From: Gemmatimonadaceae bacterium | GTDB taxonomy: Bacteria > Gemmatimonadota > Gemmatimonadetes > Gemmatimonadales > Gemmatimonadaceae | NCBI GenBank assembly: GCA_025453745.1 | Contig: JALOPS010000018.1 | Location: 1-34,223, forward strand | Length of the DNA: 34,223 bases | Direction: 5' to 3' | In this document: in pieces, positions 1-34,223 of the stretch | Numbering within the stretch: position 1 is the stretch's first letter | Layout: every line of letters starts with the position of its first letter | The notes under the pieces: generated by a model | Told to the model about the DNA's origin: nothing | The model's database searches: none | Seen by the model: only the letters and a program-made list of their open reading frames with translations | Program-made: the position numbers and the translations under genes

Positions 1-1
1 G

Positions 2-289
2 ATCTTCATCGGCGTCTTCGCGGGGATTCGCATCGCCTTCATCTGGCTCGCCACCGAAGTGTTCATCGGGATGATTCCCGACGGCGAGGAGTGCCCGATC
101 TGCGGCGACCAGACGCTCCCAGTCCAGCGCGATGGCTGGTGGCGCATCCTGGGGCCACGCTTCCGCCGCTCGTACTGTCTGGGCTGTCAGTGGGAAGGTG
201 TGTTGCGGCGCCGTCAGGCGCCGCCTGTCACGCCGCCGCCATCGCGTACAGTCGAACCCACGCCGGCCAGTTCCCCGGCACCTCGATGA
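2..289 (+). CDS. Partial membrane-anchored zinc-ribbon protein (5' end outside window)
   Basis: The frame is open from base 2 to the TGA at 287-289, so only the C-terminal part (about 95 residues) is visible. It begins with a hydrophobic stretch of about 20 residues (IFIGVFAGIRIAFIWLATEV) that looks like a membrane segment. A Cys pair in CPICGD and a second pair in CLGCQW follow, spaced like a small zinc ribbon. The tail is rich in Pro, Ser and Thr. No enzyme family is recognised. The last 62 bases overlap the convergent ORF that ends at 228. A GTG at 59 is an internal alternative start, but the upstream open frame and membrane segment argue that the gene begins outside the window. Confidence 0.6.
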   Translation: MFIGVFAGIRIAFIWLATEVFIGMIPDGEECPICGDQTLPVQRDGWWRILGPRFRRSYCLGCQWEGVLRRRQAPPVTPPPSRTVEPTPASSPAPR

Positions 290-515
290 AGTCATCGTAG
301 TACGCGAGCCCCGCGCGCTCGAGCAGTTCGATCGCCTGCGCGGAGGTGTCTTCACCCACCAGCGGGCCGACAGCGATGAGGGTGCCTTCGACGCGGAACT
401 CGTCGGCCGTCAGTGACAGCGCCTCATCGAGCGCGGATCGGTCGAGCCCCGCGCGTTCGAACGCGTCGCGGCGAATCAGCATTGTTGGCGCGTCGGCGCC
501 CAGGGTCAGTGCCAT
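228..515 (-). CDS. Small hypothetical protein, 95 aa
   Basis: This reverse-strand ORF starts at ATG 515 and stops at TGA 230-228. I do not recognise the family. It has the GC-rich third positions typical of this genome and an ordinary acidic, soluble composition, unlike the Arg/Ala-rich shadow frames nearby. It begins [16 protein letters not shown] and ends in an aromatic [12 protein letters not shown] segment. The open frame continues upstream into mnmG antisense sequence, but the residues there are shadow-like, so I place the start at 515. There is no clear Shine-Dalgarno sequence. It lies between the zinc-ribbon gene, which it overlaps tail to tail by 62 bases, and the divergent mnmG. It has no predicted membrane segment or signal peptide. 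Confidence 0.6.
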
Positions 516-596
516 GCACGGAGGCTGCACGGTGCGCGCCTCGCGCGCAACGGGCGCGCCGTCCCGCACCGCAGGCGTCGGCGCTACGTTGCAGCG

Positions 597-2573
597 ATGC
601 CTGCCCTGCACGTGAGCGACCGCGAGGCGGTCGACGTCTGCGTCGTCGGCGGTGGTCACGCTGGCGCCGAGGCCGCGGTCGCGGCGGCGCGGAGTGGCGC
701 CCGCGTGGTGCTGGTGACGTCGGCGCTCGAAACGATCGGGCAGCTCAGTTGCAATCCCGCCATGGGCGGCATCGCCAAGGGCACGGTGGTGCGCGAAGTC
801 GATGCGCTCGGTGGCATCACCGGACGCGCGACCGACCTCTCGTCGCTGCAGTTCCGGATGCTCAATCGCGGCAAGGGACCAGCCGTGTGGGCGCCGCGCG
901 CGCAGTGCGATCGCGGGCTTTATCGTCGTGCGGTCCGCCGCGCACTCGAGGAACACGCCTCGCTCGAGACGGTGCAGGGCACCGTGGCGCGACTGCTGAT
1001 GAGTCGTGACGATCGACGCGTGCTCGGTGTGGAGACGCTCGACGGACGGCGCATCCACGCCACATGCACGGTGATCACGACGGGGACGTTTCTCCGTGGC
1101 CGGCTGCACATCGGGACCGACACGCAGCTCGCCGGCGGTCGAGCCGGAGAAGGCGCCGCCACACATCTCGCCGAGCAGTTCGAGGCGATCGGCCTCGCGC
1201 CCAAGCGCTTCAAGACGGGCACGCCACCGCGCATCGACGGTCGCTCCGTGGACTTCACGCGGCTCGTGCAGCAGGACAGCGAGATCGAGGCGACGGACTT
1301 CAGTTGGTCGCACTTCTGGAGCACGCCCCGTCGCCGCGGCGACCGCACGCGACATCCGGAGCAGTTGCCCTGCTGGATCACCTGGCTCGAGTCCCCGGGT
1401 ATCGCCCGCATCGCGGAGTCGTTGCATCGCTCGGCGATGTACGGCGGCGCGATCGGTGCGCGCGGACCGCGCTACTGCCCGAGTGTCGAAGACAAGGTGG
1501 TACGCTTCCGCGAGGCATCACGTCATCAGCTCTTTCTCGAGCCGGAAGGACACGACACGCACGAGCTCTACGTCAACGGCTTGTCGACCTCGTTGCCGGC
1601 CGATGTGCAGCGCGACGTGTTGCACACGATTCCCGGTCTCGAGCGCGCGCGGATGACGCGCGCGGGATACGCAATCGAGTACGACTACTTCGATCCGACG
1701 GGACTCGATCACACGTTGCGGGTGCGTGCGCTCGAGGGATTGTGGTTTGCCGGGCAGATCAACGGTACCACGGGCTACGAGGAAGCGGCAGCACAGGGCG
1801 TGGTGGCGGGGCTCAACGCCGCGCGCGCGGCACGCGCACTCGACCCGGTGGTGTTCGATCGGGCGACGAGTTACATCGGCGTGCTCGTCGATGATCTGGT
1901 CGCCAAGGGCGTCGACGAGCCGTATCGGCTGTTCACGTCGCGCAGCGAGTTCCGGCTGACGGTCCGACAGGACAATGCGCTGCTGCGCTTGGGGGCGCTG
2001 GGGATCGCCTGCGACCTCTATCGCGACGCAGAGCGCGCGATCGTCGAGTCGGCGCCGCGCGACGTCGAAGCGATTCTCGAGCGCGCCCGTCGGACGACGG
2101 TGCAGGTGGACGAGGCGGCTCCGCTTCTGGCCGGCGCCGCAGTCGCTCAGCGCTCGGCGCTGCCGCACGCGATGCCGGTCGCGGAGGTGGCGAAGCGCGG
2201 GGGGGTGGGGCTCTGGGAGTTACTGGAGGCGGCCCGTGCCACGGACGGGCTCGCGGCGCAGTGGGGGTGGACGGCCGATCTCGAGCTCAAGTACGAGGGG
2301 TACTTCGTTCGTGAACGATCGCGCGCGGCGCGGCGGGCGGCACTTTCGGCGTTGCCGCTGGCCGACGCAGCCTACTCGGCGTCTGCGCTGTCTCGCGAAG
2401 CGCGCGATCGGCTTGCTGCGCGAAGGCCGCGGTCGGTGGGCGAGGCGGCGTCGCTGCCTGGGGTGACGGCAGCGGACGTGGATGTGCTCATTTTCGAGAG
2501 TCGGCGGGTACAGGGTGGCGAGGGTGCGTTCTCGCGCGGTTTGGGAGATTCGTGTGGGGTTGTGGACGGGTGA
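597..2573 (+). CDS. mnmG: tRNA uridine-5-carboxymethylaminomethyl modification enzyme MnmG (GidA)
   Basis: MnmG is the FAD- and folate-dependent partner of MnmE and makes the cmnm5/nm5 group on wobble uridine 34 of certain tRNAs in the cytosol. The 658 residues are slightly longer than the usual ~630. The N-terminal FAD-binding glycine motif is [12 protein letters not shown] (residues ~13-24), followed by family signatures [10 protein letters not shown] and [32 protein letters not shown] lies in the middle. The C-terminal helical domain has the YEGYFVRE segment and a helix-rich end ([20 protein letters not shown]). The ATG at 597 leaves only a few residues before the FAD motif, as in homologues. 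The usual neighbours mnmE and rsmG are not adjacent: mnmE is at 31227 and rsmG is not in the window. Confidence 0.97.
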
Positions 2574-2599
2574 TTGCGCGAGGCGCGTCTGTGTCACCG

Positions 2600-2725
2600 G
2601 CTTATTAGTGTGCGCATTATGCCTATAAGTATCTCACGATTTCGCGTTTGTGTCTTTGTTGTGATTTAGTACTGGGTTTATAGTGGCGCTTAGTGATATA
2701 TAGCACCACAATAGCATTTCCATAG
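2600..2725. other. AT-rich island between mnmG and the SIMPL gene
   Basis: This stretch is conspicuously AT-rich compared with the GC-rich genes on both sides and contains no plausible ORF. It holds an imperfect inverted repeat, GTGGCGCT (2685-2690 region) against AGCACCAC (2702-2709 region), with an 11-base loop. It also carries the 12-mer CCACAATAGCAT at 2706-2717, which recurs at 5892-5903 on the other side of the parAB block. A promoter for the SIMPL gene probably lies here. Other readings are a junction scar or a nucleoid-protein binding site. Confidence 0.5.
2656..2684 (+). promoter_or_regulatory. Putative sigma-70 type promoter of the SIMPL-domain gene
   Basis: The -35-like TTGTTG at 2656-2661 is separated by 17 bases from the -10-like TATAGT at 2679-2684 (five of six positions match TATAAT). 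Transcription would start near 2691 and leave a leader of about 120 bases before ATG 2810. The -35 is weak (three of six) and the area is AT-rich, so chance matches are possible. Confidence 0.35.
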
Positions 2726-2809
2726 CGACAGCTTGAGGATGTGCAACTCGCCGCTCAACTGACGTCTCCATCTCGGCGTCGAATCCTCGGCGCCTCCTTC
2801 ACGACTTCC

Positions 2810-3532
2810 ATGCGCCTCGCCCTCGTCGCACTCTCGGCCCTCGTCGCCGCACCGCTTCTCGCTCAGGCCCCCGCCATGTATCCGCCGCCACCGCTCGAGA
2901 TCACCATCTCCACGTCCGCCACCGCCAAGCTGGTGCCGGATCGGGCGCGCATCTCGATCGGTGTGCAGACCGACGCGCCGACCGCCGCCGCCGCGGGCGC
3001 GACCAATGCCAGGCGGACCACCGCGGTCCGCGAGGCGCTCATCAAGCTGGGCGTGGCCGCAACCGATATCGGCACCACCGGCTACTCCGTTACGCCCAAC
3101 CAGCGGTGGGACCCGAAGACGAACCAGGCCTCCGTCACAGGCTACCGGGTGGCCAATACGGTCATGGTCATCCTCAAGGACCTCGAACTCGCCGGCCGCG
3201 CCATCGATGCCGCCCTCGGCGCGGGCGCCAATGTGATCCAGGGCCTCGACTTCTACGCCTCCAACGATGACGCCCCCCGCCGAGAGGCGCTCGCGAAGGC
3301 CATGGCCAGCGCGCGGGCCGACGCGGCTGTCCTCGCCGATGCGGCGGGCGCCACCCTCAAGGGGCTCCTCTCGGCGAGCTACGGCGCTGAGCCGCCAATG
3401 CCAAAGCCAATGATGCAAGGCATGGTCATGGCCGCGAGAGCAGAAGCCATGCCCGACACGCCGGTGTCCGCCGGCGACCAGATGATCACCGTCTCGGTCT
3501 CCACGCGCTGGGAGATCGCTCGCAAGCCGTAG
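2810..3532 (+). CDS. Exported SIMPL-domain (DUF541) protein
   Basis: This 240-residue protein has a typical signal peptide (MRLALVALSALVAAPLLAQA), so it acts in the periplasm or outer envelope. The rest matches the SIMPL/DUF541 family: ITISTSATAKLVPDRARISIGVQT near the start, paired NARRTTAVREALIKLGV and DIGTTGYSVTP segments, YRVANTVMVILKDLELAGRAIDAAL in the middle, and a C-terminal ITVSVSTRWEI strand. The molecular role of the family is poorly defined. ATG 2810 is preferred over GTG 2741 because it puts the signal peptide at the N-terminus. Codons strongly favour C-ending forms, as in parA and parB but unlike mnmG. It is upstream of parAB, separated by the parS region, and is probably a separate transcription unit. 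Confidence 0.85.
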   Translation: MRLALVALSALVAAPLLAQAPAMYPPPPLEITISTSATAKLVPDRARISIGVQTDAPTAAAAGATNARRTTAVREALIKLGVAATDIGTTGYSVTPNQRWDPKTNQASVTGYRVANTVMVILKDLELAGRAIDAALGAGANVIQGLDFYASNDDAPRREALAKAMASARADAAVLADAAGATLKGLLSASYGAEPPMPKPMMQGMVMAARAEAMPDTPVSAGDQMITVSVSTRWEIARKP

Positions 3533-3626
3533 CTCTCCCCACCGCCCGCCCACGCCAACGCGGGCCAACCGACCCAACAGCACCCCACGCTGGTCCGCGA
3601 GCGACCTTCGCGTGCCACTCGGCCCC

Positions 3627-3642
3627 TGTTTCACGTGAAACA
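3627..3642. promoter_or_regulatory. parS site 1 (perfect 16-mer)
   Basis: TGTTTCACGTGAAACA is identical to the canonical chromosomal parS bound by ParB/Spo0J. It is flanked by CGGCCCC (3620-3626) and GGGGCCG (3644-3650), which can pair around it with one bulged base, and the right arm is followed by TTT. The same DNA could therefore act as a terminator hairpin for the SIMPL gene when transcribed. Confidence 0.95.
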
Positions 3643-3930
3643 CGGGGCCGTTTGCGTGTGCCTGGCCCCTGTTGCCAGCGGGCACCCCCACGCGCGCCTG
3701 TCCACTGCGCAGCGCCCATCTGCTCGCCCCGACCGCATGAGTCCGCAGCAACGCCCCTCAACGGGACCCAATAACCGACGCAACCGGCAACAACCAAGCC
3801 CCCCCACCGCCCTCGGCCGCCTACCGCCACCACTCGGTAGCGACCGCCACCCGCCCGCTGCCTGCATCAACGCCGTCCGGAGGGGGAATACAACGCCCAC
3901 CCCACCGGCGGCACAGCGCCCAACCCGTTC

Positions 3931-3977
3931 CACCGCATCACCCCATCGTCCCATCGCCCGATCACCGCATCACCCCA
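3931..3977 (+). repeat. 15-base direct repeat pair
   Basis: CACCGCATCACCCCA occurs at 3931-3945 and again at 3963-3977, a 32-base period. CCATCG/CCCGATC-like sequence lies between the copies. It sits just upstream of parS site 2. No function is known; it may be a slippage duplication or a protein-binding spacer. Confidence 0.6.
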
Positions 3978-3988
3978 CCGCGCCGAGC

Positions 3989-4004
3989 CGTTTCACGTGA
4001 AACA
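3989..4004. promoter_or_regulatory. parS site 2 (15 of 16 match)
   Basis: CGTTTCACGTGAAACA differs from the canonical parS only at the first base. It is flanked by GAGCCG and CGGCTC arms (3985-3990 and 4007-4012), so like site 1 it is nested in a GC-rich inverted repeat. It directly abuts the -35 position predicted from the TATATT at 4027-4032, so ParB bound here could affect parA transcription. Confidence 0.88.
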
Positions 4005-4026
4005 CCCGGCTCCGCCCGCCGCATCC

Positions 4027-4032
4027 TATATT
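4027..4032 (+). promoter_or_regulatory. Putative -10 element of the parAB operon
   Basis: TATATT is the only AT-rich -10-like hexamer between parS site 2 and the parA start at 4092. A 16-18 base spacer would put the -35 at about 4003-4010, where no good hexamer exists and where parS site 2 ends. Start of transcription would be near 4039. Confidence 0.4.
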
Positions 4033-4091
4033 CGCCCTCCCCGAGCCGCCCCGCTCGCTCCACCCGCTCAATACACCCGGACCGCTCCTCC

Positions 4092-4871
4092 GTGGGACGC
4101 ATCCTCGCAATCGCCAACCAAAAGGGCGGCGTCGGCAAGACCACCACGGCCATCAACCTGGCCGCCTCCCTGGCCGTCGCGGAGCAGCGCACGCTCCTCA
4201 TCGACGCAGACCCACAGGGCAACGCGACCTCAGGCGTCGGCATCCCTCGCGAAGACATCGGCAGCACCACATACGACGTCCTCATCAACGGCACGCCCCC
4301 AGAGCTCGCCATCCACCGCAAGCTCCACTTCGACCACCTGGACGTCCTGCCAGCCACCCCGGACCTGGCAGGCGCAGAAGTCGAACTCGTCGACCTCCCG
4401 AGCAGAGAAGCAACCCTCCGCGCCGCTATCGCCGGTGTGCGCGATCGCTACGACATCATCCTCATCGACTGCCCGCCCTCCCTCGGCCTCATCACCCTCA
4501 ACTGCCTGGTCGCTGCCGACGCAGTCCTCATCCCCCTCCAGTGCGAGTACTACGCACTCGAAGGACTCTCACAGCTCCTCGCAACGATCCGCCTCGTCCA
4601 GAACGGCCCGAACCCCACACTCGGCGTCGATGGCGTCCTCCTCACCATGTACGACGCCAGACTCAACCTCTCCAGACAAGTCGCCACCGACGCCCGCGAC
4701 CACTTCGGCGACACCGTCTTCCGCACAGTCATCCCCCGCAACATCCGACTGGCAGAAGCGCCCTCGTTCGCCAAACCCATCGCAGTGTACGACGCCGCAT
4801 CCCAGGGCGCCCAAGCCTACATGGCCGTCGCCCGGGAACTCATCGACCGCTACCGCGCCGCCGCCGGTTGA
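4092..4871 (+). CDS. parA: Chromosome-partitioning ATPase ParA (Soj)
   Basis: ParA is the deviant Walker-type ATPase that binds DNA non-specifically and, with ParB-parS complexes, moves newly copied origins apart. The 259 residues are standard for chromosomal ParA without an N-terminal HTH. The deviant Walker A motif KGGVGKT is at residues 11-17, LLIDADPQGNATSG follows as the second nucleotide-binding motif, and YDIILIDCPPSLG is Walker B. The start is GTG 4092, three residues before the first beta strand; no Shine-Dalgarno sequence is visible. parB follows five bases after the stop, so the two form an operon. Third codon positions are mostly C, unlike mnmG. Confidence 0.96.
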   Translation: MGRILAIANQKGGVGKTTTAINLAASLAVAEQRTLLIDADPQGNATSGVGIPREDIGSTTYDVLINGTPPELAIHRKLHFDHLDVLPATPDLAGAEVELVDLPSREATLRAAIAGVRDRYDIILIDCPPSLGLITLNCLVAADAVLIPLQCEYYALEGLSQLLATIRLVQNGPNPTLGVDGVLLTMYDARLNLSRQVATDARDHFGDTVFRTVIPRNIRLAEAPSFAKPIAVYDAASQGAQAYMAVARELIDRYRAAAG

Positions 4872-4876
4872 CCCCA

Positions 4877-5848
4877 ATGGCCACTCCTCCACCCGCCGAC
4901 TCCCCGCGCCGACTCGGTCGAGGGCTCGATGCCCTCCTCGGCGCCCGCGACAGCCTCAAGCCCGCAGCGCCCGCACCTGCAGGCGCACAAGCGGCACCCC
5001 CAGAGTCTCCCTACGCACCGACCCCACCGGCTGGGCACCAGGGAGCCACGCCGATTCCGCTGTCCGCGATCCGCCCCAACCCGCTCCAACCGCGCAAAGA
5101 GTTCCGCGAGCAAGACCTCGTAGACCTCACCGCCTCGCTCAAGACCTCCGGATTGCTGCAACCGGTCTCGGTTCGCCCAGCACGAGACGGTTCGGGCTAC
5201 GAGCTCATCGCCGGGGAACGCCGGTTCCGCGCCGCCACCGCACTGGGCTGGACCACGATCCCCGCCCTCGTTCGCGACGTGGACGACCAGACCCTCCTCA
5301 CCCTCGCCCTCGTCGAAAACCTCCAGCGCAGCGACCTCAACCCGCTCGACGAAGCCGAAGGCTACGAACGACTCGCCAAGGACTACGCCCTCTCGCAGCA
5401 ACAGGTCGCCGACCTGGTCGGCAAAGACCGCTCCACCGTCGCAAACGCCCTTCGGCTGCTCGGACTCCCCGAGTCGGTGAAGCAGCTCGTCCGCTCCGGA
5501 TCCCTCTCCGCCGGTCACGGACGCGCACTGCTCACCGCCGGCGTCCCCTCGCGCATCACCACACTCGCCACCGACGCCGTCACACTCGGCTGGTCGGTCC
5601 GAGATACCGAACGCCACGCCCGAACCACCAAGACGGCCGCCACCAACACACCCTCGCCCACAGCGCCGTCTGCGTCCAATAGCACCGCGACCACCCGACG
5701 CATCGAACAGCTCCTCACACAAAAGCTCCAAACCGCAGCATCCCTCCATCTCACCGGGAAGGATCGAGGCGAGCTACGCATTGCATTCCATAGCGCCGAC
5801 GACCTGCAACGACTGCTGGATCGCATCGGCGTGGATGTCGACGAATAG
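4877..5848 (+). CDS. parB: Chromosome-partitioning protein ParB (Spo0J)
   Basis: ParB is a CTP-dependent clamp that loads at parS, spreads along DNA and stimulates ParA. The 323 residues start at ATG 4877 with RRLGRGLDALLG near the N-terminus, the segment known to contact ParA. A Pro/Ala-rich linker follows. The CTPase core begins with IPLSAIRPNPLQPRKEF, and the CTP-binding box reads LIAGERRFRAA. The central HTH region has LSQQQVADLVGKDRSTVANALRLLGLP. A variable Thr/Ala-rich linker leads to a C-terminal dimerisation segment (RIEQLLTQKLQT to RIGVDVDE). Its two target sites lie just upstream of parA. Codon use is C-rich as in parA. Confidence 0.96.
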   Translation: MATPPPADSPRRLGRGLDALLGARDSLKPAAPAPAGAQAAPPESPYAPTPPAGHQGATPIPLSAIRPNPLQPRKEFREQDLVDLTASLKTSGLLQPVSVRPARDGSGYELIAGERRFRAATALGWTTIPALVRDVDDQTLLTLALVENLQRSDLNPLDEAEGYERLAKDYALSQQQVADLVGKDRSTVANALRLLGLPESVKQLVRSGSLSAGHGRALLTAGVPSRITTLATDAVTLGWSVRDTERHARTTKTAATNTPSPTAPSASNSTATTRRIEQLLTQKLQTAASLHLTGKDRGELRIAFHSADDLQRLLDRIGVDVDE

Positions 5849-5856
5849 TCCATTTC

Positions 5857-5874
5857 GCGCCATAATGGCGCCAT
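5857..5874. promoter_or_regulatory. Overlapping palindromes and -10-like element before the nucleoside uptake operon
   Basis: GCGCCATAATGGCGC (5857-5871) is a perfect 7+1+7 palindrome, and ATGGCGCCAT (5865-5874) is a second, overlapping palindrome. The first contains CATAAT (5861-5866), a five-of-six match to a -10 hexamer, 21 bases before the ATG at 5887. A repressor bound here would cover the promoter. No clear -35 is visible, and the regulator is unknown. Confidence 0.45.
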
Positions 5875-5886
5875 AGATACGTGTTT

Positions 5887-6918
5887 ATGAGCCACAATAG
5901 CATCACTCGGCGCTTCTCGGCCCTGTGCCTTGGGGTCCTCGCGGCGTGCTCGAGCAGTGCAGACCGCAACGATCCGGACGCAGCAGCCGCTCCGTTTCGC
6001 GTCGCGCTGCTGACGCCCGGACCGATCTCCGATCAGTCGTGGAACGGCGGCGCGTACGCCGGGCTCCAGCGCATTCGCGACTCGCTGGGTGCGCAGATCT
6101 CGCACATCCAGACCAAGACCCCCGCCGAGTTCGAGGAGAACTTTCGGCAATACGCCGCGCAGGGCTATGCGCTCGTCATCGGGCACGGCTTCGAGTATCA
6201 GGATGCTGCCAAGCGCGTCGCGCCCAGCTTCCCCAAGACGGTGTTCGTCTGCACGTCCGGCAGAGCGACGGCGCCCAACCTCGGTGGCATCGCCTTCGCC
6301 TTCGAAGAAGCCGCGTACCAGGCGGGCATGGTGGCTGGCGCGTTGACCAAATCCGGCACGCTCGGCCTCATCGGTGGCACGCAGCTCCCGCCGGTGGTGG
6401 CGAGCTTTGCCGCGTTCGAAGAGGGCGCCAAACGCGAGCGCGCGAACGCACGCGTCCTCACCAGCTACATCGGCAACTGGGACGACGTGAGCGCGGCCAA
6501 GGAGCAAGCGCTTGCGCAGCTCACGCAGGGCGCAGACGTGTTGCTGCAAAACGCGGACGCGGCGGGGCTCGGCGTCTTTCAGGCGGTTCGCGAGCGCAAG
6601 GGTGCGGTGGTCTTTGGTTCGAATGCGAACCAGAACGGCGTCGCGCCCGACGTCATCATCGGCAGCGTGGTCATCGACGTGCCACATGCCCTGCTCACCG
6701 TCGCGCGCGACGTGAAGCAGGGCGGATTCGCCGGAAAGGTGTACGAACTCGGTATGCGCGATGATGTGGTTCGCCTCGAGTTCAACGACCAGTTGGCGGG
6801 GCGCATTCCACCCGCCGTCCGCTCGCGCGTCGATTCGGTCGGCGCGGCGATTCGCGCCGGCACCTTCCGTCCTGCGGCGAGCGATTCGCCAGTGCTTCCT
6901 GCATCGGCGCCGCGCTGA
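5887..6918 (+). CDS. BMP-family (PnrA/Med-like) substrate-binding lipoprotein
   Basis: This is the extracytoplasmic binding protein of a predicted nucleoside-type ABC importer. It has 343 residues, with a lipoprotein signal ending in the lipobox LAAC (Cys21), so it should be lipid-anchored. The mature part follows the BMP fold: RVALLTPGPISDQSWNGGAYAGL at the start, YALVIGHGFEYQDAAKRVAPSFP, FEEAAYQAGMVAGALTKSGTLGLIGG, then GADVLLQNADAAGLGVFQAV and FGSNANQNGVAPDVIIGS. BMP proteins mostly bind purine nucleosides; the substrate here is inferred from family and operon. ATG 5887 is preferred to GTG 5881. The gene opens a five-gene co-directional operon running to 11240. Confidence 0.92.
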   Translation: MSHNSITRRFSALCLGVLAACSSSADRNDPDAAAAPFRVALLTPGPISDQSWNGGAYAGLQRIRDSLGAQISHIQTKTPAEFEENFRQYAAQGYALVIGHGFEYQDAAKRVAPSFPKTVFVCTSGRATAPNLGGIAFAFEEAAYQAGMVAGALTKSGTLGLIGGTQLPPVVASFAAFEEGAKRERANARVLTSYIGNWDDVSAAKEQALAQLTQGADVLLQNADAAGLGVFQAVRERKGAVVFGSNANQNGVAPDVIIGSVVIDVPHALLTVARDVKQGGFAGKVYELGMRDDVVRLEFNDQLAGRIPPAVRSRVDSVGAAIRAGTFRPAASDSPVLPASAPR

Positions 6919-6925
6919 CGCGCGT

Positions 6926-7708
6926 ATGCTCCTCGTGCACACCGCGCGTGACATCGCCGATCGTCTGGACGCCGAACTGGCGACGGCCACCACGCCAGAC
7001 TATCCCCCGGCCCTGAACGGGCTGCAGGTGGACAATCGGCGCGGCGTCACTCGGGTTGCCGCCGCGGTGGACTGTTCCGCGCGCACCATTGCTGGTGCGC
7101 GCGCCGCGGGCGCCGATCTGCTGCTCGTGCACCATGGGCTCTTCTGGGGCGGGCTGCAGCGGCTCACCGGAGCGTATGGTGAGCGCGTGCGCGCCGTCTT
7201 GGACGCCGACCTCGCGCTGTACGCCGCGCATCTGCCCCTCGACTGTCACCCGCGGCACGGCAACTCGGTCCTGCTCGCGCACGAATTGGGGCTGGTGCCA
7301 ACGGCGGGCTTCGCGCGGTATCAGCACATCGAGTGTGGCGTGCGCGGCGAGAGCGAGGTCGCCACGCAGGCGCTCCTCGAGCGTGTGGCGTCGTTCTGCG
7401 CGCCGTGGGGGCACACGCTGCGTCACACGCCTGCAGCGAGCGGTCGCATCACACGTCGCTGGGCGATCTGTTCGGGTGCGGGCGCGAGTGCCGAGTCGGT
7501 GCGGGAGTGCGTGGCGCTGGGCATCGATACGTTGATCGTGGGTGAGGGGCCGCACTGGTCCGCCGTGGATGCGGAAGAGCACGGGCTCGTCATTGCCTAT
7601 GCGGGGCATTACGCGACCGAGACGCTCGGCGTGCGCGCGGTCGCGCAGTGGCTCGAGCAGACCCTCGGTCTGCCGTGGACGTTCATTCACGTCCCGACTG
7701 GTCACTGA
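6926..7708 (+). CDS. Nif3-like dinuclear metal centre hexameric protein
   Basis: The product has 260 residues and belongs to the Nif3/YbgI (DUF34) family, whose biochemical role is still unsettled; some members have been linked to GTP cyclohydrolase-type or hydrolase activity. Seen here are NGLQVDN near the start, the metal-ligand stretch LLLVHHGLFW, then YAAHLPLDCHPRHGN, and GHYATE near the C-terminus, which together supply the His, Asp and Glu ligands of the two-metal centre. It begins 7 bases after the BMP stop and is followed 10 bases later by the ABC ATPase, so it is embedded in the transport operon. That position suggests a role in handling the imported compound, but this is inference. 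Confidence 0.9.
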   Translation: MLLVHTARDIADRLDAELATATTPDYPPALNGLQVDNRRGVTRVAAAVDCSARTIAGARAAGADLLLVHHGLFWGGLQRLTGAYGERVRAVLDADLALYAAHLPLDCHPRHGNSVLLAHELGLVPTAGFARYQHIECGVRGESEVATQALLERVASFCAPWGHTLRHTPAASGRITRRWAICSGAGASAESVRECVALGIDTLIVGEGPHWSAVDAEEHGLVIAYAGHYATETLGVRAVAQWLEQTLGLPWTFIHVPTGH

Positions 7709-7718
7709 GTCCTTCCAC

Positions 7719-9218
7719 ATGAGCACGCATCGCGAGCCGCCTCCCCGGTCGGAGAGCGGCCTTCCGCTGGCGCTTGCCATCACCGATGTGCGCGTGGCCT
7801 TTGGTGGCACCGTTGCGCTCGATGGCGCATCGCTGGCTGTGCGGCCAGGCACCGTGCATGCACTGCTCGGCGAGAACGGTGCGGGAAAGACCACGCTGAT
7901 GCGCGTGGCGTTCGGTCTGGTCGCGCCCGACGCGGGCACGATGCATCGGGCCGGCGTGCCGTACGCACCGCGCACACCGAGAGAGGCGATCGCGGCCGGT
8001 CTCGGGATGGTGTTTCAGCATTTCTCGCTCGTGCCGGCGATGACGGTCGCAGAGAACATCGCCCTCGGGGGATCGGGCGCATTCGATCCGCAGCGCGAGG
8101 CCCGTCGGGTGCGTGCGCTTGCCGAACGGACCGGGCTCGCGATCGATCCGACGCTCCGCATCGCCGAGGCGAGCATCGGCATGCAGCAGCGCTCGGAGAT
8201 TCTCAAGGCGCTCTCGCGCGATGCCTCGGTGCTGATGCTCGACGAGCCGACGGCCGTGCTTGCGCCGCAGGACGCCGCCGAGCTGCTCCAGTGGGTGCGC
8301 CGCTTCGCACGCGATGGGCGTGCCGTGGTACTGGTCACGCACCGCTTGCAGGACGCGCTCGCGGTCAGTGACGACATCACGGTGCTGCGTCGCGGGCGCA
8401 CCGTCCTCGCAGACGCGGCCGAGCGACTGGATGAAGGTGCGTTGGCGCGCGCGATGGTGGGCGAGGCGAGCATACAGGTCGACGTGCCGCGGGTCGCGGC
8501 CGATGCGGACCGCACGAAGCCGGTGGCGCTCCGTGCGCGCGGGGTCAGCGCAATCGACGCGACCGGCCGCACGCGCGTGGACGACGTCGATCTCGACGTC
8601 CATGCGGGCGAGGTGCTGGGTGTCGCGGCGATCGAGGGGGAGGGGCAGCACGAGCTGCTGCGCCTGCTCGCGGGGCGTCTGCGTCCATCGCGCGGGTCGC
8701 TGGAGCGACCGCCGGTCGTTGCGTTCGTGCCGGAGGATCGCCATCGCGACGCGGTGGTGCTCGACGCAACACTCACGGAGAACTTCGCCCTGCGCGAGCT
8801 TGGCACACGGCGCGGGCGCATGCCGTGGAGCGCGCTGGCCGCCCAGACGACAACTGCGATCGACGCATTCGACGTCCGGGCTCCCGGCGCTGATGTCGCG
8901 ATGCGCACGCTCTCGGGCGGCAACCAGCAGAAGTTCGTGTTGGCTCGCGAGCTCGCGGACCGGCCGCCGGCACTGGTGATCGAGAACCCGACGCGCGGCC
9001 TCGACATTCGCGCGGCAGACGCCGTGCGTGCGGCGATCCGCCGCGCCGCCGATGATGGGACGGCGGTCGTGGTGCATTCCGGCGATCTGGACGAGTTGCT
9101 GCTGATGGCCGACCGCGTCGTCGTGATGACCCGCGGGCGACTGCTCCCCGTCACGCGTGATCGCGACACGATCGCGCGGGCAATGATCGGCACCGCGCCC
9201 TCGGCGCGAACGGCGTGA
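7719..9218 (+). CDS. Nucleoside-type ABC importer, duplicated ATP-binding subunit
   Basis: This 499-residue protein carries two ABC domains in tandem, as in RbsA/MglA and the nucleoside importer NupA-type ATPases. Domain 1 has Walker A GENGAGKTT, the signature-like SIGMQQRSEILKAL and Walker B VLMLDEPTA. Domain 2 has a degenerate Walker A (AAIEGEGQHELLRLLAGR), the signature LSGGNQQKFVLAREL and VIENPTRGLDIRA in place of a canonical Walker B. This asymmetry is normal for the family, where one site is catalytically weak. ATG 7719 lies 10 bases after the nif3-like stop. It powers import with the two permeases downstream and the BMP lipoprotein upstream. Confidence 0.93.
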   Translation: MSTHREPPPRSESGLPLALAITDVRVAFGGTVALDGASLAVRPGTVHALLGENGAGKTTLMRVAFGLVAPDAGTMHRAGVPYAPRTPREAIAAGLGMVFQHFSLVPAMTVAENIALGGSGAFDPQREARRVRALAERTGLAIDPTLRIAEASIGMQQRSEILKALSRDASVLMLDEPTAVLAPQDAAELLQWVRRFARDGRAVVLVTHRLQDALAVSDDITVLRRGRTVLADAAERLDEGALARAMVGEASIQVDVPRVAADADRTKPVALRARGVSAIDATGRTRVDDVDLDVHAGEVLGVAAIEGEGQHELLRLLAGRLRPSRGSLERPPVVAFVPEDRHRDAVVLDATLTENFALRELGTRRGRMPWSALAAQTTTAIDAFDVRAPGADVAMRTLSGGNQQKFVLARELADRPPALVIENPTRGLDIRAADAVRAAIRRAADDGTAVVVHSGDLDELLLMADRVVVMTRGRLLPVTRDRDTIARAMIGTAPSARTA

Positions 9219-9252
9219 CGGCGCGTCCTCGCGGGTGCACGGCGAGCATGCG

Positions 9253-10317
9253 ATGACGCCGGCTCGGCGCGCGGGCATCGCGTGTGTGGCGGCGATCGGC
9301 GGCGTTGGTGCGCTTGCCCTGCTGCTGGCCGTCTTTGGCTACTCGCCGGCGGACGGCCTGCTTGCCTTCTGGCGCGGCTCGGTGGGCACCTCGTATGCCC
9401 TCTGGTCGGCGACGCTCGTGCGCGCCATCCCGTTGTCGCTCGCGGGCCTGGGGGTCGCACTCGCCATTCGCGGCGGGCGACTCAACGTGGGCGCCGAAGG
9501 GCAACTCCTCGCGGGTGCCACGGCCGGTGCCCTTGTCGCACAGCTCCTGGGCGCGGTCGAGGGAGGCACTGCAACGGGCGGCGGCATGTCCGCGGCACTC
9601 ACCACCCCGATCGTCCTCATCGCCGGCGCGCTCGCGGGGGCGGCGTGGGCCTCGGTGGCCGCATGGTTGCGCGAGCGATTCGGCGTGCTCGAAGTGATCA
9701 GCACGATCATGCTGAACTTCATCGCCGTACACCTGGTGGGGGCGCTGGTGCGCGGTGTGCTGCAGGAACCGACGCGGGTCTATCCGCAGTCCGCGACGCT
9801 CGCGGCGGCCGCGCGACTGCCCGTGCTCGTGCCCACCACGCGGCTCCACGCGGGTGCGCTCCTCGCGATCACGCTGGCGGCGCTCCTGTGGTGGACGCTG
9901 CGCTACACCGCGCTCGGCTTTCGCGTGCGGGTGGTTGGCGAGAGCGCCGCCGCGGCCGCGAGCGCGGGCGGCATCGACGTGGCGCGCGTGGCGGTCATGT
10001 CCTTCGCGGTCAGCGGCGCGTTGGCGGGGCTGGCCGGTGCCGTCGAGTATGCGGGTGTCACGTACGCACTCTACGAGAACCTCTCGCCAGGCTATGGCTA
10101 CACCGCGATTGCCGTGGCGCTGCTGGCGCGACTGAACCCGCTCTGGGTCATCGCGTCCGGGGTGCTCTTTGGCGCATTGCAGGCGGGCGGTGCGGCCATG
10201 CAGCGCGACGCGGGGGTCCCGGCGACGCTCGTGCAGATGATCGAAGCGATCCTGATCATCGCGATCGTGCTGGTCGATCGGGCATCCCGACGTCGCGCCG
10301 CGGAGGCCGGCACATGA
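9253..10317 (+). CDS. ABC importer permease 1 (BPD_transp_2 family)
   Basis: This is an integral membrane subunit of the nucleoside-type importer, 354 residues from ATG 9253 (GTG 9235 would add six). It has around eight to ten hydrophobic segments and the family's conserved cytoplasmic stretch GRLNVGAEGQLLAGA near residue 80, followed by FGVLEVISTIMLNFIAVHLVG. Later it has GFRVRVVGESAAAAASAGGIDV, the loop that docks on the ATPase in this family. The stop TGA (10315-10317) overlaps the ATG of permease 2, so translation of the two subunits is probably coupled, fitting their pairing in a heterodimeric channel. Confidence 0.92.
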   Translation: MTPARRAGIACVAAIGGVGALALLLAVFGYSPADGLLAFWRGSVGTSYALWSATLVRAIPLSLAGLGVALAIRGGRLNVGAEGQLLAGATAGALVAQLLGAVEGGTATGGGMSAALTTPIVLIAGALAGAAWASVAAWLRERFGVLEVISTIMLNFIAVHLVGALVRGVLQEPTRVYPQSATLAAAARLPVLVPTTRLHAGALLAITLAALLWWTLRYTALGFRVRVVGESAAAAASAGGIDVARVAVMSFAVSGALAGLAGAVEYAGVTYALYENLSPGYGYTAIAVALLARLNPLWVIASGVLFGALQAGGAAMQRDAGVPATLVQMIEAILIIAIVLVDRASRRRAAEAGT

Positions 10318-11240
10318 GTGTGCGCAGCGTGCTCACCGAATACCTCGAAGGTGCCGTGCGTACGGCCACGCCGCTGGCCCTCGCTGCGGTTGGCGAGCTG
10401 GTCGCGGAGCGCGCTGGTGTGATCAACATCGGACTCGAAGGCGCCATCATCGCCGGGGCGTTTGGAGCGGTCGTCGGTGCCGGCATCGCTGGAGTCGGCG
10501 GCGGCATGCTCCTCGGCGTGCTCGCCGGGCTCGCACTCGGGCTGGTCTTTGCGTTGCTCGTGGTCCGGTGGCGTGCCGACCAGATCATCACGGGCACTGC
10601 GATCACGCTGCTCGCGCTCGGCATCACCGGCACCCTGTACCGCACGCTCTACGGCGAGAGTGGCGTTGCGCTCTCCCTGCCGACCACCGCACCGGTGGCC
10701 ATCCCCGGCCTCTCGGCGATCCCCGTGCTTGGTCGCGCCCTCTTCGTGCAGCCGTGGCCCACCTACGTGCTGTATGTGCTCGTCCCGCTGGTGACGTGGG
10801 TGCTGACGCGTACGCACGCCGGACTCGCCATTCGCGCCGTGGGTGAGCGACCGCAGGCGGCGAGTGCAGCGGGGATCGATGCACGGCGGGTGCAATGGTG
10901 GTCGACGCTGTTCGGCGGAGCGATGGGCGGAGCGGCGGGCGCAACGCTCGTGCTCGCGCAAACGGGCACGTTCGTCGAGGGGATGAGCGCGGGCCGTGGC
11001 TTCATCGCCATCGCGATCGTGGTGCTGGGCCGGTGGCATCCGGTGGGCGCCGCGCTCGCGGCGCTGCTCTTTGGCGCGGCCAGTGCGTTGCAGTTCGTCG
11101 CGCAGGCGATGGGGTGGCGCGTGCCCTACCAGCTCTTTCTGGCCATCCCCTATGTGGTGACGCTGCTCGTGCTGGCCACGGCCTCGTCGCGCGCCGGCGC
11201 GCCTGCAGCGCTGGGGCGCGCCGAGCTCGAGGAGCGTTAG
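10314..11240 (+). CDS. ABC importer permease 2 (BPD_transp_2 family)
   Basis: This second membrane subunit, 308 residues, pairs with permease 1. It has the family motif AERAGVINIGLEGAIIAGA early on, GLAIRAVGERPQAASAAGID as the ATPase-contact loop, and about eight to nine hydrophobic segments. It starts at ATG 10314 in the ATGA overlap with permease 1. It is the last gene of the operon; the next gene converges on it, with stops 16 bases apart. The BMP protein, double ATPase and two unequal permeases are the arrangement known for purine nucleoside importers. Confidence 0.92.
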   Translation: MSVRSVLTEYLEGAVRTATPLALAAVGELVAERAGVINIGLEGAIIAGAFGAVVGAGIAGVGGGMLLGVLAGLALGLVFALLVVRWRADQIITGTAITLLALGITGTLYRTLYGESGVALSLPTTAPVAIPGLSAIPVLGRALFVQPWPTYVLYVLVPLVTWVLTRTHAGLAIRAVGERPQAASAAGIDARRVQWWSTLFGGAMGGAAGATLVLAQTGTFVEGMSAGRGFIAIAIVVLGRWHPVGAALAALLFGAASALQFVAQAMGWRVPYQLFLAIPYVVTLLVLATASSRAGAPAALGRAELEER

Positions 11241-11256
11241 CCGGGTCGGCCGCCCA

Positions 11257-12237
11257 TCACCGCGCCCGACAGCGTGCGCGGGCGCTCGTCCACGTCACGC
11301 GCCACGCGCCATCCCGAGCGGGCGCGATCCACTTGAGCACGAGTCCGTCGCGCCCGTCACGGGCGATCAGCATTGCGGGCTGGCCGCTCGCGCGCACGCG
11401 AACGAGCCCCAACAGCGCCATCGCGTCGGCCTCGTCTTCGGGCGCGTCATCGTACTCCAGATAGCGAACGACCCACGGCGCACTCTTCGCCCGCCCTGTG
11501 CGCTCCGCCAGCACGAACCACCGCTCCTCGCGCGGGTCAGCCTCCTGCGCGAGACGGCGAAAGAGCGTGGCAGCGATGATGGTCGTATCGCCGAACGATT
11601 GCGCCGCCTGCTCGGTGGAGGAGACGGCCAGCGAGGCGCGATGCAGTCGTTCGACGATGAACGGCATGCCGGCCAGTCCGCTGGCACGCGCGGCGGGGGT
11701 GGCTTGCGCGATGCGCGCGGCGAGAGAGACGGCCGCCGAGGAGTCGGTGCCGCGGAGCGACTCCACCGCGACTGCCGGCACCGGGTGTGCCCGATCCAGC
11801 ACGAAGCCCACGCCCCAGCTTCTTGGCGCATTCGAGATGCGCGCGGCGGGCCACTCTTCACAGGCCGCGCCGCCGGTGGTCACCGGCAGGGCGACGATCT
11901 GGACGCGGTGGCGACTTCCATCCAGTGCAAAGAGCTCCACCGAGTCACCGGCGCTGACCCGGGTATGCCACACGCTGTCGGCGACATCAGCGGTGGTCGC
12001 ATCGGGTCGCACGAGAAACGCGAGATCGGGATCATCCTCGGGGGCGACCGCGAGCAGTCCGCCGACCCGTTCATCCCATCCGCGCCAGTCGACGACCACG
12101 GGCGGGGGTGGCGCCGGCGCCTGAACGACCGAGTCGACGCGCGGCGCCTTTGGCGGTTGCTCGCGCGCACACGCCGCGAGTGAGGCCAGCGTCACGAGCG
12201 GGAGCAGGGAGTGGTGTTGCCCTCGTATCCGATGCAC
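11257..12237 (-). CDS. Predicted lipoprotein of unknown function
   Basis: The product has 326 residues if it starts at GTG 12237; ATG 12270 is an alternative that adds 11. It starts with a short basic region, a hydrophobic stretch and the lipobox LAAC (LLPLVTLASLAACARE), followed by a Pro/Ala linker. The mature part has WRGWDERVGGLLAVAPEDDPDLAFLVRPD and several beta-rich segments such as SVELFALDGSRHRVQIVAL, but I recognise no family. The frame continues upstream into the MFS gene antisense; that part is a shadow. It is divergent from the UMF1-like transporter with a very short gap (43 bases or less), so the promoters must overlap or sit inside coding DNA. Confidence 0.75.
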   Translation of the reverse strand: MHRIRGQHHSLLPLVTLASLAACAREQPPKAPRVDSVVQAPAPPPPVVVDWRGWDERVGGLLAVAPEDDPDLAFLVRPDATTADVADSVWHTRVSAGDSVELFALDGSRHRVQIVALPVTTGGAACEEWPAARISNAPRSWGVGFVLDRAHPVPAVAVESLRGTDSSAAVSLAARIAQATPAARASGLAGMPFIVERLHRASLAVSSTEQAAQSFGDTTIIAATLFRRLAQEADPREERWFVLAERTGRAKSAPWVVRYLEYDDAPEDEADAMALLGLVRVRASGQPAMLIARDGRDGLVLKWIAPARDGAWRVTWTSARARCRAR

Positions 12238-12280
12238 AGGGGGGGTAATCTGCACGCCGACTCTTCCCATCAGGAGACGC

Positions 12281-13666
12281 ATGACCGCATCGGCTGAGCG
12301 CGCGCATGCCCGCAGCGCCCCTCGTCGCGGGTGGCTTGCCGCGCTCGGTCTCGATCGCCCGGAGCTGCGGGCGTGGACGATGTACGACTTCGGCGTCTCC
12401 GCCATGCAGACGACGATCGCGACGGCGGTCTTTCCGATCTTCTTCGTGAAGGTGACCGGCGATGGGCTGTCCGGACCCGTCGCGTCACAGTGGTGGGGCG
12501 CCACCAATACGATTGGCGCCGTGCTGGTGGCGCTCCTCGCGCCGGTGCTGGGCGCCCTCGCGGATGTGCGCGCGGCCAAGAAGCGCTTCCTTGCGGCCTT
12601 CATGCTGCTGGGTGTGGGCGCGACGGCGGCGATGTTCCTGCTGCAGCACGGACAGATCGTGCTCGCGAGTGTGCTCTTCTGCCTCTCGGTCATCGGATCG
12701 ACCGCGAGCATGACGTTCTACGAGTCGTTGTTGCCGCACATTGCCGCTCCCGAGGAGATCGATCGCGTCTCCACGGCGGGCTACGCGATGGGGTACATCG
12801 GTGGTGGTGTGCTGCTGGCGATCAACCTCGCGTGGATCCTGCAGCCTGCGCTGTTCGGATTGCCCTCGGGCGACGGACTGACGCGCGCGCAGGCGACGCT
12901 GCCGACGCGCCTCGCGTTTCTGAGCGTCGCGGTGTGGTGGTTGGTGTTTTCGCTGCCCGTGCTGCGGCGTGTCCCCGAGCCCGCGCGCGTGTTCGAAGCG
13001 GACGAATCCCGGCAGGAGGCCCCGCTGCGCACGGCGTTCACGCGGCTGGGTGAAACGTTGCGCGAGCTGCGCGGCTACAAGCAGGCGTTTCTCATGATGG
13101 TCGCGTTCACCGTCTACAACGACGGCATTCAGACCATCATCCGCATGGCGAGTGTGTACGGCACGGAGATCGGCATCGGCCAGAGTGATCTGATCACGGC
13201 GATCCTGCTCGTGCAGTTCGTCGGGATTCCGTGCGCCTTCGTGTTCGGCTCGCTCGCGGGACGATTGGGTGCCAAGCGTGGCATCATGCTCGGCCTGATC
13301 GTGTATACCGGCATCTGCATCTACGGCTACTTCATGCGCACCGCGACGCAGTTCTACGGTCTCGCGATTCTCGTGGGGCTCGTGCAGGGTGGCACGCAGG
13401 CGCTGTCGCGGTCGCTCTTCGCGTCGATGGTACCCAAGCACAAATCGGGGGAGTTCTTCGGCTTCTTCTCCGTGTTTGAGAAGTTCGGCGGGATCTTCGG
13501 TCCCCTGCTCTTCTCGTTGGCGATTGGCCAAACCGGTTCGAGCCGCGGGGCGATCATCAGTGTGATCGTGTTCTTTGCGGCAGGCGCGTGGTTGCTCTCG
13601 CGCGTGGATGTGGAGGAGGGGGTGCGGGTGGCCCGCGGTGCGGACGCCCAGACGCGGGGCGCCTGA
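12281..13666 (+). CDS. MFS transporter, UMF1 (Atg22-like) family
   Basis: This 461-residue inner-membrane transporter has about 12 hydrophobic helices. The segment AWTMYDFGVSAMQTTIATAVFPIFF at residues ~31-55 matches the family pattern YDxxxSxxxT...FPIFF of UMF1/Atg22-type carriers. GALADVRAAKKRFLAAF is the inter-helix 2-3 motif of the major facilitator superfamily. The substrate is unknown; relatives export amino acids from the yeast vacuole, and bacterial members are mostly uncharacterised. The start is well supported by AGGAG at 12272-12276, four bases before ATG 12281. It is divergent from the lipoprotein gene and convergent with the small unknown gene. Confidence 0.9.
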   Translation: MTASAERAHARSAPRRGWLAALGLDRPELRAWTMYDFGVSAMQTTIATAVFPIFFVKVTGDGLSGPVASQWWGATNTIGAVLVALLAPVLGALADVRAAKKRFLAAFMLLGVGATAAMFLLQHGQIVLASVLFCLSVIGSTASMTFYESLLPHIAAPEEIDRVSTAGYAMGYIGGGVLLAINLAWILQPALFGLPSGDGLTRAQATLPTRLAFLSVAVWWLVFSLPVLRRVPEPARVFEADESRQEAPLRTAFTRLGETLRELRGYKQAFLMMVAFTVYNDGIQTIIRMASVYGTEIGIGQSDLITAILLVQFVGIPCAFVFGSLAGRLGAKRGIMLGLIVYTGICIYGYFMRTATQFYGLAILVGLVQGGTQALSRSLFASMVPKHKSGEFFGFFSVFEKFGGIFGPLLFSLAIGQTGSSRGAIISVIVFFAAGAWLLSRVDVEEGVRVARGADAQTRGA

Positions 13667-13691
13667 CGGCGGCAGCCCTGGAGCGAATCGC

Positions 13692-14075
13692 TCAGCGCTC
13701 GGGCTGTCTCAATGGCAGAAATGGGCCGCCCAGATCCCAGTGCCACGCCGCGCGGCGTTCGCCCGTGCGCGGGTCCTTGAGTGGCTTGAACTGCAGTCGT
13801 TCCTCGGGGAAGCCGACCGCTCGGGCGTACGCGAGCAACGCGTCGCGGTCGGTCGAGACGAGGTGCGCCATCGGTCGGCCGCGCCACGTGTGGAAGTGCA
13901 GCCAGAGGCCGCCATCCATCGCGTGCGTCATGCCATCTCGCAGGCGCGCGAACTCGCGCAGCTCGAGCCCGGCGGCGGCGACGCGTGCGGTCGCATCCGG
14001 ATGTGGAGCGGGAATGGTCGACACCGGCTTGAGCGGCGCCGCCGATACGGCTGGCTGTCGTCCGCCGCCGGTCAT
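13692..14075 (-). CDS. Small protein, weak resemblance to DUF4031
   Basis: The protein is about 127 residues from ATG 14075; ATG 14132 is an alternative start giving 146. It has a soluble composition with LWLHFHTWRGRPMAHLVSTDRDALLAYARAVGFPEERLQF and a closing WHWDLGG. The pattern of HLVS, then an ALLAYARAxG helix, then H-x-DL near the end resembles the DUF4031 family, but I cannot confirm this without a search. The open frame extends further upstream into the pilin gene in a low-quality translation, which I exclude. It lies downstream of the pilin gene on the same strand, 179 bases away, and its end is 26 bases from the transporter stop. Confidence 0.65.
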   Translation of the reverse strand: MTGGGRQPAVSAAPLKPVSTIPAPHPDATARVAAAGLELREFARLRDGMTHAMDGGLWLHFHTWRGRPMAHLVSTDRDALLAYARAVGFPEERLQFKPLKDPRTGERRAAWHWDLGGPFLPLRQPER

Positions 14076-14254
14076 GTGGTGGCTCGCGTCACCGTGAGTC
14101 TGCGGCGACGCGTGCGCACAGGGGGTGGGCATGGTGCGTGAACGTCCGAATCGCGCGGATGGTGCGCAAGACTCGGGCACCAAAACGCGCACCGCCGCCG
14201 AGCGCGAGGCCCGACGGCGGTACGACTGACGATGCGGGGTGCCGGCCGCACCGC

Positions 14255-14662
14255 TTACTGGCAGAAGATCTGTCCCTCGACCGTGGCAGGCGGAATCGGC
14301 GCTGCGGCGCCGTAAAACACCGAGCAGAGCAGCGGTGAGGCCGCCGGGTGCGTGGCCGTGGCCGACCATCCGGCGGGATCCGCCTGCACGACGGTGAGCA
14401 CGACGCCGTTGGTGCCGGCGAAGCCGAGTGCGCCGAGGTTCGCCTCGTACGTCTCGTTGTCGTAGTAGTACTCCTCCTGGAGCGACGCGATGTTCTTGAG
14501 ATCGCTGCGCATCGTGGAGGCGAACGCCTTGCCGCGCGTCTCCCGGAACTTGGGGAGCGCGATCATCGCCATGATGCCGATGATGACGATGACGATCAGG
14601 AGTTCGATCAGCGTGAAGCCGCGACGGTCGCGGCGACGGGGGAGACGACGGGTCGAACGCAT
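14255..14662 (-). CDS. Type IV pilin / pseudopilin-like protein
   Basis: This 135-residue protein has a classic class III signal: a short basic leader, cleavage after Gly15, and the mature start FTLIELLIVIVIIGIMAMIALP with Glu at +5. It should be cut and methylated by a prepilin peptidase and assembled into a pilus or pseudopilus. The rest (LKNIASLQEEYYYDN...) is like PilA/GspG-type globular domains, and two Cys near the C-terminus (LLCSVFYG and IFCQ) could form the terminal disulfide loop. ATG 14662 is chosen over GTG 14671 because GAGGTG lies six bases upstream of it. No pilus assembly gene is nearby. A sigma-54 promoter lies about 110 bases upstream. Confidence 0.9.
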   Translation of the reverse strand: MRSTRRLPRRRDRRGFTLIELLIVIVIIGIMAMIALPKFRETRGKAFASTMRSDLKNIASLQEEYYYDNETYEANLGALGFAGTNGVVLTVVQADPAGWSATATHPAASPLLCSVFYGAAAPIPPATVEGQIFCQ

Positions 14663-14774
14663 CGGTGGCACCTCAGGGCGTCGGACGTGAACGGAACCAG
14701 TACAAGGCGGAGACGACTGTCACCGCGTGAAGGGCACGGCCTTGGTGGGCGGCCCTCGTGCTGCGGATCACGTT

Positions 14775-14790
14775 TGCAACGCCAATGCCA
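14775..14790 (-). promoter_or_regulatory. Sigma-54 (-24/-12) promoter of the pilin gene
   Basis: Read on the minus strand, this is TGGCATTGGCGTTGCA. It has the invariant GG and GC at the correct spacing and matches the RpoN consensus TGGCAC-N5-TTGCA with one change in the first block. Transcription would start near 14764, leaving a leader of about 100 bases before ATG 14662. Sigma-54 control with a PilR-type activator is well established for major pilin genes. The rest of the 338-base gap between polA and the pilin gene holds no gene, only the dyad and the hairpin listed separately. Confidence 0.7.
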
Positions 14791-14873
14791 CCGCGCGGAT
14801 AACTCGGCAAGCGCTTGTCATGCAACGGCTTGCGGAATCAGCGTCGGCGGCCGTCCCCGTACGAGGTCATGGG

Positions 14874-14902
14874 CCTCGCAATGCTCCTCGCACTCTGCGA
14901 GG
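14874..14902 (-). promoter_or_regulatory. Candidate enhancer (activator dyad) for the sigma-54 promoter
   Basis: CCTCGCA at 14886-14892 and TGCGAGG at 14896-14902 form a perfect 7-base dyad with a 3-base spacer. A third half-site, CCTCGCA at 14874-14880, lies 12 bases away in direct orientation. The cluster is roughly 110-140 bases upstream of the predicted start of the pilin transcript, where bacterial enhancer-binding proteins normally bind. Binding by a PilR-like activator is inference. Confidence 0.45.
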
Positions 14903-14994
14903 GCGCGGCCGGCGAGCTCGACTATTTGGCGACGCCCGCTCGGTGATGGTGCGACCTTCGCCGTGACGACGCCGCGTGTGAGCGCGTGACGAGC

Positions 14995-15009
14995 TCGGCC
15001 ATTGGCCGA
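14995..15009 (-). terminator. Hairpin directly after the polA stop
   Basis: TCGGCCA-T-TGGCCGA is a 7+1+7 inverted repeat ending at the base next to the polA stop codon (15010-15012). There is no T-run after it on the minus strand, so it would be a weak or Rho-assisted terminator, or an mRNA-end protector. Confidence 0.35.
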
Positions 15010-18000
15010 TCAGGCCTTGGCATCCAGCCAGGTGGACCCCACGCCGACGTCCACCACGAGCGGAACGGCCAGCGTCGCCGCGCCGGTCATCTCCGTGACG
15101 ACCAGCGCCTTGAGCGCGTCGATTTCGTCCGGGGGTGCCTCGAAGACGAGTTCGTCGTGCACCTGGAGCAGCATCGCGGAAGTCATCGCGCGAGCCGTGA
15201 GCGCCGCATCGATGCGGATCATCGCGACCTTGATGAGATCGGCCGCCGAGCCCTGGATGGGCGCATTCGCCGCCACACGCTCGCCGAAGGCCCGGATGTT
15301 GTGATTGCGATCGGTCAGCTCGGGGATGTAGCGCCGGCGACCGAACAGCGTCTCCGCGTACCCGGTGGCCTTCGCGCGCACCACGCACGCCTCGAGAAAC
15401 GCCTTCACGCCCGCAAAGCGCGTGAAATACATCTCGATGAACGCCTTCGCCTCCGCCTGCGGAATGCGGAGCTGTCGCGCGAGCGCGAATGGCCCCTGCC
15501 CGTAGATGGTTCCGAAATTGATCGTCTTGGCTCGCGCGCGCATCTCGCTCGTCACGTCGGCGATGTCCACGCCGAAGATGATCGACGCGGTCTGCTTGTG
15601 GATGTCGCCGCCCGCGTGAAACGCCTCCACGAACGCCGGATCGTGCGACAGGTGCGCCAGGAGTCGCAGTTCGATCTGCGAATAGTCCGCGGACAGGAAC
15701 TGCCACCCCGCGCGCGGCACGAAGCCGCGGCGGATGTCGCGCCCGAGCGTTTTGCGCACGGGGATGTTCTGCAGATTCGGGTCCGACGAGGACAGTCGCC
15801 CCGTGGCGGCCACGGCCTGCTGGAACGACGTGTGCAACCGATGGTCGCGCGGGTTGAGCTGCTGCGGCAGCGTGTCGACGTACGTGTTCTCGAGCTTGAA
15901 GAGCTCGCGGTACTCCATCAGCAGCACGGGGAGCTGGTGCCCTTCCTCCGCGAGCTCCTGCAGCACGCTCGCGTCGGTCGACGGGCCGGTGGCCGTCTTC
16001 TTCTTGACCGGCAGCCCGAGCTTCTCGAAGAGGATGCGTCGCAGTTGCGGATTGGAGTTGATGTTGAACTCCTCGCCGGCGGCCGCATGGATCTCGCGCT
16101 CGAGGCGCGCGCGCTCTTCGCTGAAGCGCTGCTTGAGCTGCGCGAACCACGGCACGTCGATCGCCACGCCGGTCCACTCCATGCGTGCGAGCACGCCGAT
16201 GAGCGGCACCTCGACATCGTGCAGCAGCGCGGCAGCCCCCTTCGCGTCGAGCTGCGGTGTGAACAGCGCCCGCAGGCGCAACGTCATGTCCACATCTTCG
16301 CACGAGTACGCGCACGCCTCGGCGAGCGGCACGACGTCGAACGGCAGCGCCGTCTTGCCCGAGCCGCAGAGGGCGGTGTAGCTCGTCATCTCGTGCGCGA
16401 GGAATTCGAGCGCGAGCGTGTCGAGTCCGTGCGAGCGACGCCCCGGATCGAGCAGGTAGCTCGCGAGCATCGTGTCGAAGTCGAGCCCGTCGAGCGGCAC
16501 GCCCGCTCCCCGGAGCACGAGCAGGTCGTACTTGGCGTTCTGCGCCGTTTTCTTCGCGCCGGGGTCTGCGAGCAGCGCACGCAGCGGCGCCATCGCGTCG
16601 CTCGTGATCGCCGGCAGATTGACCGGTGCGGGAGCCCCCGCGGCGATCGCGCGACCGGCGATGCTCGTCGTCGGTGGTGCGACCATGCCCAGCAAGTCGC
16701 CTTCCGCGCCGTAGGCACGGTGCGCGAAGGGGAAGTAGTACCCCTCCCCGGGCGCGACGCAGATCGAGAGTCCCACGAGCCGAGAGCGCAGCGGGTCGAC
16801 GTCGAACGGGCTTTCGGGATCGATCACCGTCTCGGTGTCGATCGCGATCGCGGGCACCTCCCGCGCGCGACGAATGACGTGCGCGACCGCGTCAAGCGTA
16901 GTGACGAGCGCGTACACCGGCGCATCGCCTGGCTCCGGTGGGGGGGCGTCGACGCGCGGCGCCTCGAGCACGATCGGCGCGCCCCGTGCGCGATCGGCGG
17001 GGGGCGGCGGCTCCGACGACGCCGCCTCGGTCCCCTCGTGCGCCGCCACCGGCGCGCCGGCGCCATTCCCCTCGACTTCGCTGGGCGCGAGGGCGCTCGC
17101 CGTCGTGCCCACGCCCGGCGCCACGCCAATCGTGGCGAGTCCCTTGAGCAGCGTATTGAAGTCGAGCTCGAGGTAGAGCCGCCGCAGAGCGTCGACATCG
17201 AGCGGCGAGAGGCGCAGTGCGTCCAGGTCGAGCGCGATCGGCAGCGCATCCTGCACGGTCACGAGGCGCTTCGAGAGCGCGGCGTCCGCTGCGCCCTCAC
17301 GCAACGCCTTCTGCGCGCGTGCGGGGGTGATCGCATCGAGATTGGCGTAAATCGCCTCGAGCGAGCCCCATGTGGCGAGGAGATCACGCGCCCCCTTCTC
17401 GCCGATTCCCTTGACGCCCGGCACGTTGTCCGCGCTGTCGCCGACCATCGCCAGATAGTCCACCACCTGCTCCGCCCCGACGCCGAGTCGCTCCGCGACG
17501 TTCTCGACGGTGTACGTCTTCTCCGTCGTCGCGCCGGGACGGCCGTGATACGGGTTGAGCACGGCCACCTGTGGGGTGACGAGCTGCAGGAGATCCTTGT
17601 CGGGGCTGACGACGACCACATCGATGCCCGCAGCGGCCCCTTGCTTGGCCAGCGTGGCGATCACGTCGTCTGCTTCGTAGCCGTCGAGTGTCAGCAGGGG
17701 AATGCCGTGCGCCGCGAGGAGCTGCCCGACGCGTTCGACGCCGCGATCGAAGTCCGCCTGCGCGGACTCGTCGAGGGCGACGCGGTTGGCCTTGTAGTCG
17801 GCAAAGAGCTCATCGCGCGCCGATGCGCCTGCGTCGTTGACCCAGCCGAGATACTCCGGCGTGCGCGTGCGCCGCAGGCGATCGAGGAAGTTGGCGATTC
17901 CCCATGGAATGGCCGTCTGTTCCCCGCGCTTGTTGGTGAGCGGCCGATCGCCCGCCGCGTGAAACGCGCGGTAGATCAGCGCATAGCCATCGATCAGAAA

Positions 18001-18033
18001 GAGCCGCGGCCGGGCCTCCGCGCCCGCCGTCAT
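15010..18033 (-). CDS. polA: DNA polymerase I
   Basis: PolA fills gaps and removes RNA primers during replication and repair. The 1007 residues are longer than the usual ~930. The 5'-nuclease domain (about 1-300) starts LFLIDGYALIYRAFH and includes LDGYEADDVIATLA and YLAMVGDSADNVPGVKGIGEKGA. A Pro/Ala-rich linker covers about 305-370. The 3'-5' exonuclease-like domain begins near 371, and its first catalytic motif is intact (AIDTET, 399-402). The polymerase domain has SSDPNLQNIPVR, FLSADYSQIELRLLAHLS (palm motif A), RAKTINFGTIYGQG (fingers, motif B) and LQVHDELVFEAP (motif C). It begins 13 bases after the GWxTD lipoprotein stop, so they probably share a transcript. Confidence 0.98.
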   Translation of the reverse strand: MTAGAEARPRLFLIDGYALIYRAFHAAGDRPLTNKRGEQTAIPWGIANFLDRLRRTRTPEYLGWVNDAGASARDELFADYKANRVALDESAQADFDRGVERVGQLLAAHGIPLLTLDGYEADDVIATLAKQGAAAGIDVVVVSPDKDLLQLVTPQVAVLNPYHGRPGATTEKTYTVENVAERLGVGAEQVVDYLAMVGDSADNVPGVKGIGEKGARDLLATWGSLEAIYANLDAITPARAQKALREGAADAALSKRLVTVQDALPIALDLDALRLSPLDVDALRRLYLELDFNTLLKGLATIGVAPGVGTTASALAPSEVEGNGAGAPVAAHEGTEAASSEPPPPADRARGAPIVLEAPRVDAPPPEPGDAPVYALVTTLDAVAHVIRRAREVPAIAIDTETVIDPESPFDVDPLRSRLVGLSICVAPGEGYYFPFAHRAYGAEGDLLGMVAPPTTSIAGRAIAAGAPAPVNLPAITSDAMAPLRALLADPGAKKTAQNAKYDLLVLRGAGVPLDGLDFDTMLASYLLDPGRRSHGLDTLALEFLAHEMTSYTALCGSGKTALPFDVVPLAEACAYSCEDVDMTLRLRALFTPQLDAKGAAALLHDVEVPLIGVLARMEWTGVAIDVPWFAQLKQRFSEERARLEREIHAAAGEEFNINSNPQLRRILFEKLGLPVKKKTATGPSTDASVLQELAEEGHQLPVLLMEYRELFKLENTYVDTLPQQLNPRDHRLHTSFQQAVAATGRLSSSDPNLQNIPVRKTLGRDIRRGFVPRAGWQFLSADYSQIELRLLAHLSHDPAFVEAFHAGGDIHKQTASIIFGVDIADVTSEMRARAKTINFGTIYGQGPFALARQLRIPQAEAKAFIEMYFTRFAGVKAFLEACVVRAKATGYAETLFGRRRYIPELTDRNHNIRAFGERVAANAPIQGSAADLIKVAMIRIDAALTARAMTSAMLLQVHDELVFEAPPDEIDALKALVVTEMTGAATLAVPLVVDVGVGSTWLDAKA
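17069..17093. repeat. REP-like hairpin inside the polA linker
   Basis: CCCTCG (17069-17074) and CGAGGG (17088-17093) flank ACTTCGCTGGGCG. On the polA strand this encodes ALAPSEVEG in the low-complexity linker between the 5'-nuclease and exonuclease domains. The word resembles the CTTCGACT..CGCTCAGG class of short interspersed repeats that produce SEVEG/AVEG peptides when inserted in genes. Only one copy is present in this window, so mobility cannot be judged from here. Confidence 0.3.
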
Positions 18034-18046
18034 CGGACGGGCACGA

Positions 18047-19528
18047 TCATCCGACGAGGCGTCGGTTGATCGCCTGCTGCAGCTCCGTTTGCGCTTGTGG
18101 CGACAGGCGCCAGCGCCCGAAGCCCGTCTGATCGACGAAGAGGAGCGTCAATCGCTGCCCCGTGTAGACCCACGTCTCGGTGCGTCCCCGGGCGTTGGGA
18201 TCCAAGGCGTTCGACTGCAGGATATTGTCCGGATCGCCAAGTCCCACGAACGCCATGCCGCGATCGCTGAGCCACCCCGCCCTGCCCTCTTCGCGAAAGC
18301 GGGCATTCGCCGAGCGCACGCGATTGAGATAGTCGCGCAACGCCTCGTTCTCGGTGGTCGACGGATTCGGGTCGGTCTCCTGCAGGAACCGCGTCCACAT
18401 CGCGGCGCGCGCGGGACCGGAGGCGTCACGCATCGCCTTGAGCCGTTCTGGCCGTGCAAAGAAGCGCAGGTAGCCCAGCATTTCGTCGAAGCTGGTCACC
18501 GGCAGGTCTTCGCCCAGCGTGACGAGCAGTCGCGTGCGCGATGTGTCCGGCGCGTCGCGCCGCACGGCCGCGACCGAGACGTACCCGACACCGAGCCGGC
18601 TCAGCGGCACCGCGACGGTGCCGGCGCCCAGGCCGGTGGGGCCGCTTGGTGTGAGCGTGACCGAGTCCTGCCACATGACGACATTGGAGTCGGCCAGCGC
18701 CGACACCGCGACCACCGTGGGCGCGCGCAATCCGTACGCTTCGACGTATACGGGCGCGATGGTATCGACACCGAAGGCGAAGGTGCCGCGTGGCGCCGAG
18801 AGGAGGCGCGGCAGCGAATCGACGGCGCGGCGGGCGATCGCCTCGTAGACGGGCAGCACCGAGGAGAGCGCGCCGGCGCCGAGCGCCGGTACCGTGAGCG
18901 ACACCTCCTGTCCGGCGATGCGCACGCTGCCCTCATCGCGCACGCCGATGCTCATGGCGTACGTGGACGGTGCGAGACGCAGGTACTGCTGGAAAATGAT
19001 GCTTTCGTCGAAGCGCGCCGCTTCGCGAAACGCCGCGACGCGCACGAGTTCGCGCGCGGTGAACTGCTGCACGACTTGTGCGCCGCGACGCAGTTCGACG
19101 GTCACGCTGTAGTTCGCGGAGTAGCGATCGCCGTCGCGCACGAACGAGAGGGCCCGATTGGGCACCGTGACGGCGAGCAGCACGAGGGTGGAGTCCGAGC
19201 GGGCATCGGCGAGAAACGCGACACGCGCGATGAACGGCATCAGCGCGCTGCCCGCGATGAGGCCCATCTGTCGGGCCACCTGCTGGCGATCGAGCCCCGC
19301 CACTCCGCCGCCGGTGAGGCCGCCGGCACCCGGCGCGCCCGGCCAGCCGGCCGGGCGTCGTCCGCCGCGCGCCGTCGAGTCGCTCGGTGCCCCGCCCTCC
19401 GGGGCTGGCGGGCCCACCTGCGGGCGACGCGCGCACGCGGGCAGCGTCGCCGCGATGAGCGGCAGCAGGGTTCCGACGATCATCCGCAGCGTGTGCCGCC
19501 GGCGGCGCACGCGAAACGCAGCGTTCAT
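18047..19528 (-). CDS. GWxTD-domain lipoprotein
   Basis: This 493-residue protein has a basic N-terminus, a hydrophobic stretch and the lipobox LPAC (LLPLIAATLPACARRP), so it should be an envelope lipoprotein. The C-terminal part has the domain hallmark as GWLSDRGMAFVGLGDPDNI with the preceding YLNRVRSANARFREEGR. The family normally reads GWxTD; here Thr is Ser. The central part is beta-rich with segments such as STYAMSIGVRDEG. The function of the domain is unknown. ATG 19528 gives a long n-region; ATG 19483 (MIVGTLLPL) is a shorter alternative. It lies directly upstream of polA and is divergent from the kinase gene, with a 108-base gap. Confidence 0.88.
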   Translation of the reverse strand: MNAAFRVRRRRHTLRMIVGTLLPLIAATLPACARRPQVGPPAPEGGAPSDSTARGGRRPAGWPGAPGAGGLTGGGVAGLDRQQVARQMGLIAGSALMPFIARVAFLADARSDSTLVLLAVTVPNRALSFVRDGDRYSANYSVTVELRRGAQVVQQFTARELVRVAAFREAARFDESIIFQQYLRLAPSTYAMSIGVRDEGSVRIAGQEVSLTVPALGAGALSSVLPVYEAIARRAVDSLPRLLSAPRGTFAFGVDTIAPVYVEAYGLRAPTVVAVSALADSNVVMWQDSVTLTPSGPTGLGAGTVAVPLSRLGVGYVSVAAVRRDAPDTSRTRLLVTLGEDLPVTSFDEMLGYLRFFARPERLKAMRDASGPARAAMWTRFLQETDPNPSTTENEALRDYLNRVRSANARFREEGRAGWLSDRGMAFVGLGDPDNILQSNALDPNARGRTETWVYTGQRLTLLFVDQTGFGRWRLSPQAQTELQQAINRRLVG

Positions 19529-19636
19529 GAACGGTATTCGTGGGGACTGATCTGGGGCCTGCGATGCACTGCACCCCTACGAGGGCAGAACACCATTCGG
19601 CTTGCTCCCCCCAGACGGCAGGGTTACGTTCGCCGC

Positions 19637-20587
19637 GTGCCTTCCGAGACGCTAGTCGGCGCCACGCTCGCGGGCTACACGTTGCAGGCTCTCGTGGGCG
19701 AGGGCGGCACGTCGACCGTCTACAAGGCGCATCATCCCGAGCACGGCCAGGTGGCCGTGAAAGTCCTGCGCGACAAGCTCCGCCAGGACCCGACCGCGGT
19801 GAAGCGGTTTGTCCGCGAGGCCGAATTCGGCACGCGGGTCACGCACCCGAACATCATTCGCACGATCGAGTTCGGCGAGGCGCCCGTCGGATCGGGCGCC
19901 CCCCAGCACTATCTCGTCATCGAGTGGGCGCCCGGCGAAATCCTCGAGAAGTACGCCAAGCGACACGCGCCGCTCCCCGCGGCCGAAGTGGCAGAGATCG
20001 TCCGGCAGATCTGCGCGGCGGTACAGGCCGCCCACGACCTGGCGATCGTCCACCGGGATCTCAAGCCCGAAAACGTGATGTACGAGGCGTCCTCGCGCGT
20101 GGTGAAGGTGCTCGACTTCGGGATCGCCGCCGACACCGACGCCGCGCCCGACCAGCGACTGACGCGCGCGGGCTTCTTCGTAGGCACCCTGATGTACGTC
20201 GCGCCCGAGGCGCTCTCGGGTGAGATGGTCGGCCCGGAGGCAGACCAGTACTCGTTGGCCACCATCGCCTACTACCTGCTGAGCGGCGCGCTGCCGTACA
20301 GTGGCAAGTCGCCGCGCGAGCTCTTCCAGCAACTGCTCACCGACCCGCCGCTCCCGCTCACCCGCACGCGCGCTGGCGGCTCCCTGGGGCCGGCGATCGA
20401 GGGCGTCGTGATGCGCGGCCTCTCGCGCGCCCCCAAACAGCGCTTCCCGAGCGTCGCAGCATTCGCGGACGCACTCGGCCGGGCCGCGTCGACCCCCGTC
20501 GTGGCCACCGCGCCAGGCGCCGCCTCGGGCCCCGAGAGCGAGAGCGGCCTCTTCTCGAAAGTCCGCGGCCTCTTTCGCAAGGGATGA
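19637..20587 (+). CDS. Cytoplasmic Ser/Thr protein kinase (Hanks type)
   Basis: This kinase has 316 residues from GTG 19637. The Gly-rich loop is GEGGTSTV (21-28), the ATP-anchoring Lys is K42 in VAVKVL, the catalytic loop is HRDLKPEN (139-146), DFG is at 160-162 and APE at 189-191, so all key residues are present and it should be active. There is no transmembrane helix or PASTA domain, unlike PknB. The tail ends in an amphipathic LFSKVRGLFRKG. The open frame runs far upstream through the antisense of the GWxTD gene, but no signal supports that part. The stop TGA overlaps the ATG of pyrE (ATGA), so the two are co-translated. The substrate is unknown. Confidence 0.93.
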   Translation: MPSETLVGATLAGYTLQALVGEGGTSTVYKAHHPEHGQVAVKVLRDKLRQDPTAVKRFVREAEFGTRVTHPNIIRTIEFGEAPVGSGAPQHYLVIEWAPGEILEKYAKRHAPLPAAEVAEIVRQICAAVQAAHDLAIVHRDLKPENVMYEASSRVVKVLDFGIAADTDAAPDQRLTRAGFFVGTLMYVAPEALSGEMVGPEADQYSLATIAYYLLSGALPYSGKSPRELFQQLLTDPPLPLTRTRAGGSLGPAIEGVVMRGLSRAPKQRFPSVAAFADALGRAASTPVVATAPGAASGPESESGLFSKVRGLFRKG

Positions 20588-21174
20588 TGGATCACCCGGA
20601 GAGCGCCCGGAGTGCGCTGCACTCCCTGTTGGCAGAACGATCGGTTCGGCGCGGAACCTTTACGCTGGCCTCGGGCCGGGTGTCGTCGTTCTACGTCGAC
20701 GCCCGTCTGACGACGATGAGCCCGGAAGGGCTCTCCCTGATCGGCCCGCTCGGACTTTATGAGATCCGAAGCGCCGGCTGGACGGTGGACTGCGTCGGCG
20801 GGCTGACCTTGGGCGCCGATCCCATCGCCTACGCCATCAGCTACGCGGCGGCGCTCGACCAGCCGGTCTCGGGAGCCGTCGCGCTTCGCGCCTTCACCGT
20901 GCGCAAGGAGGCCAAGGCGCACGGAACGGGTAAACTGATCGAGGGTCCGTTCCGCGCCGGGGACCGCGCCTGCGTCATCGAGGACACGATCACCACGGGT
21001 GGATCGGCGCTGCGTGCGGTCGAGGCCGTGCGCGCAGCCGGCGGCGTGGTCGTGGGTGTTCTCGCGCTGGTCGATCGCGAAGAGGGTGGACGAGGCGCGA
21101 TCGAAGCGGCCGGCGTGCCGGTTCGCGCGCTCGCGAGAATCTCCGAGCTGCTGCCGCTCGCGCCCAGCGCCTGA
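20584..21174 (+). CDS. pyrE: Orotate phosphoribosyltransferase
   Basis: PyrE joins orotate and PRPP to form orotidine 5'-monophosphate in de novo pyrimidine synthesis. The protein has 196 residues. The N-terminal segment FTLASGRVSSFYVDARLTTM is the orotate-side signature (in the family, F-x-L-x-S-G-x-x-S). LRAFTVRKEAKAHGTGKLIEG is the flexible catalytic loop with its Lys residues, and VIEDTITTGGSA (131-142) is the PRPP-binding motif. ATG 20584 overlaps the kinase stop; ATG 20587 is possible. A pyrimidine gene coupled to a kinase gene suggests shared transcription and perhaps growth-linked regulation, but no regulatory leader is visible. Confidence 0.95.
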   Translation: MMDHPESARSALHSLLAERSVRRGTFTLASGRVSSFYVDARLTTMSPEGLSLIGPLGLYEIRSAGWTVDCVGGLTLGADPIAYAISYAAALDQPVSGAVALRAFTVRKEAKAHGTGKLIEGPFRAGDRACVIEDTITTGGSALRAVEAVRAAGGVVVGVLALVDREEGGRGAIEAAGVPVRALARISELLPLAPSA

Positions 21175-21177
21175 CAC

Positions 21178-21195
21178 GCGCGCCGCCGGGCGCGC
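21178..21195 (+). terminator. Strong GC hairpin after pyrE
   Basis: GCGCGCC-GCCG-GGCGCGC is a perfect 7-base stem with a 4-base loop, three bases after the pyrE stop. No T-run follows, so it may be a Rho-dependent end or a processing/stability hairpin before the chemoreceptor-like gene. Confidence 0.4.
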
Positions 21196-21219
21196 CTGGA
21201 TTGATGACGTCGCGCGAGC

Positions 21220-22998
21220 GTGCGCGTCTTACGTGCTGTGACGCGCCTTCTGCACGAATCGACCGACGCCATCTTCCCGACCCTCCCCCCTGCCGAGCAG
21301 CGGGAGCCGGTCGATGCTGGTGCCCGGAACACGACCGACACCGGCTCGCCGACCGACGAGCACCGGGCGGTTGGTTCCGCGCGGGACGACGCTGGTTCCG
21401 TGCCAAACGACGTCTCGGCCAGGCTGGCCGGCGAAGAGCACGCAAAGGACGTGTTCTCGTTCCGTCGCGCCGGAGCCCGTCGCTTCTGGAGCACCGTCGC
21501 CATCACCGTGCTGCTCGCGGGGGCCATTCAGACGGGGCTCGCCGGACTGCCCGCGCCGCAAATGCTGGCGCTCTTCATGGGAGCCGTTGCCGGCAACTGG
21601 GCGCTCGTGTGGGTCGCCACCCATCCGCGGCTGTACCGGCGATGGATGCGCTACTGCTTCGCGGCCTTCGATTCGGCGCTCATCAGCGTCGTCGTGCTGG
21701 CATTCGGCGCACCGGTGCTGGCGATCTCCTACCTGCTCGCGATCGTCCCGTACTCCTTCGACCGTGGCCGCGCGCTTGGCTACACGTCGGCGGTGACCGC
21801 CGTGGTCGGGTTCCTCGCGGCGTGCTGGGGGCACGGGGCGTTCGGCTTTGGCGAGCCCGTGCCGATGGTCGACGCGCTCCTCGCCGCGGCGCTCATCCTG
21901 CTCGTCGCGCTGCAGGTCATTCCCCTCGGCTCGCGGCTCGTGCGACGCGTGCGCACCACGCGGCATCGCATGGAGCTCGTCGAGCGTGGGGAGCTTGCAG
22001 TGCGTGCCGATGCGCGCCACGACGACGAGCTGGGCTTTCTCGAGCGCGCGTACAACCGCATGCTCGACCGCCTTGGCGCGCTCGTGGAGTCGCAGCAGCG
22101 CGAAGCGAGTGAGGTGGCGGCGGTCGCCGCGCAGCTCACGCAAGCCGCACACGAGCTGCACGCGCGCTCGCGCGCGGCGTCGACGGCGGCGCGTCAGCTC
22201 AGCGTTCGCCTGGGCGACCAGCAGCGCGTCGGACAGGAAGCCGGTGGCGCGACGCGCGGGGCGCGCGACGACGCGCACCATGCGGCGCAGCAGGCACAGG
22301 CGCTGGCCGCGCAATCGACGGCGATGGACGAAGCCGCGCACGCGAGCGACGAGGCGGTGTCGGAAGCCACCACGACGCTCACGCGCATTGCCGACGGCGT
22401 GCGACGCACGGCCCAGCGTGTCGAAGCGCTCGACCCGGCCTCCGTCCGCGTACACGATGCGGTGGTGACCATCAGCCGCCTCGCGCGGCGCACGAACCTG
22501 CTGGCGCTCAACGCCGGAATCGAAGCGGCACGTGCGAACGAGCATGGGGTCGGGTTCGCCGTCGTCGCTGAAGAGATCCGCACGCTGGCACAGGAGAGTG
22601 CCACTGCGGCCACGAGCATCGCCGAGACCGTCGCGCGCGTGCGGGCCGAGATCGACGCGGCTGTGCAGGACATGCGGAGCACGGCGCGGCTGGTGGAGGA
22701 CACCGAGCACGTCGCGCGCGAGGCGACCGCGGCGCTCTCGTCGGTGCGCGGCACCGGGGCACTGGTGCGTGGCTCGGCGGGAACGCTGGCCGAGTTGGCG
22801 AGCGCGCAGGCGCGCGCGATGACGGCGCTCACGGCGGCGATCGAAGAGGTGGACGCGCTCGCCGAAGAGGCGGCGGTCCACGCGCGTGCGGCCGCCGATG
22901 CGGCGGACGCTCAAGCGGCGGCGAGTGCGCAAGTCAGCGGGGGCGCGACGCAGTTGGCCGCCGCGGCCGCGCGGCTCCGGGGCGAGGGCGGGCGCTAG
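21220..22998 (+). CDS. Methyl-accepting chemotaxis-like transducer with polytopic N-terminus
   Basis: The product has 592 residues from GTG 21220 (GTG 21238 is an alternative). After a polar region of about 85 residues there are five or six hydrophobic segments (about 88-235) with no large periplasmic sensor domain. A HAMP-like stretch follows ([22 protein letters not shown]... to YNRMLDRL). A long Ala-rich coiled coil then carries the receptor hairpin tip [20 protein letters not shown] (from about residue 424) with [16 protein letters not shown], the CheA/CheW-binding signature. No che genes are in the window. It may sense a membrane or intracellular cue. The last base triplets overlap the convergent AraC-type gene stop. 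Confidence 0.88.
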
Positions 22999-23939
22999 CG
23001 CCTCGTCGACGGCCGCCGACCGCGCGGCCGAGTGCTCCCCGGCACGCCGCCGAGCGGGCGGAACGCACGCAACTGGTCGCGATGTGGCCAGACCAGTTCG
23101 TCGAGGAAGTGCGCGAGCATGGTTTCGCCGCTCATCGTCCGTCGAAACGCCGAGGCGTTGATGCCGACGAGCGACTGCACATGTCGACCGAAGGCTTGCG
23201 GCGACGAGTATTCAAGTGCGTTCGCGACGCTGGTGACCGAGTAGCCGGGGTTTTCGAAGTAGTGGGCCGCGCGGACGAGGCGCGCCATGCTCAGGTAGCG
23301 CTTGGGCGCGGGCAGTCGAGCACGGAAGAAGCGGCTCATGAGCATACCGGCGCCGGTGTCGCACCAGCGCGCGAGCTGCTGCACGGTCGAGACGCGCGGT
23401 GGCGCGAGAAAGAGGCGATCGAAGAACTCGAGCAGCTCGTCGGAGGCGTCCGGGAGGACCTCCCGCAGGCGTGCGCACGCGAGGCGCTCGATCCCGCGGC
23501 CGCGTTCGCTCGAGAGCAGCACGCGAAGCTCCTGCCAGCCGTGTGGCCGGCGCACATCGACGATGCGACGCACCCCGGTATGCCCCAGACTCAGCACCGC
23601 TTCGGGCACGCGCGGCACATCGGTCATCAGCAGGGCCACCGCCGGCACGCGCGGAAACTCGCGCACCATGCGGGCGACGCCGTGGGTCTCCCGGGGGATG
23701 CAGCGCGAGAGCGACATCACCACCGCGTCCGCGGCGCCCTCGCGCAGCGTGCGCAGCAGCTCATCGACCGAGTCGAGGTGGCGTGCCTCGTAGTACCCCC
23801 GGCCGGCCGCGTCCACGACGCCGCGTTCGTCCGGCAACAGCATGGTGGCCACGCGTGCCGGCGCGGGTACCGGTGACGTGCCCGGGGCCGCCTGAGGCGA
23901 CGTGGCCGCATCGCTGGCACTCGAGGTCGGTGCATGCAT
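22995..23939 (-). CDS. AraC-family regulator with receiver-like N-terminal domain
   Basis: This 314-residue protein ends in an AraC/XylS double helix-turn-helix region: [19 protein letters not shown], then [34 protein letters not shown], the conserved second HTH with its F-x-R-x-F/V pattern. The N-terminal part looks like a degenerate receiver fold: a hydrophobic strand [10 protein letters not shown] where a phospho-Asp would normally lie, then VPAVALLM and a closing VRRIVDV. It lacks the usual Asp, so it is probably not phosphorylated. ATG 23939 is used; the tail is Arg-rich. Its 3' end overlaps the transducer gene by 4 bases. The promoter region is shared with the divergent rnpB (23940-24069). 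Targets are unknown. Confidence 0.82.
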
Positions 23940-24069
23940 GCCTGCTCCGTGATGGTGTGCGTGGAGTCATGCTATGGCATGGCGTCATTCACACATCACA
24001 TGCGGAAACGCGGTGATCGGCGTCGAGTCCCATCGATTCAACCGGGCTCCACGAGTAGCTTGCAGCCGT

Positions 24070-24416
24070 GGGTATCGGCCGGGCGGTCGCGTCGGAAGGG
24101 TTGGTGTGCCTTCCGCCGAGGAAAGTCCGGGCTCCACAGGGCAGGCTGCCAGGTAACACCTGGGCGGCGCGGGGTGTCGGCGCAGGCCGGCACATCACGT
24201 CGACGGACAGTGCCACAGAGAACAGACCGCCGGCGATGGCAACATCGACGGTAAGGGTGAAACGGTGGGGTAAGAGCCCACCGCATCGATGGCAACATCG
24301 ATGGCACGGCAAACCCCAGCCGGAGCAAGGCCAAATAGGCGGCGAGAGACGGAATGACCGTCCGTCCCGTCACCTCGGTGGCGAGACGACAGAACCCGGC
24401 TTATCGGTCGGTGCCC
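24070..24416 (+). ncRNA. rnpB: RNase P RNA (type A)
   Basis: This is the catalytic RNA that cuts the 5' leader from tRNA precursors together with RnpA, encoded at 28723. Conserved region I, GAGGAAAGTCCGGGC, is at 24118-24132. AGGGTGAAACGGTGGGGTAA and AGAGCCCACCG follow, then GGCAAACCCC, GGAGCAAGGCCAAATAGG and conserved region V, ACAGAACCCGGCTTA, at 24389-24403. The ends are set by the terminal helix P1: GGGTATCGGCC (24070-24080) pairs with GGTCGGTGCCC (24406-24416), allowing G-U pairs. The hairpins corresponding to P9 and P12 carry the same stem with a GCAA loop (CGATG-GCAA-CATCG). Confidence 0.96.
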
Positions 24417-24430
24417 ACACTCTTTTTCTT
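24417..24430 (+). terminator. T-run at the end of rnpB
   Basis: The P1/P4-closed RNA is followed at once by ACACTCTTTTTCTT, giving a T-rich tract suited to intrinsic termination of rnpB. The next gene probably starts at GTG 24432, so its leader may come from read-through. Confidence 0.5.
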
Positions 24431-24431
24431 C

Positions 24432-25310
24432 GTGCCCTCACTCTCGCGCGCACGCCGCGCGTCGCTCTGGCGACTGCTCGTGCTGACCGGGTGCAGCGGT
24501 GGCATGCAGTCCGGCGTGCGCACGCCGGCGCCCGCGCCCGCGCCGGCTGCACCGCCGCCGGTGGCAGTCGTTTCGACCTGGCGCCCGGCGTATCCGACGA
24601 CACCCGTTGCGTATCGCGTGCAGGTCGACACGCGACTCGCGCGGGATTCCGCGGGGTCACGTGAGGATGCGCCGGTGCAAACGACAGCCCGCGTGGCGAT
24701 CGCGTGGCCCTCAGTCTCCGGCGGAGCGCGACGCGTGCAGGGGCGGGTGAGCGAATTCGTCATCGGCGGCTCCGATCGCATTGCCGATCCCGCGGTGCGC
24801 GCCGCACCGCTCGTCGCCACGTTCGAGGGGTCGGTGGATTCCGTCGCGGTGCGGGTGTCGCTCGTTCCGGCGCTCGCGAACGAGTGCGACGCACCGCAGA
24901 CGGCCGCGCTCGCCCTCGCGCGCGAACTGCTCGTACGCTGGCCAGCGGCGTTGACGATCGGGCAGACGTGGCGCGACAGCAGCGTGACGTTCGTCTGTCG
25001 CGGCGGCGTCCCGATGACCTCGCGCGTGCGTGCGCGCTACGAGGTGCGCGGCGGCGCGGACTCCTCGGCGCTGGATGTCGTGCGCGTCGCCGAGGTCGAC
25101 CTGAGCGGCGAGGTGCGTCAGCCCTTTCGCGCCGTGCGCGTGCGCGGTCGCGGTACGGGGGAGCACCATTTCTTCCTCGATCGGGCAAGCGGCATGCTCT
25201 CGCGCGTCGAGGGGAGCAGCACCACGGAGCTGAGCGTCATCGACGCCGCCCGCGGTGGCGAGCAGCGTGTGCGCCAAACGGCAACGTTCCGCGCACAGCG
25301 AGAGCCCTGA
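24432..25310 (+). CDS. Predicted lipoprotein of unknown function
   Basis: The protein has 292 residues from GTG 24432. It starts PSLSRARRASLWRLLVLTGC, a basic n-region, short hydrophobic core and lipobox LTGC, followed by a Pro/Ala-rich linker. The mature part is beta-rich, for example RVSEFVIGGSDRIADPAVRAAPLVATFEGSVDSVAVRVSLVP, then WPAALTIGQTWRDSSVTFVCRGGVPMTSRVRARYEVRGG. I recognise no named family. GTG 24411 or the ORF start at 24354 would overlap rnpB and are less likely. It lies between rnpB and dnaN, converging on dnaN with the strong hairpin 25320-25350 between them. Confidence 0.75.
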   Translation: MPSLSRARRASLWRLLVLTGCSGGMQSGVRTPAPAPAPAAPPPVAVVSTWRPAYPTTPVAYRVQVDTRLARDSAGSREDAPVQTTARVAIAWPSVSGGARRVQGRVSEFVIGGSDRIADPAVRAAPLVATFEGSVDSVAVRVSLVPALANECDAPQTAALALARELLVRWPAALTIGQTWRDSSVTFVCRGGVPMTSRVRARYEVRGGADSSALDVVRVAEVDLSGEVRQPFRAVRVRGRGTGEHHFFLDRASGMLSRVEGSSTTELSVIDAARGGEQRVRQTATFRAQREP

Positions 25311-25319
25311 ACGAACGTC

Positions 25320-25350
25320 GCGGGTGCCCGACGGCTCGTCGGGCACCCGC
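25320..25350. terminator. Bidirectional hairpin terminator between lipoprotein gene and dnaN
   Basis: GCGGGTGCCCGAC (25320-25332) and GTCGGGCACCCGC (25338-25350) form a perfect 13-base stem with a 5-base loop. It lies in the convergent gap 25311-25410, so it could end transcripts from both sides. T-runs are lacking on both strands. Confidence 0.75.
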
Positions 25351-25410
25351 ACGGGGAGCGGTTGTCGACGTGATCGCGCGGCGCCATCGCGGTCGCGCGT
25401 GGCGGCATGA

Positions 25411-26526
25411 TCAGTCGAGCAATCGCAGCGGCATCACGAGGCAGAGATACTGTGCCGGATCATCCCACCCGTCGGGCTCGATCGTGGTTGCCTTCTCCGG
25501 CGCCTTGAACGAGAGCTTCACGCTGTCGGTCGGCAGTTGGCGAAGGATCTCGAGCAGGTAACTCGCGTTGAAGCCGATCTCGAGCTGATCGCCCGTGTAG
25601 CTGACCTGGATCTCGTCGCTCGCATCGCCCAGGTCGGGCGTGGTGGCCGAGAGCTTGCACATTCCCGCGTTGAGTGCGAGCCGAATCCGGTGCGTCTGGT
25701 CGCTCGCGACAATGGACATCCGCTTGAGCGCGCCGGTCAACGCCTGCCGGTCGGCAATGCAGATGCGATCATTGTCCTTGGGGATGACCTGCTCGTAGTT
25801 CGGATACGGTCCTTCGATGAGCCGCGTGAAGACGCTCGTGATCGGCGAGCGGAAGCCAAGGTGGTTGTCGCCACGCGCGATCTCGAGCTCCTCTTCGGCG
25901 GGGAAGAGGCGGCGCACCTGATCGAGCGCCTTGGGCGGTACGATGAGATCGCTCGGGTTTGCGGGTGCGCCGTCACCGAGCGGCAGCTCCATCTTGGCCA
26001 GACGATGGCCGTTGGTGGCCACCATGCGCATGCGATCGCTCTTGAGCTCCCAGAGGACGCCGTTGAGGATCGGTCGCGACTCTTCGGTGGACGCGGCAAA
26101 CGCCGTGTGCTGAATGAGCTTCTGCAGCTCGCTCGATTTGATGCGCCAGGACTCGCCGAAGCGCACGACCGGAAAGGCGGGGAACTCGTCCTTGGCGAGC
26201 CCGAGCAGCTTGAACTTGGAGCGCCCGCACTCGAGGGAGATCCGTTGCTCGCCGCTCGAGGCGATCTTGACGGGCGAGGGGGGCAGTTCGCGGGCGATCT
26301 CGGAGAGCTTGCGCGCGGGAATCGTGATTGCACCCTGGCTCTCGACATCCGCGGAGACTTCGGTGCTGATCGCGATGTCGAGATCGGTGGCGGAGAGTTT
26401 GACGCCGCGCTCGGTCGTCTCGACGAGGAGGTTCGACAGCACCGGCAGCGTGGAGCGCGCCGGCACGGCGGCCTGCACGGTGTTGAGACCTTCCAGGAGC
26501 TTCTCGCGGGAGATCGTGAAGCGCAT
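25411..26526 (-). CDS. dnaN: DNA polymerase III beta subunit (sliding clamp)
   Basis: DnaN forms the dimeric ring that holds polymerases on DNA. The 371 residues are typical. It begins MRFTISREKLLEGLNTVQAAVPARSTLPVLSNLLVE, the conserved start of the family; ATG 26526 is therefore preferred to GTG 26568. Domain repeats are visible: LSATDLDIAISTEV in domain 1, FAASTEESRPILNGVLWEL in domain 2, and the C-terminal end LCLVMPLRLLD, where partner peptides bind (the usual M-P-x-R-L ending is intact). It is downstream of dnaA on the same strand across the origin-like gap. A strong hairpin follows the stop. Confidence 0.97.
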   Translation of the reverse strand: MRFTISREKLLEGLNTVQAAVPARSTLPVLSNLLVETTERGVKLSATDLDIAISTEVSADVESQGAITIPARKLSEIARELPPSPVKIASSGEQRISLECGRSKFKLLGLAKDEFPAFPVVRFGESWRIKSSELQKLIQHTAFAASTEESRPILNGVLWELKSDRMRMVATNGHRLAKMELPLGDGAPANPSDLIVPPKALDQVRRLFPAEEELEIARGDNHLGFRSPITSVFTRLIEGPYPNYEQVIPKDNDRICIADRQALTGALKRMSIVASDQTHRIRLALNAGMCKLSATTPDLGDASDEIQVSYTGDQLEIGFNASYLLEILRQLPTDSVKLSFKAPEKATTIEPDGWDDPAQYLCLVMPLRLLD

Positions 26527-26877
26527 GCGAACGGGGCTCTCGAGGGCGCGGGGGATCGGCACGTCCACGCTGATGCGCGGGCGTCACGCCGACATCACGC
26601 GGGCGGATGGCTGGGCGTGTGGACGAACTACTGTAGTACAGGAGTAAACAGAGAAAACTAGTAGCAGTAGTAGAGCGCGTGGAACTGTGGAAGAACGCGC
26701 CAACCGCCGGCCGCACACGAAGATAGGGGTCGACGCACGTGTGGACGCGGGTGTTGGTCGGCGGGTAGTGGTGGGGAATTCGCGCAGACCGTGGGGCGCG
26801 CGGCGTGCGGACGTGGGGATTCCCGGGGAAACGCCGGGGAGAGATGGGAGGTGATGTGGGCGGCGTGTGGAGAGCGG
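26527..26877. other. Predicted chromosomal replication origin (oriC)
   Basis: The gap between dnaA and dnaN contains no gene. It has several DnaA-box cores oriented the same way on the plus strand: TGTGGACGA 26618-26626, TGTGGAAGA 26686-26694, TGTGGACGC 26740-26748 and TGTGGAGAG 26866-26874 (TGTGGATAA is the consensus complement). It also has a locally AT-rich stretch at 26626-26664 and a DnaA-trio array beside two boxes. Most boxes keep only the TGTGG core, so binding strength is uncertain. The place, gene order and the trio array together make this the best oriC candidate. Confidence 0.85.
26659..26694 (-). promoter_or_regulatory. Basal unwinding element: DnaA boxes plus DnaA-trios
   Basis: On the minus strand the order is box TCTTCCACA (26694-26686, seven of nine), a second box-like AGTTCCACG (26686-26678), a 4-base GC-rich spacer, then CTACTACTGCTACTA (26673-26659). 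The opposite strand of the last part is TAGTAGCAGTAGTAG, five trios of 3'-GAT-5' type (one is GAC). This matches the layout of the basal origin-unwinding system described in Bacillus subtilis. Confidence 0.8.
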
Positions 26878-28278
26878 CTACCGCGCCCCCTCGAGCTGCT
26901 TGCGGACCTTGAGCACGCGCTCCGCGAACAGCGGATCGGCGGCAGATTCGGCAGACACTCGCTCCAGGCTGTGAATGACCGTCGAGTGATCGCGACCGCC
27001 GAAGGCATTGCCGATCTCGACGAGCTGGAGTCCCAGGAGATCGCGGCAGAGATGCATCGCCACCTGTCGCGGGACGGTGAGCACCTTGGTGCGCGTCTTC
27101 GAGCGCAGCCCTTCGGTCGTGACGCCCCACTCGCGGGCGACAGCCTGCTGGATGGTCGAGAGCGTCACGCGGGGGAGGCCTGCGGCCAGCGCGGCGTCCG
27201 GGTAGGGATCATCCGCATCGCGAATGCTGTCGCGCAGCGCTTCGCGCGCGAGATCGACGGTGATGTCGCGGTGTTTGAGCGACGCGTAGGCGATGAGTTT
27301 GATCATCGACCCCTCGAGCTCACGCACGCTCGACTCGATGTGGGTCGCGACGAAGTTCAGGACGTCGTCCGGGATGGCGAACTCGAGGTGATCGACGTGC
27401 GCCTTCTTGCGCAGAATGGCGATCCGGTGCTCGAGCTCCGGCTTGCCGACATCGGCCACCATCCCCCAGGCGAAGCGGGAGACGAGGCGCGCCTCGAGGC
27501 CGTCGAGCTCCTGGGGCGGCCGATCCGAGGTGAGGACGACCTGTCGCCCCGCCTCGTAGATCGCATTGAACGTGTGGAAAAATTCCTCCTGGACGGCCTG
27601 TTTGCCGCGGAGAAACTGGACGTCGTCGACGAGGAGGAGGTCGGTCTCCCGGTACTTCCGCCGAAACTCATGCGTCGTCCGCGACTGCAAGGACTCGACG
27701 AATTCGTTGGTGAACTTTTCGGCGCCGATGTACGTGATGCGGAAGTTGCCGTCGCGAGCCATGAGCTCGTGGGCGACGCCATGCATCAGGTGGGTCTTGC
27801 CGAGCCCGGTTTCTCCCCAGATGAAGAGGGGGTTGTAGTGGCCTCCGGGCGCTTGGGCGACGCCCTGTGCGGCGGCGGCGGCGACGTCGTTGGACTTGCC
27901 GATGACGAACTGGTCGAACGTATATCGAGGGTTAAGCGTCGCGTTGATGCGCGGCTTCTGTCTCTGGTGTGGCGCCTCTTCCGGAGGAGGAGCCACGAAG
28001 ATGTCGATCTGCGCGTTGTTGATGCGAGTGTCCGTGACCTTGAGCCGGATGGTGATCGGGTGACCGATCGCGACGGGGGCGGCCTGCTCGAGGGCAACGC
28101 GGTGCTTGGTCTCGACCCAGTCCACCGCGAACTGATCCGGCGCGCCGAGTGTGAGGGTGTGGCCCTCGATGGAGACGGGCTCAAGGATATCGAGCCAGGT
28201 GCGGACCGTTTGCTCGGGGAGCGTCTCGCGGGCGCGGGCGAGCAGCCGATTCCAGGTCTCCGCCGAGGTGAGCGACAT
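26878..28278 (-). CDS. dnaA: Chromosomal replication initiator DnaA
   Basis: DnaA is the AAA+ initiator that binds DnaA boxes and melts the origin. The 466 residues have domain I at about 1-80 (WNRLLARARETLPEQTVRTWLD), a short linker, and the AAA+ core beginning NPRYTFDQFVIGKSN. Walker A is GETGLGKT (155-162) and Walker B LLLVDDVQFL (214-223). The C-terminal DNA-binding domain carries PRQVAMHLCRDLLGLQLVEIGNAFGGRDHSTVIHS, whose GRDHSTV is the DnaA-box recognition helix. ATG 28278 fits the family start. The promoter upstream contains a DnaA box. dnaN follows beyond oriC on the same strand. Confidence 0.98.
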   Translation of the reverse strand: MSLTSAETWNRLLARARETLPEQTVRTWLDILEPVSIEGHTLTLGAPDQFAVDWVETKHRVALEQAAPVAIGHPITIRLKVTDTRINNAQIDIFVAPPPEEAPHQRQKPRINATLNPRYTFDQFVIGKSNDVAAAAAQGVAQAPGGHYNPLFIWGETGLGKTHLMHGVAHELMARDGNFRITYIGAEKFTNEFVESLQSRTTHEFRRKYRETDLLLVDDVQFLRGKQAVQEEFFHTFNAIYEAGRQVVLTSDRPPQELDGLEARLVSRFAWGMVADVGKPELEHRIAILRKKAHVDHLEFAIPDDVLNFVATHIESSVRELEGSMIKLIAYASLKHRDITVDLAREALRDSIRDADDPYPDAALAAGLPRVTLSTIQQAVAREWGVTTEGLRSKTRTKVLTVPRQVAMHLCRDLLGLQLVEIGNAFGGRDHSTVIHSLERVSAESAADPLFAERVLKVRKQLEGAR

Positions 28279-28359
28279 CGAGTCGGGCGGCGCGTCGGTC
28301 GGAGGGTGACGGGGTGCCAGGTGACGGGGCGCATCAAGGCCCGGTCCGGCGGGGGGGCA

Positions 28360-28389
28360 ATGGTACGACTCCTATGTGGATAAAGTCAA
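28360..28389 (-). promoter_or_regulatory. dnaA promoter with a perfect DnaA box in the spacer
   Basis: Read on the minus strand, TTGACT (28389-28384) is a five-of-six -35, then 18 bases, then TACCAT (28365-28360) as a four-of-six -10. The perfect consensus box TTATCCACA (28383-28375) fills the first half of the spacer. DnaA bound there would block RNA polymerase, the standard logic of dnaA autorepression. The transcript would start near 28353, about 75 bases before ATG 28278. Confidence 0.75.
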
Positions 28390-28440
28390 TCTCGTGATCC
28401 GAGGCAAGGCGCTCGCGAGAGGCGGCAATCCTGGGCTGAC

Positions 28441-28469
28441 TTGAAACAACTCGCTGTGCCGCTTACACT
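28441..28469 (+). promoter_or_regulatory. Promoter of the rpmH-rnpA-yidD-yidC-mnmE operon
   Basis: TTGAAA (28441-28446, five of six) and TACACT (28464-28469, four of six) are separated by exactly 17 bases. Transcription would begin near 28476 and give a leader of about 70 bases before rpmH. It diverges from the dnaA promoter about 50 bases away, so the two may influence each other. Confidence 0.65.
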
Positions 28470-28547
28470 TAGAGGCTGTTCGCCATTGGGCGGTCCGCCG
28501 GGGGTCTCGTGGGCACGCCGTACCGCATTTGCCTGAGAGTTTGAGTC

Positions 28548-28715
28548 ATGGGGAAGCCGACATACCGGCCGCGCAACAAGCGCCGCATCAAGACGCACGG
28601 ATTCCGTGCGCGCATGGCGACCAAGTGGGGGCGCCAGACGTTGAGCCGTCGCCGCAAGAAGGGGCGTGCGCAGCTCACGGTGCAGTTGCCCACGAAGTAC
28701 GTCGCGGCTGCCTGA
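28548..28715 (+). CDS. rpmH: Ribosomal protein L34
   Basis: This 55-residue basic protein of the large ribosomal subunit has the family signature [19 protein letters not shown] and then [16 protein letters not shown]. It is a little longer than the usual 44-46 residues, with a C-terminal tail [15 protein letters not shown] 28548 has GAGAG about nine bases upstream. It is the first gene of the rightward operon; rnpA starts 7 bases after its stop. The order dnaA, rpmH, rnpA, yidD, yidC is conserved across bacteria. Confidence 0.97.
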
Positions 28716-28722
28716 GTCGGCG

Positions 28723-29106
28723 GTGTCGCCGGACGGGGAGCGATTCCCGCCGGCGGCTCGGCTGTCGAACCGCGCGGAGATCGAGCGGGTACGCAGGGAA
28801 GGGAAGCGAGTGCGCACCGCCTCGATCGAGGCGCGGGTGACCGCTTCCCTTTGTGCGTCTACACGGGTGGGAATCGTGGTGCCCAAGTACGGACGATCGT
28901 CGGTGGAGCGCAATCGGCTGAAGCGTCGACTGCGTGAGCTGGTGCGTCGCACGTGGTTGCCGCAGTGGCGCGCGTCGGCGCCGCTCGACGTGCTCGTGCG
29001 CGTGCTGCCGGTGGCGTATGCGCGCGCGTTCGATGCACTCGGCGTGGAGCTGCAGCAGCTCGGCGCGCGCGTGGATCGGCAGCGCACGGCCACCGAGGGC
29101 GCGTGA
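28723..29106 (+). CDS. rnpA: RNase P protein component
   Basis: RnpA binds the RNase P RNA (rnpB at 24070) and the leader of precursor tRNAs. The protein has about 127 residues from GTG 28723; starts further upstream would overlap rpmH. The signature is [22 protein letters not shown], the RNR motif helix that contacts the RNA. Before it, [21 protein letters not shown] corresponds to the conserved N-terminal strand-helix, and [11 protein letters not shown] precedes the RNR motif. Its stop TGA shares one base with the ATG of yidD, so the two are translationally coupled. Confidence 0.93.
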
Positions 29107-29384
29107 TGACGACGGCGACGCCGCGCGTCGATGACGCCACCGCGGCGACCAACGTGCGCGGGCTTGCGCGACTGCCGCGGCTGGTGCTCATCGCCGGCGT
29201 GCGCTCGTATCAGATGCTGCTCTCACCGATCTTCGGTGGGGCGTGTCGTTACTATCCCACCTGTTCGCACTACGCGATCGAGGCGCTCGAGCGTCACGGT
29301 GCGCGGCGTGGCGGGTGGCTGGCGGTTCGGCGCATTCTGCGCTGTCATCCGTTTCGTCCCGGTGGCTTCGATCCGGTGCCGTGA
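29106..29384 (+). CDS. yidD: Membrane protein insertion efficiency factor YidD
   Basis: This small protein of 92 residues has the YidD signature: [65 protein letters not shown]. It is thought to assist insertion of membrane proteins together with YidC, at the inner face of the membrane. The Cys in CRYYPTCS and CHPF are conserved in the family. ATG 29106 overlaps the rnpA stop. A hairpin lies just after its stop, before yidC. Confidence 0.95.
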
Positions 29385-29386
29385 TG

Positions 29387-29402
29387 GCGCGCGCAAGCGC
29401 GC
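29387..29402 (+). other. GNRA hairpin between yidD and yidC
   Basis: GCGCGC-GCAA-GCGCGC is a perfect 6-base stem with a GCAA tetraloop, three bases after the yidD stop. No T-run follows, so it is more likely an mRNA stability or processing element than a full terminator, since yidC begins 28 bases later in the same direction. Confidence 0.4.
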
Positions 29403-29429
29403 ACCGGCTCCCTGACTTCTCTCGTCGCA

Positions 29430-31124
29430 ATGGACATTCGTCGCGTCGTTCTCGCCGTCGTGCTGATGGCGGCCGTGCTCTTCGTCACCCCGATTCTGTT
29501 TCCCACGGCACGCTCGAAGGCGCCCGTGGGGAAGGGTGCCGATTCGACTGCTCTTGCCGCGCCGGTCACGCCACCGGCGGCGGTTGCGCCAGGCGCGGCC
29601 GCGGCTCCGGTCACGCCCGCGGTGATCGCAGGTGCCGCGCAGCCTGGCGACAGTGCCGTGCTGCCCACCGTGCCCGTCGAAACGACGACGGTGCAGACCG
29701 CGCTCGCGACGTTCCGTGTGTCGAACGTGGGCGCGCAGCTCGTCTCCGCGCGCATGACGCAGTATCGCGCGCTCGACGGCACCAAGGGCAGCGATGGGCA
29801 GGCCGCGCCGGTGGAGCTGGCGCGCCCCACGGCACCGCTCGTGTCGATGCGCGCGGTGGTGCCCGGTGATACGCTGCTGCTCGATGCCGCGACGTATACG
29901 CTCGAGCGCTCGCAAGACGGCGGGCGCGAGGTGCTGGCGTACTCGGCGACCGTGAAGGGAACGCCCGTCTCGATCACCTACACGTTTGCGCCCGACAGCT
30001 ACCTCGTGCGGGTGGACACGAAGGTGCAGCACGCGTCGAATCAGGGTTTCGTGCTGTATCGCCTGCCCGCGGGGCTGCGGACCACCGAAGCCGACACGAC
30101 GGCAGACCATCAGGCGCTCGCCTATGCGTTCAAGCCCGAGAAGGGGGGCGCGGACATTCGCCGCTTCGATGCGCTCGAGCCCGACGAGCGCAACGTGGAT
30201 GCCGGACCGCTGACCTGGGCGATTGCGAAGAACAAGTACTTCATCCTCGGCCTGCTCATTCCCACCGGCGGGAAGCCGTTTGCGGAGCTCATCACGCAGG
30301 GTGTGGCGAAGCGTGAAGGGGAGAAATTCCGCACGACCGCGACGGGCACGCTGGTCGCGCCGCTCGACAACGGTGTGCATCGCGTGGAGGTGTACGCGGG
30401 GCCGCAGGAGTGGAAGCGGCTGCATGCGCTCGGCCGGAGCTTCGAGGAGTCCAACCCGTATGGCGGATGGCTGCAGGGCTTCGTGCAGCCGTTTGCCACG
30501 CTCGTGATCCGCGGCATTCTCTGGTGCAAGGAGAACCTCAAGCTCTCCTATGGCTGGGTGCTGGTGCTCATCGGGGTGATCGTGCGCCTCCTGATGTGGC
30601 CGCTCAACCAGAAGATGCTGCGGACGAGCCTCGTGATGCAGCGGATCTCGCCCGAGCTGCAGGAGATCCAGAAGAAGTACGGGAACGATCCGACGAAGAT
30701 GCAGGCGGAGATGATGCGCGTGTACAAGCAGCACAACGTGAGCCCGTTCAGCACGGTCTCCGGCTGCTTGCCGATGCTCCTGCCGATGCCCGTGTTTTTC
30801 GCGCTGTTCTTCGTGTTCCAGAACACGATCGAGTTCCGCGGGGTGCCGTTCCTCTGGCTGCCGGACATTTCGGTCAAGGATCCGTTCTACATTCTGCCGC
30901 TCGTGGTGGCGGCGACGCAGATGCTGACGTCGTTCATCTCGCTCAAGGCGTCGCCGCCGAACCCGCAGGCGAAGATGATGGCGTACATGCTGCCGGCGGT
31001 CTTCCTCGTGTTCTTCATCAACGTGGCGTCGGGGCTCAACTTGTACTACGCCGTGCAGAATGTGGTGGGGATTCCGCAGCAGTGGCTGCTGGCGCGCGAG
31101 CGCGGGAAGGCCTCGAAGGCGTAG
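29430..31124 (+). CDS. yidC: Membrane protein insertase YidC
   Basis: YidC inserts and folds inner-membrane proteins, alone or with SecYEG. The 564 residues match the Gram-negative form: an N-terminal membrane helix (VVLAVVLMAAVLFVTPILF), a Pro/Ala-rich linker, a large periplasmic domain (about 80-330) and a C-terminal core with five membrane helices. The core begins YGWVLVLIGVIVRLLMWPLNQ, containing the conserved Arg of the hydrophilic groove. The cytoplasmic loop MQRISPELQEIQKKYGNDPTKMQAEMMRVYKQHNVSP follows, then GCLPMLLPMPVFFALFFVF. ATG 29430 is the start, the first codon of the signal-anchor helix. mnmE follows about 100 bases downstream. Confidence 0.97.
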   Translation: MDIRRVVLAVVLMAAVLFVTPILFPTARSKAPVGKGADSTALAAPVTPPAAVAPGAAAAPVTPAVIAGAAQPGDSAVLPTVPVETTTVQTALATFRVSNVGAQLVSARMTQYRALDGTKGSDGQAAPVELARPTAPLVSMRAVVPGDTLLLDAATYTLERSQDGGREVLAYSATVKGTPVSITYTFAPDSYLVRVDTKVQHASNQGFVLYRLPAGLRTTEADTTADHQALAYAFKPEKGGADIRRFDALEPDERNVDAGPLTWAIAKNKYFILGLLIPTGGKPFAELITQGVAKREGEKFRTTATGTLVAPLDNGVHRVEVYAGPQEWKRLHALGRSFEESNPYGGWLQGFVQPFATLVIRGILWCKENLKLSYGWVLVLIGVIVRLLMWPLNQKMLRTSLVMQRISPELQEIQKKYGNDPTKMQAEMMRVYKQHNVSPFSTVSGCLPMLLPMPVFFALFFVFQNTIEFRGVPFLWLPDISVKDPFYILPLVVAATQMLTSFISLKASPPNPQAKMMAYMLPAVFLVFFINVASGLNLYYAVQNVVGIPQQWLLARERGKASKA

Positions 31125-31226
31125 CCCGTCGGCGCGCCATGCCGCGCGGCTCCGCGGTGCAACGGCGCCGGACAGAGCGTTGCCGTGCCGCGCTCGGGTG
31201 CGAATGCGGTCGGGTATCTTGATCGC

Positions 31227-32615
31227 ATGACGCACGACCGCTCGCCGATCGTGGCGCTGGCCACTCCCGCCGGACGCGGGGCGCTGGCCGTGGTGCGCCT
31301 CTCGGGCGAGGGCGCGTTCGATGTGGCGGCGCGCGTCACGACGCCCTGGCCATTCGTCGCGCGTCGCGCCACGGTGTGCACGCTGCGCGATGCGACGGGC
31401 GCCCCGATCGACCGTGCGCTCGCGGTGGCGATGCCGGGACCGGCGTCGTTCACCGGTGACGACACCGTGGAGTTCTCGGTGCACGGTGGCTCGGCGGTCA
31501 GCGCGGCCGTCCTGGCGGCGTGCATTGCGGCCGGCGCACGTGAAGCGCGGCCCGGCGAATACACGCGCCGCGCCGTATTGGGCGGCAAGCTCGACCTCGC
31601 ACAGGCGGAAGCGATCGGCGATCTCGTCGAGGCGACAACGCAGGCCATGCGGCGTGCCGCGCTGGCGCAGCTCGATGGCGGACTCTCCCGTCGGGTCGCG
31701 ATGCTGCGCGACGCGCTCGTGTCGCTCGACGCGTTGCTCGCCTACGACATCGACTTCCCGGAAGAAGACGATGGTCCCATCGCCCCGGCGCGCATTGCGG
31801 ACGCGGCGGATCGCGTGCTCGCGGCGCTCAACCAGTTGCTGGCGACGGCCCCTGCGGGCGAGGCGGTGCGCCACGGCGCGACGGTGGTCATCGCTGGAGC
31901 ACCGAACGCGGGCAAGTCGTCGCTGTTCAATGCGCTGCTGGGCTCGGCGCGCGCGTTGGTCACGCCGGTGGCCGGCACGACGCGCGACGCGATCGACGCC
32001 GTGCTCGATACGCCACGGTGGCCCGTGCGGCTCGTGGACACCGCCGGGTTGCGCGAGACGGCCGATGTGGTCGAACGGCTGGGCATCGAGGTCAGCGAGC
32101 GTGCGCTCGCGGGGGCGTCACTCGTGCTGGCGTGCGGCGAGAGCGACCATGCGCTCGCCGATGCGGTACAGCGCGTGCGAGCGCTGACGGAGGCGCCGGT
32201 GCTGGCGGTGCGTACGAAAGGCGACGTGGCGGAGGTCGGATCGCGGGCGGATCCCAGTCGGACCGATGATCTCCGGGCGGAGACGAGGGTCGACGGGATC
32301 GTTCGCGTGAGCGCCGAGCGTGGCGACGGACTCCCCGCCCTCGTGACGGCGATGCTCGAGGCGCTCGACGCGCGTCACGGCGTGCAGGTCGACGACGCGC
32401 CGCGGCTGACACGAGAGCGCCATGTGCGAGCCGTGCGGGAGGCGCGCGACGAGGTCGCGAGGTTCGTCTCGCTCTGGGGCGATGGTGCCACGCCGGCGGT
32501 CATCAGCGCGACACACGTGCGCGGTGCCATCGAGGCGCTGGATGGGCTGATTGGCACCGTCTCGGTCGACGACGTGCTCGACCGGGTCTTTGCGACGTTC
32601 TGTATCGGGAAGTAG
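31227..32615 (+). CDS. mnmE: tRNA modification GTPase MnmE (TrmE)
   Basis: MnmE works with MnmG on wobble uridine 34. The 462 residues comprise an N-terminal folate-binding domain (PIVALATPAGRGALAVVRLSG, later GPASFTGDDTVEFSVHGG), a helical domain split by the G domain, and the essential C-terminal Cys in FCIGK. G domain: G1 GAPNAGKS (224-231), TTRD as G2 region, G3 DTAG (in LVDTAGLRET), and G4 as TKGD where most GTPases have NKxD. That G4 change is the only oddity. ATG 31227 is preferred over GTG 31185. It closes the rightward operon. Its partner mnmG lies at 597-2573, about 29 kb away across the origin region. Confidence 0.95.
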   Translation: MTHDRSPIVALATPAGRGALAVVRLSGEGAFDVAARVTTPWPFVARRATVCTLRDATGAPIDRALAVAMPGPASFTGDDTVEFSVHGGSAVSAAVLAACIAAGAREARPGEYTRRAVLGGKLDLAQAEAIGDLVEATTQAMRRAALAQLDGGLSRRVAMLRDALVSLDALLAYDIDFPEEDDGPIAPARIADAADRVLAALNQLLATAPAGEAVRHGATVVIAGAPNAGKSSLFNALLGSARALVTPVAGTTRDAIDAVLDTPRWPVRLVDTAGLRETADVVERLGIEVSERALAGASLVLACGESDHALADAVQRVRALTEAPVLAVRTKGDVAEVGSRADPSRTDDLRAETRVDGIVRVSAERGDGLPALVTAMLEALDARHGVQVDDAPRLTRERHVRAVREARDEVARFVSLWGDGATPAVISATHVRGAIEALDGLIGTVSVDDVLDRVFATFCIGK

Positions 32616-32630
32616 CGCGCGTCAGCGCGC
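32615..32630. terminator. Hairpin spanning two convergent stop codons
   Basis: GCGCGC (32615-32620) and GCGCGC (32625-32630) pair around the loop GTCA. The last base of the mnmE TAG stop is the first base of the stem, and the loop TCA (32622-32624) is the stop codon of the minus-strand protease. The structure would work in both directions, though no T-run follows. Confidence 0.45.
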
Positions 32631-33581
32631 GCGGCCGGCCACGTTGGGCACCGGGGCGGCATCGCCGACGACGGAGAGCTCCGAGGCCGACGCACGCACG
32701 GCCCACGCCGGGCCGCGTGCGAGCAGCGACCCTTCGACCAGCTTGGCGCCCATGTAGTAGCCGGCGCGCTCGGGCATGACGACGTCGGGCGTCAACGTGC
32801 GCGCATCGTCGCTCATGCCGCCGCTCAGGTAGCGCAGTCGCAAGCCGAGGCCATTGCGATCGAGATCGTGTGCCATGACACGCGCGATCATCGGCTCGAG
32901 CTCGCGCACGCGCTGGAACTGCTTGCGCTGGTAGCCGAAGTACTCCCACGCCGCGTGATTGGGGCTGACGAGGCGGGAGACGTGTACGGCGAGCCCTTCG
33001 TTGACGAGCAGCTCGCGCAAGGAGGCGCGTCGCCCCGTCTCCCAGTAGGAGTAGTAGCCGTCGGCGTCGTCGATGAGCGTGTGCATCTCGCTCCGGCTGT
33101 CGGGCGCGGTGTAGCGGACGGCGTGCGCGATCTCGTGCGCCAGCCACATCGGGATCAGCTCGGGGTCGAGTCCCAGCCCCTGCGTCGTGGGGTTCTGGAC
33201 GCTCGTGAAGTGCTCGAGGCAGACGAAGGCGGTGCCGCGTCCGTCGACCACGAGTTCGCCGGCATTGGCGGCGCCCACACCGACCATGAGCACGACATCG
33301 AGCGGCCCGCCGAAGCCCACGAGCTCGCGCACGGCGTCTTCGGTGCGCTCGGCCAAGCCGACGATGTCGAAGCGCGCGAGCGTGGCACGCAGGTCATCAC
33401 GATCAGCGCGCGTGGTGAGGCGAACGATCTCCTCGACGTGCGGACCGCTGGGGTCGATGACGTAGTTGTCCCAGTACGCGTGCAGGAGCGGGCGATGCCG
33501 CTCGAAGTAATCGTAGTACGCACCGACACGATCGCTGCTGTCGAGGACTGCGAGGAATTCGGGCAGCAGGTTGATGACCAT
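32622..33581 (-). CDS. Predicted zinc metalloprotease (DUF2268-like)
   Basis: This 319-residue protein lacks a signal peptide from ATG 33581, so it is probably cytoplasmic. It has a gluzincin-type active site: HEIAH at residues 149-153 and a downstream helix with Glu195 in LLVNEGLAVHVSR as the likely third zinc ligand. The context (LIPMWLAHEIAHAVRY, then EGLAVHVSR) resembles the DUF2268 putative Zn-protease family, but the assignment is from pattern only. The open frame extends upstream to 33707 with a shadow-like, Arg/Ala-rich translation, which I exclude. It converges on mnmE and lies downstream of upp on the same strand, with a 238-base gap that holds no recognised element. Confidence 0.72.
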   Translation of the reverse strand: MVINLLPEFLAVLDSSDRVGAYYDYFERHRPLLHAYWDNYVIDPSGPHVEEIVRLTTRADRDDLRATLARFDIVGLAERTEDAVRELVGFGGPLDVVLMVGVGAANAGELVVDGRGTAFVCLEHFTSVQNPTTQGLGLDPELIPMWLAHEIAHAVRYTAPDSRSEMHTLIDDADGYYSYWETGRRASLRELLVNEGLAVHVSRLVSPNHAAWEYFGYQRKQFQRVRELEPMIARVMAHDLDRNGLGLRLRYLSGGMSDDARTLTPDVVMPERAGYYMGAKLVEGSLLARGPAWAVRASASELSVVGDAAPVPNVAGRAR

Positions 33582-33819
33582 CGACGCAGGTCGGCGAGGC
33601 GGAAGGCGCGGTGACACGGGCGCGCGGCGCGCGCGAGTGTCCGTCGGCGTGGCGCGGGGCGCATCACGTCGCGCGCAAAGGTAAGTCGATGACGCGCGCG
33701 GGTACAAGGCTGGTCATGTGGACAACTCGTCTGCGCGCGGCGCGCGAGTGCCATGGTGCCGTCGCTGCGTGCCGAGCGCACCGTGCGCGACGACCGGTGC
33801 GGACGCGGGTGTGGCGTGC

Positions 33820-34223
33820 TCAGCGCGTGCCGAAGAGCCGATCGCCCGCGTCGCCCAGGCCAGGGAGGATGTAAGCGTTGGCGTTGAGCTCCCGATCGAG
33901 CGACGCACAATAGATGGGCACGTCCGGGTGATCGTGCGCGAGGCGCGTGACACCCGGTGGCGCGGCAACGAGGCAGAGGAAGCGGATGCGCGTGGCACCG
34001 GCGCGCTTGAGCGACGCGATCGCGCTCGACGCGCTGCCGCCGGTCGCGAGCATGGGATCGAGCAGGAAGAAATCACGCTCCGCCGCGTCGCCCGGCACCT
34101 TGAAGTAGTAGTCGACGGGCTCGAGCGTGTCGTGATCGCGGTAGAGGCCGATGTGGCCGACACGTGCGGCGGGGACCAATCGCAGGATGCCTTCGACCAT
34201 GCCGAGTCCTGCGCGCAGGATCG
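33820..34223 (-). CDS. upp: Uracil phosphoribosyltransferase (5' end outside window)
   Basis: Upp converts uracil and PRPP to UMP in pyrimidine salvage. Only the C-terminal ~134 residues are visible; the frame is open to the window edge and reads [29 protein letters not shown], the conserved family stretch. The PRPP-binding motif is [16 protein letters not shown]. The C-terminal end [17 protein letters not shown] matches the conserved uracil-binding GDAGDRxFGT motif. It is another pyrimidine gene near the origin, with pyrE at 20584. Confidence 0.95.

Follow-up and report, generated by a model that had tools for sequence, protein, structure and literature searches.

The gap between dnaA and dnaN in an uncultured Gemmatimonadaceae bacterium raises the question of how the chromosome is opened for replication in Gemmatimonadota, for which a literature search found no experiment on any origin. 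The window, which is the whole 34,223-nucleotide contig JALOPS010000018.1 of assembly GCA_025453745.1, comes from a fragmented MAG (4.7 Mb in 521 contigs); judged by DnaA, the nearest relatives belong to the Gemmatimonadaceae and Gemmatimonadales. We conclude with high confidence that it contains a Gemmatimonadaceae oriC which is opened by a basal unwinding system (BUS), and that origins of this kind include a conserved, short trio-like motif on the opposite strand, which the original prediction had missed.

Both flanking genes lie on the minus strand, dnaA (466 amino acids) at 26878..28278 (TIGR00362, E 8.5e-148) and dnaN at 25411..26526 (TIGR00663, E 4.1e-96), so the gap reads, in this order, dnaA, boxes, trios, AT-rich core, dnaN, as does incC of Bacillus subtilis. 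The longest dnaN open reading frame begins earlier, at GTG 26568. Because the TIGR00663 match starts only at residue 15, the true start is probably the ATG at 26526, a placement judged against relatives. The gap holds six TCCAC[A/G] cores, compared to 0.62 in shuffles.

The original prediction of a DnaA box, a second box core, a four-nucleotide spacer, five trios and an AT-rich flank was confirmed, with boxes, spacer and trios at 26659-26694. On the dnaA (minus) strand, box 1 of the BUS, found by sequence scan (TCTTCCACA, 26694-26686, two mismatches), is followed by the weak, co-oriented box 2 (AGTTCCACG, 26686-26678, four mismatches, its TCCAC core recovered by the scan), the GC-rich spacer CGCT (26674..26677) and CTACTACTGCTACTA, with the five trios CTA CTA CTG CTA CTA at 26673-26659. 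The plus strand, which is the trio strand, accordingly reads exactly TAGTAGCAGTAGTAG at 26659..26673 (5'-TAG TAG CAG TAG TAG-3', or 3'-GAT GAT GAC GAT GAT-5'), for which shuffles expect 0.00 matches at up to two mismatches. Compared to the 3'-GAT-5' consensus, four units are GAT and one is GAC, with the middle A in all. Directly past the trios the AT content climbs from about 30% to 60%, and the core at 26634..26658 between the two trio elements, with an AT fraction of about 0.60 where its surroundings have about 0.30, is the probable unwinding element.

Predicted BUS elements have been surveyed in 1755 bacterial origins (PMC8287927), and the rule described there calls for three or more NAN trios no further than 16 nt from a box with at most two mismatches, and for a second box with at most four. 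The window satisfies this rule: TCTTCCACA lies within that distance of five such trios, with 12 nt from box 1 to the first trio, inside the survey's reported peak of 10-13 nt, and AGTTCCACG, with four mismatches, sits co-oriented between box 1 and the trios. The main text of the survey does not mention Gemmatimonadota by name. Reversal of the boxes abolishes the B. subtilis BUS (PMC6669920), and those of the window have the working orientation.

The trio array alone is no proof, because coding DNA elsewhere also contains short CTA repeats by chance. Within the 4.7 Mb MAG, the 15-mer has no second exact copy, and one further site differs from it by one mismatch. A near match with two mismatches, CTACTACTCCTACTGG, lies on the minus strand at 33042-33057 of the window, far from the dnaA-dnaN gap. 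The weight of the argument lies in the context of the array and in the conservation of that context.

We compared dnaA-dnaN gaps taken from about 130 genomes of Gemmatimonadota. Nearly all contain a TCCACA-like core followed by CTCTACTAC..CTACTAG, or a sequence close to it, and then an AT-rich stretch; within the family, order and class of the window, nearly every relative has a BUS-like array in the gap, and box cores occupy the box 1 position in nearly all of them. The trios are thus conserved in the same place across the phylum, the outcome of the gap alignment among relatives that the original prediction had named as a check. When the strict pattern CCAC-N(4-14)-CTACTACNNCTACTA was scanned over 99 whole genomes, 19 had matches, all within the dnaA-dnaN gap as judged by dnaA coordinates; its reversed control gave only scattered matches. 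A strict rendering of the published BUS rule is satisfied by only 47 of 114 loci; most of the shortfall stems from boxes with three mismatches, which are common, or from a single CGA trio.

The arrays also vary. In many Gemmatimonadales gaps (for instance L008, L012, L016 and L021) the third unit is often CGA (CTACTACGACTACTAG), which violates the middle-adenine rule of the trios at one fixed place. Several groups within the sister orders carry altered arrays. In one of them (L162, L278, L281, L283-L285), CTATGATGA(T/C)GA replaces CTACTACTA beside the boxes, although the trio-pocket residues of DnaA are unchanged.

The best PDB match of the window DnaA is B. subtilis DnaA (8btg), in which E183, N187, R202 and E228 form the pocket that captures the trio bases (PMC10721633). 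Their equivalents are identical in the window protein and in almost all aligned relatives, with R202 replaced by His in two. In the numbering of the window DnaA, the pocket includes N191, R206, E232, V194 and L197; the hydrophobic positions are substituted (I190 to V, I193 to L).

Further DnaA boxes lie outside the BUS. Within the gap, the scan found TCGTCCACA (26618..26626, minus strand, two mismatches), which lies beyond the opposite-strand element and is co-oriented with the BUS boxes, and CTCTCCACA at the dnaA end (26866..26874, minus strand, two mismatches). A perfect box, TTATCCACA, is located upstream of dnaA (28375..28383, minus strand); the gap boxes of the original prediction were recovered, but it had left this one unmentioned. 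Because boxes with at most one mismatch are strongly enriched upstream of dnaA in relatives (86, compared to 3.0 in shuffles), we expect a bipartite origin like that of B. subtilis as the probable arrangement. The BUS boxes of Gemmatimonadota mostly have two or three mismatches versus none to two in Bacillota, so that the degeneracy noted earlier is correct, but as a trait of the lineage; the stronger dependence of initiation on the trios that was predicted from it is a conjecture. Many Gemmatimonadaceae (L002, L003, L004, L008, L012, L251-L256) share a conserved GTA(G/A)(C/G)TTnC(A/G)GCG element, which precedes the BUS boxes by about 20-35 nt and does not resemble a recognisable DnaA box.

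GC skew, read from sampled 20-kb stretches of complete relatives, gives a mixed picture of where the origin lies, and the skew within the window itself is uninformative. The single contig of G021, with dnaA at its start, has positive skew from 60 kb to 1.9 Mb and negative skew from 2.2 Mb to the end, so that the sign changes fall at dnaA and around 2.05 Mb. In G132 the change comes somewhere from 3.40 to 3.69 Mb, no more than about 0.3 Mb away from its dnaA at 3.688 Mb, and the skew of G168 is weak and mixed. On contig 1 of G223 (L191-L210), the 2.0 Mb position that holds dnaA and a BUS-like array is inside one skew arm, far from the negative-to-positive switch near 4.2 Mb; misassembly, an inversion or a displaced origin may account for this mismatch.

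From the same arrangement in nearly all of the about 130 genomes, the conserved DnaA pocket and the skew of two relatives, we therefore deduce a basal unwinding system. The melting mechanism of the original prediction is largely supported: the sequence, order, orientation and spacing of the elements, their conservation across the phylum and the conservation of the DnaA pocket were all observed here, and the skew of G021 and G132 switches at or near dnaA. By analogy with B. subtilis and other species, DnaA would bind the co-oriented boxes at 26678-26694 as duplex DNA, and its AAA+ domains would extend as a filament onto the plus-strand trios from 26673 to 26659. This filament would capture the 3'-GA bases and stretch the plus strand, the AT-rich core would open towards dnaN, and helicase loading could follow. 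A probable task of the remaining boxes, both the high-affinity one upstream of dnaA and those in the gap, is to concentrate DnaA.

The motif on the opposite strand of these origins faces the main array and, across the phylum, lies about 25-45 nt past the array start. In the window it consists of two units (5'-CAG TAG-3' on the dnaA strand, CTACTG on the plus strand) at 26628..26633, minus strand, 40 nt from the array start. At +24..+46 from the array start, an interval that was picked after the data had been seen, [TC]AG[TC]A occurs in 53 of 98 deduplicated loci, compared to 11.7 expected from dinucleotide shuffles (sd 3.0, maximum of 100 shuffles 21). Over the whole region AG[TC]AG is present in 41 of the 98 loci (15.6 expected), and its same-strand, reversed and complemented controls are at or below chance. 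It was found in none of 42 Bacillota gaps, and in none of 14 single loci from other phyla within the tested interval. When the same region was searched for motifs without bias, Gemmatimonadota yielded the opposite-strand motif, whereas Bacillota yielded the ribosome-binding site of dnaN. Because loci share descent even after deduplication, z-scores for such counts overstate independence; the stronger arguments are the tight spacing, which is independent of gap length, and a held-out test of the box-plus-trio arrangement described below. The offset of the motif from the main array varies with an sd of 6.5, versus 55.6 for its distance to the dnaN start. Since its position thus tracks the array and not dnaN, a dnaN promoter or ribosome-binding site was rejected as its identity. 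The conservation of the motif is directly observed; its function is a matter of sequence-based interpretation, and it might help to open or load the other strand.

Such a role could take the form of a BUS that works from two sides, with a second DnaA filament on the opposite-strand trios, so that both strands of the AT core would be captured and the loading of two helicases guided. We consider this somewhat unlikely, although the enrichment of the motif, its absence from the Bacillota gaps, its recovery by the unbiased search and its tight offset to the array all speak in its favour, as do the sister orders. There, an inverted DnaA box often accompanies the motif, and a mirror-image box-plus-trio arrangement is present in 15 of 20 loci, compared to 4.6 in shuffles and to none of the 20 on the same strand. 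As this enrichment was found after the fact, 20 further sister-order genomes were scored as a held-out set with unchanged scorer and threshold; after removal of near-duplicates and weak arrays, five of the 10 remaining loci carried the arrangement (1.3 expected, sd 1.0, largest value 4 over 100 shuffles). From these two sets, a mirror-image BUS appears plausible in the sister orders. In the window, the facing trios are present, but the element is short, and the mirror image is incomplete, because the box beyond the opposite trios (26618-26626) points the same way as the main boxes; inverted boxes beside opposite trios are enriched only in sister orders. The nearest box is likewise co-oriented in most Gemmatimonadaceae; among 53 loci of this family, 24 have a co-oriented and five an inverted box core at +45..+105. 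The mirror enrichment is weak in these loci, where 17 of 53 score (8.1 in shuffles) and 11 do so on the same strand, and family f2 shows none (6 of 21 versus 5.0); Bacillota score 16 of 42, compared to 18.4 in shuffles. The complete model, in which trios on both strands face each other across the AT core and DnaA captures both strands and sets up both helicases, with a full mirror BUS including the inverted box in the sister orders, is put forward as a tentative and unlikely one.

The same geometry could reflect the arms of an inverted repeat, the selected feature being a hairpin on the displaced strand or on the dnaA-dnaN transcript. In Gemmatimonadaceae, the left and right arms of a genome are indeed more complementary to each other than to arms of equal GC content taken from other genomes (by +0.72 nt, p 0.0009; for energy, p 0.0014), with a mean hairpin z of -1.12 (sem 0.29). 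This covariation of the arms is absent in f2 and the sister orders, where hairpin z is about -0.3, and in the window the hairpin does not outperform shuffles (z -0.20 at -3.4 kcal/mol). As only one family shows covariation and the window itself shows no advantage over shuffles, we reject the hairpin as a general explanation and regard selection for it as quite improbable. Binding by a different factor is a real possibility, if short of a probable one: the motif may be the border or binding site of, for instance, the dnaN transcription start, an operator of the helicase such as DciA, or a nucleoid protein, and merely resemble trios. The genome has a gene for DciA (PF05258, E 1.1e-16), and the strand opposite the trios of B. 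subtilis is known to be read by a protein other than DnaA, namely DnaD (PMC10201434), but the tie of the motif to the array instead of the dnaN start counts against a promoter or ribosome-binding site.

Known systems share parts of this arrangement. With the B. subtilis BUS (DnaA-boxes 6/7 and trios; PMC6669920, PMC10721633), the window has in common the location between dnaA and dnaN, two co-oriented boxes, a short GC-rich spacer, the strand and direction of the trios, the AT-rich core and the DnaA pocket. Its boxes are weaker, with two and four mismatches, and Gemmatimonadota add the opposite-strand motif, which was not seen in the 42 Bacillota gaps. The oriC of Thermotoga maritima, with its TAG-repeat eTrio and inverted DnaA box (PMC10316083), likewise combines TAG repeats bound as a single strand with mixed box orientation, but its repeats, as described, are on one strand only, unlike those of Gemmatimonadota. 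The DnaD recognition element of B. subtilis (PMC10201434) is also a conserved second-strand signal at the unwinding site; DnaD recognises it immediately across from the trios, whereas in Gemmatimonadota the signal resembles a trio repeat and is placed where the AT core ends on its far side.

A BUS is already predicted in most bacteria, and the array of the window is a further case of a well-known kind. Our data extend this mechanism, with dense comparative evidence, to Gemmatimonadota. The opposite-strand motif, which makes the origins of this phylum a variant of the BUS, is the more important result. How two helicases are loaded on opposite strands has been called unsolved (PMC10721633; PMC10201434), and an origin with trio-like repeats on both strands would offer a direct test of an answer to this problem that relies on DnaA only.
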